From contig JAPLRZ010000047.1 in NCBI GenBank assembly GCA_026398895.1, forward strand, positions 62,001 to 126,000: 64,000 bases of DNA. Direction: 5' to 3'. This DNA is from Methylococcales bacterium (GTDB lineage Bacteria; Pseudomonadota; Gammaproteobacteria; Methylococcales; Methylomonadaceae). Below, in pieces: positions 1 through 64,000 of this stretch. Each line of letters begins with the position of its first letter. Within the stretch, counting starts at the first letter, position 1. The notes under the pieces are model-generated. The model was not told the DNA's origin. It saw nothing but the letters and a program-made list of their open reading frames with translations, and searched no databases. Both the position numbers and the translations under genes were made by a program.

Positions 1-724
1 ACGCGGTGGTGCTATTCACATCTACTTGAGAGACGGGGGTGAGTTGCCCGTTGTTATCGTAATCGAGTTGTTGATTGGGTTTTACGTTGTGCGGTGTTGA
101 ATTATTAACTGTGGTTATACTGACCTCGCCTTCCAACACAGTGACCGATACCTTAGCCGCTTGTTGATACACATTAAACCGTGTGCCGATGTCTTTAATC
201 ACGCCATTGGCAGCAGTGACTGCAAACGTTTTCCCACTGTTATGGGCAACAGTAAACAGGGCTTCGCCGTGCTGTAGTTTTACATTACGCGCCTCATCCG
301 TGTACTGCACGCTCAATTCAGTATCGGTATTGAGTTCAATTTGTGAACCATCACTGAGTTCAATACTGGCGTGTTCACCTTTGGCGGTATGGTAATTTTG
401 CGTATGCAGCCACGACCAAAAAAATGGACTGGCACTTACCACCAGCAATAGCGATAACAGCGTTGCCGCCCGTTTGCTGGAAAATGGTCGCCGCGCTTGG
501 CGTTTATCACGCAAATACGCCCGCGCTGCCTCTAGTTCAACCCCAGCGTGCGGTTCAATGTCTGCTAATTGTTGCCAGAAAGTCAATACCTGTTGATAAG
601 CAACACTGTGAGTTTCGTTTTCGGCTAACCAGTCATCAAACGCATAACGTTCAGCTTCCGTGCAGTCGGCTGAATGCAGGCGTGTCACCCAATGACTGGC
701 TTGTTTTTGAATAGTATTGTTCAT
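1..724 (-). CDS. FecR-type anti-sigma/signal-transducing membrane protein (3' end outside window)
   Basis: The reading frame runs from an ATG at 724 leftward to the window edge (about 241 codons), so the C-terminus is missing. The N-terminus (MNNTIQKQASHWVTRLHSAD, then FDDWLAEN) is the cytoplasmic anti-sigma part typical of FecR. A single hydrophobic segment follows (ATLLSLLLVVSASPFFW, around residue 85-100), and then a periplasmic FecR domain with repeats like IELSDGSQIELNTDTELSV and GEALFTVAHNSGKTFAVTA. It starts 1 nt after the stop of the FecI-like sigma gene, so the two are co-transcribed and probably coupled. By family knowledge it relays a signal from a TonB-dependent transducer to the sigma factor. 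No such receptor is adjacent on this side; it may lie left of the window. Confidence 0.88.
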   Translation of the reverse strand, partial: MNNTIQKQASHWVTRLHSADCTEAERYAFDDWLAENETHSVAYQQVLTFWQQLADIEPHAGVELEAARAYLRDKRQARRPFSSKRAATLLSLLLVVSASPFFWSWLHTQNYHTAKGEHASIELSDGSQIELNTDTELSVQYTDEARNVKLQHGEALFTVAHNSGKTFAVTAANGVIKDIGTRFNVYQQAAKVSVTVLEGEVSITTVNNSTPHNVKPNQQLDYDNNGQLTPVSQVDVNSTTA

Positions 725-725
725 C

Positions 726-1235
726 TTAGGATTTATCGTGAAAGGTAGCTGTAAAACAATGCGCTAAAGCTTTGGCACAATACCGCTCAACAGTGCGTTG
801 TGGTACAGCTAACGCCTCGGCAATTTCTTTGTGTGATAAGCCATCAACACGGTTGAGCAAAAACACATGACGATACACATCAGGTAAGGTTTCCAATGCC
901 AGTAAACACTTGTTCAATAATAGCTGCCCATCCATTAATGTCTCAAGTGAGGGAAGTGGTGAAATGAGACTATCAGGTTCGATGTCATTCGGTTCGAGAT
1001 ACTGATGATGAACACTGGCACGATGGTGATAATCAAATCCCAGATTGGCAATGATTTTGTATAAATAAGCACGTGGATTATAAATAGCGGCGCAATCTGG
1101 ATGCTGTAATAAACGTAAATAGGCTTCTTGTACTAAATCTTCTGCTTCTGAATGAGCAATATGCGAATTAGCGAAAGCAACTAATTCCATACTATGACGG
1201 CGAAATAGTTTATCGAGTAATGGATGTTTAGGCAT
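726..1235 (-). CDS. FecI-like ECF RNA polymerase sigma factor
   Basis: This 169-aa protein has sigma region 2 near residues 10-75 (HSEAEDLVQEAYLRLLQHP, then NPRAYLYKIIANLGFDYHHR). Region 4 is near 110-160 (LPDVYRHVFLLNRVDGLSHKEIAEAL, with RTVERYCAKAL as the recognition helix). That layout and size match the iron-starvation FecI subgroup of ECF sigma factors. The next gene, 1 nt downstream, is a FecR homologue, the usual partner. It is divergent from the multicopper oxidase gene across a ~265-bp spacer, so it might act on that promoter, but this is inference. It is not known from the sequence which receptor or metal it serves. Confidence 0.88.
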   Translation of the reverse strand: MPKHPLLDKLFRRHSMELVAFANSHIAHSEAEDLVQEAYLRLLQHPDCAAIYNPRAYLYKIIANLGFDYHHRASVHHQYLEPNDIEPDSLISPLPSLETLMDGQLLLNKCLLALETLPDVYRHVFLLNRVDGLSHKEIAEALAVPQRTVERYCAKALAHCFTATFHDKS

Positions 1236-1500
1236 TATAAAGTTTGTCTACGGTATTCGTTAAGTACAGCTTCAAAATATAGCAAAAATTATGCCTAGTA
1301 TCTTATGTCCTTGGAATACTTGCTCTCTGTGCATTCTGCGCAGAGCTGCATTATTTAAACGGCGTGATATAACCTATTCAGTACGGTATATAACTTACAA
1401 TTATTCAGAAAACTATTGAGTATCTGTTTTTTATAGATAAACTACTGTGAGCTATTCCGTTCTGGAATACATTAAAAATACGATTTTTTGAGGAGGTCTT

Positions 1501-3183
1501 ATGTCTAAGTATTATTCCCGTCGTCGTTTTTTAGCCCATTCTAGTGTGGGCTTATTGGCTTTTGCAGGACTGCCGCACGTGTTGCAAGCTATGGAAGGTA
1601 TGCACGGTATGCCCAAAATCAGCCCTAATAAAGCGTCGCCTAATTTTAAACCCGATGTTGAAATAGAACTGTTTTGTAAGCCTAATTGGGTGAGCATTTT
1701 ACAGGGTAAAAAAACATGGGTACAACAATATTCCGCTCGTTTACTACAAGGTCCAAAAGAAACTGTCACTGAAATAGCAGGTTCATATCTAGGCCCGATT
1801 ATTCGTTTAAAAAAAGGTCAAAAAGTCCGTATTCATTTGCATAATGAATTGATACAGCCCACTGTCACGCACTGGCATGGGCTACACGTTCCTGCCAATA
1901 TGGACGGGCATCCACAATACACGATTGAACCCAATGAAACCTTGGTGTATGAGTTTGAGGTACTGAACCGCGCTAGTATGGCTATTTATCATCCGCATCC
2001 CCATGAGCTAACCGCACAACAGGTTTATCATGGCTTAGCGGGTACTATCATCGTCAATGATGAAGAAGAGACTGCCTTAGAATTGCCTTCGGGTGAGTAT
2101 GAAATTCCGATAGTGATTCAAGATCGCCGTTTTGATGCCGACAATCAATTGGTGTATGCAGGACACATGCGCGACCGTATGATGGGTTTTTATGGGGATC
2201 GTGTATTAATCAATGGTCATGCTGATTTTCAACTTGATGTTGCCAGCCGTGCTTATCGCTTGCGGGTATTAAACGGTTCAACGGCACGGATTTATAAACT
2301 GGCGTGGGATGATGGTACGCCAATTACTGTGATTGGTGTCGATGGCGGTTTGTTGGAAAAACCTGAAATTAAACCTTACGTTATGTTAGCTCCTGGTGAG
2401 CGATTGGATGTATGGGCAGATTTTAGCGGTCGTGCCGAAGGTTCTCAGCTTGTTATGCGTAGCGCGGCGTTTTCAGGAGCATTGCCTAAAATGGGCATGA
2501 TGAACCACGGCAGTTTACCTATGGGCAGTGAGTATCCGCTGTTTACGGTGAAAGTAACCCGCAAAGTCAGTGAGAGTCACAGTTTACCTAGTCAATTATC
2601 GAAAATTAATTGGTACAAAGTCAGCGATACCGCTAATCCCAATAAACCTATTCCTATCAGTATTTCCGAAGGACACATGGCGATGGTGCTTAATGGTCGC
2701 CCTTATAAATATGACGATTTGCAAGATTTTGAACGTATCAAAGTCAATACTGTTCAACTCATGGAGATTTTCCATGCGCATGGTGGTATGGGGCATGGCG
2801 CAACATCCACATCAGAAAGCGGCGAAGATCATCAAAGTGGTGGTATGGGCGGTATGAGAGGTGGCATGGGCATGGGACGCGGTGGTATGGGAATGATGGG
2901 CGGTATGGGTGGCGGTATGATGTCTATGGCACACCCGATTCATTTACACGGTCAACAATTTCAGGTGCTTAGTCGTAGTGTTAGCAAAGGCACAGAAGAT
3001 GACTATGCCACTGTGAGCCAAGGTTTTATTGAAAGCGGTTTGAAAGACACTGTGCTGGTTATGCCCAACGAAACGGTACGCATCATTAAGCCATTTCAAG
3101 ATTTCAAAGGCTTATTCATGTATCACTGCCATAATCTTGAGCATGAAGATATGGGCATGATGCGAGATTTTTCGGTCGAATAG
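1501..3183 (+). CDS. Multicopper oxidase with Tat signal and Met-rich insert (CueO/CopA-like)
   Basis: This 560-aa protein starts at an ATG with a strong Shine-Dalgarno (GAGGAGG, about 1490-1496). The N-terminus is a twin-arginine signal (SRRRFLAHSSVGLLAFAG), so it is exported folded to the periplasm. Copper motifs are in the expected order: HWHGLHV (H124, H126), HPHPH (164-168), HPIHLHG, and C-terminal HCHNLEH...M (H542-C543-H544, H548, M553) forming type 1 and trinuclear sites. Before the last cupredoxin domain is a Gly/Met-rich insert with repeated GGMG/GMGM units. In CueO-type enzymes such Met-rich segments bind Cu(I) and support cuprous oxidase activity. Copper detoxification or metal oxidation is therefore likely; the exact substrate is inferred. 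It stands alone, divergent from fecI/fecR-like genes. Confidence 0.92.
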   Translation: MSKYYSRRRFLAHSSVGLLAFAGLPHVLQAMEGMHGMPKISPNKASPNFKPDVEIELFCKPNWVSILQGKKTWVQQYSARLLQGPKETVTEIAGSYLGPIIRLKKGQKVRIHLHNELIQPTVTHWHGLHVPANMDGHPQYTIEPNETLVYEFEVLNRASMAIYHPHPHELTAQQVYHGLAGTIIVNDEEETALELPSGEYEIPIVIQDRRFDADNQLVYAGHMRDRMMGFYGDRVLINGHADFQLDVASRAYRLRVLNGSTARIYKLAWDDGTPITVIGVDGGLLEKPEIKPYVMLAPGERLDVWADFSGRAEGSQLVMRSAAFSGALPKMGMMNHGSLPMGSEYPLFTVKVTRKVSESHSLPSQLSKINWYKVSDTANPNKPIPISISEGHMAMVLNGRPYKYDDLQDFERIKVNTVQLMEIFHAHGGMGHGATSTSESGEDHQSGGMGGMRGGMGMGRGGMGMMGGMGGGMMSMAHPIHLHGQQFQVLSRSVSKGTEDDYATVSQGFIESGLKDTVLVMPNETVRIIKPFQDFKGLFMYHCHNLEHEDMGMMRDFSVE

Positions 3184-3234
3184 GGAAATTTATATAAACA
3201 GGAATGAGTACGCTAAACTTGTAAAGATCATTGC

Positions 3235-3648
3235 CTAAACCTTGTCGTATTTACTAGCACTGATTTCTGAAATGAAATCTTCATACTCATTCCTGCGACC
3301 ATTAATTCGTTTATTGTTATTTTGATTACGAAGATAAGAATAGCCGTGATTAATTCTCCCATCATTATGCCAAGTTCTAACTTTGTATTCAGAGACAGCA
3401 ATATACTTTCCAGCGAGATATTGTTTGTTTAGAGCTTTTATAACTCTTTTAGCAACAAAATCAGGCGATATATCAACTAAAACATGATGACGCACAATAT
3501 GTGTCTCAATATTTTTTTGTATAAATGTTAGTATTCTTTCTATTCGACCGCGTCTGTTTAGCCAATGTCCATAAACCGCTGGAGTAAGAAAATCTGTTAC
3601 ATCTTCTAGTTGGGTTTTTGGAGAAACTTTTTTTAGAATAATTATCAT
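3235..3648 (-). CDS. Small RRM-like (putative RNA-binding) protein
   Basis: This encodes 137 aa from the ATG at 3648, which has AAGGTG 7 nt upstream; a longer frame would need a TTG at 3687. The fold reads like a single RRM: a first strand MIIILKKVSP, a helix TQLEDVTDFL, a strand with HHVLVDISPDFVAKRVIKAL resembling an RNP1-containing strand plus helix 2, and a last strand YIAVSEYKVRTW. A basic, Asn/Arg-rich tail follows (NQNNNKRINGRRN). I recognise this shape from uncharacterised small gammaproteobacterial proteins, but I cannot name a studied homologue. RNA binding is inferred only from fold-like patterning. The gene lies convergent to the multicopper oxidase, 51 nt away, and is AT-richer than its neighbours. 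Confidence 0.6.
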   Translation of the reverse strand: MIIILKKVSPKTQLEDVTDFLTPAVYGHWLNRRGRIERILTFIQKNIETHIVRHHVLVDISPDFVAKRVIKALNKQYLAGKYIAVSEYKVRTWHNDGRINHGYSYLRNQNNNKRINGRRNEYEDFISEISASKYDKV

Positions 3649-3687
3649 GCTATTCACCTTAAAATGTTGTAAGTAAGTTCTTAACAA

Positions 3688-4240
3688 AAAGTCGGCGTGT
3701 CTATTTATCCATCTTCATTTTGGCATCCCTGCCAGAATGACGGGGCTTATACATCCGACTAATTACGATAAAATTGTAAACCTGATCGCAGAATTTTTTA
3801 CTTCTACTATCATCGCTGTTTACAGTTTACAGTCTACAGAAACAGCAAGTTATCGTGACTCATTTTTGTAACAGAGTGTAACAATTTCATCTTTTGTTAC
3901 ACTCTGTTACAAATCTTGTTAAAAAAATTGCAAACCCTAAATTAGGACGGGTATTCTTTGGACTCAATAGATGAAAATCCAAGCTTTACTTGGCGCATAG
4001 GTGTCAACACAGGTAAACTTTGCGGAAGCTACCGAAATAGTGCCATTTTAGCAACTCATTATTGTCTACTAAATTATTTTTTAAAGGCTACGAATAAGTG
4101 ATTAATGCTCTCTAAATAATTTATGCAACCAATGGGTAACTCCTAAGTGTATTCATTAAACTTGATTCAGCTAGTCTGCACCTAGTACCGCGTAAAAATG
4201 CTAAAATCCCCGCTTTGTAGCCCTTAGCCTTTTTCTATTC
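3688..4240. other. Intergenic region with symmetrical TGTAACA repeats
   Basis: No convincing gene is present in this ~550-bp gap. Its notable element is the long inverted repeat at 3865-3913, listed separately. The remainder is AT-rich and contains short degenerate direct repeats near 3820-3840. The promoter of the Lon-like gene at 4241 should lie in the right half, but I cannot point to a clear -35/-10 pair. Confidence 0.5.
3865..3913. promoter_or_regulatory. 20-bp perfect inverted repeat made of four TGTAACA units
   Basis: The left arm (3865-3884) and right arm (3894-3913) are exact reverse complements separated by 9 nt. Each arm itself holds two TGTAACA (or TGTTACA) heptamers whose starts are 10 bp apart, one helical turn. 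Tandem heptamers at 10-bp spacing are the usual geometry of OmpR/PhoB-family response-regulator sites, so an operator is plausible. A hairpin in RNA, or a terminator for the minus-strand gene at 3235, is less likely because no T-run follows. Confidence 0.45.
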
Positions 4241-6622
4241 ATGACCAACCCTCTAAAACTACCGATTGAAGCCCTCAAATTAAACATTGATTTAACAGGA
4301 TTTGAATTCCCCCCCGCACCACGTTCACAAAATACGCTGTTAGGACAAGACAGAGCGCGGTCGGCGTTGGCGTTTGGTGTAGCGATGCCTAATCCTGGTT
4401 ATAATATTTTTGTGATGGGCGAATCGGGATCAGGGCGCGTGTCTTTAATTACTAATCATTTGAGTGAGATAGCGCAAACTTTACCCGCGCCGTCTTCTTA
4501 TGCTTATGTGGATAATTTTGATAACCCCAGAGAACCGATTGCCATTGAATTGCCTGCCGAACAAGGGCAAGCGTTTTGTAAATCTATTGAAAAAATGTGT
4601 GATGATTTACTGGCAACTTTCCCCGCCGCATTTGAAAGTCCTGCTTATCAGCAAAAAAAATCAGCCCTCGAACGTCAATTGACGCAAGCGTATAACAACG
4701 CCGTGGATTTGGTGGATAAAAAAGCCCAAACCTTAAATATTGCCTTATTTAGAGATAATGACAGTATCACCTTTGCTCCGATTCGCGGTCATAAAACCCT
4801 TAATGAAGAGCAATTCACCCAATTACCGCAATCCGAGCGCGAGTTATTTCACCAACAGGTTGAACAACTGGAAGAGTATTTGAGTGATGTCTTATTGGAA
4901 CTACCGCAATGGCGTAGAACTTTAGTTGAAAAAACCAAGCAACTCAATAATGATACGATTCATACTGCCATTGAACCTTTGTTTGCTGAACTGAATCACG
5001 TTTATCAAAATATTGATGATGTCATTAGCTATCTAGCCGAAGTTAGAAAAAATCTCGATAACACTGTTGCGGATTATCTTAGCTCTACACGCCTTGAGCC
5101 GCGTGATACCAGTAATAAACGGGCTTTACTCACCGAGCAGTATATGCCCAATATTCTGGTGGATAACAAACAGGAAAACGGCGCACCTATTGTTTTTGAA
5201 CCCCATCCAACTTATCAAAATCTATTTGGACGTATCGAATATGTCAGCGACCAAGGTACGTTAGTCACTAGCTATCGAAAAATTTGTGCAGGTTCATTAC
5301 ACAAAGCCAACGGCGGATATTTAATTTTGGATGCTGAAAAACTGTTGATTTATCCGTTTGTCTGGGAGGGTTTAAAACGCGCCTTACAATCCGCGACCAT
5401 TGAAATCGAATTGCCTTATTCAGAATTAGGTGTGAACACCATCACCCTTAAGCCCGAAGTCATTCCGCTCAATGTCAAAGTTATTCTCATTGGTTCTTGC
5501 GATACCTATTATTTGCTGGAAGAATTGGATAGTGAATTTAACGAAATGTTTAAAATTCTTGCCGATTTTGATAATACTATTCCACGCACCCATGAAACCA
5601 CCCAAGGTTTTATTGCCGTGATGATAAAACAAGCTACCGACTCAGGCGCGAAACCCTTAACCCAAGAGGCTATCGTAGGTTTAATAGAACACAGTTGTCG
5701 ATTATCAGAAAACCAACTGCAATTTTCTGCGCGGATTAATGATTCCTTGGAAATTATTGCTGAGGCCAATTTATTTTGCCAGCAAGCTCATGATAATGCC
5801 ATCGATAAAAAGCATATTGACCTAGCTCTAACCGCACGCGAATACCGCAATGGTCGGCTGTCACAAGTCATCCTTGATGAAATGCTCGATGGCACGGTTT
5901 TGATTGATACCGACGGTGCGGCAATAGGCAAAATCAACGGCTTAACCGTATTAGAAATCGGTGGTAGTAGTTTTGGCGCACCTGCGCGTATTACCACCAC
6001 CGTTTATCCTGGTTCACGCGGTATTATCGACATAGAGCGCGAAGCCGAATTAGGGCAATCTATTCATTCTAAAGGCGTGCTGATTTTAACAGGCTATTTA
6101 GGGCATTTTTACGCTCAACAATTTCCCTTAGCCATTTCTGCCAGCATTGCCATTGAACAATCCTACAGCTATATCGATGGCGACAGCGCGTCACTGGCTG
6201 AACTGTGCTGTCTAATTTCCGCACTCACCCGCACTCCCATTCAACAAGGCTTTGCAGTAACGGGATCAATTAATCAATACGGCGAAGTGCAGGCGATTGG
6301 TGGTGTTAATGAAAAAATTGAAGGATTTTTTCGCCTATGCCAAGCACGGGGATTAAACGGACAGCACGCGGTCATTATTCCAGCGGCTAACAAACGTAAT
6401 TTAATGTTAAAACCAGACGTAATTGATGCGGTTGCACGCGGTGTTTTTGCGGTTTATGTTGTTTCTAGCGTTAATGAAACACTGGAATTACTCACAGGAC
6501 AAACCGCAGGCACGATGGATGAAACGGGAAATTATCCAGAAAACAGCATCAACTTTAAAGCCATTTTGCGCTTAAAAGAAATTGCTGATTTAGATATAGA
6601 TGAAGAAGAGGAAAAAGGCTAA
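4241..6622 (+). CDS. Lon-family ATP-dependent protease (LonB/YcbZ-like)
   Basis: This 793-aa protein has an N-terminal AAA domain (motif GESGSGRVS near residue 60, with Arg where a classic Walker A has Lys, as is common in this subfamily). A long helical/coiled region follows at about 120-300, then a second AAA-like segment with HKANGGYLILDAEKLL, and a C-terminal Lon protease domain. The protease Ser is in GDSASLAE and the catalytic Lys in GGVNEKIEGF, the Ser-Lys dyad of Lon. Length fits the COG1067 class (about 800 aa) rather than LonA, and there is no LonA N-domain. It should degrade cytoplasmic proteins; the substrates are unknown. The acidic tail (IDEEEEKG) is notable. It is transcribed alone. 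Confidence 0.9.
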   Translation: MTNPLKLPIEALKLNIDLTGFEFPPAPRSQNTLLGQDRARSALAFGVAMPNPGYNIFVMGESGSGRVSLITNHLSEIAQTLPAPSSYAYVDNFDNPREPIAIELPAEQGQAFCKSIEKMCDDLLATFPAAFESPAYQQKKSALERQLTQAYNNAVDLVDKKAQTLNIALFRDNDSITFAPIRGHKTLNEEQFTQLPQSERELFHQQVEQLEEYLSDVLLELPQWRRTLVEKTKQLNNDTIHTAIEPLFAELNHVYQNIDDVISYLAEVRKNLDNTVADYLSSTRLEPRDTSNKRALLTEQYMPNILVDNKQENGAPIVFEPHPTYQNLFGRIEYVSDQGTLVTSYRKICAGSLHKANGGYLILDAEKLLIYPFVWEGLKRALQSATIEIELPYSELGVNTITLKPEVIPLNVKVILIGSCDTYYLLEELDSEFNEMFKILADFDNTIPRTHETTQGFIAVMIKQATDSGAKPLTQEAIVGLIEHSCRLSENQLQFSARINDSLEIIAEANLFCQQAHDNAIDKKHIDLALTAREYRNGRLSQVILDEMLDGTVLIDTDGAAIGKINGLTVLEIGGSSFGAPARITTTVYPGSRGIIDIEREAELGQSIHSKGVLILTGYLGHFYAQQFPLAISASIAIEQSYSYIDGDSASLAELCCLISALTRTPIQQGFAVTGSINQYGEVQAIGGVNEKIEGFFRLCQARGLNGQHAVIIPAANKRNLMLKPDVIDAVARGVFAVYVVSSVNETLELLTGQTAGTMDETGNYPENSINFKAILRLKEIADLDIDEEEEKG

Positions 6623-6658
6623 GGAGTTAGTGAGTCGGGAATGCCCGCCTAGATGATA

Positions 6659-6773
6659 TAGCTAACCGTGGATAAAATGATTACAAAACCGTTCGCACTG
6701 AGCTTGTCGAAGTGTGAATGTGGTTCGATAAGCTTCACCACGAACGGTATCATTTTATTGTGCGTTAGCTCTA
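6659..6773 (+). repeat. Dispersed ~115-bp palindromic element, copy A
   Basis: The element starts TAGCTAACCGTGGATAAAAT and ends in ATTTTATTGTGCGTTAGCTC, so its halves are imperfect inverted repeats. The inner arms are ACCGTTCG...GAGCTTGTCGAA against TTCGATAAGCTT...CGAACGGT. Related copies are at 10715-10845, 27530-27650 and 37991-38100, with broken halves at 23552-23780. All lie between genes. No coding capacity is credible. It looks like a non-autonomous MITE/REPIN-like repeat. Confidence 0.85.
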
Positions 6774-6829
6774 GCGCGGGGCGAGTGTTTCCGACAAATA
6801 GTGTGAAATTAAAAAAACGACATTACTTC

Positions 6830-7471
6830 CTACGCACTCAAAAGTTGTTTTATGTGTTGAAAAACATCGGTAAATTCAGCTTTAGTCAGGCGTTTAGTTT
6901 GGACGTTGTAACGGCTGGTATGATAGGAATCGACTAGCGTTAAGTCATTACCTACAATATATTGTGCGTTGTGGGCGAATTTTGCACTACTGGGTTTTAA
7001 TACCAAGGCTTTTAATACCGCTTGATGGGCAATTGTGCCTAAGGCAAGAATGACTGCACCTTTGGGTAATGTGGCTAATTCGGCGGCTAAAAAATGATTG
7101 CATTGCTTGATTTCATCGCCTGTAGGTTTGTTTTCTGGCGGTAGGCATTTGACAGCATTGCTGATACGGCAGTTTTTTAATACTAAGCCATCGTGTAAAG
7201 ATTCTGATAATAGTTGATTGCTATAACCAAATTCATACAAGGCTTCATAGAGCAGTAAACCAGCATAATCACCTGTAAATGGTCGCCCAGTGGCATTCGC
7301 ACCGTGCATTCCAGGGGCTAAACCGACTACCAATAATTTGGCATTGTTATCACCAAACGGCGCAACGGGTAGGGCATGATAATCTGGGTATTTTTGTTTT
7401 ACGCCATCCAAAAAATTAGCCAGTCGTGGACATAAGCGGCATTGTTGGTCGAATATGGCTTTACTCAGCAT
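6830..7471 (-). CDS. Uracil-DNA glycosylase, family 5-like (UdgB type)
   Basis: This 213-aa protein has paired cysteines at the N-terminus (DQQCRLCPRL) and two more further on (NCRISNAVKC), which would hold the 4Fe-4S cluster of family 4/5 enzymes. Motif A is GLAPGMHGANATGRPFTGD, the family 5 form, which lacks the Asp/Glu catalytic base of other UDGs. The downstream motif HTSRYN matches the HxSxxN region. It removes uracil and other deaminated or damaged bases from DNA in base-excision repair (family knowledge). It overlaps the end of the preceding DUF3455 gene by 11 nt, so the two are co-transcribed, although no functional link is evident. Confidence 0.85.
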   Translation of the reverse strand: MLSKAIFDQQCRLCPRLANFLDGVKQKYPDYHALPVAPFGDNNAKLLVVGLAPGMHGANATGRPFTGDYAGLLLYEALYEFGYSNQLLSESLHDGLVLKNCRISNAVKCLPPENKPTGDEIKQCNHFLAAELATLPKGAVILALGTIAHQAVLKALVLKPSSAKFAHNAQYIVGNDLTLVDSYHTSRYNVQTKRLTKAEFTDVFQHIKQLLSA

Positions 7472-7979
7472 GGTGTTGTTGCTCTGTGTAAAAAATATAA
7501 TCCGATGAATAATTAACCGATTTTTCCAAGCCTAAATGATTGCCGTCACAGCCAGTGACAGGCGGTAAACCGCCGCGTGTTTTTACCCGTTGAATAAAGC
7601 TGATATTGGCAAACACGCCGTTGCCGTGATGTTGAGTGGCTTCTAATAGTAACCAAGCGACGGTTGTGTCGGGTGCAAGCTCAACTTTTTTTATCATTTT
7701 ACCCATGACACGGCTACCATCTTGATATGTCCATTCTGGTCCAACCGCGTGACTACCGACTAAATGACCTTTACTATCAAACAACTGCGCTTTAGGGGCT
7801 TGCCATTGCCATGAATACTTGCTTTGTTGGCTAGTGCATTGATAAATCTGCTCGCCTTTAGCGTGTAAGCTCAAAACCTGAGTATTGCCATCAGGCACTG
7901 CAATTTCTTCAGGAATAATGGTTTGAGCGATAGCGAATGCGGGTAACAATAGACATAAATACGCAATTTTTTTCAACAT
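7461..7979 (-). CDS. DUF3455 secreted protein
   Basis: This 172-aa protein has a clear Sec signal peptide (MLKKIAYLCLLLPAFAIA). The mature part matches the DUF3455 layout: an N-terminal IPEEIAVPDGNTQVLSL segment, IYQCT, then WQWQAPKAQLFDSKGHLVG, a HAVGPEWTYQDGSRV block, and LLLEATQHHGNGVF with the ending TGCDGNHLG. The family is widespread in secreted bacterial and fungal proteins and has no established biochemical role. The ATG at 7979 is preceded by AAGGAAAT. It is first in a two-gene unit with the UdgB-like gene, overlapping it by 11 nt. Confidence 0.8.
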   Translation of the reverse strand: MLKKIAYLCLLLPAFAIAQTIIPEEIAVPDGNTQVLSLHAKGEQIYQCTSQQSKYSWQWQAPKAQLFDSKGHLVGSHAVGPEWTYQDGSRVMGKMIKKVELAPDTTVAWLLLEATQHHGNGVFANISFIQRVKTRGGLPPVTGCDGNHLGLEKSVNYSSDYIFYTEQQHHAE

Positions 7980-8054
7980 AATAATTTCCTTAGTGACGTG
8001 ACATTCTACACCGCTAACAATTTATGTGTTCCGCGTGTTGAAAAGTAGTGGGCA

Positions 8055-8090
8055 ATAAAAAAGGCTTAAGTTATAACAACCTAAGCCTTT
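8055..8090 (-). terminator. Rho-independent terminator of the tRNA-Lys gene
   Basis: On the minus strand the stem AAAGGCTTA...TAAGCCTTT (9 bp plus) is followed by a T-rich run (TTTTTTATT). It lies directly downstream of the tRNA 3' end at 8099. Confidence 0.8.
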
Positions 8091-8098
8091 GAGTTATT

Positions 8099-8498
8099 TG
8101 GTGGGATGTGAGAGGCTCGAACTCTCGACCTATGGATTACTTTACTACTTTAGCTTTCACTAACCGCTGATAGTTGGCGTTGTAGTCTGGACTTTCTCAT
8201 CACCCGCCGTGTTAGCGGTTTGGGTGTGCGGCGTTAAGTCTCTGAGGGCTTTCTTAACAGGTTTATACAGATAATCTGTTGTCACAAAAGCATTCACTAC
8301 TGTAACTGTCTGATAATCATTAAAACTTTATTAAGAGTTGCCTGCTGATTGCCCAATCTTCAACATTTTTACGCTGAATGACGTAGTTGAAGCTCTCAGG
8401 GGTTTCCAGCATACAGCTACATTTTCAGTTCATTGTTCCCAATGAACGCTCCTATTTTTGTTAAGAGTCCACTGCTCTACCAACTGAGCTAACATCCC
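8099..8498 (-). tRNA. tRNA-Lys(CUU) interrupted by a group I intron; CCA encoded
   Basis: Exon 1 is 8464-8498 and exon 2 is 8099-8139 on the minus strand. The joined exons give a complete cloverleaf. The 7-bp acceptor is GGGATGT/ACATCCC and the D arm is GCTC...GAGC. The anticodon stem GTGGA/TCCAT closes the loop CTCTTAA with anticodon CUU. The T arm is GAGAG-TTCGAGC-CTCTC, followed by discriminator A and an encoded CCA. The body is contiguous apart from a 324-bp insertion in the anticodon loop between U35 and U36. A terminator follows at 8055-8090. The amino acid assignment rests on the anticodon and the Lys-like body. Confidence 0.9.
8140..8463 (-). ncRNA. Group I self-splicing intron in tRNA-Lys(CUU)
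   Basis: This 324-nt insertion carries the conserved group I core elements in order on the minus strand. There is a Q-like element (CAATCAGCAGGCAAC near 8336-8352), an R element (CTCAGAGACTTAACG) and an S element (GAAAGTCCAGACTACAACG), which form P4, P7 and J8/7. P1 can be drawn exactly: exon bases CUCU plus intron UA pair with intron UAGGAG (8449-8454), giving the required U-G wobble at the 5' splice site after U35. The intron ends in G (8140), the omega-G. There is no homing endonuclease ORF. The class is probably the small tRNA-intron type (IC3-like), but I did not fold it fully. Confidence 0.88.
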
Positions 8499-8611
8499 CA
8501 ACGCGGCTATTCTAAGTCAGTTACTAACCAAAACGCAACCATAAACAAGCCTTGAAAAAAATTAACCCGCCCCCATACAGGGGGTTACTTACACAATCAT
8601 GGGACTATAAA

Positions 8612-10564
8612 ATGACCGTAGCAGCACACAAAGAAACTTTAGGTTTTCAAACTGAAGTAAAACATTTATTACATTTGATGATTCATTCCTTGTACAGCAA
8701 CAAGGAAATATTTTTACGCGAGCTGATTTCTAATGCCTCAGATGCCGCTGACAAATTACGCTTTGAAGCCTTATCGAATGACGGTTTGTATGACGGTGAT
8801 AGCGAGTTAAAAATTCGACTCGACTTTGATAAAGACGCTAAAACCATCACCATTAGCGATAATGGTATTGGTATGACCCGCCAAGAAGTTCAAGAACATA
8901 TCGGTACCATTGCTAAATCTGGCACGAAACAATTTTTTGAAGCCTTAACAGGCGAACAAGCCAAAGACAGCGAGTTAATAGGTCAGTTTGGCGTAGGTTT
9001 TTATTCAGCGTTTATTGTTGCTGATAAAGTAACCTTGACTACCCGCAAAGCAGGCGCGACTAGCAGTGAAGGCGTGCGTTGGGAGTCAGCAGGGGAGGGC
9101 GATTACAGTATTGAATCGGTTGAAAAAGCAACGCGTGGCACAGAAATTGTGCTGCATTTGAAAGAAGCCGAAACTGAATTTTTAGATGGCTATCGTCTTC
9201 GTGGAATCGTTAGAAAATTCTCCGATCATATTTCTTTACCTATCGTCATGGATAAAGAAGTCACGCCCGCTTATGATGCCGACGACAGTGAAGAAGAAGG
9301 CGAAGAACCCGCAGAAAAGCCAGTACCTGAAATCGTTGAAGAAACCGTGAACAGCGCGGCGGCATTATGGACTAAAGCCCGCCAAGAAATTTCCGAAGAC
9401 GATTACAAACAATTTTACAAGCACGTTGGGCATGATTATCAAGACCCATTAACCCATATTCACAGCAAAGTCGAAGGTACCAACGAATACACTTTATTGC
9501 TGTATGTGCCATCACGCGCCCCGTTTGATATGTGGGACAGAGACACCAAACACGGCGTTAAATTGTATGTGCGCAAAGTGTTTATTACCGATGACGCTGA
9601 GCAGTTAATGCCGCGTTACTTGCGTTTTATTCGCGGTGTAATTGATGCCAATTCTTTGCCGCTGAACGTATCACGCGAACTATTACAACAAAGCAAGCAA
9701 ATCAGCGCGATTAAATCAGGCGCGGTAAAAAAAGTGTTAACCATGCTGGAACAACTGGCAAAAAATTCGCCTGAAAACTACGCGACTTTTTGGGAACAGT
9801 TCGGCGCAGTGATTAAAGAAGGTCCAATTGAAGATCATGCTAATAAAGAGCGTGTGGCTAAATTAATTCGTTTTGCCTCTACCCATAACGATACCGATAA
9901 GCAAGACATCACACTGGAAGACTATGTTAGCCGTATGAAAGAAGGGCAGGAGCATATTTATTATGTCACTGCTGATAGTTTCGCGGCGGCAAAAAACAGC
10001 CCACATTTAGAAATTTTCCGCAAAAAAGGCATTGAAGTATTATTGCTGTCGGATCGTATCGATGAATGGTTAGTGTCTAATTTAGATGAATTTGATGGTA
10101 AACATTTACAATCGGTTGCTAAAGGTGATCTAAACCTAGGCACATTAGCCGATGAAGAAGACAAAGAAAAACAAGAAGAAGTAAACAAAGACTTTGAAAC
10201 CGTCATCACCCAAATCAAAGACGTGCTAGGCGATAAAGTCAGTGATGTGCGTTTAAGTCATCGTTTAACCGAATCTCCCGCGTGTTTGGTGGCTGATGTT
10301 TATGGCATGAGTTTAAACATGGAACGCATCATGAAAGACGCTGGGCAAATGATGGGTATGGGCATGGGTAGAAAACCCGTGTTTGAAATCAACCCACATC
10401 ACGCCTTAATCACTCGTTTGAAAGCTGAACAAGACGATGCCCGTTTTAGCGATTTAACCCATATTTTACTAGACCAAGCGGTATTAAGCGAAGGTGGACA
10501 GTTGGATGATCCAGCCGCGTTCGTGCATAAATTGAATGGGCTGTTGCAAGGTTTGTTGAACTAA
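8612..10564 (+). CDS. htpG: Molecular chaperone HtpG (Hsp90)
   Basis: This gene encodes 650 aa from the ATG at 8612; the frame is open 20 codons further up, but HtpG proteins begin with the segment [20 protein letters not shown] found just after this start. The GHKL ATPase domain shows the N-box [20 protein letters not shown], the DNGIGM motif and [11 protein letters not shown]. The middle domain has [10 protein letters not shown] with the catalytic Arg. The C-terminal dimerisation domain ends normally. A Met/Gly run ([11 protein letters not shown]) lies near the end. It is a cytoplasmic ATP-dependent foldase chaperone. It is transcribed alone, followed by a hairpin at 10579-10627. Confidence 0.97.
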
Positions 10565-10578
10565 AGCAAGTCAGTATC

Positions 10579-10627
10579 GGAGTACAAATTCTGTCCTGAG
10601 TTTAGCGAAGAGCTAGGTTTGTACTCC
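10579..10627 (+). terminator. Hairpin repeat downstream of htpG, possible terminator
   Basis: GGAGTACAAA (10579-10588) pairs perfectly with TTTGTACTCC (10618-10627) across a 29-nt loop. The same GGAGT...ACTCC architecture recurs at 16294, 29478, 30386 and 61397 after genes. No long T-run follows, so the terminator role is tentative. Confidence 0.5.
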
Positions 10628-10714
10628 ATCTTGTCGTATAGAACTATAGGATGTGCCAACGATAGGAGGCACATCATTCGCGTCAACTCGAACAAGCCGT
10701 ACCTCAATACATCC

Positions 10715-10845
10715 TAGAGCTAACGTACAATAAAATGATACCGTTCGTGGTGAGCTGTGAGCTTGTCGAACAGTCGAACCACATTCACACTTCGACAAGT
10801 TCAGTGCGAACGGTTTTATAATCATTTTATCCACGGTTAGCTATA
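10715..10845 (-). repeat. Dispersed palindromic element, copy B
   Basis: This is the reverse-oriented relative of the element at 6659-6773, sharing GAGCTAACG, ATAAAATGATACCGTTCG, the central GTCGAAC/TTCGAC arms and AACGGTT...CATTTTATCC. It is slightly longer because of a local duplication around GAGCTGTGAGCTTG. A 73-codon open frame across it is only a by-product of the repeat. Confidence 0.85.
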
Positions 10846-10939
10846 TGTAACGCATCTTATCGCGTTGGCAGTTTAAACAAGCTGTTAAAAACTGACCACC
10901 AAACAAAATCGTGACATCAAAAATGCGTTATAAAACATA

Positions 10940-12331
10940 ATGAGCGAACACATTTTATTTTTAACAGGTAGACTGGCAGAAAAGCAGTTGCGGAGCATTT
11001 TGGCAAAAATGCAGCCAGAATTTACTTATACCGTGCATATTTTGGGTGTTAAAGTTGCGGCGTTGATGACTACTGATATGATTGCGAGGCGGTTAACTGA
11101 TTCTTTCGGTGCGAATCGTATTATTATTCCAGGACGGTGTCGTGGTGATTTAATCGCGTTGAGCGAAACTTTAGGCGTACCCGTTGAGCGGGGTCCTGAG
11201 GAAGTAAAAGATTTGCCGCAATATTTTGGTAAAAAAGCCCAACAAGCGGATTTAAGTCAATATAAGGTAAAAATTTTTGCTGAAATTACCGATGCGGCAA
11301 CCATCAGTATTGAAGAAGTGCTGAACCGTGCTGAATATTATCGACACAATGGCGCGGATGTTATCGACATTGGTTGTTTGCCTAGCACCGATTTTCCAAA
11401 CTTAGAAATCATCATACAAACCTTAAAACAGCGCGGTTTTATGGTGAGTATTGACTCATTGGAAGTGGATGATTTATTGCGCGGCGGCAAAGCGGGGGCG
11501 GATTATCTATTAAGTTTGCATGAATCTACGTTATGGATAGCCGATGAAGTTGCGTCAACGCCGATTTTAATTCCCGAAAAACATCAAGATTTGGCTACGC
11601 TGGACAGAGCTATTGCGATTATGCAGGTAAAAAATCGACCGTTTATTGTTGATCCGATTTTAGACCCGTTGCATTTTGGTTTTACCGAATCGATTGTTCG
11701 TTATCATGAAGTACGCAAAAATCATCCCAATGTGGAAATGATGTTAGGCGTTGGTAATATCACGGAATTGACTCATGCTGACACGGCGGGTATGAACGCG
11801 CTGTTGCTGGGGATATGCTCAGAGTTAAACATTAATCATATTTTAGCGACCGAAGTGAGTAAACACGCCAGTCGAGCGATTAAAGAAGCTGATTTAGCAA
11901 GACGTATTATGTATGCGGCAAAAGAGCATGATACGCTGCCAAAACATATTAATTCAGATTTAATGGCACTGCACGAAACCGCACCGTTTCCTTATACGCA
12001 AGCAGAAATTAAAGACTGGGCAAGAGAAATTAAAGACCCTAGTTTTCGCATTCAAACCAGTACCGATGGCGTTCATGTTTATAACCGTGATGGTTTTTAT
12101 ACCGCGCTGAATCCGTTTGATTTTTACCCAAATCTGCACGTTGAAAATGATGCCAGTCATGCGTTTTATTTAGGTGTAGAACTGGCGCGGGCGCAAATTG
12201 CGTGGCAGTTGGGCAAGCGGTTTACCCAAGATCAAGAATTAACGTGGGGTTGTGCGGCGGATAAAACCGAAGTGGAATTTGATTTGCACACCTTTAAACC
12301 TGCGGGTACAACTTTACAAAAAAAATCATGA
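10940..12331 (+). CDS. DUF6513 dihydropteroate-synthase-like protein of the H4MPT gene set
   Basis: This 463-aa protein has an N-terminal domain of about 130 residues (LFLTGRLAEKQLRSIL, then RCRGDLIALSETLGVPVERGPEEVKDLP), followed by a TIM-barrel pterin-binding-like domain with NGADVIDIGCLPS, VSIDSLEVDDLL and VDPILDPLHFG. This combination is the dihydropteroate synthase-related family seen with tetrahydromethanopterin genes in methanogens and methylotrophs (family knowledge). A role in H4MPT biosynthesis is expected but not demonstrated by sequence. Its stop overlaps the start of the next gene (ATGA), and that gene in turn overlaps mfnB, so the three genes form one translationally coupled operon for C1 carriers. 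Confidence 0.85.
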   Translation: MSEHILFLTGRLAEKQLRSILAKMQPEFTYTVHILGVKVAALMTTDMIARRLTDSFGANRIIIPGRCRGDLIALSETLGVPVERGPEEVKDLPQYFGKKAQQADLSQYKVKIFAEITDAATISIEEVLNRAEYYRHNGADVIDIGCLPSTDFPNLEIIIQTLKQRGFMVSIDSLEVDDLLRGGKAGADYLLSLHESTLWIADEVASTPILIPEKHQDLATLDRAIAIMQVKNRPFIVDPILDPLHFGFTESIVRYHEVRKNHPNVEMMLGVGNITELTHADTAGMNALLLGICSELNINHILATEVSKHASRAIKEADLARRIMYAAKEHDTLPKHINSDLMALHETAPFPYTQAEIKDWAREIKDPSFRIQTSTDGVHVYNRDGFYTALNPFDFYPNLHVENDASHAFYLGVELARAQIAWQLGKRFTQDQELTWGCAADKTEVEFDLHTFKPAGTTLQKKS

Positions 12332-12885
12332 TTCAAGAATTAATTGTTAGTACACAAAACCGTGCGGGCGTAGTGCATTTCGCGCCGATGGGCATTCATC
12401 TGAATGGTGATGAGATTATTATTTTACCATTTCGTCCTTCAACTACCTTGAATAATTTGCTGGAAACGGGTGCTGCGGTTCTGAATTATTGTGACGATGT
12501 GCGCGTGTTTGCTGGGTGCTTAACAGGGAGGCGTGATTGGGCATTAAATCCAGCAGAAAAAATACGCGGTGCTATGTTAGCGTGTGCTTTAGCGCATACG
12601 GAAGTGGAATTAGTGCGCATTGAAGAGGATGACACGCGCCCCAAGTTATTTTGCAAAGCCATTCATACCGTCAATCACGCGCCATTTATGGGTTTTAACC
12701 GCGCTCAATATGCAGTGTTGGAAGCGGCGATTTTAATCAGCCGTTTAAAAATGTTGCCCTTAGAAAAAATCGAAACGGAAATTAATTATTTGCGTATCGG
12801 TTTGGAAAAAACCGCAGGCGATAAAGAATTAGAAGCATGGGGCTGGTTAATGACAGTGATTGAACAACACAAGGCTACTTTATGA
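12328..12885 (+). CDS. DUF447 domain protein of the C1-cofactor cluster
   Basis: This 185-aa protein opens with IQELIVSTQNRAGVVHFAPMGIHLNGDEIIILPFRPS, a flavin-reductase-like split beta-barrel start typical of DUF447. It continues with NYCDDVRVFAGCLTGRRDW and, near the end, a helical C-terminal half (NRAQYAVLEAAILISRL). DUF447 proteins are encoded in archaeal methanogens and in H4MPT-dependent methylotrophs beside pterin and methanofuran genes, hence the link to cofactor biosynthesis. The biochemical activity is unknown to me. The start ATG is inside the stop of the upstream DUF6513 gene, and its own end overlaps mfnB by 4 nt. Confidence 0.83.
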   Translation: MIQELIVSTQNRAGVVHFAPMGIHLNGDEIIILPFRPSTTLNNLLETGAAVLNYCDDVRVFAGCLTGRRDWALNPAEKIRGAMLACALAHTEVELVRIEEDDTRPKLFCKAIHTVNHAPFMGFNRAQYAVLEAAILISRLKMLPLEKIETEINYLRIGLEKTAGDKELEAWGWLMTVIEQHKATL

Positions 12886-13559
12886 GCAAAATGTTAGCCA
12901 GCGTCAATAGTGTCGCGGAAGCTTTATTAGTCTTGAATGCTGAAGTCGATATTATTGATTTAAAACAGCCTGCGCTTGGTGCGTTGGGGGCATTGGACAC
13001 GGATTTAGTGCTTGAAATTGTAGAAAATATTGCAGGACGTTGTCCTGTCAGCGCAACGGTGGGCGATTTACCGATGCAGGCAGAGCTGATTTTTAATGCT
13101 GTCAACGCAATGGCAAGCACAGGCGTGGATTATATAAAAATCGGTTTTTTTCCTGATGGCGATAGCTTGGCTGTGGTAAAAAAATTAGCCGAGCTATCCT
13201 CACAGTACAAGTTAATCGCAGTGTTATTTGCTGATACACAGCCTGATTTTGCCCTTATTCCCGCTTTAAAAGCCGCTGGTTTTGCAGGTGTTATGCTTGA
13301 TACTATGAATAAACAGCAAGGCTCACTCACTCAAGTGATGACCTTATCCGAAATAGCACGATTTGTTAAACTAACCAAAACCCAATCGCTGCTGTGTGGC
13401 TTAGCAGGTTCTTTAAAGCTAGCTGATATAAATATACTCAAACCTTTTCAAGCAGACTATTTAGGTTTTAGAGGTGCGTTGTGTGTGCAACAGCATCGAA
13501 CAGGGCAATTGGATTCATCAGCAATTGAGCAAATCAAGCAAGTAATAACGCAATTTTAA
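12882..13559 (+). CDS. mfnB: (5-formylfuran-3-yl)methyl phosphate synthase, MfnB-like
   Basis: This 225-aa protein matches the DUF556/MfnB family. It starts with MLASVNSVAEALLVLNAEVDI and DLKQPALGALGA, where the Lys would serve Schiff-base chemistry. It continues with SATVGDLP, a second Lys in DYIKIGFF, and the C-terminal GLAGSLKLADI and YLGFRGALC segments. In methanogens MfnB condenses two glyceraldehyde-3-phosphate molecules to the furan precursor of methanofuran, and methylotrophs carry it for the formyltransferase/hydrolase cofactor. It is last in the three-gene overlapping operon. A short GC hairpin near 13601-13616 could end the transcript. Confidence 0.88.
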   Translation: MSKMLASVNSVAEALLVLNAEVDIIDLKQPALGALGALDTDLVLEIVENIAGRCPVSATVGDLPMQAELIFNAVNAMASTGVDYIKIGFFPDGDSLAVVKKLAELSSQYKLIAVLFADTQPDFALIPALKAAGFAGVMLDTMNKQQGSLTQVMTLSEIARFVKLTKTQSLLCGLAGSLKLADINILKPFQADYLGFRGALCVQQHRTGQLDSSAIEQIKQVITQF

Positions 13560-14034
13560 AAAACCTTCACCTTCCAGTCCCCTTCATTATCGTCATTAAA
13601 AACGGCAACAATTGCCGACGTTAATTGTGATTATTACTGATTTTTTATTTATTCAGTAATTAAACTGTGTTATTTGCACGGGTCTAGTTGTTGCATATAA
13701 GCTATTTCTGTTGTTTTCAGTAATAGATACCCTCAATAGCTAAAATTAATTGTTTATATTCATGATGTTGAAATTAGGCATATTTTTTGCTTTATACTTT
13801 TTACCCTGCTCAATAAATCAATATTCCTGTTTTGAATCCTATAATAGCTCACTATAATAACGGTCATTACTTTATGATTACTTAATTGGTAGGCGCAACA
13901 CACTAAAAAATTTTATTTAAAAATCAATAAGATGTATTGAAAAATATTTTTCAATACAGTCATACAATTCATTTATTTTATAAATGTCACTCTGTTAGTG
14001 AGCAACTCCTAACTTATATTTTTTGGAAACAACA
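13560..14034. other. AT-rich leader upstream of the copper receptor gene
   Basis: No gene is seen. The first part holds a short hairpin, CGGCAA-CAA-TTGCCG, near 13600-13616. The rest is AT-rich and probably contains the promoter and a long 5' leader for the TonB-dependent receptor. I see no convincing operator. A -10-like TATAAT occurs near 13848. Confidence 0.4.
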
Positions 14035-16290
14035 ATGAAATTCAAATCTCAACTGGTTGCTATCGGCTGTATCGCTCTTAGTACGGGAATCGCTTGTGCG
14101 GAAACTGTGAAACCGATAGACAACCCCAAAAAAACCGATGAACCAGTGCTTTTAGATACGGTTATCGTCAAAGCACAATCAGAGAATAATCCCAATCAAG
14201 CGTTTGAATCTTTTCTCAGTCCATCAAAAATAATACGATCCAGAACGGCGACCAGCGATACCGCGCAAATGTTCGATCACACCCCTGGTGTTAGTTTTTC
14301 TGGGGGTGGTGGTATTTCTAGTCGAATTATTCTTAATGGGATGGCAGATGATCGTGTTCGTGTGCAAATCGATGGCATGAATTTAATTTCGGCGTGTGGC
14401 AATCACATGAATCCCGCGCTCTCTTACGTTGCCCCTTCCAGCGTATTGAGTGCGCAGGTACTCGCTGGGATCACGCCAGTCAGTATGGGTGGTGACAGTA
14501 TCGCGGGGACTATTCGAGTACAGTCAGCTGATCCATTGTATGCTGAAGACGGCAAAAAATATTTAGTCATGGGACAAGGTTCATCGTTCTATCGTAGCAA
14601 TGGTAATGCGTGGGGCGGTAATATTTCAACCACTTTAGCCAACAAAAATGCCTCGTTGACTTATACAGGCTCTACCGTCGAGTCTGGCAATTACAAGGCT
14701 GGCGGTAATTTCACCACCAAAAACGTAGCTAATGCCAATGATGTCGTCAGTTCATCTGCCTATAAATCACAAAATCAATCGCTGTCGTTGGCGTTGCGTA
14801 ATGACGATCATGAAGCCATTATTAAAGTGGGGCTGCAAAATATTCCCTATCAAGGCTTTCCAAACGTGCGTATGGATTTGTTGGGTGATGATAGCTGGTT
14901 TGCTAATGTCAGCACTAAAAGTAAATTTGACTGGGGGCGACTGGAAACCCGCGCCTACCATGAAGATGTTCAACATTACATGAACTTCCTGCCTGATAAA
15001 GCGAATAGAGCCGTCCCACCCCGCAATATGCCAATGAATACCTATAGCACTAATCAAGGATTATCAGTTAAGGGCATTATCGATGTGACAGACAAACATC
15101 AGGTAACGTTAGGCAGTGAATATCAGCGTTATCGTTTGAATGACTGGTGGCAGCCAATCGGCAATAAACCGATGACTATGATGAACGGCCCAAGTCCTTT
15201 TGTGAATATCAATAATGGGCAGCGCGATAGACTGGATTTTTTTGCTGAAGTGGAAAGCAAATGGAATGATAAATGGCTAACGCAATTTGGTGTGCGTGGT
15301 GGTCTGGTGGAAATGAATGCAGGCGATGTCAAAGATTATGGCGTAGTAACACGCGAAGCTGCACTGGTTAATAATCAAGATAAACAACGTACCGATGCTA
15401 TTGTTGATGTGACTGCCTTAGCGCGTTATACGCCTGCTGATACCCAACAATATGAATTAGGCTTTGCCAGAAAAACCCGTGCGCCTAGTTTATATGAACG
15501 GTTTGCGTGGTCACGCGGACTTATCATGGGTGCAAATACCATGCCGATGTCGATGCTGATGAATAACTGGTACGGTGATGGTAATGGCTATGTGGGTAAC
15601 AATAATCTGAATCCAGAAGTGGCTTACACCGTCAGCGGTACAGCTAACTGGCATGATGCTGAACAAGAAAACTGGGATGTTAAAATCACGCCATTTTACA
15701 CTTATGTAGATAACTACATTGATGCAGGTTTTTGTCAAGCCGCTAATGGCGTAACGTGTGCTAATCCAGCCGCAAACGCGACCACTCCACACGGTGGCGG
15801 TGGTTTTAGATTGCTGCAACTGGGTAACTATAATGCGCACTTAGTCGGTGTTAATGCCTCAGGTAGCAAAACATTATTGCAGACTGAAAAATACGGCAGT
15901 TTGTCTAGCAGAGCTATTTTGAGTTATGTACGCGGACGAAACCAGACTTCGCATGATAATTTGTATCAGCAAATGCCGTTGAATTCGACTTTAGACCTTG
16001 ATTATAAATGGGGTAGTTGGACAGCAACTGTCGAAACAAAATTAGTGGCAGCTAAAGATACCGTGCAAGCGATTCGTTTAGAACCTAAAACCGCAGGTTA
16101 TGCACTGCTGAATTTACGCACTAGCTATGACTGGAAATATTTGCGTGTTGATGCAGGCATAGAAAACGCGCTTGATAAGAATTACAACTTGCCTTTAGGC
16201 GGAGTATATCTAGGTGAAGTCGCTGCTGCGGGAACACCAATACCAGGTTATGGTCGCTCGTATAATGTTGGTTTAACTGTTACTTACTAA
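14035..16290 (+). CDS. TonB-dependent outer-membrane copper receptor, OprC-like
   Basis: This gene encodes 751 aa from the ATG at 14035; the frame extends to a TTG 12 nt upstream, but the signal peptide MKFKSQLVAIGCIALSTGIACA begins here. A plug domain follows (TSDTAQMFDHTPGVSF, SSRIILNGMADDRVRVQIDGM), then a 22-strand-type barrel ending VGLTVTY with the terminal aromatic residue usual for outer-membrane proteins. The plug carries C121-G-N-H-M125 (CxxxM) and a barrel loop carries H314-Y-M316 (HxM), the two halves of the copper site described for Pseudomonas OprC. Extra Met clusters (PRNMPMN, KPMTMMN, NTMPMSMLMNN) could relay Cu. Copper uptake fits a methanotroph that needs it for particulate methane monooxygenase (inference). 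Confidence 0.88.
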   Translation: MKFKSQLVAIGCIALSTGIACAETVKPIDNPKKTDEPVLLDTVIVKAQSENNPNQAFESFLSPSKIIRSRTATSDTAQMFDHTPGVSFSGGGGISSRIILNGMADDRVRVQIDGMNLISACGNHMNPALSYVAPSSVLSAQVLAGITPVSMGGDSIAGTIRVQSADPLYAEDGKKYLVMGQGSSFYRSNGNAWGGNISTTLANKNASLTYTGSTVESGNYKAGGNFTTKNVANANDVVSSSAYKSQNQSLSLALRNDDHEAIIKVGLQNIPYQGFPNVRMDLLGDDSWFANVSTKSKFDWGRLETRAYHEDVQHYMNFLPDKANRAVPPRNMPMNTYSTNQGLSVKGIIDVTDKHQVTLGSEYQRYRLNDWWQPIGNKPMTMMNGPSPFVNINNGQRDRLDFFAEVESKWNDKWLTQFGVRGGLVEMNAGDVKDYGVVTREAALVNNQDKQRTDAIVDVTALARYTPADTQQYELGFARKTRAPSLYERFAWSRGLIMGANTMPMSMLMNNWYGDGNGYVGNNNLNPEVAYTVSGTANWHDAEQENWDVKITPFYTYVDNYIDAGFCQAANGVTCANPAANATTPHGGGGFRLLQLGNYNAHLVGVNASGSKTLLQTEKYGSLSSRAILSYVRGRNQTSHDNLYQQMPLNSTLDLDYKWGSWTATVETKLVAAKDTVQAIRLEPKTAGYALLNLRTSYDWKYLRVDAGIENALDKNYNLPLGGVYLGEVAAAGTPIPGYGRSYNVGLTVTY

Positions 16291-16293
16291 TCG

Positions 16294-16327
16294 ATCAGGA
16301 GTCCAAAACCTGTTTTGGACTCCTGAT
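16294..16327. terminator. Bidirectional hairpin between convergent genes
   Basis: ATCAGGAGTCCAAAA pairs over all 15 bp with TTTTGGACTCCTGAT around a CCTG loop. It sits in the 40-bp gap between the receptor gene and the convergent NlpC/P60 gene, so it can terminate both. Its arm GGAGTCCAAAA recurs as a repeat near 44414. Confidence 0.75.
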
Positions 16328-16332
16328 TTCTC

Positions 16333-16809
16333 TTACGGTCTACGCACACCCATAAAGTGCTGTTGCCAGTAATTATTTTTCAGACTGGACACCAGCACTC
16401 TACCCGTTCTTGCGCTAGGCGCATGAATAAAACTATCGCCATTAATATAAAGCCCAACATGGGAAAATGCTGTGCCGTTAGTATCAAAAAAAACCAAATC
16501 ACCTGAATGTAGCGCGTCTTTTTCTACAGGCGTTAGCGTATTCGCCAACTCTTGTGTGGTACGCGGCAAGCTAATTCCTTGATGCTGATAGACGTGATGC
16601 ACAAATCCACTGCAATCAAAACCATCTTCTGGATTATCCGAACCATAATGATAAGGTGCGCCTTGCAAACTTAACGCATAAGCGACTACAGGAGATGATG
16701 CGGGTTGCTGGTAGCTTATCGGTACGACCTCAGGATCACTGGCACAGCCTGACAGTAAGCTAATAATAATCGGTAAACTGGCTAAAAAATAGCACGTTGG
16801 GTTTTTCAT
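16333..16809 (-). CDS. NlpC/P60 family peptidoglycan endopeptidase lipoprotein
   Basis: This gene encodes 158 aa from the ATG at 16809; an upstream in-frame start at 16851 would place 14 non-signal residues before the signal peptide. The signal peptide ends in a lipobox (LLSGC), so this is a lipoprotein. The catalytic domain shows the Cys nucleophile in DGFDCSGF, a His in FSHVGLYI and a second polar residue in SFIHAPS, the Cys-His-His triad of NlpC/P60 D,L-endopeptidases. It is small, like Spr/MepS. Target: peptide crosslinks in the cell wall. It is the last gene of a minus-strand operon after nudF and the dehydrogenase-like gene, with a 29-nt gap to nudF. Confidence 0.88.
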   Translation of the reverse strand: MKNPTCYFLASLPIIISLLSGCASDPEVVPISYQQPASSPVVAYALSLQGAPYHYGSDNPEDGFDCSGFVHHVYQHQGISLPRTTQELANTLTPVEKDALHSGDLVFFDTNGTAFSHVGLYINGDSFIHAPSARTGRVLVSSLKNNYWQQHFMGVRRP

Positions 16810-16838
16810 TGTTGTTGTCGAATACCTCTTAAAATTTT

Positions 16839-17441
16839 TTAACTCACCCACTGTGCTTGTAATGCCTGCTTATTCAACGCCAGCCATTGAATCGCTAAAA
16901 TCGGAATCGCCGAATCTATTTCATTGCTTTCCACCATTCGATAGGCTTCAGAAAAATCAACAGTGCGTACTAAAATATCTTCTTGTTCTTCTGTCAAGCC
17001 GTGTACGCCTTCGACAATTTTCGTGCTGTCCACTTTGCCACAAAATAAAGTAATGCGTTCAGCCGCACCACCAGGGGTAGTATAAAATTCACTAATCACC
17101 CGCAACTCTTGAATAATACAACCTGCTTCTTCCAATGCTTCACGGTGTGCGACCTCTACCGCCGTTTCGCCTTCTTCAATTGCCCCAGCGACAATTTCAA
17201 TCAGCCACGCTTTATTCGGATTAAGTATAGCTCCTACCCGAAACTGTTCAATTAACACCACTTTATCAGCGTGTGGATCATACAACAGCACAGCCACACA
17301 CCGCCCACGCACAAATAATTCACGACAGATTTCTTCACTCCAACCGCCGTTATATAAAGTATGCGTTAGCCAGTATTTTTCCAGCCGAAAAAAGCCAGCG
17401 TAGGCGACTTCTTTTTTGTGAATGACAAATTGCTTGCTCAT
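16839..17441 (-). CDS. nudF: ADP-ribose pyrophosphatase (Nudix hydrolase)
   Basis: This 200-aa protein carries the Nudix box as GAIEEGETAVEVAHREALEEAG, giving Gx5Ex7REUxEExG with all metal-binding Glu residues. The N-terminal segment (YAGFFRLEKYWLTHTLYNGG) and the ending match the NudF/TrgB ADP-ribose pyrophosphatases, and FYTTPGGAAERITLF is the conserved stretch 16 residues after the box. It hydrolyses ADP-ribose to AMP and ribose-5-phosphate (family knowledge). It overlaps the upstream dehydrogenase gene by 4 nt (ATGA). Confidence 0.92.
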   Translation of the reverse strand: MSKQFVIHKKEVAYAGFFRLEKYWLTHTLYNGGWSEEICRELFVRGRCVAVLLYDPHADKVVLIEQFRVGAILNPNKAWLIEIVAGAIEEGETAVEVAHREALEEAGCIIQELRVISEFYTTPGGAAERITLFCGKVDSTKIVEGVHGLTEEQEDILVRTVDFSEAYRMVESNEIDSAIPILAIQWLALNKQALQAQWVS

Positions 17442-18562
17442 TGTTTAGCGGTATAAGTGACTTTATAAATCACGCCTAGCGTATCATCACTGATTAACAC
17501 GCTACCATTTGGCAGTGTCAAAATATCGACAGGTCGTCCCAATACCTCACCTTTATCGGTTAGCCAGCCACTGATAAAACTTTGTTCAGCCACAGGTTTA
17601 CCGTCTTTAAATTTCACTAAAGCAACCTGATAACCTTGCGGTTCAGTACGATTCCAAGAACCGTGTTGCGCAACCAATAATTGATTTTTATACTCGACAG
17701 GGAACAATCTACCCGTATAAAAGCGCATTCCTAACGGTGCGATATGGGCTTTATATTTCCACACAGGCGGAACAAAATCGGCGCATTTTTTATTCTTGCC
17801 AAACTCAGGATCAAGCGTATCGCCTGCATGACAATACGGATAACCAAAATGTTCGCCTTTGGCTGTCCAGTGGTTTAATTCATCGGCAGGTTCATCATCG
17901 CCTAAATGATCGCGTCCATTATCATTGAAAAACAAAGCATTGGTTTCAGGTTGCCAATCAAAACCCACAGTATTTCTGATACCACGCGCCAAAATTTCAA
18001 TATCGCTACCGTCTGGATTTAAGCGCACCAGCGAAGTGTAAATCTCTTTATCGGGTTCACAAATATTACACGGCGCACCCACAGCGGTGTACAGCTTATT
18101 ATCAGAGCCAAAACGCAAATACTTCCAGCCATGATGTTTATCATCGGGGAATTTATCAGTCACCACCACAGGCGCGGGTGGATTATCCAAATGGTGAGTA
18201 ATGGCATCAAAACGTAAAATCCGATTCACCGCCGCCACATAAAGCGCACCGTTTTTATACGCTACGCCATTAGGCATATACAAATCCTTGGCAATTACAT
18301 ACGATTTATCGGCAACGCCATCATGATTAGCATCGACTACCGCATACACTTTGCCTTCTTTTGCAGTGCCAACAAACAACACGCCATCATCGCCTAACAC
18401 CATACTACGCGCATTCGGTAACTTATCGGCATAAATAGAAATAGAAAATCCAGCGGGTAACGACAGTTTTTTAAGCACATCCTGAGCATTATCAGGCTGT
18501 GCCAACACCAAACCCGTATTCAATAACAGCAGGGTGGTTAAAGCAGATTTTAAAGAAACCAT
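17438..18562 (-). CDS. PQQ-type sorbosone/glucose dehydrogenase family beta-propeller, secreted
   Basis: This gene encodes 374 aa from the ATG at 18562, which has GGAG at the right distance; the frame extends 8 codons further. The signal peptide is MVSLKSALTTLLLLNTGLVLAQ. The mature protein is a soluble beta-propeller with blades such as LPNARSMVLGDDGVLFVGT, MPNGVAYKNGALYVA, HHGWKYLRFGSDNKLYTAVGAPCN and a C-terminal RPVDILTLPNGSVLISDD. This matches the GSDH (sorbosone dehydrogenase) family, many members of which bind PQQ in the periplasm. Whether this one is catalytic is unknown. It leads the operon with nudF and the NlpC/P60 gene. PQQ use would be natural in a methylotroph, but this is inference. 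Confidence 0.85.
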   Translation of the reverse strand: MVSLKSALTTLLLLNTGLVLAQPDNAQDVLKKLSLPAGFSISIYADKLPNARSMVLGDDGVLFVGTAKEGKVYAVVDANHDGVADKSYVIAKDLYMPNGVAYKNGALYVAAVNRILRFDAITHHLDNPPAPVVVTDKFPDDKHHGWKYLRFGSDNKLYTAVGAPCNICEPDKEIYTSLVRLNPDGSDIEILARGIRNTVGFDWQPETNALFFNDNGRDHLGDDEPADELNHWTAKGEHFGYPYCHAGDTLDPEFGKNKKCADFVPPVWKYKAHIAPLGMRFYTGRLFPVEYKNQLLVAQHGSWNRTEPQGYQVALVKFKDGKPVAEQSFISGWLTDKGEVLGRPVDILTLPNGSVLISDDTLGVIYKVTYTAKQ

Positions 18563-18650
18563 GAACGTAATCTCCAGTAATGACAATACGCTTATAGTAT
18601 CATCCTACCCTGCTTTTTCCTGTGTCGAGTGCGTGAATTTTTTTAATCCG

Positions 18651-20291
18651 TTAAACAACCACCACTTCATCACTAAACGAATCTTCAACTCTTGCACCAT
18701 TGCAAAGCACGGAATACACCATGCAATCTAGCCGATGTTTTTGTGCTGTGACGATTTGCGTAAATTCAGGTGATAACTGACAATCGCCGTCTGAGATCAT
18801 CAACACATCGGCTTTTTTATAGTCTTTTTGCAAGGCAATAATTTCAAATGCGCGTTTCAGAGGTGATTCAAAATCCGTACCGCCACCAAAACCCTGTTGC
18901 AAAAATGCCAGTAATCCTGCCGCGTTATTTTCTCTATCCATAGAAAATTCACGAATTTCGCCAGACGCGCCAAATAATAAAACGTGCAACGAACGCTCTT
19001 CCTGTTTCAGAATATTGGCAATGGCAAGTAACAGGGCTTTTGCTTTCAACATCGGCGCACCTGCCATGCTTCCTGAGGTATCCAAACACGTGACCACGGG
19101 CCCTGTGCGTTTTTTAGTCTCTTCTGTTTCTTCACCGTTCTTAAACGTCACGCCTTGCAGTTCATAAGTCAGCAGGTTTTTTTCCAATAGTCGGGCATAA
19201 AACAAAGTTTCCAGCGTTTCATCTTCCAGATTCAATAATTCACTGGGTAGCAAGCGCATTACATCATCACTGCGATGCGTGCCGTACACTTCGCTTTTAC
19301 TGGCTTCGGGGATTTTGATTTGCTTCTTTTTTTGTTCTGAAATGTAATCGCGCCCCATTTTTTTAGCGAGTTCTTTAATCGTCTGGTTATTTTGCAAGAT
19401 TTTTGCCAACGCAGAAAAATCTTCGTTACAGGCTTTTAAATCGGCATAAGAAAAACGGGCATCGGGATTTAACGCTAAAAACTCTTTGACCTGTTCATAT
19501 TTTTGCGAAATATCCGCGAGATTTTGCCGAAAACTGGCTAATTGCTGGCGAATAGATTGCGGGATGGCTTCATCGGCAATTTCTGCTTCATAGTCTTGTG
19601 TTGCTGCAAGTTCGGCGCGAATTTGTTCAATGCTGTTTTTATTCAATGCCTGATGAGCAAAAAAATCTTGATGTGCTTGCCAATCGGGTTCGGGTGTTGG
19701 CTGTTCTGTCTCATTATCCCAATCCCATAGCCGCCATTTAGTCGCGCCCAAGCGTTCACGCGCCGCGTTTTTAAGTGCCAGCATGGACGGTTCCCATGTT
19801 TCACCGACATTTGAAAACGAAAACAGCCTGGAAAAAAACGACTCATCGTTCTGCCCCGCATAATTCACGCACTTGGTAGAAAAATGGTGACAATTTTTAA
19901 TCACCAAGCCATAAAACGCCCGTTCGCCAACGTGCGAATCCGCGCCGTGTCTGACAGCATCATCACCTACCGCGCCGTATTTATCGCAAGACACATAAAT
20001 TTTACGTCCCAAGGTACTTTTGGAAGTAAAACTACGCGGGCTGGACAGTTTCACTTCGCTTTCTGCCAAACCATCCACCACAATATTTGAAATGTCACCA
20101 TCACCGACATAAATACCCGAATGCTCCACCGCCAGCCACAAATCGCAATACAGCACACTACCTGCAACAGGCGTAACTTTGTCTCGAAACGTGCTATCAA
20201 TAAAATACTTGAGCGACTTGATACCCATCGGGATAGCCGCTTGCAACATATTCAGCCCAGACTTGGCGAAATTAACAAACGTGGAAAGCAT
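18651..20291 (-). CDS. LRAT-like domain fused to a VWA domain (ViaA-like partner of the MoxR ATPase)
   Basis: This gene encodes 546 aa from the ATG at 20291, which is preceded by CAGGAGAAAATCT; an upstream ATG at 20315 has no such site. The N-terminal ~160 residues look like an LRAT/NlpC-type thiol domain: GSVLYCDLWLAVEHSGIYVG supplies the His and NCHHFSTKCV the Cys. A helical linker rich in Glu/Gln covers about 165-330. The C-terminal VWA domain has a full MIDAS: DTSGSM, the Thr in GGGTDFESPL and the Asp in MISDGDC. ViaA-type VWA proteins work with MoxR/RavA AAA+ ATPases, and such an ATPase is encoded upstream at 21386-23494. The thiol domain suggests a lipid or peptide substrate, which is speculative. 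Confidence 0.8.
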   Translation of the reverse strand: MLSTFVNFAKSGLNMLQAAIPMGIKSLKYFIDSTFRDKVTPVAGSVLYCDLWLAVEHSGIYVGDGDISNIVVDGLAESEVKLSSPRSFTSKSTLGRKIYVSCDKYGAVGDDAVRHGADSHVGERAFYGLVIKNCHHFSTKCVNYAGQNDESFFSRLFSFSNVGETWEPSMLALKNAARERLGATKWRLWDWDNETEQPTPEPDWQAHQDFFAHQALNKNSIEQIRAELAATQDYEAEIADEAIPQSIRQQLASFRQNLADISQKYEQVKEFLALNPDARFSYADLKACNEDFSALAKILQNNQTIKELAKKMGRDYISEQKKKQIKIPEASKSEVYGTHRSDDVMRLLPSELLNLEDETLETLFYARLLEKNLLTYELQGVTFKNGEETEETKKRTGPVVTCLDTSGSMAGAPMLKAKALLLAIANILKQEERSLHVLLFGASGEIREFSMDRENNAAGLLAFLQQGFGGGTDFESPLKRAFEIIALQKDYKKADVLMISDGDCQLSPEFTQIVTAQKHRLDCMVYSVLCNGARVEDSFSDEVVVV

Positions 20292-20324
20292 AGATTTTCT
20301 CCTGATCGCTAACATAAAGTGTCC

Positions 20325-20380
20325 ACAGGAATAAAGCAGCTTTAGCTGTTTTTACAATAGCCAAAGCTATTGCACTCCTG
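20325..20380. repeat. Double-hairpin repeat (AGCTTTAGCT family), copy 1
   Basis: The unit has two short palindromes, CAGCTTTAGCTG and AATAGCCAAAGCTATT, framed by GGA...TCC ends (ACAGGA/CTCCTGT). Related copies are at 30386-30450 and 61397-61465. It lies between the LRAT-VWA gene and the HigA-like gene. Confidence 0.75.
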
Positions 20381-20388
20381 TATTTTTA

Positions 20389-20721
20389 TCAGCTAACAGC
20401 CAATTTAACAGTTTTGCCAATTCGATTTAGCATATTTAGCAATGCGTCAAACGTGAACTTACTAACTTTTTTATTAACCAAATCGGATATACGCGGACGG
20501 GTAACGCCTAGTATTTGCGCCGCCTCTACCTGTTTAAAATGATTATCAGCAATCCATTGTGATATTTCATTCATTAACTGCTCTTTTAAAGCCTTAGTAT
20601 CATTAATATACTGTTGAGATTCAGCATAAAGACAAGTCGCTTCATCTTCATCAAAACCTAACTCTAAAAATATATTATCGCCTGCTTTAGTAACATGGCG
20701 GATTTCAGTATCAACATTCAT
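20389..20721 (-). CDS. HigA-type XRE antitoxin
   Basis: This 110-aa protein has a helix-turn-helix in its C-terminal half: FKQVEAAQILGVTRPRISDLVNKKVSKFTFDALLNML, of the HTH_37/XRE type seen in antitoxins paired with Gp49-like toxins. The N-terminal half is acidic and probably binds the toxin. It is 62 nt downstream of the toxin gene, so the order is toxin first, antitoxin second, as in HigBA. It likely represses its own operon through the HTH. The module lies between the two genes of the RavA/ViaA-like pair, all on the same strand, so it may be an insertion that split that operon. Confidence 0.87.
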   Translation of the reverse strand: MNVDTEIRHVTKAGDNIFLELGFDEDEATCLYAESQQYINDTKALKEQLMNEISQWIADNHFKQVEAAQILGVTRPRISDLVNKKVSKFTFDALLNMLNRIGKTVKLAVS

Positions 20722-20783
20722 GGTATATAACCTAATTATTAATGCTCTATAAACAAATATAAAAGCTTATTGAATAATATTCT

Positions 20784-21119
20784 CTAGTTATTTTGCTTTT
20801 TAATCGCTTGATAACGAGCCTTTATAATATCTCTATTATGTAAAGTTATTTTGTTATCTTTCTTTTGAAAACAATGTAATACATAAATAGCTTCCTCTAA
20901 TTTGGCAAGGTAAATAATTCGATAATTACCTGCATTATCTCGAATACGAATTTCTTTTATGCCTGAGCCGATATTATCCAAAGATTTCCAATCATCAGGC
21001 TCTAATCCTGCCTGAATTTTACTTAATTGAAAACCCGCTTCCTTACGGGTTTCTTTTGGAAAAGCCAGCAGGTCTTCTTTACTGGAACCCATCCAACGAA
21101 TTTCTTTTTCCTGTGTCAT
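20784..21119 (-). CDS. HigB/Gp49-like (DUF891) RelE-superfamily toxin
   Basis: This gene encodes 111 aa from the ATG at 21119; an ATG 9 nt upstream is possible. It shows the DUF891/Gp49 pattern: KEIRWMGSSKEDLLAFPKETRKEAGFQL, a central GIKEIRIRDNAGNYRIIYLAKLEEAIYVLHCFQKK and the C-terminal helix RDIIKARYQAIKK. These are ribosome-dependent mRNA interferases by family knowledge. The HTH antitoxin follows on the same strand. There is no sign of truncation, so the pair is probably functional. Confidence 0.87.
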   Translation of the reverse strand: MTQEKEIRWMGSSKEDLLAFPKETRKEAGFQLSKIQAGLEPDDWKSLDNIGSGIKEIRIRDNAGNYRIIYLAKLEEAIYVLHCFQKKDNKITLHNRDIIKARYQAIKKQNN

Positions 21120-21230
21120 GCTGCCCATCTAATCATCTGTGATTTGTGCGTATAAAATTTTATACATTTCACGGAGTTTGTCAATTTTGTGAGTAACTAC
21201 TTAGCCTTTTGCTGCATTCAAGACCATTTT

Positions 21231-21375
21231 ATCGTTCCAACGCTCTGCGTTGGAATGCGTCTGAGGACGCACCAGCGTCCTCATTTCAGTGTGTGTTTTA
21301 TTGAGGTATCCCGCTTAAATAATGAAGACGCTGGAGCGTCAACGGCTGCATTCCAACGCGGAGCGTTGGAACGAT
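21231..21375. repeat. 145-bp near-perfect palindromic element, copy 1
   Basis: The ends are ATCGTTCCAACGCTCTGCGT and its complement (...GAGCGTTGGAACGAT). Two inner palindromes (GGACGC...GCGTCC and GACGCTGGAGCGTC) nest inside. A copy 85-95% alike by eye lies at 41432-41574, where it truncates a toxin gene. Non-coding. It occupies the gap between the toxin gene and the MoxR ATPase gene. Confidence 0.88.
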
Positions 21376-21385
21376 GATGTATTTG

Positions 21386-23494
21386 TTACAGCCAAATATT
21401 GGCGTGGATTTGTTGGGTGAGTAAATCTACCGTATCGGCTTGTGGGGCGGTGGGTTTTGCGGGCGATGCTGCTTTTGCATTCGCGCCCACTGAACGTAAT
21501 ACGGGGTGATTTTTTTGGTCATCCCATTGCCACACGGACTGAAAATCCCAGCCTAGGGTATGTTCAAAATATCGTTGATTAAATAATGCTGGTGAAATGC
21601 TTTTGCCGTCTTTCTTCTCGTCATTCTGTGTGGCTGGATTGCTATCAATGGAGATGTTATTTTCCAGCGTTGAGTTGTTTTTAATGTCGTTAGTAATGCG
21701 CCCACCCCAGCCTGCGTCTTTCAATTCGACTCTGCCGATAGCGCACTGGCGAATGGTGCTGGCATCGCAAGTTCGCGTAACTCCATAAAATTTATAATCG
21801 TAGTCGTGTAGGTCTACTTCTCCTTCTCCTGTCACCAAACACCGTTCAACGGTGCTGTTAGCCAGAGTGCGGGAAATGCCGTCTAAGTTTCTATCTTTAG
21901 AAACACCACCAAAGAAACCAAACGAGCCAATGCTAGAAAAGATGTCAAATTCTTCATACATGACTAACGAGCAATCTCTAATCGTACAGTTCTTTACCAT
22001 ATTCAAAATCAAAGAGCTACCCGATTGGCAAGCCGTTATAGTACAGTCTGTTGCATTATCATTGATTAAGCTCTTGTCAGATTTACACCACTCAATATGG
22101 CTACCCGCTACGTTTTTGGCAAGATTTAAACCGCGTAGTTCAAGATTTTTAACACTGGATTTTGCTTGAATGCCTTGAAAAAGTGCGCCTCTCTGATATT
22201 GAACGAAATGTCCGCCCCCATCATAATGCCCTTGCAGGTTGATGTCTGACCAAGTGGTGATAACTGTGCAGTCAATATCAGCGGTTTGTAAAAAATAATA
22301 GCCTTTTTGTCCAATACCATCCAAGCCCATTAAATCCTGCACGTTTTCAATCAAAATCGGGTCTTCTGCTGTGCCTAGCCCTTTATAACCTCTTTCCTTG
22401 GCATTCAACTGTCCTGTTTTTTTGGTTTCGCGGCTAAGAGTTTCGCGAGCAAGGCTCGCTCCTACATTAGTAGGCGTAGGAGCGAGCCTTGCTCGCGAAT
22501 GAAGCGAATGAAGAACAGGAATCAAGGTTTTACCGTCATCATCGAATTCATACAACGGCAAATCATTTTCCAAAGCCGCTTGTTTTGGTACAAGGCGGCT
22601 ATAACGCTGCAAAGTTTTTAAAATCAACTCCCGCACTTTCAGCGCGTTTTCCTGATGATTCCATAAACAATCTTTCAGCAATAACACATCCGATAAATCC
22701 AGTTCACTACGCCCATTGGTCACGGCAGACACGCGCAACAAATGCAGCACTTTTTTTAAGCGGCGGTCGGATAAATATTCGCGGCGGTCTTCTTTGAAGC
22801 TGTCTTTATGGGCAATCCATATCGTTTGAATCACTTCGGCAATCTCTGGCGGAATGGTCACGCCCTGCACGGTGTTTTTAATATGGGCTAAGTCATCGGC
22901 AGTGATGGGCGTTTGTACGTTTGGTTCTTCGGTGTGTTCAAATAAACGCAACAGATTTTCGTCACGGACATAATCGACAAAACTGCGTACTAAAAAGCGG
23001 TCATACAGGGCATTGAGTTCTTCCTGATCGGTGGGCAGTTCATTGGACGCGGCAATCAGGGCTTGCAATGGCACTTTTTGCGCGGTTGCCCCGTTGTGAT
23101 ACAGACGCTCGTTTAAAATGGTCAGCAAGGCGTTCAGAATAGACGAACTGGCTTTGAATATTTCATCGAGAAACGCGATTTTTACGCTGGGTAAATAGCC
23201 TGCCGTGTTGCGCTTAAAACGGTCTGCCTTAAGTTCGCTAATGGATAAAGGACCAAAAATTTCTTCAGGCGTGGAAAACTTAGTTAGCAGGTATTCAAAA
23301 TAACTGTTGTCGTTTTCATGCGCAAAACTTTCGGCAATACGCCGCGCAATCAGGCTTTTACCCGTTCCTGGTGGCCCAATCAAGACCAGATTTTCGCCTG
23401 CTAATACTGTCAGCAATGCAGTTTGGAGGGTTTGTTCACGCTCAACCAGTCCGTGGTTTAGTTCGTTTAGTAACGCTAGTATTTTTTGCTTCAT
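21386..23494 (-). CDS. MoxR-family AAA+ ATPase (RavA-like) with C-terminal beta-helix-like domain
   Basis: This 702-aa protein is bipartite. Residues 1-330 are a MoxR AAA+ module: Walker A GPPGTGKS, Walker B AFLDEIFKAS, sensor-1 ALIAASNELP, Arg finger region LYDRFLVRSFVDYV and the lid sequence LSDRRLKKVLHLL, close to RavA. Residues ~340-365 are a linker encoded by an inserted REP palindrome. The rest contains repeated short strands such as FLQTADIDCTVITTW, LQGHYDGGGHF, SSVKNLELRGLNLA, NDNATDCTITACQSGS and VKNCTIRDC, reading like a right-handed beta-helix/GLUG domain. With the VWA protein downstream it probably forms a RavA-ViaA-like remodelling machine. The target is unknown. It is first in the minus-strand cluster. 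Confidence 0.85.
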   Translation of the reverse strand: MKQKILALLNELNHGLVEREQTLQTALLTVLAGENLVLIGPPGTGKSLIARRIAESFAHENDNSYFEYLLTKFSTPEEIFGPLSISELKADRFKRNTAGYLPSVKIAFLDEIFKASSSILNALLTILNERLYHNGATAQKVPLQALIAASNELPTDQEELNALYDRFLVRSFVDYVRDENLLRLFEHTEEPNVQTPITADDLAHIKNTVQGVTIPPEIAEVIQTIWIAHKDSFKEDRREYLSDRRLKKVLHLLRVSAVTNGRSELDLSDVLLLKDCLWNHQENALKVRELILKTLQRYSRLVPKQAALENDLPLYEFDDDGKTLIPVLHSLHSRARLAPTPTNVGASLARETLSRETKKTGQLNAKERGYKGLGTAEDPILIENVQDLMGLDGIGQKGYYFLQTADIDCTVITTWSDINLQGHYDGGGHFVQYQRGALFQGIQAKSSVKNLELRGLNLAKNVAGSHIEWCKSDKSLINDNATDCTITACQSGSSLILNMVKNCTIRDCSLVMYEEFDIFSSIGSFGFFGGVSKDRNLDGISRTLANSTVERCLVTGEGEVDLHDYDYKFYGVTRTCDASTIRQCAIGRVELKDAGWGGRITNDIKNNSTLENNISIDSNPATQNDEKKDGKSISPALFNQRYFEHTLGWDFQSVWQWDDQKNHPVLRSVGANAKAASPAKPTAPQADTVDLLTQQIHANIWL
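22442..22499. repeat. REP-like palindrome inside the MoxR ATPase gene
   Basis: A 24-bp perfect stem (22442-22465 with 22476-22499, beginning TTCGCGAGCAAGGCTCGC) encloses a 10-nt loop. The core GTAGGAGCGAGC is the widespread GTAGGAGCG REP type. It is translated in frame as an Arg/Ala-rich linker without a stop. Confidence 0.9.
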
Positions 23495-23551
23495 AATGTC
23501 CCTTGCTTAATTTTTGATGTGACTGATTGTAAATTGTTACTGAGTCCAGCG

Positions 23552-23780
23552 TTAGAGCTAACGCACAATAAAATGATACCGCTCGTGGTGAGCAAAGTAA
23601 GCCCCGCTTCGCGACCAAGAAACAGCCGCTGTTTGACGTAATTCTTGCATTTTTCAATGCTCATAACATATTGATTTTTAAATATAAAGAAGCCATTTAT
23701 TGAGGGCTTGTCGAACCATTAACGCATTAACCGTCCACCCTTCGACAAACTCAAGGCGAACGGTTAAAAGCCTAGCTAGT
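23552..23780. repeat. Broken halves of the dispersed palindromic element (copy E)
   Basis: The segment 23552-23593 matches the left end of the family (GTTAGAGCTAACGCACAATA and the ACCG(C/T)TCGTGGTGAGC arm). The segment near 23703-23780 matches the right side (GGCTTGTCGAACC, TTCGACAAACTCAAGGCGAA and CGGTT). Unrelated sequence (about 110 bp) lies between, so the element appears interrupted or rearranged. No gene is supported here. Confidence 0.6.
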
Positions 23781-23804
23781 CGTCAATAACGAGTCGTCAT
23801 CATG

Positions 23805-24006
23805 AAGGTCTTGGTCAGACAACTCGGATTTTGGTAGCGGTATCTCTGGATGCCGCTTGCGTTTCGTCCTGCCTTCAGTGCTGATTGTCGCCACACGTCG
23901 GGCAGGTGATTTCTTGATAGCAGCTCATAGCCGAATATCCTCATATCGATTGCAATGTTATCTGACTAATTATAAATCGAATTACAGGTTTAACCCACTA
24001 CCCCAA
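23805..24006 (-). pseudogene. IS1-family element remnant: left end and transposase zinc-finger N-terminus
   Basis: Read on the minus strand from 24006, an inverted-repeat end (GGGGTAGTGGGTTAAACCTG) is followed about 75 nt later by an ATG and MSCYQEITCPTCGDNQ. After a frameshift it continues with ALKAGRNASGIQRYRYQNP and SCLTKTFM. That is the CxxC zinc-ribbon N-terminus of IS1-type transposases (InsA-like). The DDE domain is missing and the frame is broken, so this is a dead fragment. The same end sequence in opposite orientation is at 47781-47808 next to an IS1 DDE remnant. Confidence 0.65.
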
Positions 24007-24059
24007 TTTGTAGCTCATATCGATAAACACTTGAGGGTACGTTTTAATGCCACGGTGTA

Positions 24060-24549
24060 CGGGGCATGGTTCAGCTGAACGTGGGCGTGGTTCGAGTGCC
24101 TTACGCGCCGCCGTGGATACGGATACAGCATGATTAAAAACGATGCTGAGGTAATTAATTTAACCTGTACCAAAATGAAAGACGCGGCACATCCCTTGCC
24201 TAAGTCGTTTTAAATTCGCTCTATTGAGTTGAATATTGCCGATGAAAAAGGCAATCCTGCTAATGGCTCTGTATTAACTGCCACGCATTACACCCCAACT
24301 ACACCCAAAACCAGCGCGTTAGGTAAGAGCCAAAAACTAGGTTTAAGTGCGTTGGCTATGTTGTTAGAAGAATTGCAAGACCATCTGGAAAGTATTGGCA
24401 AAAATCCAGATGATGCAAAAGTGACGGTTAGTGACTGGCAAGAGCGGTTAGATTTTCCTACTAATCGCTTTTATGAGGTTAGGGACGGCTTGAAAGAACG
24501 GGGCTTTATTAGTATAGAAAAAGGCTTTGTTTATCAGCTAAAAAAGTGA
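24060..24549 (+). pseudogene. RepA-like hexameric helicase (AAA_25) C-terminal remnant
   Basis: Around 24070-24128 one frame reads HGSAERGRGSSALRAAVDTDT, like the GARGSSALRAA segment of phage/plasmid RepA-type helicases. The next frame continues from 24131 with MIKNDAEVINLTCTKMKDA, then an in-frame TAA, then IRSIELNIADEKGNPANGSV and a C-terminal winged-helix-like tail (QERLDFPTNRFYEVRDGLKERGFI) to 24549. A frameshift and a stop therefore break the gene, and its 5' part is missing, cut by the IS1-type remnant. The 106-codon open frame at the end is part of this wreck rather than a separate gene. It marks a lost plasmid or integrative element. Confidence 0.65.
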
Positions 24550-24584
24550 GTTTGAATAGGGTGGTTTTTAGGCTATTTTGAATT

Positions 24585-24634
24585 AACCGAACCGTTCAGA
24601 TGTGTATATATAAGTCGGAACGGTTCGGTTTTTT
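24585..24634 (+). terminator. Rho-independent terminator
   Basis: AACCGAACCGTTC (24585-24597) pairs with GAACGGTTCGGTT (24618-24630), a 13-bp stem, followed directly by a T-run. It ends the RepA-like remnant. Confidence 0.85.
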
Positions 24635-24740
24635 CAAGACAGACAAAAGCCAATAATTACAACAACTTACACGGATTTGTGATTTTTTGGCAAATCGGAT
24701 AAAAACAGCCATTTTTGACACGCTTTAAGCAGGTAAAAAC

Positions 24741-24890
24741 ATGATTAAATTCCCTGAAATAATCACCTCAAATGTCATTCAGTTTCCAGTGCAAAAACAG
24801 CCAATTCCAGTAAGTGATAATGTTGTCTTACCCTATGTCATACAGTATTATAATGGAAAAACAACCCACCTAGACGGGCTTACACAATGA
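24741..24890 (+). CDS. Small hypothetical protein coupled to the DUF1640-like gene
   Basis: This is a 49-codon frame beginning MIKFPEIITSNVIQFPVQ and ending in HLDGLTQ, whose TGA stop overlaps the ATG of the next gene (ATGA). An AGG-type ribosome site lies 8 nt upstream. No domain is recognised; it has no signal peptide or membrane helix. The tight coupling and clean start argue that it is real, but there is no homology evidence. Confidence 0.5.
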   Translation: MIKFPEIITSNVIQFPVQKQPIPVSDNVVLPYVIQYYNGKTTHLDGLTQ

Positions 24891-25282
24891 CAACTATTCC
24901 ATTTGATACCTTAGATTTTTCCACTGAATTAATAGAAAGCGGCTTACCAGAAAAGCAAGCTAACGCCATAGCAAAAGCGGTTAGTAAGGCACAACAAAAT
25001 TCAATGACCACCGTTATTGAGCAAGTAAAACATGATCATGACATGGATAACTTGACCACTAAACGCGATTTAAAAGAAACGGAATTGAGGCTTGAGGCGC
25101 GAATTAAAGAAACAGAATTAAAAATTGAGTTAGTTAAATCAGAATTAAAGCGTGATATAGAAACCCTAAGAAAAGAAGCGGCTGAAAACAAGGCTGCATT
25201 AATCCGTTGGGTAATGGGGGTGGGATTATTACAAATAACCATCATTACCGCCTTGTTGCTGAAATTAGTAGGGCATATTTAG
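24887..25282 (+). CDS. DUF1640/CCDC90-like coiled-coil membrane protein, paralogue 1
   Basis: This 131-aa protein begins FDTLDFSTELIESGLPEKQANAIAKAV and continues with a long charged coiled coil (TTKRDLKETELRLEARIKETELKIELVKSELKRDIE, about residues 50-100). It ends in a single transmembrane helix (LIRWVMGVGLLQITIITALLLKLV). This is the DUF1640 pattern, related to the CCDC90/MCU-regulator fold in mitochondria; the bacterial function is unknown. A shorter paralogue is at 32746-33054 with the same KRDLKETELRLE core and the same membrane segment, also in an accessory patch. It is probably a membrane-anchored rod. It is coupled to the 49-codon ORF upstream. Confidence 0.8.
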   Translation: MTTIPFDTLDFSTELIESGLPEKQANAIAKAVSKAQQNSMTTVIEQVKHDHDMDNLTTKRDLKETELRLEARIKETELKIELVKSELKRDIETLRKEAAENKAALIRWVMGVGLLQITIITALLLKLVGHI

Positions 25283-25300
25283 CATTCAATATCATAACGA

Positions 25301-25327
25301 AAGCCTGTCTTAGCACGGGCTTTTTTT
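25301..25327 (+). terminator. Rho-independent terminator
   Basis: AAGCCTGT pairs with ACGGGCTT (one wobble) across TCTTAGC, followed by seven T residues. It closes the DUF1640-like unit. Confidence 0.8.
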
Positions 25328-25706
25328 GTATTTATCAAACTGGTTTGAAGCAGGATAATGCGGGACATACTGAAAAACTAACCTGATGACACACTTCTAC
25401 AAAAACAGCCTAAAAATAATCGAAACCACGGTTAAGACTTGACACTGGATTAGATCATTGGCTTGACCATGAACCGCTTGCCATTATCGAAACCATGAAA
25501 CCACGGTAAAGGTTAAGGTTTATTCAGTGGTCAAGATTGCCCATTAGTGATGATTGCCAAGTAAGCACCTTTTACTGATCATCATCACCACAAAAACGCC
25601 CCATTGTTTCAAGCGGTTTTATCAAGTGTCATTCTATCCATGAAAAAATGTGTACCAATGCGTGTACACACAAAATAACTTAAAAATTAATATTGTTTTA
25701 AATCAA
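25328..25706. other. Intergenic, no gene recognised
   Basis: No convincing ORF, RNA gene or known repeat is visible. Short phrases recur locally (GAAACCACGGTTAAG near 25420, GAAACCATGAAACCACGG near 25490), suggesting decayed repeats. Confidence 0.4.
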
Positions 25707-26417
25707 TTAGTTAACTACATCAAAAATATTTCGATACGAAATATACATCAACGTTGAGGTTAGCATATATAAAACAGGGGTTAATAAGGGCGTGATTGAT
25801 GCACACAATATCGCCTCAATAAACACAAAGCCTAGCAATTTATACAAGGCATTTTGATGCTTAATCACCGCATAATTACCTTGCTCCTTGGCTTTGCTCC
25901 AACTATAACCTTTAAACAGCATCAGCGAATGACTGAACCAACTGGCAAAGGTACTCATCATTAATAAAGTGAAAATCAGGGTGACATTGGCATAACCATA
26001 AAGCCAACTAGCCAGTTCACGGCTGGATTTATGGTTAAGGTTTTCGTGTGTTAATTGCCAGTAAAAAAAGAACTGCCCGATTTTCTCAAATTCACCCGAA
26101 AAAATATTAGCGAGTGCCATAAACACAAACCAGCACAGCACAATGACTGTTGCGGCTAAAATCGCCAACGGTAGACTTTGATTAATCGCATAAGACAAAC
26201 TAACGCGCCGCTCATTGGTTTTCATGTCGATATATTTAGCGATACCCACGCCGACAAATAAACACGTCACTGATAAAAAAATCCCTAGGGCGGCAGAAAT
26301 TCGCCCCAGCACTAACACCACACCCATAAATAAGGTATAGCCAATCCAAACCACAGGTTCACGATTGATAAATAGTAAGGATTGTTTTAGCCAATCGCTA
26401 AATTTTGCAGGTTTCAC
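25707..26417 (-). CDS. Multi-pass inner-membrane protein, uncharacterised (BPSS1780-like)
   Basis: This 236-aa protein has six or so hydrophobic helices, for example VVWIGYTLFMGVVLVLG, ISAALGIFLSVTCLFVGVG, LPLAILAATVIVLCWFVFMA, LIFTLLMMSTFASWF and LLGFVFIEAILCA. Soluble motifs are limited to an N-terminal SDWLKQSLLF and a Trp/Lys-rich loop GYSWSKAKEQG. This resembles BPSS1780-type membrane proteins, which have no known function. The start ATG overlaps the trpS stop by 4 nt, so it is co-transcribed with trpS. The acidic/Lys loop between helices 4 and 5 may face the periplasm. Confidence 0.7.
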   Translation of the reverse strand: MKPAKFSDWLKQSLLFINREPVVWIGYTLFMGVVLVLGRISAALGIFLSVTCLFVGVGIAKYIDMKTNERRVSLSYAINQSLPLAILAATVIVLCWFVFMALANIFSGEFEKIGQFFFYWQLTHENLNHKSSRELASWLYGYANVTLIFTLLMMSTFASWFSHSLMLFKGYSWSKAKEQGNYAVIKHQNALYKLLGFVFIEAILCASITPLLTPVLYMLTSTLMYISYRNIFDVVN

Positions 26418-27427
26418 GGAAAAATCCTAGAAATACCGACCGCTTTACGCAGTTCTTTCATGAACGGAACGCTAATGGCGCGCGCTTTTTCCGCGCCTTC
26501 TTGTAATTGCTGTTCAATGTGTTCAGGGGCATTTAACAAGGCTTCGTAGCGTTCTCTAGCAGGGGTAATGTGTTCATTAATATGTTCAAACAACACTTGT
26601 TTCATCTCGCCCCATGCAATGCCTTCTGCATAACGTTGGCTTATTGCGGTAACTTCAGCAGGGGTCGCAAAGGATTTATAAATACTAAACAGGGTACAAC
26701 CCTCGGTGTCTTTAGGTTCGCCTGGTTCTAGGGAATTAGTTTTGATTTTATTAATCAGCTTGCGTAATTTCTTTTCAGGTTCAAAGAGGGGAATGGTGTT
26801 GTTATAGGATTTACTCATTTTACGCCCATCTAAACCCGCCAAGGTCGCGCCATGTTCGTCAATCACTGCTTCAGGTATTACAAAATGTTCACCATAAATA
26901 TGATTGAAGCGTCCCGCTATGTCTCTTGCCATTTCAATATGCTGAATTTGATCTTTACCGACTGGCACTTTATGAACATTAAATAGCAAAATATCCGCTG
27001 CCATTAGAATGGGATAACTGAACAAACCCATAGTAATGCCTTTATCAGCATCGTTTTCACCGCTCTGTTCATTGTCTGCGACAGCGGCTTTGTAAGCGTG
27101 CGCTCGGTTTAACAAACCTTTAGACGCTACACAGCTTAACATCCATGACAATTCTAAAATTTCTGGAATATCCGATTGTCGATAAAACACCGCATTCGAG
27201 GTATCCAAGCCTAACGCTAACCACGTTGCCGCGATTTCCAAGCTGGATAGTCTTATACGTTCAGGCTCTTGGCATTTAATTAAGGCATGATAATCAGCCA
27301 AAAAATAAAACGGTGCGACGCTAGGATCTTTACTCGCCGCAATAGCAGGTCGAATCGCGCCTACATAATTACCTAAATGCGGTGTACCTGTGGTGGTGAT
27401 GCCTGTTAAAACGATAGTTTTAGTCAT
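26414..27427 (-). CDS. trpS: Tryptophanyl-tRNA synthetase
   Basis: This 337-aa protein has the class I signature TTTGTPHLGNYVGA (HIGH-like, near residue 12) and GRKMSKSYNN (KMSKS) near residue 200. The tryptophan pocket/anticodon-facing segments are typical of bacterial TrpRS (ADYHALIKCQEPERI, VPVGKDQIQHIEMARDIAGRFN). Length is at the bacterial norm. It charges tRNA-Trp in the cytoplasm. A membrane-protein gene follows with a 4-nt overlap. The region upstream carries one copy of the dispersed palindrome. Confidence 0.96.
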   Translation of the reverse strand: MTKTIVLTGITTTGTPHLGNYVGAIRPAIAASKDPSVAPFYFLADYHALIKCQEPERIRLSSLEIAATWLALGLDTSNAVFYRQSDIPEILELSWMLSCVASKGLLNRAHAYKAAVADNEQSGENDADKGITMGLFSYPILMAADILLFNVHKVPVGKDQIQHIEMARDIAGRFNHIYGEHFVIPEAVIDEHGATLAGLDGRKMSKSYNNTIPLFEPEKKLRKLINKIKTNSLEPGEPKDTEGCTLFSIYKSFATPAEVTAISQRYAEGIAWGEMKQVLFEHINEHITPARERYEALLNAPEHIEQQLQEGAEKARAISVPFMKELRKAVGISRIFP

Positions 27428-27529
27428 GGTAAATTCTCATAAGTCCAGTTTATGTGTAGAGCGTCATATTACCTAAAATTGAGTGCTTATATCTAGTAAA
27501 GAGTTAATGACTGTGGGTAAGTGCATTGC

Positions 27530-27650
27530 TAGATATAGCCAAAACAGTTGTGTTGATTACAAAACCGTTCGCACTGAGCCTGTCGAAGTGTGAATGTGGT
27601 TCGACAAGATCACCACGAACGGCATCATTTTATTGTGTTTTAGCTATATA
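27530..27650 (+). repeat. Dispersed palindromic element, copy C
   Basis: It shares GATTACAAAACCGTTCGCAC, GTCGAAGTGTGAATGTGGTT and CACCACGAACGG with copy A, in the same orientation. The left end is degenerate (GCTAGATATAGCC). It lies in the divergent gap between trpS and the flavoprotein gene. Confidence 0.8.
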
Positions 27651-27784
27651 CGATTTTTGAGTCAAATGGGAGTAGATGATGACCGAATTAAAATAATTGA
27701 AGTTTAAGCGTATCACAAGCAAAATTTTTTCGGGCTTTTCATGGATAATAATCCCTTTTAACCTTTATGCTGTGAATATTTATC

Positions 27785-28966
27785 ATGATTAAAACCGATG
27801 TTGTTATTATCGGCGCGGGTGCGGCGGGTTTGATGTGTGCGATTGAAGCGGGCAAACGCGGCAGAAGTGTCATTGTATTAGATCACGCTAACAAAGCGGG
27901 CAAAAAAATTCTGATGTCGGGTGGTGGTCGGTGTAATTTCACCAACATGAAAGTTGAACCTAGCAATTATATTTCCAACAATCCACATTTTTGTAAATCT
28001 GCGCTCAGTCGTTATAACCAATGGGATTTTCTGGCGTTAATTTCTCGTTATCGCATTCCCTATCATGAACGAGAACATGGGCGATTATTTTGCAATGACA
28101 GTGCCAAAGATATTTTATCTATGTTATTGACCGAATGTGAAAATGCGGGCGTGACCATTCAGCTAAACACCAGCATCAACGCTATTGAACAGCGTGAGCA
28201 ACAATTCCAGCTAACGACCAATCAGGGTAATTTTATCGCACAGTCGTTAGTCGTTGCGACGGGCGGTTTATCGATACCGAAAATGGGAGCGACTCCTTTG
28301 GGTTATAAAATTGCTGAACAATTTGGCATTCAGGTGTTACCGACTCGTGCGGGTTTAGTGCCGTTGACTTTACAGACCGATGATAAAGAAAAATTATCCG
28401 TCTTATCGGGTATTGCAGTACCTTGTACAGTCAGTGATGCCCACGGTCAGGCGTTTACTGAAAACCTATTATTTACCCATCGCGGTTTAAGCGGCCCAAG
28501 TGTGTTACAAATTTCGTCTTATTGGCGGGCGGGTGAAGCGATTACTCTTAATCTATTACCATATATTTCGCTAATCGATGAGCTAAAAGCTAAGCGTCAG
28601 CAAAAAATCAACAGCACCCTAAAAACACTGTTAGCCCAGTATTTGCCCAAGAATTTGCTAAGTTGTTTATTGCCTGAGCAACTACTAAACACCGTGTTAC
28701 AAGACTGTTCAAATCAACAAATTCAACAACTAGCCGAACAATTGCATCACTGGACAATTAAACCCAATGGCACAGAAGGCTATCGCACTGCCGAAGTTAC
28801 CATTGGCGGCGTTGATTGCAATGAGCTGTCATCGAAAACAATGGCAAGTCATAAAGTTCCTAATCTGTATTTTATTGGTGAAGTGGTTGATGTGACGGGG
28901 TGGCTAGGGGGTTATAATTTTCAATGGGCGTGGTCATCGGCATGGTGTGCGGGGCAAGCGGTGTAA
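27785..28966 (+). CDS. YhiN/HI0933-like FAD-dependent flavoprotein
   Basis: This 393-aa protein starts with an ADP-binding Rossmann motif ([21 protein letters not shown]), then [11 protein letters not shown], a signature of the HI0933/YhiN family. The C-terminal FAD motif [19 protein letters not shown] is also characteristic. Family members are NAD(P)/FAD oxidoreductases of unclear substrate; some were proposed to act in fatty acid or cell-wall metabolism, but I would not assign one. It is a single-gene unit. It slightly precedes the VOC gene at 29029, which has its own ribosome site. Confidence 0.9.
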
Positions 28967-29028
28967 TCACTTTTTTAGTGCGGCAGTGTACAATTAGCAA
29001 TTGTCTTATCCACAAGGAGTCTATCACC

Positions 29029-29469
29029 ATGCGTTATTTACACACCATGATTCGTGTTCATGATTTAAGCGAATCACTAGATTTTTTCCGCAATAAACTA
29101 GGCTTGGTTGAATGCAATCGTTACGAAAGCGAGCAAGGTCGGTTCACGCTGGTCTATTTATACGCACCGCAGGATGTTAATGAAGCTGTTCTCAGACAAG
29201 CTCCGTTAGTAGAACTGACTTATAACTGGGATACTGAAGACTATACAGGCGGACGTAATTTTGGGCATCTGGCTTACGAAGTCGATAATATTTACGCGAC
29301 TTGCCAAAAACTCATGGAGGCAGGGGTGGTAATTAATCGCCCGCCGCGTGATGGACGCATGGCGTTTGTGCGTTCACCTGACGGCATTTCTATCGAGTTT
29401 TTGCAAAAAGATGAACCCTTAGCCCCGCAAGAACCGTGGCTTTCTATGCCCAATACAGGCAGTTGGTAA
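29029..29469 (+). CDS. VOC-family protein, lactoylglutathione lyase-like
   Basis: This gene encodes 146 aa from the ATG at 29029, which is preceded by AAGGAG; an upstream frame extends into the previous gene and is not used. It opens [24 protein letters not shown], as GloA does, with metal-ligand candidates in YLHTMIRV (His), VELTYNWD (Glu), [11 protein letters not shown] (His) and [11 protein letters not shown] (Glu). GloA converts the methylglyoxal-glutathione hemithioacetal to lactoylglutathione. The last 15 residues ([14 protein letters not shown]) extend past GloA, so it may be a GloA-like relative rather than the enzyme itself. Confidence 0.82.
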
Positions 29470-29477
29470 GTATTCAG

Positions 29478-29506
29478 GGAGTGCAAACAAAGCTTGCACT
29501 CCCGTT
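29478..29506 (+). terminator. Hairpin downstream of the VOC gene
   Basis: GGGAGTGCAA pairs with TTGCACTCCC across CAAAGC, a 10-bp stem. It resembles the GGAGT...ACTCC repeats elsewhere in the window. A short T-run follows. Confidence 0.6.
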
Positions 29507-29586
29507 TAGCTCATTGGAAAAATAAGTCTTTTTGGCAAAATATTTGCTATCATCACACCTTTACACGCTCATTAAAAAACCTACTT

Positions 29587-30384
29587 ATGCAACAACCCAT
29601 GTTAAATACTGCCATTCGTGCTGCTAGAAGCGCGGGTGATCTCATTCTTCGTTCAGCCGATAAAGTGGGGTCACTACATATTGATCAAAAAGGCAGAAAT
29701 GATTATGTCAGCGAAGTCGATCGCATGGCTGAACGCGAAATTATCAATATCATCAAAACTGCTTATCCCGACCACGCAATTTTGGCAGAAGAAAGCGGCG
29801 CACACGCAGGCAATGATTACGTCTGGGTGATTGATCCTTTAGATGGCACTACCAACTTCTTACACGGCTTTCCACAATACGCAGTGTCTATCGCCTTAAA
29901 ACATAAAGGCAAACTGGAAGTTGGCGTTATTTATGACCCCTTACGCGATGAATTATTTACCGCAAAACGTGGTGGCGGCGCGATGCTCAACAATCGCAAA
30001 CTGCGTGTTACCCAACCCAATAGTTTAAAAGGTGCGTTGTTAGGCACAGGTTTTCCGTTTAAAACCGACACCCATTTAGACGCATACATCGGTATGTTTC
30101 GCGCCTTGACCACTGAATGTGCGGGTATTCGTCGCGCAGGTTCGGCGGCATTAGATTTGGCTTACGTTGCAGCAGGTCGCTTGGATGGTTATTGGGAAAT
30201 CGGCATCATGGAATGGGATATGGCAGCTGGCATTTTGATGATTAAAGAAGCGGGCGGCGTAGTCACTGACTTTTCGTTTAATGATAAATACATAGAATCA
30301 GGTAACGTCATTACGGGTAGCCCAAAAATGCACCAATTGATGTATGCCTTAATTGAACCACACGTCACTGACAATTTGAAATAA
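29587..30384 (+). CDS. suhB: Inositol-1-monophosphatase family protein
   Basis: This gene encodes 265 aa from the ATG at 29587 (MQQPMLNTAIRAARSAGDL, aligning with the SuhB start). The frame is open upstream without a start match. Metal-binding motifs are complete: ILAEESG (Glu), WVIDPLDGTTNFLHGF (Asp, Asp) and EIGIMEWDMAAG (Asp). SuhB hydrolyses inositol phosphate and in E. coli also functions in rRNA antitermination (family knowledge). It is transcribed alone with a short upstream gap; the repeat at 30386 sits right after the stop. Confidence 0.94.
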   Translation: MQQPMLNTAIRAARSAGDLILRSADKVGSLHIDQKGRNDYVSEVDRMAEREIINIIKTAYPDHAILAEESGAHAGNDYVWVIDPLDGTTNFLHGFPQYAVSIALKHKGKLEVGVIYDPLRDELFTAKRGGGAMLNNRKLRVTQPNSLKGALLGTGFPFKTDTHLDAYIGMFRALTTECAGIRRAGSAALDLAYVAAGRLDGYWEIGIMEWDMAAGILMIKEAGGVVTDFSFNDKYIESGNVITGSPKMHQLMYALIEPHVTDNLK

Positions 30385-30385
30385 C

Positions 30386-30450
30386 CAGCGGAGTAAAACA
30401 GCTTTAGCTGTTTTTTTTAACGCCAATAGCTAAAGCTATTGGACTCCTAC
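30386..30450. repeat. Double-hairpin repeat (AGCTTTAGCT family), copy 2
   Basis: GGAGTAAAACAGCTTTAGCTG, a T-run, then CCAATAGCTAAAGCTATTGG and ACTCC. Same plan as the copies at 20325-20380 and 61397-61465. Between suhB and the 80-aa gene it could also terminate suhB transcription. Confidence 0.75.
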
Positions 30451-30483
30451 ACCCTCTTTTTAATTTAACGGAGCTTCAAAACC

Positions 30484-30726
30484 ATGAGCGAAACCATCTC
30501 AAACAATGCCATTATTTACGCGATTCTCGCCCTGAACAGCGAAGTGGCTTTACAACAAGAATACTTAGAATCGGACGATGTTCCCGAAGATGAACAAGAA
30601 AATGAAGAAGGGATTTTGGAAGACCTTGAACAATCCTTTATGGAGTTCGTCGATATTTACAAAAAACGTTGCAAGGCAGATAAAGAACTGCCTGATTTAG
30701 ATGAGTTATTAAATAGCCAAATCTAA
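30484..30726 (+). CDS. Small acidic hypothetical protein
   Basis: This 80-aa protein begins MSETISNNAIIYAILALNSEVALQQE and is strongly acidic in the middle (ESDDVPEDEQENEEGILEDLEQ), ending KELPDLDELLNSQI. It is mostly helical by composition, with no signal peptide and no recognised domain. The ATG has a GGAG site upstream. It is 8 nt before the ArsC-like gene, so the two are probably one operon. I recognise no function. Confidence 0.65.
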   Translation: MSETISNNAIIYAILALNSEVALQQEYLESDDVPEDEQENEEGILEDLEQSFMEFVDIYKKRCKADKELPDLDELLNSQI

Positions 30727-30734
30727 GAATTCTG

Positions 30735-31076
30735 ATGTTCACGCTTTACGGCATCAAGAACTGCTCAACAGTAAAAAAAGCACGCGATTGGCTGGAGCAA
30801 CACGGCATCGCCTATCAGTTTCATGATGTGCGTGTTGATGGCTTAACGCTGGAACAATTGCAAAGTTTCGCCACGCGTGTTGATTGGCAATGTTTGCTGA
30901 ATCGTTCTAGCACCAGTTGGAGGCAATTAACACCTGAACAAAAAACCGATGTGACACTGGAAAAAGCCGTGCAGTTATTACACGACACGCCAACGTTATT
31001 AAAACGCCCTGTGTTAGATACGGGCGAACGGTTGATTGTTGGGTTTAAGATTGAGGATTATCAAAAACTATTGTAG
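30735..31076 (+). CDS. ArsC/Spx-like reductase family protein (YffB type)
   Basis: This 113-aa protein has the thioredoxin-like start MFTLYGIKNCSTVKKARDWLEQHGI with a single Cys, then FHDVRVDGLTLEQL and LIKRPVLDTGERLIVGF-like ending (LLKRPVLDTGERLIVGFK). This is the YffB/Spx subgroup rather than arsenate reductase. In E. coli yffB is next to dapE. Here dapE is 2.1 kb downstream, and the intervening DNA is accessory, so the ancestral pair has been split. The function of YffB is not established. Confidence 0.87.
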   Translation: MFTLYGIKNCSTVKKARDWLEQHGIAYQFHDVRVDGLTLEQLQSFATRVDWQCLLNRSSTSWRQLTPEQKTDVTLEKAVQLLHDTPTLLKRPVLDTGERLIVGFKIEDYQKLL

Positions 31077-31078
31077 TT

Positions 31079-31157
31079 CGTAGGATGGGTAGAACGCAGT
31101 GAAACCCATCATTTACGCGGAGTTGTGATGGGTTTCGCAAGCTCTACCCATCCTACG
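31079..31157. repeat. Palindromic repeat (GTAGGATGGGTAGA family)
   Basis: CGTAGGATGGGTAGA at the left and TCTACCCATCCTACG at the right are exact complements; an inner pair GAAACCCATCA/TGATGGGTTTC also pairs. Non-coding. Closest gene upstream is the ArsC-like one. Confidence 0.88.
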
Positions 31158-31252
31158 CGCTGTAGCTAAGCAGGTTGGGTTGGCTTTTCATTTATTCCGC
31201 TATTGAAAAGTTTAACGGCAAAACTAAGCGGTTTACAAATTAAGGTGTTCAT

Positions 31253-31903
31253 ATGAAAAAAATAATTTTAACTTTAATTTTATCAAACCTTTTTGGTATT
31301 GCTATTGCGTCAGAGCAGGAAACCAGGGCAATCGCGCTTAAATTATCTTGACTTTAATAATTATCAGATAATCAATTAGTTACAAATTGGTCTATGTCAA
31401 GATTCGTAGTTTTTTGCCAAAAATAGCAAAAATGATATTTGTAACACATTGATTATTAATGATTAAAATTTAAGCGCGATTGCCCTAAGCAGGAAACCGA
31501 AATAATACCAAAAGCTGTCACTCGCACATTAAGCAAAAACAACAATATCATTCAATCTGGCATTAATTGTGCGGCAGAGTTTACAGCTAAAAATTGCGGT
31601 AAAATTGCTGTTGCTACAGCAGTTGAAACCGCTGCTATTCCAACTGCTGTTGGAATAACATCAGCAATGGGAGTCACTGCAAGTACAGGCACAGCGATAG
31701 CTGCATTAAGTGGTGCAGCAGCAACAAGCTCAACATTAGCTGCTGTAGGAGGCACACTAGCGACTGGTTTGGCTACAGTGGCTGGTATAACAGTAGCACC
31801 TGCTGTAGTTGGAGGTGCAGTTGTAATAGGTGTAGGTGCATTAGTTGCAAGCGGAATAAATTCGTTGATATTTGATGATGAAGACGAGGTGAAACCGAAA
31901 TAA
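31253..31903 (+). pseudogene. Gly/Ala/Val-rich hydrophobic protein gene split by a MITE
   Basis: The 5' part (31253-31324) encodes a signal peptide-like start (MKKIILTLILSNLFGIAIAS, then EQET). A 163-bp element then interrupts and produces a stop within a few codons. After it, the frame resumes from 31499: EIIPKAVTRTLSKNNNII, CAAEFTAKNCGKIAV, and a long Ala/Gly/Val stretch with likely membrane helices (VGITSAMGVTASTGTAI; VAGITVAPAVVGGAVVIGVGALV), ending FDDEDEVKPK. Removing the element plus one 11-bp target copy joins the two parts in frame into a ~161-codon gene. The interrupted copy is probably inactive. No function is recognised. Confidence 0.8.
31325..31487. mobile_element. 163-bp MITE with 20-bp perfect terminal inverted repeats and 11-bp target duplication
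   Basis: The ends (31325-31344, 31467-31486) are exact complements beginning AGGGCAATCGCGCTTAAATT. Flanks are AGCAGGAAACC at 31314-31324 and 31488-31498, an 11-bp direct repeat. The interior is AT-rich without an ORF. A second copy is at 52103-52245, also with near-matching direct repeats. This length of target duplication is seen with IS4-type transposases, but the parent element is not in the window. Confidence 0.9.
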
Positions 31904-31906
31904 GCC

Positions 31907-31996
31907 TTGTAGGGTGGGCAAACGGCTCTATCGTTTGCCCACGCTGAATTGGCATAATTGGTGGGCAAGCAAAAAAGACGCTTGCCCACCCTACAA
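31907..31996. repeat. Palindromic repeat (GTAGGGTGGGCAA family)
   Basis: TTGTAGGGTGGGCAA at left and TTGCCCACCCTACAA at right are complements; an inner segment (GTTTGCCCACG) adds a further hairpin. It lies right after the MITE-split gene. Confidence 0.88.
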
Positions 31997-32029
31997 AACT
32001 AATTAGCGTTAGGTGTTAGCGAGAATCAG

Positions 32030-32470
32030 ATGAAAAAATCAATTTACTTTCTGCTCTTAGTGGTGGTTTTCTTCTTTGGGTGCGCCCTCGTCCCTGTTGA
32101 TGTTCCTGTAAAAATATATAACGTTGATAATGGGGATGTATTTACTGCGGTGTTCAAATGGACAGGTCGGCAAGGCAGCGTATCAACCATAACACCAAAC
32201 GGAAGTCAGTGTTCAGGTGAGTATTTTACTCAAAACAGCTCTGTATCTGGTTCATCAGAATCATGGGGGAACATTTACGGATGGGGATACAGTGGCTTCT
32301 TGTCCGCTAGTAACTCATTTTACGCGAACCAAGGGTCTGAACTGGGAACAGCTATCTTGCGTTGCCAAGATAGAAAAGTTATTCAGTGCGAGTACATTGC
32401 TAATCGTGATATTCATGGAAATGGATTTTGTCGTGATAATCAGAACAATAAATATCGGTTCATGTTCTAA
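32030..32470 (+). CDS. Putative lipoprotein, hypothetical
   Basis: This 146-aa protein has a signal peptide with a lipobox (LLLVVVFFFGC, then ALVP), so it is likely a membrane-anchored lipoprotein. The mature part includes TGRQGSVSTITPNGSQC and a Gly/Ser/Tyr-rich middle, with Cys pairs (CRDNQNNKYRF, IQCEYIANRD). The signature VPVKIYNVDNGDVFTAVF recalls small secreted Gram-negative lipoproteins, but no family is recognised. It is within the accessory insert between the ArsC-like gene and dapE. Confidence 0.65.
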   Translation: MKKSIYFLLLVVVFFFGCALVPVDVPVKIYNVDNGDVFTAVFKWTGRQGSVSTITPNGSQCSGEYFTQNSSVSGSSESWGNIYGWGYSGFLSASNSFYANQGSELGTAILRCQDRKVIQCEYIANRDIHGNGFCRDNQNNKYRFMF

Positions 32471-32490
32471 CACGATAAACTCGTAAGCCG

Positions 32491-32573
32491 TGTAGGTTGG
32501 CTTGCCGTCTTTTTGGCAACCCAACATTCTCTAAAATTCGTTGGGTTGCGAAAGAGCCGCAACCAAACCTACC
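32491..32573. repeat. Palindromic repeat (GTAGGTTGG family), copy 1
   Basis: GTAGGTTGGCTTGCCGTC and its partner GGTTGC...CAACCAAACCTAC pair imperfectly. The same GTTGGGTTGCxxCTTTTTGGCAACCCAAC core appears at 43580-43620 and in part at 47294-47341. Confidence 0.75.
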
Positions 32574-32587
32574 TTTGTACTGTCACC

Positions 32588-32662
32588 ATGAGTGAAACCC
32601 TAGAATTTTTAAAAGACCTAATCCGCCGCGAATCCCCCCCCCGCTGGAATAAGTGGGGTTAG
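32588..32662 (+). pseudogene. Duplicated 5' fragment of dapE
   Basis: From the ATG at 32588 the 48 nt match the first 16 codons of dapE at 33178 with only a few differences ([16 protein letters not shown] here, [16 protein letters not shown] there). It then diverges at a run of C residues and ends at a TAG within nine codons. It is a dead fragment lying 0.6 kb upstream of the intact gene. Confidence 0.88.
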
Positions 32663-32745
32663 AGTAAAAGGTAATTGCACGAACACCGCCTATTTAGTGC
32701 GGCAAAACGTGATAGCATCATATAGATAACAAAACGGGTAAAACT

Positions 32746-33054
32746 ATGGCAACTTTAACTTTTGATACGCATGAATTTGTTAAAAAGCTCAAAGGTGTTG
32801 GGTTTAGTGAGGAACAAGCCGAAACGCTAACTGATTTACAAAAAACAACCGTGCTTAATACTTTGGAGCAGGCGCGGCATGATTATGAGCTGGACGACTT
32901 AGCCACCAAGCGTGATTTAAAAGAAACTGAATTAAGGCTGGAATTGAAAATTGCCGAAACTAAAGCTGACTTAATCCGCTGGGTAGTGGGTGTGGGATTG
33001 CTTCAAATAACAATTATTGCAGGGCTACTTTTTAGGCTGACAGGCAAAATATGA
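32746..33054 (+). CDS. DUF1640/CCDC90-like coiled-coil membrane protein, paralogue 2
   Basis: This 102-aa protein has the N-terminal FDTHEFVKKLKGVGFSEEQAETLTDL, a coiled coil (LATKRDLKETELRLELKIAETKAD) and a C-terminal transmembrane helix (RWVVGVGLLQITIIAGLLFRL). It is shorter than paralogue 1 at 24887 because the charged repeat is halved, but the helix segment is the same. It sits between the dapE fragment and the intact dapE, so it arrived with, or caused, the duplication. Function unknown; membrane-anchored rod likely. Confidence 0.82.
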   Translation: MATLTFDTHEFVKKLKGVGFSEEQAETLTDLQKTTVLNTLEQARHDYELDDLATKRDLKETELRLELKIAETKADLIRWVVGVGLLQITIIAGLLFRLTGKI

Positions 33055-33070
33055 ATTAGAATAATTTTCT

Positions 33071-33147
33071 AGTTCCCACACGCCGCGCTGCGTTAAAACA
33101 GACCACAGGCGCGGTCATACGGCATTCCCACGCGGCGCGTGGGAACG
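33071..33147. repeat. Palindromic repeat (GTTCCCACGCGGCGCG family)
   Basis: GTTCCCACACGCCGCG and CGCGGCGCGTGGGAAC flank an inner GTTAAAACAGACC segment. The ends are a near-perfect inverted repeat. Just upstream of dapE. Confidence 0.85.
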
Positions 33148-33174
33148 AGTGAAAAATTACGTTTCCGATACTAA

Positions 33175-34305
<1,131 letters not shown>

Positions 34306-34310
34306 AATTA

Positions 34311-34385
34311 TTGTCCACGAAAAGCACGAAAAATACGAAAAATTTCATGTCTTTTTTTCGTGCTTTTCGTGTCTTTCGTGGACAA
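34311..34385. terminator. Long hairpin between convergent genes
   Basis: TTGTCCACGAAAAGCACGAA at 34311 and the complementary right arm ending CGTGGACAA at 34385 form a long imperfect stem with T-rich parts. It separates dapE from the convergent gene ending at 34391 and may terminate both. Confidence 0.7.
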
Positions 34386-34390
34386 ATGCT

Positions 34391-34810
34391 CTATTTCACA
34401 AAACAACTTTTCTGTGCGTATTCCTCAGCTTCTTTAATACGGGTTTTCAAGTCCTTAGCTTGTTTAGGATCACGAAACACGCCGCCCGCATCGCCTGTTT
34501 GCCCTTTGCCTAAATAAGAAAAGGTTTTCGCCGCTTCATAATCAGCAAAGCTGAGTTTTTCGGCAATTTTATCTATCTTACAACCGCACGCATATTGTGT
34601 GACGTAATTCATTTTGCTCAAATTACCGTCTTTTTGTGCGATACAATTTAAGACATATTCAACACGGTCACGAGTTGGATAATCATTGACTAAAACGGCA
34701 GGAGTCGCCGCTTTTTTGGGATTCTTGGTTTTTTTTGCTGCAAAAACATTGCTGCTTAATGTCACCACTAAGGCAACAGTTAATATGGAGAGTAGATGTT
34801 TTTTTTTCAT
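34391..34810 (-). CDS. Secreted hypothetical protein with conserved cysteines
   Basis: This 139-aa protein has a signal peptide (MKKKHLLSILTVALVVTLSSNVFA). The mature part begins AKKTKNPKKA (basic), then PTRDRVEYVLNCIAQKDGNLSKMNYVTQYACGCKIDKIAEKL, with four Cys (NC, ACGC and the terminal SC). Its final half is Lys/Glu-rich with SYLGKGQTGDAGGVFRDPKQAKDL. I do not recognise a named family; similar small secreted Cys proteins occur in methylotrophs, but I cannot tie it to a pathway. It is convergent with dapE and divergent from mobA. Confidence 0.7.
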   Translation of the reverse strand: MKKKHLLSILTVALVVTLSSNVFAAKKTKNPKKAATPAVLVNDYPTRDRVEYVLNCIAQKDGNLSKMNYVTQYACGCKIDKIAEKLSFADYEAAKTFSYLGKGQTGDAGGVFRDPKQAKDLKTRIKEAEEYAQKSCFVK

Positions 34811-34885
34811 GGATGATACTTTTATCCCTAATGGTTCAGAAAGTAAAAAATGCGCTCAATTTATGGTTAGCAGGTTTATTGTACT

Positions 34886-35479
34886 ATGAACAACTCAACA
34901 AAAATAACAGGTGTGATTTTAGCAGGTGGCCGTGCGCGGCGCATGAACCATCAGGACAAAGGGTTGGTGTGTTATCAAGGTCGTCCGCTAGTTGATTATG
35001 CGATTGCTGCACTCGCGCCATTGGTGAATGAGACGCTCATCAATGCCAACCGTCATTATGAACAGTATCAACAATTTGGCTTGCCTGTGATTGCTGACCA
35101 AACTGATAGTTTTGATGGTCCTTTGGCGGGCATACTCACTGCAATGATTCATAGCGATGCCGATGTATTGCTGATTGTACCGTGTGACGCGCCATTAATA
35201 ACCACAGTGCATTTGCAAAAATTGCTAACGGTACGCGCTGAGTTGAATGCAGATATAGCGGTAGCATTCGATGGTGAACGCTTACATCCCGTGTTTTTGG
35301 CAATTCACACTCGTTTAAAAACAAGCTTACAAACTTATTTAGCCAGTGGTGAGCGTAAAGTACACACTTGGCTTGCATTGCAAAATACCGTGCAGGTTGA
35401 TTTTAGTGATGTGCCTGAGATATTTACTAATATTAATACCTTAGCTGAATTGTCTTTGTTAGAAGCGCGACATGATTGA
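34886..35479 (+). CDS. mobA: Molybdenum cofactor guanylyltransferase
   Basis: This 197-aa protein has the nucleotidyltransferase signature LAGGRARRMNHQDKG (Rossmann P-loop-like, Lys for GTP), then LINANRHYEQY, DGPLAGILTAM and VPCDAPLI. MobA attaches GMP to molybdopterin to form the bis-MGD cofactor for oxidoreductases such as formate dehydrogenase. The length is typical. It ends 3 nt into an open frame that continues, but the next real gene begins at 35548. Confidence 0.93.
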   Translation: MNNSTKITGVILAGGRARRMNHQDKGLVCYQGRPLVDYAIAALAPLVNETLINANRHYEQYQQFGLPVIADQTDSFDGPLAGILTAMIHSDADVLLIVPCDAPLITTVHLQKLLTVRAELNADIAVAFDGERLHPVFLAIHTRLKTSLQTYLASGERKVHTWLALQNTVQVDFSDVPEIFTNINTLAELSLLEARHD

Positions 35480-35547
35480 TAAATCATGAATTAAAAGCAA
35501 AAGCACTTTATAATAAATTCTCTAGTCACCAACACACCGAGAGTATT

Positions 35548-35913
35548 ATGAAAAAAATTATAGTATTAATAGGTTTGCTATTACTTAGCCCGTTGAGTTA
35601 TGCAGAAGAGACTTTAGTAGAAAGTTATACGGCTAAGTTAAGCTCTGAGGATCATTTTAATAGTGATGGTCAACGCTTAAAAAATGTCGCTGATATTATT
35701 CGTCAAGACCGTGCTAATTATCATAAATTTAATGTGCGTGATAATGAAGATAATGCTGATAGTTTTTTTGCGGATAAAGATAATCTTGAACGCATACCCG
35801 CTATGTTAAAAAAAGGACATATTGATAAAGAAACTCAAAAAAGTATTCTTAATGGCACACCTGTTGTTTCTGTGAAAATTTACCCTAATTACATCGACAT
35901 CTATTTACAATGA
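35548..35913 (+). CDS. Secreted hypothetical protein upstream of an M15 peptidase
   Basis: This gene encodes 121 aa from the ATG at 35548 (MKKIIVLIGLLLLSPLSYA is a signal peptide); the upstream frame has no signal. The mature part is charged: VESYTAKLSSEDHFNSDG, RLKNVADIIRQDRANYHKF, DKETQKSILNGTPVVSVKI. No family is recognised. It overlaps the start of the M15 peptidase gene by 4 nt (ATGA). A secreted pair where one is a cell-wall hydrolase suggests the small protein modulates or is exported with it, but this is inference only. Confidence 0.7.
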   Translation: MKKIIVLIGLLLLSPLSYAEETLVESYTAKLSSEDHFNSDGQRLKNVADIIRQDRANYHKFNVRDNEDNADSFFADKDNLERIPAMLKKGHIDKETQKSILNGTPVVSVKIYPNYIDIYLQ

Positions 35914-36656
35914 AATCCTTAGCCGCCGCTATTTTTTTATCCCTATTTAGTCATTATGCTCAGGCAGTTTGTGATAAAAATGCTAATAAATTAATTAAGG
36001 CTTATCCTGAGCATTTAGTCTCCTGTGAGAATAACGCTATTGTTTGGCGTAATGGTGAACGGCAACTTTATGACGATGGCAAACAAAAAACCTTTGAGCA
36101 ATTATTAGCGCAAGCGGATATAGAAGATATGTTTGCCTTTCCTTATTTAGTCGGAGTTAATTCATACAATCCACCTGCTTTAAATGTGGATGCAGGACGA
36201 ATTAGAAATGAAGAGTTTTTTAAACGACTGTATGGTGCAACTAAATCAGACGTTCAAGACCATTTAACCACTATAAAATGGCTACCAAAATCAGATGGTG
36301 AAATGATTAAAATTCAAAAAACTAATGATGTTGCAATAAAGCTTGAACAAGTATCTAAGGAATTAGATGAATTACCCACTGAATTAAAAAAATATGTTAT
36401 TAATACTTCAGGTACATTTAATTGGCGAGTTATTAGCGGCACAGACAGATTAAGTAATCATTCTTTTGCGGTCGCTATTGATATTAATACAAAATATGCT
36501 GATTATTGGCAATGGGCAAAAGGTGAGTATCAATATAAAAATTCTATTCCCCATCAAATCGTAGAAATTTTTGAAAAATACGGTTTTATTTGGGGCGGAA
36601 AATGGTATCACTACGACACTATGCACTTTGAATATAGACCAGAATTACTGAGTTAA
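35910..36656 (+). CDS. M15-family D-alanyl-D-alanine carboxypeptidase (M15C-like)
   Basis: This 248-aa protein starts with a hydrophobic signal (MKSLAAAIFLSLFSHYAQA). The C-terminal domain holds the VanY/M15 zinc motif: SGTDRLSNHSFAVAIDINTKY (HxxxxxxxD) and WYHYDTMHFEYRPELL (His). The N-terminal ~100 residues (DKNANKLIKAYPEHLVSCE...) are an unrecognised extension. By family it cleaves peptidoglycan peptides in the periplasm. Overlapping start with the upstream small secreted protein. The gene is in the same direction as hypA, 13 nt away. Confidence 0.88.
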   Translation: MKSLAAAIFLSLFSHYAQAVCDKNANKLIKAYPEHLVSCENNAIVWRNGERQLYDDGKQKTFEQLLAQADIEDMFAFPYLVGVNSYNPPALNVDAGRIRNEEFFKRLYGATKSDVQDHLTTIKWLPKSDGEMIKIQKTNDVAIKLEQVSKELDELPTELKKYVINTSGTFNWRVISGTDRLSNHSFAVAIDINTKYADYWQWAKGEYQYKNSIPHQIVEIFEKYGFIWGGKWYHYDTMHFEYRPELLS

Positions 36657-36669
36657 AGGAAATAGTATC

Positions 36670-37011
36670 ATGCACGAAATGTCACTTTGTGAAGGTATAC
36701 TGGACGTTTTGCAACAGCAAGCCGAACAACAACAGTTTGTTAGAGTAAAAACCGTCTGGTTAGAAATCGGTAAGTTATCTAGCGTAGAACCAGATGCGTT
36801 GCGCTTTGGTTTTGACGTGGTGATGAAAGGTTCACTGGCAGAATCGGCAACATTGGAAATTATTGAAGTGGACGGGCAAGCATGGTGTTTTGCCTGTCAA
36901 CAACAGATCATCATAGAACACCGTTATGATGGTTGTCCTTTATGCGGTGCGTATCAACTACAAATTAATGATGGTGAACAAATGCGAATTAAAGAATTGG
37001 AGGTAGCTTAA
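36670..37011 (+). CDS. hypA: Hydrogenase nickel-insertion protein HypA
   Basis: This 113-aa protein begins [14 protein letters not shown], with the N-terminal Met-His nickel ligand. The C-terminal zinc ribbon has Cys pairs ([16 protein letters not shown]). HypA brings Ni to [NiFe] hydrogenase maturation. It is directly followed by hypB with a 1-nt stop/start overlap (TAATG). No hydrogenase structural genes or other hyp genes are visible nearby. Confidence 0.96.
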
Positions 37012-37826
37012 TGTGTATCGATTGTGGATGTAATGCAGGGGATGCAAAAATTGTTGGACACTCACACGATCATGATCATGATCACGCTCATAGTCACGAC
37101 CACGAGCATCATCATGAGAACAGACTAAGCCCAGCTCATGCCCACGCACCGACTATAAATCCCGCGCGGATGGTGAAAATTGAGCAAGATATTTTGGGCA
37201 AAAATAATCAATATGCTCAAGTTAATCGGGAGTATTTTCGCCAGCATAAAATTTTTACCCTCAATTTGGTTTCTAGCCCAGGTTCAGGTAAAACCAGCTT
37301 ATTGACTAAAACGATTGAATTGTTAAAAGCTGAGTTGAGCATTAGCGTTATCGAAGGCGATCAACAAACCAGCAATGACGCAGAACGCATACGCGCCACA
37401 GGCGTTAAAGCAGTGCAAATTAACACAGGCAAAGGTTGTCACCTAGATGCGCACGGCATTGGTCACGCCATTGAAACTCTTGCCCCTGAAGATAATAGTC
37501 TGTTATTTATCGAAAATGTCGGCAATCTGGTTTGTCCTTCCGCGTTTGATTTAGGTGAAGCGCATAAAGTGGTGATTTTGTCAGTGACAGAAGGTGAAGA
37601 TAAACCGCTGAAATATCCTGATATGTTTGCCGCTGCCGATATTATGCTGCTGAATAAAATCGATTTATTGCCGCACGTCGATTTTGATGTCACGCAATGT
37701 ATCGAATATGCGCGGCGTGTTAATCCGCGCATTAAAGTCTTGCAAGTGTCAGCCAGAACGGGCGAAGGCTTAGCTTTGTGGCTACAGTGGCTTAAAGCCA
37801 GCCATTCTGTCGCATTGATTGGTTAG
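37011..37826 (+). CDS. hypB: Hydrogenase maturation GTPase HypB
   Basis: This 271-aa protein has the N-terminal MCIDCGC nickel-binding motif, a long His-rich stretch at ~residues 20-50 (nickel storage), and a G3E-type GTPase domain. The domain shows [11 protein letters not shown] (P-loop), [22 protein letters not shown] and LNKIDLLPH (NKxD). HypB delivers Ni with GTP hydrolysis for [NiFe] hydrogenases. It pairs with hypA. Its His-rich region gives a large storage capacity, as in HypB proteins of other nitrogen-fixing or hydrogen-using bacteria. A hairpin follows. Confidence 0.96.
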
Positions 37827-37841
37827 CGTGCAGAGCGAATT

Positions 37842-37873
37842 ACCGCCAATTAATTTCTTTGGCGGTTTGTTTA
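37842..37873 (+). terminator. Terminator after hypAB
   Basis: ACCGCC pairs with GGCGGT (stem with an AAT...ATT extension), followed by TTTGTTTAT. It lies 16 nt after the hypB stop. Confidence 0.7.
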
Positions 37874-37990
37874 TACGCGTGAATTTCCACCAGTTTACGG
37901 TGGAAGTTTTTGCGGTGTTTGGTGATTTTTTCATCTATCTTAATCTGAGTTCGACATAAAAATGGAGTGTGGTCAGTAAGGCATGAAATA

Positions 37991-38100
37991 TAGCATAAGA
38001 GCTAACGCACAATAAAATGATACCGTTCGTGGTGAGCTTGTCGAACAGTCGAACCACATTCACACTTCGACAAGCTCAGCGAACGGTTTTGTAATCAATT
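37991..38100 (-). repeat. Dispersed palindromic element, copy D
   Basis: GAGCTAACGCACAATAAAAT at its left end and the inner arms GACAAGCTCAGCGAACGG match copy B in the same orientation. It ends at GTAATCAATT, just before the hemerythrin gene. Confidence 0.85.
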
Positions 38101-38114
38101 TCGAGGTATTTGCT

Positions 38115-38642
38115 ATGTCTGTTACTGAAACGCTAATGAATGAACATCAGTTAATTTTAAACTATATCGCGTTAATGGAACGCGCTACTAATCATCCAGA
38201 CACCGCCATTTTATTGGTCAACAGCCATCACTTTATCGACTTTATTCATCAATTTGCCGATAATTTTCATCATGCCAAAGAAGAAGACAGTCTGTTTCGC
38301 TATCTTGGTGTAGCGGGTGTTCTGACTCATTGTAATCCAATTCCTCAAATGTTGAATGAGCATAGTCAAGCACGAAGCTTCGTGCAAACAATGGAAGATG
38401 AGTTGCTTAAAAATGACCTAACGGGTTTAGTGACGGCTATGCGGCAATATGCCCAATTGTTAAAAGAGCATATTTTCAAAGAAGATAATATTTTGTACCC
38501 AATGGCAGAACGTGGATTGTCCGATAGCGCGAAAACCGCGTTGTTAAATGAATATGCAGAGACAGAACAACGCTTAAATAGTGCCGAGATTTGGCAGCGA
38601 TACCAACACCTTTATACTGAGCTTGCTAATAGTTTTGGCTAA
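38115..38642 (+). CDS. Hemerythrin-like (HHE cation-binding) domain protein
   Basis: This 175-aa protein is a four-helix bundle: [15 protein letters not shown] supplies the first His, [24 protein letters not shown] gives His and Glu, and [20 protein letters not shown] gives the last His and Glu or Asp. These are the positions of a di-iron or oxygen-sensing hemerythrin. It could store or sense O2, NO or iron. Methanotrophs use bacteriohemerythrins, but those are single-domain and a distinct subgroup; this one is closer to the HHE/DUF438-type proteins. It is transcribed before dusA, a small gap apart. Confidence 0.87.
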
Positions 38643-38649
38643 AAACTTA

Positions 38650-39711
38650 ATGGCAATCTCTCAAGCCTTAAAAACACCCAATAATAAAGTCATGTTAAAC
38701 CGATTAGAATCCTTTGCAGCTAAAAGATTATCCATAGCATCATCGCCTAGGCAATTTTCAGTTGCGCCTATGTTAGATTGGACGGATACACATTGCCGTT
38801 TTTTCCATCGTTTACTGTCAAAACAGTGCTTGTTATACAGTGAAATGGTGACCACTGGGGCATTGCTTCATGGCAATGCCCAGCGTTTTTTACAGTTTGA
38901 TGTGAGAGAAAATCCTGTGGCATTTCAATTAGGCGGTAGCAATCCGCGTGACTTGGCTGTGTGTGCCAAAATGGTGGCAGACTATGGTTATGATGAAGTG
39001 AATCTGAATGTTGGTTGTCCCAGTGACCGCGTGCAAAACGGGCGTTTTGGTGCGTGTTTAATGGCTGAACCTGAGGTAGTCGCAGACTGCGTGGCGGCGA
39101 TGAATCATGCAGTGAAAATCCCCGTCACCGTTAAATCCAGAATTGGCATTGATGACCGTGATTCTTATGAGGAATTAGTACATTTTATCGATACCGTTGC
39201 TAAGGCGGGTTGTGACACCTTTATTGTTCACGCGCGAAAAGCGTGGTTAAGCGGTTTATCACCCAAACAAAACCGTGATGTACCGCCATTGCGCTACGAT
39301 GTGGTTTATCAACTTAAAAAGGACTACCCACAGTTAAACATCATTATTAACGGCGGCATTACTAGCTTAGAGCAAACTAAAACCATGCTGGAACATATTG
39401 ATGGAGTGATGGTAGGGCGTGAAGTTTATCAAAATCCTTATCTGTTAGCAGAGGTCGATCAACAGCTTTATGGTGCGGATTATTCGCCTGTTTCTCGCCA
39501 GCAAGTTATCGCGTTATTGATTCCGTATATTCAACAACAGCTTGCATCCAATAATGGCGTTCGTTTAAACAGTATCACGCGGCATATTTTAGGCTTATTT
39601 CATGGCGAATATGGCGCAAGATTATGGCGGCGACATTTGAGTGAAAATGCCTGTCGCACTGGTGCAACTGAGCAGGTGGTATTGGATGCGTTAAAATTCA
39701 CCCAGCAATGA
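38650..39711 (+). CDS. dusA: tRNA-dihydrouridine(20/20a) synthase
   Basis: This gene encodes 353 aa from the ATG at 38650, 7 nt after the hemerythrin stop; the frame is open 23 codons upstream inside that gene, but those residues do not resemble DusA. It has the FMN/tRNA pattern: [41 protein letters not shown] with the catalytic Cys, [19 protein letters not shown] and GGITSLEQ. DusA reduces uridine at position 20 of tRNAs, using NADPH. Length is close to DusA. It is probably co-transcribed with the hemerythrin gene. Confidence 0.93.
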
Positions 39712-39754
39712 TGTTATACTGCACCACTTTTTTTTAATTTGAGACTCCAAAAAC

Positions 39755-40297
39755 ATGGAAAAGCATTTTGCCAGTATTATCACAGCCATAGGTGAAGATT
39801 TAAACCGTGAAGGGCTGATTGACACCCCAAAACGTGCCGCCAAAGCATTTAAATTTCTTAACAACGGTTATGAAAAAACACTGGAAGGTGTGTTGAATGG
39901 TGCGATTTTTTCCGCCGATACCGAAGACATGGTTATCGTTAAAGACATCGAATTATATTCCCTGTGCGAGCATCATTTATTACCGTTCATCGGTAAATGT
40001 CATGTCGGTTATTTGCCCAATGGCAAAGTATTAGGTTTGTCAAAAATTGCCCGCGTGGTCGATATGTACGCCCGCCGCCTGCAAATTCAAGAGCAACTAA
40101 CCCGCCAAATCGCCGATGCCATCGAAACCGCCGTTGGTGCAAGAGGCGTTGCCGTGGTCATTGAAGCCAAGCATTTATGTATGATGATGCGCGGCGTGGA
40201 AAAACAAAATTCGGTGATGACAACCTCAGCGATGACAGGAATTTTCCGCAAAGATTTTAGTACCCGCACGGAGTTTTTAAATCTGATTAATCGCTAA
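39755..40297 (+). CDS. folE: GTP cyclohydrolase I
   Basis: This 180-aa protein has the FolE pattern: [39 protein letters not shown] (zinc Cys and His), [48 protein letters not shown] and the ending. The second zinc Cys is in LCMM. FolE makes dihydroneopterin triphosphate from GTP for folate, and in a methylotroph the same kind of precursor serves H4MPT (established in general, inference here). It is alone with its own ribosome-binding site. Confidence 0.97.
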
Positions 40298-40318
40298 TAA
40301 AAAAAGGGGGTAGCAGTT

Positions 40319-41113
40319 ATGAAATACTCGGTAAAAGTAGATAAATTACTTAACTACGCTGTATTTGATTTCAGCGAAGATTGGTCAGGTTATTTAGCGT
40401 TAGGGTTTACAGAAAAGGATGTGCCTGCATTGTTGCAGTTAGCAAAGGATGAAGAGGCATTGCAAGACGAGGATGGGCTTATTAATTCTGCGCCTTATCA
40501 TGCTTGGCGAGTATTGGGATTATTAAAAGCTGAATCGGCTGTGTTGCCGCTATTTGCTGCATTTGGTGATGATGACTGGAGTACAGAAGAGATTCCTACT
40601 ATTTTGGGGCTTATCGGTGAAAAAGCCATTGAACCGATAAAACAGCAACTATCTGATACTGCAACAGATGAGAATAAAAAAGCCACTCTGGTGACGGCTT
40701 TTGGAAAAATCATTGCCAACAATCCTGACTATAAGGAACAAGGCGTGGCTTTTTTGACCGAGTATTTGGCTACAATTACTGATGAAAACTCCTATCTGGC
40801 GGGTTTTGTTGTTGCAGAGTTAATGGATTTGAATGCTAAAGAAAGCATAGAAACAATACGATCGGCATTCCAGCGTGGTTGTGTTGATATTTCGGTGGCT
40901 GGGGATATTGAAGAAGTTGAAATTGAAATGGGATTTAGGCAGCACAGAGAGACACCGAAACCAGATTATCATGGTAAAAAGTTTGAAGAACTTAGGCTGG
41001 CACTCGCTGCATTTAGTGCTAAAACAAAGATTGAACCCTCTGAAAAAACAGGTCGCAATGATCCTTGCCCCTGTGGTAGCGGTAAAAAATACAAAAAATG
41101 TTGTTTGCATTAA
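40319..41113 (+). CDS. HEAT-repeat-like protein with C-terminal SEC-C zinc motif
   Basis: This 264-aa protein is mostly helical and shows repeated units (FTEKDVPALLQLAKDEEAL, YHAWRVLGLLKAESAVLPLF, IPTILGLIGEKAIEPIKQQL) resembling HEAT/PBS-like repeats. It ends GRNDPCPCGSGKKYKKCC, the SEC-C zinc-binding motif. Such motifs occur in SecA and in many proteins that bind SecB or ribosome-associated factors. The role is unknown. The gene has its own start with GGGGG upstream and lies 22 nt after folE. Confidence 0.85.
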   Translation: MKYSVKVDKLLNYAVFDFSEDWSGYLALGFTEKDVPALLQLAKDEEALQDEDGLINSAPYHAWRVLGLLKAESAVLPLFAAFGDDDWSTEEIPTILGLIGEKAIEPIKQQLSDTATDENKKATLVTAFGKIIANNPDYKEQGVAFLTEYLATITDENSYLAGFVVAELMDLNAKESIETIRSAFQRGCVDISVAGDIEEVEIEMGFRQHRETPKPDYHGKKFEELRLALAAFSAKTKIEPSEKTGRNDPCPCGSGKKYKKCCLH

Positions 41114-41176
41114 TCAAGCCAGTAAGGCGGATTTAAAAACCGCTTTACAGTTTTCTCAACATTCAAAGGTCACACA

Positions 41177-41386
41177 ATGAATCAACTAGAAGTCTTGGAA
41201 CATCAAATTGCAGAACTGGATGATGATGCGTTCACACAATTACGCGATTGGTTTGCCGAATTTGAAAAAACACGATTACAGGATAATTATTGGGCAGAAC
41301 AGGCTGAACAGGCATTAAAAACAGGTTTTGCAGGTTGTGAAGAAACAGCCAGACGTTTACAGGAACGACTGAATGCTGAAACTTAA
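41177..41386 (+). CDS. Antitoxin-like small protein of a broken toxin-antitoxin locus
   Basis: This 69-aa protein begins MNQLEVLEHQIAELDDDAFTQLRDWFAEFEKTR and ends ARRLQERLNAET. Size, the DDDAFTQLRDWF pattern and position directly before a RelE/ParE-type toxin start make it an antitoxin of the DUF2683/StbD-like small class, although I cannot name the family. It overlaps the toxin start at 41373 by 14 nt. The toxin gene is cut after 19 codons by a palindromic insert, so the antitoxin stands without its partner. Confidence 0.65.
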   Translation: MNQLEVLEHQIAELDDDAFTQLRDWFAEFEKTRLQDNYWAEQAEQALKTGFAGCEETARRLQERLNAET

Positions 41387-41431
41387 TCTCACCAATGCGG
41401 CTTTAAATTTTCTCGACGCATTACCTTTCTT
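41373..41431 (+). pseudogene. RelE/ParE-type toxin, truncated after ~19 codons
   Basis: The frame MLKLNLTNAALNFLDALPF matches the N-terminus of RelE/ParE-type toxins (NLTxxALxFLDxLP). The 143-bp palindromic element starts at 41432 and breaks the frame; no toxin C-terminal sequence follows on the other side of it. The start lies within the antitoxin 3' end. Confidence 0.65.
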
Positions 41432-41574
41432 ATCGTTCCAACGCTCCGCGTTGGAATGCGTCTGAGGACGCTCCAGCGTCCTCGTTTCAATCTGTGTTTT
41501 ATTGATGTTGTGCTTTAATAATGAAGACGCTGGAGCGTCAACTGAGGCATTCCAACGCAGAGCGTTGGAACGAT
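41432..41574. repeat. 143-bp palindromic element, copy 2
   Basis: Ends ATCGTTCCAACGCTCCGCGT and ...AGCGTTGGAACGAT, inner GCGTCTGAGGACGC-type arms, matching 21231-21375. It truncates the toxin ORF at its left border. Confidence 0.88.
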
Positions 41575-41615
41575 GAAATGCGTCAATTATTAGTTAATAG
41601 GTTATTAAATATTTT

Positions 41616-42614
41616 ATGAGAGAAAAAATCACAAAAACAACAGCTATTAAGTGTGTTCAAAATGGATATACATTTTACACAACTATATTAAATAGTGAGT
41701 TATTAAAAGAAAAAGATACCTGCTATGTTTCAAGAAGAGATGAAGATTCAGAGAGAGGTTTTCAGCGTTCTTTGAATGAGTCTCGAGCTAAGGATATTGC
41801 AAATTATTTGGATAAAGAGTTGGGTTGTATCCCATCATCTTTAATTTTAAGTATTCAAGACCACGCGCAATTTCAATATCATCAAGAAACATCTCAAATT
41901 TGGTTTTCAAACAAACCAAAAATATTTATGGTAATAGATGGTCAACATAGGCTATATGGTCTTATAAAATCTGAAAAAAACTATGATGTCCCCGTCATTA
42001 TATTTAATAGTCTTAAAACTTCGGATGAAGTTTCTTTATTTATAGATATAAATACAAAACAAAAAGGTGTCCCAACGACACTGTTATTAGATATTAAAAA
42101 TTTGGCTGGTAGAGAGGATAAAAAAGAAGAAAAACAAAAACAATTGTTTGACGAATTAAATAAAGACAGCGTTTTGGCAGGTCTTATGTCGCCAACAAAA
42201 AGCCAAGTTGGTAAAATAACAAGAGTCTCATTTAATGGAGCAACGAATCAACTGTTTGAAAATAGTTATTTTGAAGATAAAGATGTTCATGTGATTTATA
42301 AAGGTATAAAAAATTATTTACAAGCAGTTGAAAATATATTTAAAAAGAGTAAGTCACAAAGAGCTAAATTAAATAACGGTACACTTTTTAAAGCGATTTT
42401 TAATATTTTTAACGAAGTTATAGATAAAACACTAAAAGAATATGGCAATTTAAGAGTAGAAAGTCTTGAAGAAATTTTAGATCCTATATCAAGAATTGAA
42501 TACGATACTTATGTTGGCTCTAATAGAGCTACATTACAGAAGCTTACAAGGGAAATGCGATCTGAATTAAATCAACACAAGAAAATGGATATTCCAGTGG
42601 ATGATATTTTTTGA
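41616..42614 (+). CDS. DGQHR-domain protein (DndB/DpdB-like)
   Basis: This 332-aa protein has the DGQHR core as FMVIDGQHRLYGL, followed by VPVIIFNSL, and SLFIDINTKQKGVPTTLL. It begins with KCVQNGYTFYTTILNSE and has the RDEDSERGFQRSLNESRAKDIANYL region found in DndB-type proteins. DndB represses or regulates phosphorothioate modification, and DpdB acts in 7-deazaguanine DNA modification (family knowledge). Here neither dnd nor dpd genes are visible. It is followed with a 1-nt overlap by an uncharacterised gene. The segment is AT-rich and poor in the codon usage of its neighbours, a sign of transfer. Confidence 0.85.
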   Translation: MREKITKTTAIKCVQNGYTFYTTILNSELLKEKDTCYVSRRDEDSERGFQRSLNESRAKDIANYLDKELGCIPSSLILSIQDHAQFQYHQETSQIWFSNKPKIFMVIDGQHRLYGLIKSEKNYDVPVIIFNSLKTSDEVSLFIDINTKQKGVPTTLLLDIKNLAGREDKKEEKQKQLFDELNKDSVLAGLMSPTKSQVGKITRVSFNGATNQLFENSYFEDKDVHVIYKGIKNYLQAVENIFKKSKSQRAKLNNGTLFKAIFNIFNEVIDKTLKEYGNLRVESLEEILDPISRIEYDTYVGSNRATLQKLTREMRSELNQHKKMDIPVDDIF

Positions 42615-43579
42615 TGATTATTTTTGATACTCGATTTGTTGACTTAAGGAATACCTATATTTTCCCTTTAATTCCTTATGGAAAAAAATGCAAAGATGCA
42701 AAACATTTTGACCTTAAAAATATTTTATCATCTAAAGTTGAGGGTGTTGTTATTGGTGTCACAAATAATAATTATAGTTTAAAGATAAATAAGGATATTT
42801 TTTTTAGCTCATTAATATGTGATGTTGAACTATTTTATACACGCATGATAGTCCAGTATGTTGATTTACATAAAAATTCTAATATCTCTCACACATGGAA
42901 GTATGTTACCTCCTATTATCTGTTCTTTTTTTCTATAACCACTCTTCTTAGATTATTACATAAAGGATTTGTTTTTTTTGACGGTAGCCAAGCAAAAGAA
43001 CTAAGCGATATTCTTACAATTTTAGGAGGAGAGGCTATTCAAATTAATAAAGGGAATTATAGTTTTTCGGTTTCAGAAATTCTAACGGATTATGTCACTA
43101 TAGAGCTAAAATCTGCGGATAGCAATGCACATCAAAACGCTTGGAAAAAAATAAAAGAGGTAATTGATGAACCTTGTAAAAAAAATAATGACGAAAAATC
43201 TATATTAAATAAGCTGAGTCATATAATGAATCGTAATAATATGGGAGAAGCGTTCCCATCTGAAACCAGAAATAAAATAAATTATAATGGAATATACGGA
43301 TTAGAGACAGCATTAAATAACATCTATAATAACGGATTAACTACCGATACCGTTTCATTTTTAAAACAAATACTTAGTTATGAAAAACCACTAAGCGATG
43401 ATATTAACAGCCAAATAAAATATTCATGCTTATATGGTTCTTATGTTTTTTCGCTTACACATAAACTATATGAAGAATATAGAACGAGAAGTAAAAAACC
43501 TGAAAATTATTTTCATAATTTGAGAGCTAAATTATTAAAAAGTAGTAATATCGAATTGAAATTTTTAGATGATTGTTAG
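42614..43579 (+). CDS. Uncharacterised partner of the DGQHR protein
   Basis: This gene encodes 321 aa from the ATG at 42614, whose first base is the last base of the upstream stop (TGATG). It opens MIIFDTRFVDLRNTYIFPLIPYGKK. Hydrophobic stretches YYLFFFSITTLLRLL and ICDVELFYTRMIVQYVDLH look buried or amphipathic. The second half is Asn/Lys-rich (IMNRNNMGEAFPSETRNKINYNGIYGLETALNNIYNNG). I recognise no domain. Tight coupling with a DGQHR gene, AT-richness and location next to TA loci suggest it is part of a two-gene defence or mobile-element module. This is inference. Confidence 0.7.
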   Translation: MIIFDTRFVDLRNTYIFPLIPYGKKCKDAKHFDLKNILSSKVEGVVIGVTNNNYSLKINKDIFFSSLICDVELFYTRMIVQYVDLHKNSNISHTWKYVTSYYLFFFSITTLLRLLHKGFVFFDGSQAKELSDILTILGGEAIQINKGNYSFSVSEILTDYVTIELKSADSNAHQNAWKKIKEVIDEPCKKNNDEKSILNKLSHIMNRNNMGEAFPSETRNKINYNGIYGLETALNNIYNNGLTTDTVSFLKQILSYEKPLSDDINSQIKYSCLYGSYVFSLTHKLYEEYRTRSKKPENYFHNLRAKLLKSSNIELKFLDDC

Positions 43580-43620
43580 TGGCGTAGGTTGGGTTGCTGC
43601 TTTTTGGCAACCCAACAAAA
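43580..43620. repeat. Palindromic repeat (GTTGGGTTGC family), copy 2
   Basis: GTTGGGTTGCTGC and GGCAACCCAAC pair across TTTTT. It is directly after the DGQHR cassette and may terminate it. Confidence 0.8.
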
Positions 43621-43698
43621 ACAACGAATAACTTAAAATGTTCGGGGCTTGCAAATTCACTCATAACCTACCAATAATTAGATATTAAAGGAATAAAA

Positions 43699-43905
43699 AT
43701 GCCTACTATCGATTTATTAGCATTACCACCAATAGCACAACAAGAATTACTCGATTTTTATCAATTTTTAATCGAAAAAAACAAAGTGGTTCAAGAATCA
43801 ACAACAAGCAAACCAGATTTTAAAGTATTCTTGCTTAATGCGCCTAAGATAGATGAAATAGATTTTGAGCGTCAGCGGGATTATCCAAAGGATATAGTAT
43901 TTTGA
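43699..43905 (+). CDS. Antitoxin-like protein upstream of a PIN toxin
   Basis: This 68-aa protein starts MPTIDLLALPPIAQQELLDFYQFLIEKNKVV, a pattern like DUF2281-type antitoxins (LPPxxQQELLDFYQFL), and ends VFLLNAPKIDEIDFERQRDYPKDIVF. It overlaps the PIN-domain toxin by 4 nt, in the usual order antitoxin before toxin. The short C-terminal tail may plug the toxin active site. The ATG has AAAGGAAT upstream. Confidence 0.8.
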   Translation: MPTIDLLALPPIAQQELLDFYQFLIEKNKVVQESTTSKPDFKVFLLNAPKIDEIDFERQRDYPKDIVF

Positions 43906-44321
43906 AATATTTACTTGATACCTGCGCTATTTCTGAATTTACCAAACCCGAAGCGGATACTGGTGTTATTGAATGGTTTAATAATGTAAATTCTGACGAC
44001 TTATATTTAAGCGTTATCAATATAGGTGAAATCAAAAAAGGCATTAATAAACTACCTGCTTCCAAGAAAAAACAGGATTTATTATTTTGGCTGGAAACCT
44101 TATTTGAAGATTATCATAATAGAATTTTAACTGTTGATTTAGCTGTAATGGAAAACTGGAGTTTAATCGTTGCCAATGTTGAAAAAAAAGGGCAATCCGT
44201 TGCTTCTATGGATAGTATTATTGCCGCAGTTGCTTATACTCATCATTTAACATTAGTCACACGCAATGAACGCGATTTTTATGCCTGTAACATTCCTATG
44301 ATTAATCCTTGGATATTGTGA
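43902..44321 (+). CDS. PIN-domain (VapC-like) toxin
   Basis: This 139-aa protein starts at a TTG that overlaps the antitoxin stop (TTGA). It begins LLDTCAISEFTKP (first acidic residue), has SVINIGEIKKGINKL (Glu), SMDSIIAAVAYTHHLTLVTRNERDFYAC (Asp, Asp) at the end, the full PIN-domain carboxylate set. By family it is an RNase. The pair with the upstream antitoxin is intact. It is one of three TA loci in this window. Confidence 0.9.
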   Translation: MKYLLDTCAISEFTKPEADTGVIEWFNNVNSDDLYLSVINIGEIKKGINKLPASKKKQDLLFWLETLFEDYHNRILTVDLAVMENWSLIVANVEKKGQSVASMDSIIAAVAYTHHLTLVTRNERDFYACNIPMINPWIL

Positions 44322-44413
44322 ATTTAATACACTCAATAACAGACGTTGTGCGACATAAAAAATACCTGATTATAAATATATTCCCTTTACAAAAATTAAG
44401 TTTTTTATATAAC

Positions 44414-44433
44414 GTCCAAAACCTGTTTTGGAC
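44414..44433. terminator. Hairpin GTCCAAAACCTGTTTTGGAC
   Basis: An 8-bp stem with CCTG loop, an exact match to the core of the hairpin at 16294-16327. It separates the PIN-toxin gene from hemH, and the T-runs around are short. Confidence 0.6.
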
Positions 44434-44466
44434 TCCAGATAATATTTAAACTAAACCACTAAAACC

Positions 44467-45429
44467 ATGACAAAAAAAACTGGCGTATTACTGGCAAATT
44501 TAGGTTCACCAACCGCACCAACTACCAAAGCAGTGCGGCGTTTTCTGGGTGAGTTTCTGTGGGATAAGCGGGTGGTGAATATTCCGCGTCCTGTGTGGTG
44601 GATTATTCTCAACTGTCTTGTGTTGCCGTTTCGCCCAAAAAAATCAGCTCATGCGTATCAAACAATATGGGATGCAGAAAAAGGTTCACCATTAGCTTTT
44701 TTAACGCGTCAATTAGCCGAAAAAGTCGCTGAGCAGTTAATAGCCAAAGATATAACGGTGGATTATGTGATGCGTTATGGCGAACCATCAATGACAACAC
44801 AATTGCGCCGATTTAAAGACCAAGGCATTAACAATATTATTGTTCTGCCTTTGTATCCACAATACTCGTCAACCACAACGGCTTCTATTTATGATGCGTT
44901 AATTAATGAGCTGAATACATGGCGACATTTACCCAGTTTTCGCTTTATCAGTGATTATCATCAAAACGAAGCGCATATTGCTGCGATTGCCGATTCAATT
45001 ACTCAGGCGTGGAAGGAGCAACCAAAAAATGATTTATTGGTGATGTCATTTCATGGCTTACCTGAGCAATTGACTAAATGGGGTGATCCGTATTTTTATC
45101 AGTGCCAAAAAACTGCTAGATTAATTGCGGAAAAATTAGACTTGGCTGACAGCGAATGGATGTTGGTTTTTCAATCTCGTTTTGGTAAAGCGCAGTGGTT
45201 AAAACCTTATTGTGTGGACACGTTACAGAATTTACCTACGCAGGGGATTAAAACTGTTGATCTAGTTTGCCCAGGTTTTGCAGTGGATTGCTTGGAAACC
45301 TTGGAAGAAATTGCCCTTACTAATAAAGAAATTTTTATTGAGGCGGGTGGTGAGCAGTATCGCTATATTCCAGCTCTCAATGATAGCGATGCACAGGTTA
45401 ATAGCATTATCAGCCTGCTTGAACTATAG
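44467..45429 (+). CDS. hemH: Ferrochelatase
   Basis: This 320-aa protein has [70 protein letters not shown] with the metal-inserting His, [14 protein letters not shown] and [16 protein letters not shown] with the C-terminal Glu residues. HemH inserts Fe2+ into protoporphyrin IX in the last step of haem synthesis. It is followed 38 nt later by purT. It is the standard bacterial length. Confidence 0.97.
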
Positions 45430-45467
45430 TTAGCGAATACGATTTTTTGGACAATAAGCGGGGCAAC

Positions 45468-46670
45468 ATGATCATAGGTACTGCATTAAGCAACAGTGCT
45501 ACTAAAGCGTTATTATTAGGCAGCGGCGAACTAGGCAAAGAACTGACTATTGCATTGCAACGCTATGGCGTTGAAGTGATTGCCGTTGACCGTTATGCTA
45601 ATGCCCCTGCGCACCATGTAGCGCATCGTAGTCATGTCATTGATATGACTGATGGCGACGCAGTTAAAAAACTGATTGCCTTAGAGCAACCTGATTTTAT
45701 TATTCCCGAAATCGAAGCGATAGCCACAGCTACACTGGCTGAAATTGAAGCGCAGGGCTTATGCACCGTTGTTCCTAATGCTAGAGCGATTCAATTAACT
45801 ATGAATCGGGAAGGTATCAGAACATTAGTCGCCGAAAAACTAAAGCTACCTACATCGCGTTATGCGTTTGCCGAGTCTTTTGATGAATTAAAAACTGCTG
45901 TTGAGTCTGGTATCGGTTATCCATGTTTTATTAAGCCGACTATGTCATCATCGGGCAAAGGACAATCGATGGTGAAAAGTCCAGAGCAATTGCAAGCCGC
46001 GTGGGACACTGCCAAGGTCAGCGGGCGGGTGAATACAGGCAAAGTGATCGCTGAGGCGAACATCGATTTTGATTTTGAAATTACCCTGTTGACCGTTCGT
46101 GCCTTGAATGCCGACGCTGAAATACAAACCTATTTTTGTGAAGCTATCGGACACGTTCAGGAACATGGTGATTACCGTGAAAGTTGGCAGCCGCAAACCA
46201 TGACTGCCGCCGCGCTTGCCTTGTCCCAAGACATTGCCGCTAAAGTCACGACTGAAATTGGCGGTTTAGGTTTATTTGGTGTGGAATTATTTATTAAAGG
46301 TGATGAGGTCTGGTTTAGCGAAGTTAGCCCTAGACCACACGATACAGGTATGGTGACTATGGTCACGCAAGCACAAAATGAATTTGAATTACACGCCAGA
46401 GCTATTTTGGGCTTACCTGTAGCAACGCATTTAGAAAAAGTGGGGGCGAGCGCGGTGATTTTGGGTGGTATCAATGCAAAAGCAGTGGTTTATGAAGGCT
46501 TAGCACAGGCACTTAGCGTACCCGATAGCGAAGTGCGTCTATTTGGTAAACCTGAAGCTTTTACACACAGACGAATGGGCGTTGCCTTAGCGAGTGCATC
46601 AACTGTTGATAAAGCGCGAGCAAAAGCGATTAAAGCAGCCAGCCTAATAGTGGTTAAATCTAACGAATAG
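45468..46670 (+). CDS. purT: Formate-dependent phosphoribosylglycinamide formyltransferase
   Basis: This gene encodes 400 aa from the ATG at 45468, with GCGGGGC upstream; a TTG 21 nt earlier would add seven residues. It opens [15 protein letters not shown] and has the ATP-grasp region [14 protein letters not shown], followed by [21 protein letters not shown] and a C-terminal [13 protein letters not shown]. PurT uses formate and ATP to make formyl-GAR in purine synthesis; it joins carbon-one metabolism in a methylotroph (inference). It follows hemH by 38 nt. The transglycosylase gene follows it. Confidence 0.95.
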
Positions 46671-46682
46671 TAGGGCGTGGAT

Positions 46683-47291
46683 ATGTTGAAAATTACAGTT
46701 GTTTCATTGGCATTGCTTAGCTCAACTCAGGTAATGGCGGATGTGTATAAATATGTGGATGCGGGTGGTCACGTTTTTTACACCGATGAGCCTAGAAATA
46801 AGCTGTATAAACGCATCATAAAAACCCCGATTCATCCGCCGTCGGTAGCATCATCTGGAAGCCCTTTTATGGCGGCTGTTCTTAAGCGGCATACTTTTTC
46901 AGGTGTCAATAAAGCCAAATATAACGAGCTGATTGAAGATGCCGCTCAACGTCATCAAGTGGATGCAAAATTACTTCATGCGGTGATTCAAACTGAATCC
47001 GCTTACAATTCAACCGCTATTTCTTCAGCGGGTGCAGCAGGTTTAATGCAGTTAATGCCAGCCACTGCACAGCGATTTGGTGTTATGAATCGCAATGACC
47101 CCGATCAAAATGTTGAAGGAGGCACACGTTATTTAAAATACTTGCTCACTTTATTTGGTCCTCGATTAGACCTAGCCATCGCCGCTTATAATGCGGGTGA
47201 AAATGCAGTTATCAAACACAACAACACTATTCCACCCTACCGTGAAACCCAAGATTATGTGCGCCAAGTATTGGCTTTGTATAAACAATAA
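46683..47291 (+). CDS. Lytic transglycosylase with DUF4124 N-terminal segment
   Basis: This gene encodes 202 aa from the ATG at 46683 (a GTG two codons earlier is possible). Signal peptide MLKITVVSLALLSSTQVMA, then DUF4124 (DVYKYVDAGGHVFYTDEPRNKLYKRI). The SLT domain follows: LLHAVIQTESAYNSTAISSAGAAGLMQLMPATAQRFGV, with the catalytic Glu in QTES and the GLMQLMP motif, and AIAAYNAGENAV. It cleaves peptidoglycan glycan strands. Just downstream begins IS debris. Confidence 0.92.
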   Translation: MLKITVVSLALLSSTQVMADVYKYVDAGGHVFYTDEPRNKLYKRIIKTPIHPPSVASSGSPFMAAVLKRHTFSGVNKAKYNELIEDAAQRHQVDAKLLHAVIQTESAYNSTAISSAGAAGLMQLMPATAQRFGVMNRNDPDQNVEGGTRYLKYLLTLFGPRLDLAIAAYNAGENAVIKHNNTIPPYRETQDYVRQVLALYKQ

Positions 47292-47293
47292 AT

Positions 47294-47341
47294 TTTGGGT
47301 TGCGTGGTTTTGTATTGGGTTGCCAAAAAGACGGCACGCGG
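47294..47341. repeat. Half copy of the GTTGGGTTGC repeat
   Basis: TTGGGTTGCGTGG and TTGGGTTGCCAAAAAGACGG match the family at 32491 and 43580. It borders the IS1-type remnant, so the element may have been cut by it. Confidence 0.6.
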
Positions 47342-47344
47342 CTG

Positions 47345-47808
47345 ATCCCAAGCTAACTGAACTCACCGCGAATGGCGGGCTAGAAGCCGCTTTCGCGGTT
47401 GGGATGGACGAACAGTGGTCTTATGTAGGCAACAAATCCAACCAACGCTGGCGGTGGCACGCTGTTGATCATGCCACTAACACGGTACTCGCTTATGTAT
47501 TTGGTCGGCGCAAGGATGACGTATTCAAGCAACTTAAAACCTTGCTTGCCCCCTTTACTTCTACACAGATGATTGGGGAGCTTATCAACGTCACCTTGAG
47601 GCTGATAAACATGAAATTGATAAGCGCAATACACAAAAAATCGAACGTAAAAATCTGAACTTTCGCACTTGGATCAAGCGACTTACACGCAAAACCTTAT
47701 GCTTCTCGAAACTAGAGTCGATGCACGACACGGTCATCGATTTACTGATTAACAAGGTCGTTGTGGGCGCGATATTTATACATAATTACAGATTTAACCC
47801 ACTACCCT
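47345..47808 (+). pseudogene. IS1-family transposase remnant (InsB-like DDE) with right terminal repeat
   Basis: The reading frame gives VGMDEQWSYVGNKSNQRWRW, LAYVFGRRKDDVFKQLKTLLAPF, then a frameshift to DDWGAYQRHLEADKHEIDKR, TQKIERKNLNFRTWIKRLTRKT, FSKLESMHDTVIDLLINK. That is the IS1 InsB DDE pattern. A frameshift near 47560 and the missing N-terminus make it inactive. The end at 47781-47808 (CATAATTACAGATTTAACCC then ACTACCC) is the complement of the end seen at 23985-24006. Confidence 0.8.
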
Positions 47809-48098
47809 ACAATCGACTGGCGGAATGGGGATTTCAACATAAAACCGTCAATCATTCCGCCCATGAATACGCACGCGATGAAGACGGTGATGGCTTTTGC
47901 GAGGTACGCTCTAATAGCATCGAGGGCTTTTGGTCGTTATTGCGTCCTTGGCTTTGACCCCATCGTGGTATTTCTCAGGATAAGTTACCTTTATATCTGA
48001 GCTTTTTTGAGTTCGTGCATAATGTGAAAAAACGCGGCAAACGCTTGTTATCTTCTCTTTTGGAATCGCTACTTAAAAAGACCTTGGAATCCATATAG
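47803..48098 (+). pseudogene. IS1595-family (ISXO2-like) transposase remnant
   Basis: Frame: YNRLAEWGFQHKTVNHSAHEYA, GFCEVRSNSIEGFWSLLRPWL, stop, then in shifted frames SQDKLPLYLSFFEFVHNVKK and a Leu-rich ending. The VNHSxxEY and NSIEGFWSLL motifs are from the DDE_Tnp_IS1595 family. Only the C-terminal third remains and it carries a frameshift. It abuts the IS1-type end exactly. Confidence 0.75.
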
Positions 48099-48162
48099 AG
48101 CCAAATTGTTAATGACCAAAGTGGTATAATTTTGTATAGTGACGCAATTAGATTTTTTATAG

Positions 48163-48190
48163 CGGGATGAATCTTTATAGGGTCATCCCG
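48163..48190 (+). promoter_or_regulatory. Leader hairpin before carA
   Basis: CGGGATGA pairs with TCATCCCG across a 12-nt loop, and T-rich sequence follows. Position just before the ribosome site suggests an attenuator or a repeat remnant. There are ~24 nt from its end to the carA start. Confidence 0.45.
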
Positions 48191-48214
48191 TTTTGTACAT
48201 TAGAGGTGACGTGT

Positions 48215-49345
48215 TTGACTAAATCCGCATTATTAGTGCTAGAAGATGGCACCGTATTTCATGGCGTATCGATAGGAGCAGACGGTTGTTCTGTTGGCGA
48301 AGTGGTATTTAATACTGCCATGACAGGCTATCAAGAAATCTTAAGTGATCCTTCTTATTGCCAACAAATTATCACTTTAACCTATCCGCATATCGGCAAT
48401 ACAGGAACAACCAGCGAAGATGACGAATCCAGAGCCGTGTTTGCCAGTGGCTTGGTAATTCGAGACTTGCCGTTGATGGCGAGTAACTGGCGGTCAGAAA
48501 AAACCTTGCAACAATATCTGATTGATAATAACGTGGTTGCGATTGCTGAAATCGATACCCGTAAATTAACGCGCATCTTGCGTGATAAAGGCGCACAACG
48601 CGGCTGTATCATGGCAGGTAACGCAGCGAGTGTGGAAACTGCAACCGCTGCCATTGATGGTTTTGCAGGTTTAAAAGGCATGGATTTAGCCAAAGTTGTC
48701 AGCGTGACTGAATCATATCAGTGGACAGAAAATACTTGGGATTTGCGCAACGCTCACCAAGAAGGCGAAAATCTAAGCAAGCACGTTGTCGCATTCGACT
48801 TCGGTATTAAACGCAATATTCTAAGATTGCTCGTCAATCGAGGTTGTCGTGTCACTGTTGTTCCCGCGCAAACTCCAGCGGCTGAGGTTCTCGCTATGAA
48901 CCCAGACGGGGTATTTTTATCCAATGGACCAGGCGATCCCGAACCTTGCACCTACGCTATTGAAGCGATTAAAACCATCGTGGAAACTCAAATTCCCGTA
49001 TTTGGTATTTGCTTAGGGCATCAATTATTAGCTCTTGCCAGTGGTGCGAAAACTGAAAAAATGAAATTTGGACATCATGGCGCGAATCATCCTGTGCAGG
49101 AAATCGCTACGGGGCGAGTGATGATTAGCAGTCAAAACCACGGTTTTGCGGTGGATGAATCGACTTTACCTGATAATGTCATCGCCACGCATCGTTCATT
49201 ATTCGATGGTAGTTTACAAGGTATTAAACTCACCGATTACCCCGCGTTCAGCTTTCAAGGACACCCAGAAGCCAGCCCAGGGCCACATGATGTGGAAGCC
49301 TTATTTGATGAATTTATTGATTTGATGAATGTGTGTCAAAAATAA
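48215..49345 (+). CDS. carA: Carbamoyl-phosphate synthase small subunit (glutamine amidotransferase)
   Basis: This gene encodes 376 aa when started at the TTG at 48215, which has GAGGTGA 6 nt upstream and gives the typical start [16 protein letters not shown]; an ATG at 48167 would add 16 residues with no homology. The N-terminal domain shows [21 protein letters not shown]. The GATase domain has [13 protein letters not shown] (Cys nucleophile) and [11 protein letters not shown] (His, Glu). CarA supplies NH3 to CarB for arginine and pyrimidine synthesis. CarB is not adjacent; IS200/IS605-like debris follows instead. Confidence 0.95.
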
Positions 49346-49396
49346 ACTTAAACGCGATTTTCAGTTTTTATTCTAATGAATTGAAGGTATGGGAAT

Positions 49397-49560
49397 ATGA
49401 CTGAAGAGATGATTAAGCAATATTTAGAGCATCACAAGAACCTGATACAGGTAGTAATTTTAATCTCGAACCCAACAACACGTCGTTTAGTCGACGTGTA
49501 TCCTGAACTTTCAGTTCTTAGTTCACTAACCCACCAGCTTTTATAGCTAGCGCAATATAA
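49397..49560 (+). pseudogene. IS200/IS605-like TnpA C-terminal remnant with right-end hairpins
   Basis: The frame reads TEEMIKQYLEHH and, after a +1 slip, EPDTGSNFNLEP, matching the C-terminal TEEMIKxYLEHHFEPNPxDNF of IS200/IS605 transposases. Downstream are short stem-loops (GTCGTTTAGTCGAC; GAACTTTCAGTTC) typical of this family's right end. The 48-codon frame that starts at 49397 is not a real gene. Confidence 0.55.
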
Positions 49561-49918
49561 ATTGATTATGCCTTAGCTATACCTCGGCTGGCGACGCTTC
49601 CTTGAAAAACACTCTCAACTTACATCACAAACCTTGCTTAATACGGCTTTGGGGAATTAAGCCTTAATGTTCATTTCATCATTGTAGACACCTTCAATAT
49701 GGGCTGTGCAATTTACGAGCGTAGCCTCCTTGTGGCTAGGCTTGACTGATTGCCGAGTCTGAAATGCCAGTGATTAGTCCATGTATCGAGGCAACCGCAC
49801 TTAAATTATATTGATTTTTAAGAGTTAAAATTTAAATGCGATTGCTATGTCAAATTATGGTGCTTTTGCTATACAACAGGTTTAATCCACTACTCAAAAA
49901 TTTTTCATGACCACTTGA

Positions 49919-49935
49919 TGCACTATTGGAGTGCA
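49919..49935 (+). promoter_or_regulatory. NtrC-type enhancer site
   Basis: TGCACTATTGGAGTGCA is a 6-5-6 perfect inverted repeat in the NtrC consensus form (TGCAC-N-GTGCA). It lies ~100 bp upstream of a sigma-54 promoter, as expected for an enhancer. Confidence 0.75.
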
Positions 49936-50031
49936 TAATAAAACCATTGACCCACTACAGTGCGTTTTGAAGCCTAGAATAATAAGCTAAGCTTAAGACT
50001 ATAAGCCGCAACCATTGAATAAACCATAGAC

Positions 50032-50047
50032 TGGCACATTATGTGCT
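50032..50047 (+). promoter_or_regulatory. Sigma-54 promoter of glnK-amtB
   Basis: TGGCACATTATGTGCT has GG-N10-GC, the exact -24/-12 spacing of RpoN promoters. The glnK start follows 40 nt later. With the upstream NtrC-type palindrome this implies nitrogen-limitation control. Confidence 0.8.
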
Positions 50048-50060
50048 AAAAGTTTATTGA

Positions 50061-50426
<366 letters not shown>

Positions 50427-50442
50427 TTCAAAAGGAGGTCAC

Positions 50443-51876
50443 ATGAAATCACTATTAAGCATTTTTGTCTTGTGTTGTTTATCAATTTTCGCAAATTACA
50501 GTTTTGCTGATCCTGCGCCTGCAACTGCAACCATAAATGCGATAGCCGAGGTAGCTGCTGTAACCCCTGTTCCCAATAAAGGCGATACCACATGGGTAAT
50601 GATTTCTACGGTATTAGTCATTCTCATGGTGATCCCAGGTTTGGCTTTGTTTTATGGCGGTATGGTACGCGCCAAAAATATGCTGTCGATATTAATGCAA
50701 ACCTTTGTTATTTTTTCATTGATAGCCGTATTGTGGGCAATTTATGGTTATAGCATTGCATTTACCGAAGGTAATGCGTTCTTTGGGGGCTTTAGTAAGC
50801 TATTTCTCAAAGGCATAACGCCTGATTCGATGGCGGCTACCTTTAGCAAAGGGGTCTATATACCTGAGTATGCTTATGTCGCTTTTCAGCTCACTTTTGC
50901 CACGATCACTCCCGCATTAATTATCGGTGCGTTTGCAGAGCGAGTTAAATTTTCAGCGGTACTATTATTCACCGTACTGTGGTTTACCTTCTCTTATTTA
51001 CCCATTGCGCACATGGTTTGGTATTGGGCTGGTCCTGATGCGTACACCGATGCAATCGCGGGCGATAAAGCGTTAGCAACCGCAGGATTTTTGTTTCAAA
51101 AAGGCGCGTTGGACTTTGCGGGCGGCTCAGTCGTACATATTAACGCGGGTGTTGCTGGTTTAGTTGGCTGTTTATTAATTGGCAAGCGCATAGGCTATGG
51201 TAAAGAATTTCTTACCCCGCACAGTGTTACCATGACTATGCTAGGTGCATCTTTACTGTGGGTAGGTTGGTTTGGTTTTAATGTAGGCTCAAACTTAGAA
51301 GCTAATGGTCTAGCTACTTTAGTGTTTGTTAATACCTTATTAGCCGCTGCTGCGGCCACTTTGTCATGGACAGGCGCAGAATGGATTATCCGTGGCAAAC
51401 CTAGTATGTTAGGTGCAGCTTCGGGTGCTGTTGCAGGTTTAGTTGCTATTACCCCAGCCTGTGGTTGGGCTGGCCCTATGGGGTCTATTTTATTAGGCTT
51501 AGCATCTGGCAGCGCGTGTTTTTGGTCGGTGACTATTCTAAAAGCTAAACTGAAATATGATGATTCCTTGGATGCGTTTGGTGTTCACGGTGTTGGCGGT
51601 ATTTTGGGTGCATTAGGTACAGCAGTGGTTGCAAATCCTGCACTTGGTGGTACAGGGGTTTGGAATTATGTCACTAACGGTGTTGATCCATACAACTTTT
51701 TGGGACAACTGGCGAGCCAGTCATGGGGGGTAGTCATCACTATTATCTGGTCAGGCGCGGTTTCTTTTATCGCTTATAAATTGGTTGATATACTCATAGG
51801 ACTGCGTGTCGCTGAAGAAGACGAACGCTTAGGTTTGGATACCACCGAACACGGTGAAACAGCTTATAACTTGTAA
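50443..51876 (+). CDS. amtB: Ammonium transporter AmtB
   Basis: This gene encodes 477 aa from the ATG at 50443, with AAGGAGG 4 nt upstream. Signal peptide MKSLLSIFVLCCLSIFANYSFA, then 11 transmembrane helices. Family signatures: FYGGMVRAKNMLSILMQ, GAFAERVKFSAVLLFT, DFAGGSVVHINAGVAGLVG with the twin-His His, FGVHGVGGILGALGTAV with the second His. It conducts NH3/NH4+ across the inner membrane. Its partner glnK precedes it. It may help methanotrophs, whose monooxygenase also binds ammonia (inference). Confidence 0.96.
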   Translation: MKSLLSIFVLCCLSIFANYSFADPAPATATINAIAEVAAVTPVPNKGDTTWVMISTVLVILMVIPGLALFYGGMVRAKNMLSILMQTFVIFSLIAVLWAIYGYSIAFTEGNAFFGGFSKLFLKGITPDSMAATFSKGVYIPEYAYVAFQLTFATITPALIIGAFAERVKFSAVLLFTVLWFTFSYLPIAHMVWYWAGPDAYTDAIAGDKALATAGFLFQKGALDFAGGSVVHINAGVAGLVGCLLIGKRIGYGKEFLTPHSVTMTMLGASLLWVGWFGFNVGSNLEANGLATLVFVNTLLAAAAATLSWTGAEWIIRGKPSMLGAASGAVAGLVAITPACGWAGPMGSILLGLASGSACFWSVTILKAKLKYDDSLDAFGVHGVGGILGALGTAVVANPALGGTGVWNYVTNGVDPYNFLGQLASQSWGVVITIIWSGAVSFIAYKLVDILIGLRVAEEDERLGLDTTEHGETAYNL

Positions 51877-51903
51877 TTTCATTCTCGCTTTTCATCTTGC
51901 TAC

Positions 51904-52102
51904 TTTGGTAGCAAGATGAATTTAAGTGTTCAATCAGTTGTACTTGACAACTAGCCATTATCTGAGAAGGTGGGTTCATTTTTGTGAACTTCGCCCCTTT
52001 ACCAGCAAGATGTTTATTAAATCGTGCTTCAACATTGGTAGTAATGCTCGTGTAACTATACCATTCAGACATTCCAGCAAATAGATAAACCATATACAGG
52101 GC
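51904..52102 (-). pseudogene. GIY-YIG endonuclease-like gene (YhbQ type), degenerate
   Basis: On the minus strand one frame reads WFIYLLECLNG near the MITE and the next frame YTSITTNVEARFNKHLAGKGAKFTKMNPPSQI, together the GIY-YIG fold (WxVYLLxC, YTGITTDxxRRFxxH, KGAKYTR). The catalytic YTG is YTS here, the frame is shifted, and the C-terminal half is lost. A MITE copy lies directly at its 5' end. It is therefore a dead gene. Confidence 0.7.
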
Positions 52103-52245
52103 AGGGCAATCGCGCTTAAATTATCTTGACTTTAATAATTATCAGATAATCAATTAGTTACAAATTGGTCTATGTCAAGATTCGTAGTTTTTTGCCAAAA
52201 ATAGCAAAAATGACATTTGTAACACATTGATTATTAATGACCCTA
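52103..52245. mobile_element. MITE copy 2 (shortened right end)
   Basis: It starts AGGGCAATCGCGCTTAAATT and matches 31325-31462 nearly base for base, then a ~20-bp deletion removes most of the right repeat, leaving CCCTA. Flanks are ATATACAGGG at 52092-52101 and 52246-52255 (a ten-base match, with an eleventh differing), the same duplication length as copy 1. Confidence 0.88.
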
Positions 52246-52255
52246 ATATACAGGG

Positions 52256-52693
52256 TTTTCAGCTTCTATGTTCCAGATGTTATTTTTGAGCTTGCTCGGA
52301 CAGTTGCAGTTTCTGGGAATCTACGAACTTCAAGCCCTTAGGCGGTTTTTTGCAGGATGGCTCGATTTTTCCAGCCATAAACCATGATTGGGCGGTTTAC
52401 AAAAGCAGTGAATACCCTCCCCGAAAGCTGGCAACCATTTCTATTCTAAATCAATGGTGTTGCTAAATGCTAATACCCTTGATTTCATTATCTTTTTTCG
52501 ACTTATGGGTAGTCGTATAAAATAGTGATTGCGTATTATTGCACCGACTTAGAACCCTTAAGTTAAAATAAGGCTTTCATCAGGCGGCTAAATTCATGCC
52601 CCCGACCGCACTACCACTGATGCTGAAATAGTTTCCGTCTTTATCGTTAAGATAAAGGTAGGCGCGATTGAAATCACGCCCACCTTTATTGGT
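52256..52693. other. Intergenic region, no gene recognised; contains terminator
   Basis: The region holds no supported ORF. At 52652-52689, GATAAAGGTAGGCG...CGCCCACCTTTATT pairs (about 16 bp with mismatches), followed on the minus strand by T-rich sequence, so it probably terminates pmbA. Confidence 0.5.
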
Positions 52694-54064
52694 TTACTGC
52701 CCAGCAATCGACATCTGTTCAACCAATATTGACCCTGTGCGAACATTGCCGCGAGTGTCCACATCATTACCGATGGCAACGATATTTTTGAACATGGTTT
52801 TTAAATTACCTGCAATGGTAATTTCTTCGACTGGGTATTGAATCACGCCGTTTTCTACCCAAAAACCTGACGCGCCGCGTGAATAATCGCCTGTTACTCG
52901 ATTAATGCCTTGCCCCATTAATTCAGTTACTAATAAGCCTGTGTTCATTTGTGTTAACAGGGCTTCAAAATCTAACTCACTGGGGGTGATGGTTAAATTA
53001 TGCACACCCCCTGCATTACCAGTGGTTTGTAAGCCCAACTTACGCGCTGAATAAGTGCTTAATACATAGCCGAGTAAAATACCGTCTTTAACAATATCAC
53101 GCGCTTGTGTAGCGACACCTTCGTTATCGAATACCGAACTGCCTAACGCGCCTAATAAATGCGGTTGTTCGTAAATATGAATAAAGTCAGGAAAAATTTT
53201 CGTGTCTATAGCATCCAATAAAAACGATGATTTGCGATACAAACTACCGCCACTAATCGCACTGATTAAAGCACCCAACAAACCCGATGCAGTTTCAGCA
53301 CAATACAGCACGGGACAGACACGCGTTGTTAGTGATCTTGCTCCTAGGCGTTGCAAGGTGCGTTCTGCGGCTTTTTTACCGACTTCAATGGCAGGCTCTA
53401 ATCCCAGTGCGTTTCTTGCCACGCTATACCAATAATCGCGCTGCATACTGTCGCCACGTTGCCCTAATACCGAACAACTTAAGGAATGACGAGTTGATAA
53501 TCGTCCTTGTAAAAAATCCAAGCTATTACCAAACACGCTAATACCTTGATGACTGCTGACGCTCGCGCCTTCAGAATTACTGATTTCAGCATCATAAAAC
53601 CGCGCCGCATTTTCGCATTCAATCGCTAACGCTATCGCCTCATCCGCACTAATTTTCCACGGATGATAAAGCTCTAAATCAGGAAATTCAGTGGCTAATA
53701 ATTCTTTTTCTGGCAATCCTGCATACTCATCAGCACTGGTATAACGGGCAATGCTACACGCCGCACTCACGGTTTCTTTAATGGATTCAGCTGACAAATC
53801 GGTGCTACTCGCTGAGCCTTTGCATTGCCCAAAATACACGGTGACACCCAAGTTTTGACTACAATCATGCTCAATGGTTTCTACTTCACCTAGCCTTGCG
53901 GTAACTGACAAGCCATCTTGCAAACTCAGTCCCGCTTCTGCTGCACTCGCGCCTTGGCGTTTAGCTTCGTCCAAGATGTCTTGCACGCTATTTTTTAACT
54001 TATTCATTAATTCTGGATTCTGCACGGTCTTCTCTGTGTGGGTTAATGTGTTGTAGCGCGTCAT
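52694..54064 (-). CDS. pmbA: PmbA/TldE metalloprotease-like protein
   Basis: This gene encodes 456 aa from the ATG at 54064; an ATG 27 nt earlier and a TTG at 54109 are possible. It shows QGASAAEAGLSLQDGLSVTARLGEVETIEH, GSASSTDLSAESI, EISNSEGASVSSHQG, and the C-terminal GASGFWVENGVIQYPVEEITIAGNL and NVRTGSILVEQMSIAGQ, which fit TldE (PmbA). With TldD it forms a heterodimeric protease that degrades CcdA and matures microcins (family knowledge). tldD is not in the window. A fragment of its last codons is repeated at 61878-61935. Transcribed alone. Confidence 0.93.
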   Translation of the reverse strand: MTRYNTLTHTEKTVQNPELMNKLKNSVQDILDEAKRQGASAAEAGLSLQDGLSVTARLGEVETIEHDCSQNLGVTVYFGQCKGSASSTDLSAESIKETVSAACSIARYTSADEYAGLPEKELLATEFPDLELYHPWKISADEAIALAIECENAARFYDAEISNSEGASVSSHQGISVFGNSLDFLQGRLSTRHSLSCSVLGQRGDSMQRDYWYSVARNALGLEPAIEVGKKAAERTLQRLGARSLTTRVCPVLYCAETASGLLGALISAISGGSLYRKSSFLLDAIDTKIFPDFIHIYEQPHLLGALGSSVFDNEGVATQARDIVKDGILLGYVLSTYSARKLGLQTTGNAGGVHNLTITPSELDFEALLTQMNTGLLVTELMGQGINRVTGDYSRGASGFWVENGVIQYPVEEITIAGNLKTMFKNIVAIGNDVDTRGNVRTGSILVEQMSIAGQ

Positions 54065-54147
54065 GATAGCAATATCATCAACTGCTTTCATGAATTTTTG
54101 AGCTTTCAATCAATTAACTTGCTTTTGCTTTTGCATGACACCTGTCA

Positions 54148-57100
54148 TTAAAAAGCATTCGATAATAACGGATCCTTAGCACGTCTGCGCAAACCACCCT
54201 TACCTGATTGCGACAGGGAGCTACTATCACCAATGGCGCATAAATCACGACTTAACACATTTTGATCGAACGATTGAAGAATTAAATTTGCCAAAGTTCC
54301 ACTTAAATTCAATTGTGGTGAGGTGGCGTTTATTTGTCCTTTCACGCCATTGGGTGCGGCGGCTTGAATCACGTTGATACCAGAGTAAGGTTGGAATCGA
54401 AAAGGTGAATTACCCCCCACAAATAAAAGACTGCCGCTTGGTATTAGTGTGTTTACATTGATATTAACGGTTCCGCCACTTGCTCCTTGTGCCGCTGTAT
54501 TGGCTTGAATAAAACCACTATTCATTATTAAATAATCCGATTTTATATCAATATTACCGCCGTTCCCTTGCAAACCAAGAACCGATGTTGTGATCGCTGA
54601 ATCCTGCAACCAAAACATATTGCCGCCATTTATAACAATATTTCCACCATTACCATTATTCGCCAGTGTGCTGATAGCAGAGGGATCCATGTATAAGGTA
54701 TCAGTAAAGGTTATATTAATATCACCAGCATCTACATTGCCACTTGAATCTGCAACAATTTGGCTATTTGTCATGGTTAAATTGGGGGTCAAAATATTGA
54801 TATAGGTCGGTACTAAAGAACGGGTGTTGGCAACATTTGCTTTATTGGAAATACTTATTTGCGCACCATTGGTAAGCATCATATTGTTACGAGCAAGAAT
54901 ATCAATAAAGCCAGTTTGTCCACTCGAACCTGCGTTAGCTGTGCTACGGATACCCGTAAAATTTGGTTCGACGTAATGTCCTAACTGGCTGATAGGAATA
55001 GCACCCAGTCCCTGAATATTCAAGAGTCCAGTATTTATGGTGACTGTGCCAGCATTGCCCAAACTATTGGTTGAAGAACTTATCAGAGAGCCAGTGTTCA
55101 TCGTTAAATCTTTCGAGGCAATTGAAATTACCCCGCTATTGCCGAGTTTAGAACTGTCACCAAGACTGTCGGTGGTAATCTTCGAGCCATTACTCATTTG
55201 TAACAGACCGCTTGCAACAAGGTTAATATCCCCTGCATTGGCATCACCGTTGGTGGTGGATGAGACGGTTGAACCATCTAGGGTGATTGCTCCTGCTTGG
55301 GCATTCAGGGCAATCTTGCCTGTTTGTGAGCTTTGAGTGCCATTCTGCACATCGGTACTGATTGAACTATTGCTTAAGGCAATCCCATTGGGGGTATTGA
55401 CAGTAATCTGCCCCGCACTGCCTAAACTCTTGCTGGAGGAGCTTATCACTCCCCTGTTCATGGTGAGTGCTTTTGCGGTCACGGCGATTGCACCGCTATT
55501 ACCTAGTTTAGCACCCGAAGAGTCAGTCGTGATTTTGGCGTTATTGCTCAGTTGTAATGGATCACTGGCAGTCAGGACAATATCCCCAGCATTGGCATCA
55601 CCGTTGGTAGTTGATGAGACGGTTGAGCCATCTAGGGTGATTGCCCCTGCTTGGGCATTCAGGGCAATCTTGCCCAGTTGTGAAGCCTGAGTACCACTTT
55701 GAATATTAGTACTAATTAAACTGTTGTTTGCCAAGGCAATAGAGCCTGTTGTGTTTAACGTAATCTGACCCGCGTCACCTGCATTGTGTGTAGCAGTTAC
55801 CAATTGATTGGAACTGGAATAAAGGTTAGTAAAATCAAGATTGTTCGCGGTATATAAAATATTGCCATTGGAATCCGTGTTATAACCAAGAAGACTATTA
55901 CTATTTGAGCTACTTTCTGATTTGATGCTGGCATTATCCAATGCCACCGAACCTGCTGTAATATTGATATGCCCCGCATTACCAAAAGTTTCTGTGCTGC
56001 TTAATATCGATGAACCTCCTTTAGCCACAAAGTCATTAGCAACCATGATATTAATATTGCCAGCCAGCGGGTTAATGGGATTAGGAACGGGTATAGTACC
56101 TGCTGGAAGATAATTGATATGAGTGGAATTTATTGAACTGGTTGTGATTTTGGAGTTGTTATCGAGCAGCAGTGACTGGGCTTGAATATTAATATTACCC
56201 ACTGGATTGAACGAAGTTTCAGATTCTATACTTGAAACGTTATCTAGTGTTAATTTGCCAGTTGCTGTTATATCGATACCGCTAAGAGGGATACTTAAAG
56301 GATCGCTACTGGAACAAAACCCACCGCAATCGTCTCCATAATTATCAGAAATAATATGCGCGTTACTTAAACTGATATTTCCCCCTCTTACAAACTGGAT
56401 TTCTTCAGCGTCTCCCCCTGCATTAAGTAGAGTAGTATTAGCGATATTAATATCGCCATTCAGTGGAATAGTGGCTTTTTGCCCATCTAGGTCAACTGTT
56501 CCAGCCGTTTGACTGTGTGTTGCCAGCAATAGCATTTGTATACCATCAATATGGTATGGACTAAAACCATTAGCAACGAGATTAACTTGACCAAGAGTAC
56601 TGCTATTAATATTGATATCATGTCCAACCAGTTCTAAACGGGTATCATCGAACAGTTGTATACGAGTGTTGTTCAAATTTAATGCCCCTGTTTCGTTGCC
56701 AAGAAAACCGAAAGAAACGGGGTCAGCCGCTGAAAGACCGCTAGGTTGAGTTCCATCGGCTCGGAAAGAAGTGCCATCCTTGAAATTTAGTATACTTGCA
56801 GTGCTGGCATAAAAAGAACCAGGCACATCCACTACCGATCCAGGACCAAAAGTAATACCAGACGGATTAATGAAAAAGAAGTTATTAGCCCAACCACCTA
56901 GGGCTGTATTGACTTTCAATGCGCCATCAATAGTCGATGCAGCCCCCCCAGTCACCCTTGTTACTACATTATTCCAACTATTGGTTAAATCAAAAGAAGC
57001 GGTATTTCCTGCCCCGACGTTAAACGTGGAAAAACTAAAAAACAGATTAGTATTTCCGCTTTGTACATCTGGTTTACCATTGGCTTCTGTAATCGCATAA

Positions 57101-57237
57101 ACACCGCCCGCATTAGTTATAGTCTGGTTTGCACCTAATGTGCTATCAACATTTATGGCAGTAGTAACTGCTTGAGCCATACTAAAATGGAATATCGTAA
57201 TGGCAACAATTGCCAGAAAGTGAATACAATTTTTCAT
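54148..57237 (-). CDS. Two-partner-secretion exoprotein (TpsA, filamentous haemagglutinin N-terminal domain)
   Basis: This gene encodes 1029 aa from the ATG at 57237 (signal peptide MKNCIHFLAIVAITIFHFSMAQA), which overlaps the CHAT gene stop by 4 nt. The N-terminal ~250 residues are the TPS domain: DSTLGANQTITNAGGVY, LFFSFSTFNVGAGNTASF and NPSGITFGPGSVVDVPGSFYAS (the NPNG-like motif). The rest is a long parallel beta-helix with short Asn/Ser/Gly/Thr repeats, including a ~117-residue unit present twice almost identically (QAGAITLDGSTVSSTTNGDA). It is likely surface-anchored or secreted by the TpsB gene. It lacks a recognisable C-terminal toxin domain. Confidence 0.9.
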   Translation of the reverse strand: MKNCIHFLAIVAITIFHFSMAQAVTTAINVDSTLGANQTITNAGGVYAITEANGKPDVQSGNTNLFFSFSTFNVGAGNTASFDLTNSWNNVVTRVTGGAASTIDGALKVNTALGGWANNFFFINPSGITFGPGSVVDVPGSFYASTASILNFKDGTSFRADGTQPSGLSAADPVSFGFLGNETGALNLNNTRIQLFDDTRLELVGHDININSSTLGQVNLVANGFSPYHIDGIQMLLLATHSQTAGTVDLDGQKATIPLNGDINIANTTLLNAGGDAEEIQFVRGGNISLSNAHIISDNYGDDCGGFCSSSDPLSIPLSGIDITATGKLTLDNVSSIESETSFNPVGNINIQAQSLLLDNNSKITTSSINSTHINYLPAGTIPVPNPINPLAGNINIMVANDFVAKGGSSILSSTETFGNAGHINITAGSVALDNASIKSESSSNSNSLLGYNTDSNGNILYTANNLDFTNLYSSSNQLVTATHNAGDAGQITLNTTGSIALANNSLISTNIQSGTQASQLGKIALNAQAGAITLDGSTVSSTTNGDANAGDIVLTASDPLQLSNNAKITTDSSGAKLGNSGAIAVTAKALTMNRGVISSSSKSLGSAGQITVNTPNGIALSNSSISTDVQNGTQSSQTGKIALNAQAGAITLDGSTVSSTTNGDANAGDINLVASGLLQMSNGSKITTDSLGDSSKLGNSGVISIASKDLTMNTGSLISSSTNSLGNAGTVTINTGLLNIQGLGAIPISQLGHYVEPNFTGIRSTANAGSSGQTGFIDILARNNMMLTNGAQISISNKANVANTRSLVPTYINILTPNLTMTNSQIVADSSGNVDAGDINITFTDTLYMDPSAISTLANNGNGGNIVINGGNMFWLQDSAITTSVLGLQGNGGNIDIKSDYLIMNSGFIQANTAAQGASGGTVNINVNTLIPSGSLLFVGGNSPFRFQPYSGINVIQAAAPNGVKGQINATSPQLNLSGTLANLILQSFDQNVLSRDLCAIGDSSSLSQSGKGGLRRRAKDPLLSNAF

Positions 57238-59525
57238 AACCAGTTCCCCACTAGAATAAAGGGTGACCAAAAATAAGGATGATTCATAGTGTTAGTGTGC
57301 AGCAATTCTAACTGCGCTTGCCGTAGTGCTTCCGCCTTGCCTTGCCCTTGCGTCAGATTGCGATAAAAACTGGTCATCAGTTGCGATGCCGCCTCGTCCG
57401 AAATCGGCCATAACGAACCCAACGCACTTTTAGCCTTGGCTCTTAAGGCAGCACCAGCGAATCCCATCGGCGCACGGTCGTCACCTTCGGCAGTTTCACA
57501 GGCACTAAAGGTTAATAATTCAAGCGAGCCTTTGTTTCCGCGTAGTAGTGCTTCAAGATCATCCAATTTAAGGATATTGTCGTAAGCCATCAGAAAGCTG
57601 TTATTGGCATCCGAAGAAAAAATCCCATGCGAGGCGATATGAATTATTTCGTAGGGTTGTTCGCTGGTGACTTGTTGGCGAAAATTTTCTATGGTGAAGC
57701 TTTCATTAAGCAATACATTGTTCTTTAAATTCTTTTTTATGTTATCCAATTCGTTTTCGACACCTGGCAAACTTAATGCTTTTTGCAGTTTTTGCACCGC
57801 TCCAGGTTGCCTAAGCATTCTTTCAACACTTCGATCAAGCTCGCGTTTTTTGCTGTCACTGATAGATCTGCTCATCACAGCTCTTGTTCCTAGTAATTCA
57901 CGTTCAGCAGCTTCTCCTGCGCCTGATTCTGGCTCTAATATCCCGCTTATTGCTGGCGATGGCAGTTTTTCAACCACGGAACCAGGTTTGCTAAGCCCCG
58001 CTAACAGCGATAGATAGGAACGTGATTTTATGTTTTCGCCGCCACTCATTAAACTCATTCCTGGCGACACAGAGACTGCATATTTTTCCAGCACATAATG
58101 CTGTCCATCGGATAAAGCCGAAAAGGGTATCAAGCGCAATACACCATCAGGAACGATCACTAAGGTTTTGATTCCTGCGTTCTCTAGGTCTTTTTCAATC
58201 GGCGCGATTATCCACTGATAGAGGTTTTCAGAAGGCTTTCGGTAAGATTTTTTCAAACCGTTGCGCAGAGCATTGGACAATTTGATCGCCGCTTCACGAA
58301 CGCTATCTTGTGATACTGAAACGGTATATTGATGAATACTTTTACCGATACTCATCAATATTTCAAGCCTGTCTGGCAAAATAATCGGATACAAAATCGC
58401 TGCATTCGTATCGATAGTTTCCAATTCGCTACGTTGCAAACCTTCGATTAGGCAGCGTCCACCAAGAAAATCTTCCATTTCCGTTTGTTTGATTTGTTCG
58501 ACAGTCTTGCGAGCCAGTAATAACGTCCGCTGCTTGGCTTCGCCCTCCTGATTAGCTGCTTTCTTGAGCAAATGATAGGCATAACCTAGATAGACGGGTT
58601 CCAAGGTTTCACGAAACGATGATTTTCCATCATGGTATTCCACAGGAATGTCCATACGCACCGCTTGAATATTATCCACTGCCCTACCAAAAGCGGCTAA
58701 CGCGTAATCATTACGCCCTAGCCGTTCATAGAGTCTGGCTTTTCGCCACTCCAAATTAATTAACAGATACTCCAAGTCCATTTGATCGACCATCGTGCTT
58801 GCTTGCTCACTCAACGCCAGAGCCTGCTCATATTTTCCGTCACTTTCATAAATGTCCGCCAAACTATCCAATAATTCCATCGACAATCGAACATCAGTTA
58901 TCTTATCACTATCCGCATAGGCTTTTTCGAGTGCGAGTTTCGCAACGTGTTGCTCTCCCCTAGATTTAGCGATTTCCGCTAAATTCACAAGGAGACGACT
59001 CCGTTCATTAGGAGAGTCAACGGTTGCAATATTCGTTAATATCTTGTCAGTTTTCGGCAATCCGTCGGTTTCTGGCTGAAATCTCATCCAGTTCAAATCT
59101 ATTTTCAGTGCTAACAGCTTGTTATCCCCTACTTGCTGTTGCGCCAATTTGAAGAATTTCTGTTGTTGTGCAGTATTGCCAAGACCATGATATAAAACGC
59201 CTAAACTATTGGCATAACTGGCTTTATCTTGCGGTTTTTCCGCTGAATTGTAAGCGTCAAGTAACGGTTGTTCCGCTCGCTCAAATTTATTCATGGCTAA
59301 TAGGCTATTGCCAATCACGCCGTTTGCGCGGGTTTGTTCGGGCTTCGTCGCAGCGTGTTGTAGAGCTGAATTCGCCTCTTCCAAAGCAATTTGGTAGTCC
59401 CCTTTTTCAAGAGAGCTATTCGCTTTTATCAAAGCGTCCACCTCTTTCTCGTCAGCGGTCACTTGCTGGTTAAAGGCTATTGTCAATAATGCCAATAACA
59501 GAAATATATTTAGGACACGGTTCAT
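57234..59525 (-). CDS. Secreted TPR-CHAT (caspase-like) protease protein
   Basis: This gene encodes 763 aa from the ATG at 59525, with GGAGAG upstream. Signal peptide MNRVLNIFLLLALLTIAFNQQVTA. Residues ~30-330 are tetratricopeptide-like repeats (ALEEANSALQHAATKPEQTR, QPLLDAYNSAEKPQDKAS, QALALSEQASTMVDQ). The C-terminal ~300 residues are a CHAT domain with the catalytic His in IHIASHGIF (H633) and Cys in LTFSACETAEGDD (C676). It is encoded between the TpsB transporter and the TpsA exoprotein genes, overlapping TpsA. A periplasmic or surface peptidase acting on TpsA is plausible (inference). Confidence 0.92.
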   Translation of the reverse strand: MNRVLNIFLLLALLTIAFNQQVTADEKEVDALIKANSSLEKGDYQIALEEANSALQHAATKPEQTRANGVIGNSLLAMNKFERAEQPLLDAYNSAEKPQDKASYANSLGVLYHGLGNTAQQQKFFKLAQQQVGDNKLLALKIDLNWMRFQPETDGLPKTDKILTNIATVDSPNERSRLLVNLAEIAKSRGEQHVAKLALEKAYADSDKITDVRLSMELLDSLADIYESDGKYEQALALSEQASTMVDQMDLEYLLINLEWRKARLYERLGRNDYALAAFGRAVDNIQAVRMDIPVEYHDGKSSFRETLEPVYLGYAYHLLKKAANQEGEAKQRTLLLARKTVEQIKQTEMEDFLGGRCLIEGLQRSELETIDTNAAILYPIILPDRLEILMSIGKSIHQYTVSVSQDSVREAAIKLSNALRNGLKKSYRKPSENLYQWIIAPIEKDLENAGIKTLVIVPDGVLRLIPFSALSDGQHYVLEKYAVSVSPGMSLMSGGENIKSRSYLSLLAGLSKPGSVVEKLPSPAISGILEPESGAGEAAERELLGTRAVMSRSISDSKKRELDRSVERMLRQPGAVQKLQKALSLPGVENELDNIKKNLKNNVLLNESFTIENFRQQVTSEQPYEIIHIASHGIFSSDANNSFLMAYDNILKLDDLEALLRGNKGSLELLTFSACETAEGDDRAPMGFAGAALRAKAKSALGSLWPISDEAASQLMTSFYRNLTQGQGKAEALRQAQLELLHTNTMNHPYFWSPFILVGNWL

Positions 59526-59536
59526 TATTGACTCTC

Positions 59537-61258
59537 CTAGAAAGCATCTAAACGTACTTGAAAGTGAATACCATCGTCTTGTAAGTTTCCGTACTGCTGG
59601 ATAGTTTTGTTTTCCAAACGATGCGCCCAAAAAAATTCACCGCTGATATGAGGTGCTTGAAACTGAAGACCAACTCCTGTCGAATAAAGATATTGCGTGG
59701 TCGGAGTAACAAACGTTATATCGGCATTATTCCATGCTGCCCCATAATCTATAAAAGGCACTAATTTGACACTGTACTCGGCTTGACTATCGCCCAATAG
59801 AGGTATGTGTACTTCTGCGCTACCCGTGTAGCCGTTGTCTCTAACCAGTTGATTTTCACGGTAGCCGCGTACTGTGTAACGTCCACCGACCGCCATGCGC
59901 TCAAGTGGCATTAATGGATTGTTACTTAACTGCATAGTGCCTCTTAGTATCAAATCACTTTTCACATAAGGCAAATGCCAAATACCTTGGGTTTGCCCTA
60001 ACCACGCAAAGAATTGGCTATCTGGATACAGAGAATTGCTATTGGTAGACGCACCAAACGAAGCCAAGCCAACGCTAAACGTAGAGCGTAACGCCACCAC
60101 CACTTTCTCCCAGCGTTCGATATATTCTTGGTTGATACGAACAAATGAAACTTGATTTTTCCCTGTGAGCAGTCCAGGAATAAAAGAAAACGACTGCCCT
60201 AATAAGGTCGTTTCATTTTCCTTAAAGCCAACTCCCACACCAAACGTTAACCGCCGTTCAAGACTATCAATCAGAAGTTGGTTAAGTCCGCCTTCAACCG
60301 AAAATGTCTTGCTGTTAATATCAAGCCTTGTCAACGGCTCTTCGATGATTGAGGAATTTGAATTATTAAACGAGAAATAGGCTTTAGTACCATAATCGCC
60401 CAACGGCATCAGCCAGTTACCAAAATATTGCAAACCCCTACCACCCATAGGATTGCTGGTAAGAAACGTTAAATCAATGACATCACCTTGACCTGTCAAG
60501 TTACGAACCCATGTGTTAGCACCAATTGCTTCAGCTCCGATTGATGGCGAACGATAGTTATCCATGATTGCTGAAAACTGATAGGGTCGAGCGCGGACTA
60601 CATCCAAGTCTAATACACTCAGCCCTCGGTCAGCTCCTGGTAATAATCGACCATTGAGATGGTCAAATAGAGGGTCTGTCAACAATAGCCGAAAGCGATC
60701 CTGAAGTTCGTTCATATTTAATGGAGTGTCCTCATCGGGAAGCAAACGCTTTTTGACGTAGCCGTCCCGCAACCACCCCGTCCCTTTGATGTTGATTTCA
60801 CCTACTCGTCCTTCGACAATTTTAATCCGCAAAGTTTTTTTCTCAATCGGATTGCTTGGAAAGGTTGCGCCAGAGGTTATATAGCCTTTATCAATATAAT
60901 AGTGCGTCACTAAGCGACGCAATTCTTCTAATTCATCGACACTCACTGGCTTATGTAAATACGGTTTGGCTAGCTCATCAAGTTCATCACTTGAAAATAC
61001 GCTATAGCCTTCAAATTTAATAGCCTCTAATACAATTTCTTTTGAATTATAATTTTTTTGCACAGAAAATTTCTCTTTTGGTGCTTGCGGAACATCGATG
61101 ACTGGCGATTTTGGTATTGGATTAGGCATGACTAATGGCTTAGCACTGGGTCTGAGACCACCTGATTCGTTTAAAGGCATTACTAAAGCTTCATTAGCAC
61201 CATAGACGGAGAAAACAGTCAGCAAAAGCCCCATTCCTACTTCTAATTGATATTTCAT
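59537..61258 (-). CDS. TpsB outer-membrane transporter (ShlB/FhaC/HecB family)
   Basis: This 573-aa protein has a signal peptide (MKYQLEVGMGLLLTVFSVYG), a Pro-rich linker, and two POTRA-like domains (IVLEAIKFEGYSVFSSDELDEL, LRIKIVEGRVGEINIKGTGWL). A 16-stranded barrel follows, with YQFSAIMDNYRSPSIGAEAIG and a VRGYRENQLVRDNGYTGSAEV segment (the VRGY motif in the L6 loop), ending FQVRLDAF. It exports TpsA across the outer membrane. First in the TpsB-CHAT-TpsA operon; 11 nt separate it from the CHAT gene. Confidence 0.93.
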   Translation of the reverse strand: MKYQLEVGMGLLLTVFSVYGANEALVMPLNESGGLRPSAKPLVMPNPIPKSPVIDVPQAPKEKFSVQKNYNSKEIVLEAIKFEGYSVFSSDELDELAKPYLHKPVSVDELEELRRLVTHYYIDKGYITSGATFPSNPIEKKTLRIKIVEGRVGEINIKGTGWLRDGYVKKRLLPDEDTPLNMNELQDRFRLLLTDPLFDHLNGRLLPGADRGLSVLDLDVVRARPYQFSAIMDNYRSPSIGAEAIGANTWVRNLTGQGDVIDLTFLTSNPMGGRGLQYFGNWLMPLGDYGTKAYFSFNNSNSSIIEEPLTRLDINSKTFSVEGGLNQLLIDSLERRLTFGVGVGFKENETTLLGQSFSFIPGLLTGKNQVSFVRINQEYIERWEKVVVALRSTFSVGLASFGASTNSNSLYPDSQFFAWLGQTQGIWHLPYVKSDLILRGTMQLSNNPLMPLERMAVGGRYTVRGYRENQLVRDNGYTGSAEVHIPLLGDSQAEYSVKLVPFIDYGAAWNNADITFVTPTTQYLYSTGVGLQFQAPHISGEFFWAHRLENKTIQQYGNLQDDGIHFQVRLDAF

Positions 61259-61347
61259 ACTTCACCGCCTTTCTCTCAATATGCTATGGACAAATAGTGT
61301 ATAAAGATGTTTTTAAATGAGGGTAATCCTAAAAAACAGGGAATTAA

Positions 61348-61563
61348 TAACCTTTGGTGCTAGTTTAAATTAAGCAGCTAAAACAGTAAGCGATTGTCTT
61401 TAATGGAGTCCAATAGCTTTAGCTATTGCTGATTTGTAAAAAGCTGAAGCTTTTTGACTCCTATTTCCTTTTTCCTTCTAATAGCGGTAAACAAAAAAAT
61501 GTTTTAATCACAACACATTGATTTATTTTGTTTATTTTTATGGAGTTAACTAGCACCAAAGGT
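61348..61563. mobile_element. 216-bp element bounded by 18-bp perfect inverted repeats (MITE-like)
   Basis: TAACCTTTGGTGCTAGTT at 61348-61365 is the exact complement of AACTAGCACCAAAGGTTA at 61546-61563. The interior includes a double-hairpin repeat and no ORF. No target duplication was obvious on inspection, so a MITE identity is only suggested. Confidence 0.55.
61397..61465. repeat. Double-hairpin repeat (AGCTTTAGCT family), copy 3
   Basis: GGAGTCCAATAGCTTTAGC, then AAAAAGCTGAAGCTTTTT and ACTCC, in reverse orientation to the copies at 20325 and 30386. It is nested in the 216-bp element. Confidence 0.7.
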
Positions 61564-61877
61564 TAATACAAAAAAACAATGATATAAAACCCACCGCACT
61601 GTCATCGACTTGGCTAATTAACAAGCTTGAGTTTAAATGTGATAAGTTTTTGGCAAAAAGTCAGTGGGTATTACCGTGTGGTGAAGGTTAGCATTCGCCT
61701 GACTTTGCAAGCAGAGCTTGCATTCCCAAATACACATCATTAATTGATAAGAGCTTATTTACCCATAATTACGGATTTAAATTACTCCTGATATTACGCA
61801 TGGTCAATATAAAAAAAGCAATTTTCCCACAAAAAACGAATAGATTGATAGCTCGTATTTTTCGTGGACAATATAAT

Positions 61878-61935
61878 TTACTGCCCAGCAATCGACATCT
61901 ACTCAACCAGTATCGACCCCGTACGAATATTACCG
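61878..61935 (-). pseudogene. Fragment of the pmbA 3' end
   Basis: On the minus strand the frame gives YRGNIRTGSILVE, a stop (TAG), MSIAGQ and a TAA, against RGNVRTGSILVEQMSIAGQ at the end of the intact pmbA. Nucleotides match closely with a few changes, one producing the TAG in place of CAG. It is a duplicated tail about 9 kb from the parent gene. Confidence 0.8.
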
Positions 61936-62054
61936 CGATAGTTATTTCGGCCATGTATTAAACCCGTTATAGCAATATTAATAACTGCCAGTCCTTTAAA
62001 GGACTGGCAGTCATGCTTACACAGATTTAATCCACTATTCCGAGTTCATATCAG

Positions 62055-62091
62055 TGGTTGAAAAAACCATTGCAAATGGTTTTTTTCAACC
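62055..62091. terminator. A/T-rich hairpin
   Basis: GGTTGAAAAAACCATT pairs with AATGGTTTTTTTCAACC across GCA, with one bulged base. It can act as a bidirectional terminator; no gene is adjacent on the left. Confidence 0.55.
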
Positions 62092-62198
62092 CTTAGTCTT
62101 TTTATATTCATGTTAGCTTATCCTTAACCAATTAATTTTATTCACTTTATTGGTAATAATAATTTATGGCATGAAAATAGCTTTATAGCCTGTAAGCT

Positions 62199-62219
62199 CA
62201 TGTGAAAATTGATCACATG
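62199..62219. promoter_or_regulatory. Inverted repeat CATGTGA-N7-TCACATG
   Basis: Perfect 7-bp arms. It resembles a CRP/FNR half-site pair, but the spacer is 7 rather than 6, so factor identity is uncertain. It lies ~50 nt before the small ORF at 62267. Confidence 0.35.
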
Positions 62220-62266
62220 AAACTATTGGTAAACCGTTAACTTACATTTCTAGGAGTATTATTCCC

Positions 62267-62356
62267 ATGATATTAGATATTATCCTCACGAGTTTTTTTG
62301 GTGTAGCTATTTTTTATGCCCATATTTTTCTCAAAAATATGCCTACTGATGAATAA
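62267..62356 (+). CDS. 29-aa putative small membrane protein
   Basis: The frame MILDIILTSFFGVAIFYAHIF then LKNMPTDE has an AGGAG site 10 nt upstream. The first ~20 residues form a membrane helix, and the tail is polar, like small single-helix subunits of membrane complexes. Nothing in sequence names it. Codon start and ribosome site make it plausible; there is no homology evidence. Confidence 0.45.
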   Translation: MILDIILTSFFGVAIFYAHIFLKNMPTDE

Positions 62357-62477
62357 AGTTTAGACATTCAACTTACAGTGGTTTTACACATGACCTTTCA
62401 GATTTTAAAAACGACACTGCTACGCTGCATTTGCTAGTTGAATCCAAGAAATAAATTAGTGGTAAAGGAGTGGAAAA

Positions 62478-62561
62478 GTGCAGTTTGATGAATTAGATGA
62501 AATGATGCGTGTCATTATGAAACTGCGCGGCGCACTGGAAAAACTAGGAAAGATTCAATAA
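62478..62561 (+). CDS. 27-aa putative small protein
   Basis: From a GTG at 62478 with AAAGGAG 7 nt upstream the frame reads MQFDELDEMMRVIMKLRGAL then EKLGKIQ. It is amphipathic, with the stop overlapping the 3' end of the cupin gene on the other strand. It could be a small regulator or a chance ORF; the ribosome site is the main support. Confidence 0.35.
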   Translation: MQFDELDEMMRVIMKLRGALEKLGKIQ

Positions 62562-63391
62562 TCTCGTGCGCCACGCACAAATAATGTAGCACCCACATCG
62601 CTATAGACATCACCATGCAGACTTCCCGCTGGAGCCAACTGATATTCCCCAGCACGCAGCAAAATATCTCCCAGAAACACTTCGCCTTGAAGCATCATGC
62701 ACTCTTCATCCAGCAGGTGTGAGTGTCCTGGAACCAACGCCCCTGGTTCTAAGCGGTAAATTCGTGATACCCAATTTTCATCAGACCACAAATCCTTCTT
62801 AAACACCCCTTCTAGCAATTCTATCCAATTGTCATTTTTATGGGCAAAAATAGTTCGGGAGCTATCTCCACCTAATGGCAGCACGCCGCCTACCAGCTCT
62901 CGCAAGATGGGTGGTTTTTTGCCGAGTGATGTGCCGCGCAAAAAAGCCAACGCGCCTTGACGTGAGCGGATACTTGCATGACGACTGCCGATCGGGGAAA
63001 TATGATAATCCAATGGGCCAAGTGTCAGTTCGCCTATTTCCAAGTCGCCGCGTAACACAATACCTTCTTCCACCCAGCTGTGACGATGCGCAGGAAGGCT
63101 TGCGCCAGCAGCAAATTCGATCAACACCGAGCTTCCTTGTGTTCCAGTCCATAGTGGTTTGAAGCGTATGCCCGATTTGAGTGTTTGCCATACGCCGCTC
63201 TTCAAACGGACTGTCAACAAGTCAGCCCGCTCGGCAATACTCTGAGCGACACGCTCCATAATACCGATTCGCAGAGTCGCCTGCTGCTTGGGATTGGGAG
63301 CGATAGGTGCTAAACCAGCCAACAGGAAGCGGTTCAGATCGACTTGATCCGTTTCGTGGCAATCATTCAGGGATTCTGGTCTGTTATTCAT
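62555..63391 (-). CDS. Double-cupin ChrR-like anti-sigma partner
   Basis: This 278-aa protein has two cupin domains: the first with PAHRHSWVEEGIVLRGDLEIGEL and a His near HISPIGSRHA, the second with PGHSHLLDEECMMLQGEVFLGD and a His in SLHGDVYSDVGA. ChrR-type anti-sigma factors carry an N-terminal zinc (HxxxCxxC) domain and a single cupin. Here the N-terminal ~75 residues lack that motif, and a second cupin takes its place. It sits 4 nt after the ECF sigma gene, so the two are an operon. It probably senses a small molecule or oxidative signal through metal-binding cupins and modulates the sigma factor (inference). Confidence 0.85.
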   Translation of the reverse strand: MNNRPESLNDCHETDQVDLNRFLLAGLAPIAPNPKQQATLRIGIMERVAQSIAERADLLTVRLKSGVWQTLKSGIRFKPLWTGTQGSSVLIEFAAGASLPAHRHSWVEEGIVLRGDLEIGELTLGPLDYHISPIGSRHASIRSRQGALAFLRGTSLGKKPPILRELVGGVLPLGGDSSRTIFAHKNDNWIELLEGVFKKDLWSDENWVSRIYRLEPGALVPGHSHLLDEECMMLQGEVFLGDILLRAGEYQLAPAGSLHGDVYSDVGATLFVRGARDY

Positions 63392-63395
63392 AGAG

Positions 63396-64000
63396 TTAAA
63401 TTACCTCAGTGACATTGGCTGTCAATATTTGTTGTAAGGTAAGCAATGCACGCCGTATATGAGACTTGACAGTACCCAGCGGCAAACCTGTATGTCCAGC
63501 GATTTCGTCATGACTTAGCCCCCGAAAGAATGCCAAAGACACCAGTTGTCGTGGCAGGGAGTCGAGACTTGCCAACGCGGTATGCAATTGATGTCCTTGC
63601 TGCATCGCTATCAGCAAATCAGGGGAAGTATCGTCTTCAGAAGCTTCGAATAATCCCAAAGTTTCTGGTTCGAGATTGCATTCATTCAGATCGATGTGGC
63701 GAAGTGCGTCCAACGCTCGACTCCGAGCAATAGTCATTACCCACACTTTTACTGCTCCTCTTTCAGGATCGAACCTCGGTGCCTGCCGCCAAACCTGCCA
63801 GAAGGTATCCTGAACCACTTCTTCTGCCAATTGCACTCGCCTTGTGATCCGTAAAGCCAGTCCATAAACCTGCCCGACCAGACTTTCATACAACAAACCA
63901 AGCGCGGTCTGATCACTATCCACAACACGGGCAATCCACTCCTGAAGCAATTGTTCGTTAGCTATGAATTGATCGCTTTTCTCCAGCTCCTTGATTTGCT
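63396..64000 (-). CDS. ECF sigma factor (RpoE/ChrR group), 5' end outside window
   Basis: Reads from the window edge: the frame is open to 64000 upstream of the first plausible start (TTG at 63950), so the true start may be outside. Region 2 is AEEVVQDTFWQVWRQAPRFD and VWVMTIARSRALDALR; region 4 is LDSLPRQLVSLAFFRGLSHDEIAGHTGLPLGTVKSHIRRAL. This is an ECF sigma of the type paired with cupin anti-sigma factors, as in the ECF11 group (RpoE-ChrR, singlet oxygen response). The double-cupin gene follows. Its target promoters are unknown. Confidence 0.88.
   Translation of the reverse strand, partial: QIKELEKSDQFIANEQLLQEWIARVVDSDQTALGLLYESLVGQVYGLALRITRRVQLAEEVVQDTFWQVWRQAPRFDPERGAVKVWVMTIARSRALDALRHIDLNECNLEPETLGLFEASEDDTSPDLLIAMQQGHQLHTALASLDSLPRQLVSLAFFRGLSHDEIAGHTGLPLGTVKSHIRRALLTLQQILTANVTEVI

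Follow-up and report, generated by a model that had tools for sequence, protein, structure and literature searches.

Positions 8099-8498 of the window (the whole stretch of 64,000 nucleotides of Methylomonadaceae DNA analyzed here, from contig JAPLRZ010000047.1) hold a tRNA-Lys(CUU) gene that is broken within its anticodon by 324 nucleotides of other sequence. Is this insert a group I intron, can the gene still yield a functional tRNA, and how did the insert come to lie there? The locus is read on the minus strand, from 8498 down to 8099, as tRNA 5′ half, insert, and tRNA 3′ half, with the following features:

8464..8498, minus strand: tRNA-Lys(CUU) 5′ exon, nucleotides 1-35, ending at anticodon U35 (35 nt)
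8140..8463, minus strand: group I intron, first nucleotide U, last nucleotide omega-G at 8140 (324 nt)
8449..8467, minus strand: P1, exon CUCU (8464-8467) and intron UA with UAGGAG (8449-8454), U35.G at the splice site
8428..8447, minus strand: P2, 8 bp, GNRA loop GGAA (GCAA in G032), one C-G to U-A double change
8416..8421, minus strand: P3 5′ strand, partner 8227-8232, one A.C mismatch
within 8343..8411, minus strand: P4 (8406-8411 with 8343-8348) and P5 (8400-8402 with 8352-8354)
within 8343..8411, minus strand: P5 extension (8386-8392 with 8358-8364) and cap, a pair varying as U-G, U-A or C-G
8247..8342, minus strand: P6/P6a and loop L6 (about 8257-8330)
8189..8246, minus strand: catalytic core, with R element 8232-8246, P8 8201-8226 and P3 3′ strand 8227-8232
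within the core 8189..8246, minus strand: P7 (8236-8242 with 8189-8194), bulged A at 8241
8145..8185, minus strand: P9 (8182-8185 with 8145-8148), P9.1 and P9.2
8099..8139, minus strand: tRNA-Lys(CUU) 3′ exon, nucleotides 36-76, CCA encoded (41 nt)
8060..8090, minus strand: intrinsic-terminator-like hairpin directly 3′ of the tRNA, a consensus match only

The predicted terminator makes a single-gene transcript probable; no match to a consensus sigma-70 promoter was found for the gene. When the two halves are joined in silico, ARAGORN recognizes a 76-nt tRNA-Lys(ctt) with a perfect cloverleaf, and the joined molecule agrees at 76 of 76 nucleotides with the gene in Crenothrix sp. D3, which has no intron and itself scores 73.6 bits to RF00005. 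Precise removal of the insert, in other words, restores a host tRNA that exists naturally without it. The first-pass annotation, made from the sequence alone, had described complete exons with an encoded CCA, and both results bear it out. It had further placed the insert after U35. Four junction placements (a first exon of 35, 36, 37, or 38 nt) give the same spliced product; since U precedes the junction and G closes the intron only when the exon is 35 nt long, we accept that position. The tRNA matches of the 3.6-Mb assembly, which is 91.5% complete, include no second tRNA-Lys(CUU).

The insert matches the group I model RF00028 over its full length with 43.2 bits (E 1.2e-9 for the region, 1.4e-9 for the whole genome), and is the sole such match in the assembly. 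A covariance score below threshold had been named in advance as grounds for abandoning the group I reading. Formally the score does fall short of the curated gathering score of 50 bits, but by significance the match is far from failing, and that reading stands. It is because 43.2 bits lies just under the cut-off that an Rfam scan at the gathering threshold reports nothing for the insert. Against a model built from the lysine introns described below, the window intron scores 326 bits; its folding z-score is −3.0, with 1 of 100 shuffles folding equally well. ARAGORN run without introns detects no tRNA at 8099-8498. Run with introns, it misreads the gene as tRNA-Phe(aaa), with an intron of 320 nt, both in the window and in three related loci (L040, L044, and L046), and calls the same gene tRNA-Lys(ctt) in two others (L039 and L101), an annotation trap. 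Default pipelines are thus blind to split genes of this kind, through the missed Rfam cut-off and the tRNA-Phe call, and the genomes that carry them will seem to be without tRNA-Lys(CUU). One further candidate, a "tRNA-Lys(ttt) with 245-nt intron" at L099, had no match to the lysine-intron model and was rejected.

An explicit model of 72 pairs, spanning P1 to P9 and including the guanosine-binding helix P7 as a pseudoknot, was checked on six introns, those of the window and of the five related genomes introduced below. In these, 98.8% of cells are paired and three pairs have changed on both sides; when the partners are slid by 1-3 columns as a control, 32-44% are paired and no double change appears. 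With three double-changed pairs the covariation is real but thin, as the six introns are closely related. The elements that the first-pass annotation had named, P1 with its U-G wobble, the R element CTCAGAGACTTAACG (8232-8246), and the omega-G (8140), are all present, and the P1 pairing CUCUUA/UAGGAG with its U35.G wobble and the terminal omega-G are invariant across the six. In P9.2, which is capped by GAAA, one pair has changed on both sides from A-U to G-C; its loop, like that of P2, remains GNRA despite sequence change. The A.C mismatch in P3 occurs in five of the six introns and is common to all Crenothrix copies, with a G-C pair at this position in G032. P10 has 2 bp at most. With regard to subgroup, P7 and P3 lie too close together to accommodate P7.1/P7.2, P2 and P9.2 carry GNRA loops, and P5 is extended; IC3 is the usual subgroup for bacterial tRNA introns. 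Between congeners, the core has diverged by 1.6-2.4% (about 97-98% conserved) and L6 by 28-34% (Fisher p 7e-10 to 2e-14), and this conservation of the core while L6 diverges argues that the ribozyme is under selection.

The relatives of the locus place the intron in a wider context. The tRNA adjoins htpG, whose closest counterparts are those of Crenothrix sp. D3 and uncultured Methylococcales. A search of tRNA-Lys genes in related genomes had been proposed at the outset; among 201 genomes of the family, it recovered the same intron in four congeners besides the window genome (G124, G130, G226, and G258) and once outside the genus, in G032. Of the six congeners with an identified copy of this tRNA gene, five have the intron. 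In Crenothrix sp. D3 (L042), a tRNA-Lys(CUU) gene without the insert occupies the corresponding position upstream of htpG, providing a natural empty site, and a locus from G118 (L128) has the same uninterrupted gene. Together with the RF00028 match and the covariation, these homologues and the empty site uphold the identification of the insert as a group I intron. In every feature open to testing it is one, and it presumably splices. On the htpG tree, D3 is nested among the intron-bearing genomes, with support of 99/99 for the group of six and 91/99 for D3 and its sisters, a position that favours either loss in D3 or separate gains; a tree of the introns themselves gave no resolution within the genus. 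The G032 tRNA has a different acceptor stem, T arm, and neighbours, with an intron core 89% identical, and all remaining loci of the family with a readable junction are intronless, as would be expected if only the intron had moved, into tRNA-Lys genes already in place.

Two of the sister introns suggest how such transfer could occur. Those of G226 (UBA4132, L043/L126) and G032 (L127) are 708-709 nt long and have an open frame in L6 (in L043 at 1461-1970, minus strand) that continues through the 3′ core, encoding a protein that matches PF11645 (PDDEXK_5) with E 2.5e-18 (L043/L126) and 6e-17 (L127). The best relative of solved structure for the L043 protein is 2OST ("Putative endonuclease"; E 7.6e-4), which we take to be I-Ssp6803I, known from the tRNA-fMet intron of Synechocystis. 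The copies of this homing endonuclease gene (HEG) in the two genera are 84% identical with a dN/dS of 0.13, which makes it likely that both are functional. The ATG of the HEG and the codons next to it persist in the short introns of G130, G258, and G124 (for example, VVMSDNPNK compared with VVMNNPNK). In the window intron, positions 8262-8285 are the counterpart of these N-terminal codons, with ACA at the position of the start codon; its L6 stretch is 77 nt and holds no intact HEG frame, and this copy would be unable to home by itself. The short introns, including that of the window, look like derivatives that lost the HEG. Deletion of the HEG after fixation is the simplest reading of the residual N-terminal codons and the tree; alternatively, a short intron may have gained the HEG. 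Neither the HEG nor the intron-start pattern was found in viral contigs, the phage relatives of the HEG are only about 28-30% identical, and no relatives were found on plasmids; the phage and plasmid searches thus identified no vector. Nor did 299 further genomes of the phylum, a set without a positive control, contain the HEG.

Taken together, we consider it very probable that tRNA-Lys(CUU) is split by a self-splicing group I intron, one that presumably reached this gene by homing, lost its HEG, and persists as a vertically inherited ribozyme. In the folded pre-tRNA, the CUCU at the end of the 5′ exon would pair with the internal guide GGAG to form P1; guanosine bound in P7 would attack after U35, and the freed U35 would attack after omega-G, ligating the exons, after which tRNA processing would yield functional tRNA-Lys(CUU). 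We infer these steps from the anatomy of the intron and from established group I chemistry. The preceding history draws on the endonuclease and the distribution of the intron: in a tRNA-Lys gene free of the intron, the endonuclease would cut close to the anticodon, where the stem forms an inverted repeat, repair of the cut site would copy the intron in from an intron-bearing allele, and the endonuclease gene would then have been lost in most Crenothrix, the window genome included.

Could the insert instead resemble a group I intron by chance, be some unrelated insertion, or stem from misassembly? The silence of Rfam at default thresholds and of ARAGORN without introns might suggest so. However, the same insert occurs in independent assemblies of six taxa, and the E-value, full set of group I helices, perfect exon junction, and empty allele leave this explanation a negligible probability; we regard it as refuted. 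Archaeal-type protein splicing was likewise rejected, on the grounds of a complete group I core and a bacterial host. A subtler alternative is that the intron has decayed and no longer splices, the host gene being a pseudogene and tRNA-Lys(UUU) reading AAG in its place. A tRNA-Lys(UUU) is present in the genome (L008), and AAG accounts for only 98 of the 653 lysine codons in the long open reading frames of the window. Because this isoacceptor could read AAG, the cell might get by with an intron that no longer splices, and both the P3 mismatch and the subthreshold RF00028 score would accord with decay. The mismatch, however, is common to all Crenothrix copies and is therefore old and tolerated; the exons are letter-perfect, the double changes preserve helices, and the core has been held nearly constant across congeners while L6 was free to vary. 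We judge a decayed intron to be highly improbable.

More weight, if still not much, belongs to a history without homing, in which the intron is old in Crenothrix, was lost in D3, and was also inherited vertically by G032. The presence of the intron in all but one of the congeners with the gene, and the nesting of the empty D3 allele among them on the htpG tree, are what such a history would leave behind. Set against this are the G032 copy, found in another genus within a tRNA whose T arm, acceptor stem, and neighbours differ, the intronless state of the other readable loci in the family, and the persistence of an intact HEG under purifying selection. Purely vertical descent therefore appears unlikely to us, and arrival by homing is the reading carried forward here.

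Bacterial tRNA group I introns have been reviewed from cyanobacteria and from alpha- and betaproteobacteria (PMC4033280). They had been reported in four bacterial tRNA genes by 2007 (PMC1995217), and are known from tRNA-fMet and Ile2 (PMC8450103) and, putatively, from Arg-TCT and Leu-TAA genes in Beggiatoaceae (PMC4853749). A "group I intron" of 37-49 nt has been claimed for a cyanobacterial tRNA-Lys(CTT), that of Gloeocapsa PCC 73106 (PMC5733544); it concerns the same isoacceptor, but a group I ribozyme could not fit in an insert of this length, and the case is not comparable. That Lys(CUU) would be an unusual host had been suspected from the start, and the expectation held. No credible report of a group I intron in this tRNA was found in the searched literature (mostly non-subscription journals), and a survey of some 670 related genomes returned a single further Lys(CUU) intron, which differs in type and lies at site 36/37. 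As far as the searched literature shows, the tRNA-Lys(CUU) host and site 35/36 are new, while the system itself is of a known type; tRNA-Lys(CUU), with its new site, joins the few bacterial tRNAs for which a group I intron is credible.

The closest described parallel is the Synechocystis tRNA-fMet intron, which is 655 nt long and carries a 150-codon HEG for the described enzyme I-Ssp6803I (PMC1995217). Both are group I introns in a bacterial tRNA anticodon loop, and the HEG in sisters of the lysine intron belongs to the same PD-(D/E)XK family (PF11645) as I-Ssp6803I; the present case differs in its Lys(CUU) host, its gammaproteobacterial genome, its insertion at 35/36, and the lack of a HEG in the window copy. 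The introns of Leu(UAA), Ile/Met(CAU), and Arg(CCU) genes share the ribozyme class and the anticodon loop, but in our survey they follow loop nucleotide 3 in Leu(UAA) and loop nucleotide 5 in the CAU and CCU hosts, whereas the lysine intron follows nucleotide 4. The Arg(UCU) introns of Beggiatoaceae and other Gammaproteobacteria are also anticodon-loop introns, in two cases with a PF11645-type HEG (L264 and L265), but they interrupt another isoacceptor after loop nucleotide 3, and their HEG (L152/L153) is only about 26% identical. With Lys(CUU) and Arg(UCU) added to fMet as tRNA targets of PD-(D/E)XK homing endonucleases, the type seems to be more than a cyanobacterial curiosity. The evidence seems to us evenly balanced on a broader proposal: that PF11645 PD-(D/E)XK enzymes are a general class of bacterial homing endonucleases of the tRNA anticodon arm, for which the inverted repeat in the stem serves as a pseudo-palindromic target, so that they carry group I introns into fMet, Lys-CUU, and Arg-UCU genes, with Crenothrix displaying the whole cycle (empty site, intron with HEG, intron alone) in one genus. 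The occurrence of empty, mobile, and HEG-less alleles in a single methanotroph genus makes the gain, degeneration, and loss of a tRNA intron directly testable.

The survey applied RF00028 to 301 genomes of the order and 369 of the class, together with the lysine-intron model, and junctions were classified by the anticodon stem, U33, a U at the exon end, and a G at the intron end. Filters for large sets drop weak matches, the window intron itself being lost by RF00028 there, so that absence from the survey is not proof. It yielded several dozen tRNA introns, most of them in Met/Ile(CAU) after loop nucleotide 5 and in Leu(UAA) after loop nucleotide 3; others interrupt Arg(CCU), Thr(UGU), or Arg(UCU). 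By score to the lysine-intron model (about 50-76 bits), the Leu(UAA) and Arg introns lie nearest to the lysine introns; no lysine intron at site 35/36 was found outside Methylomonadaceae. The second tRNA-Lys(CUU) intron, in L167 (G315; minus strand, match 1501-1740), is 237 nt long, follows U36, and scores 78.8 bits to RF00028. It belongs to another type, and at least two separate invasions of Lys(CUU) have taken place. Group I introns were also recovered after loop nucleotide 5 of tRNA-Thr(UGU) in several gammaproteobacterial families (L156, L158, L161, L164, and L239); we know of no report of such introns.

Other observations concern the Arg(UCU) genes. The introns of L264 (G538) and L265 (G406) carry an intact PF11645-type endonuclease (the L264 protein was scanned, and that of L265 is a near copy), and the surrounding gene cluster also holds tRNA-Pro, -His, and -Lys(CUU). 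In L152 (G391), a free-standing PF11645 endonuclease (ORF 1043-1489 of the reverse complement), with which no ribozyme was found, lies between tRNA-Pro and an intact tRNA-Arg(UCU). In L153 (G661), a group I intron and PF11645 gene (1288-2000) are flanked by the 5′ part of a tRNA-Pro, up to its T loop, and by the 3′ end of a tRNA-Arg; this looks like a deletion that fused tRNA-Pro to an intron-bearing tRNA-Arg(UCU). Finally, four RF00028 matches (L205, L206, L215, and L217) have their 5′ junction in a T-loop-like GTTCGAT and are probably the known tmRNA T-loop introns (PMC11915505).
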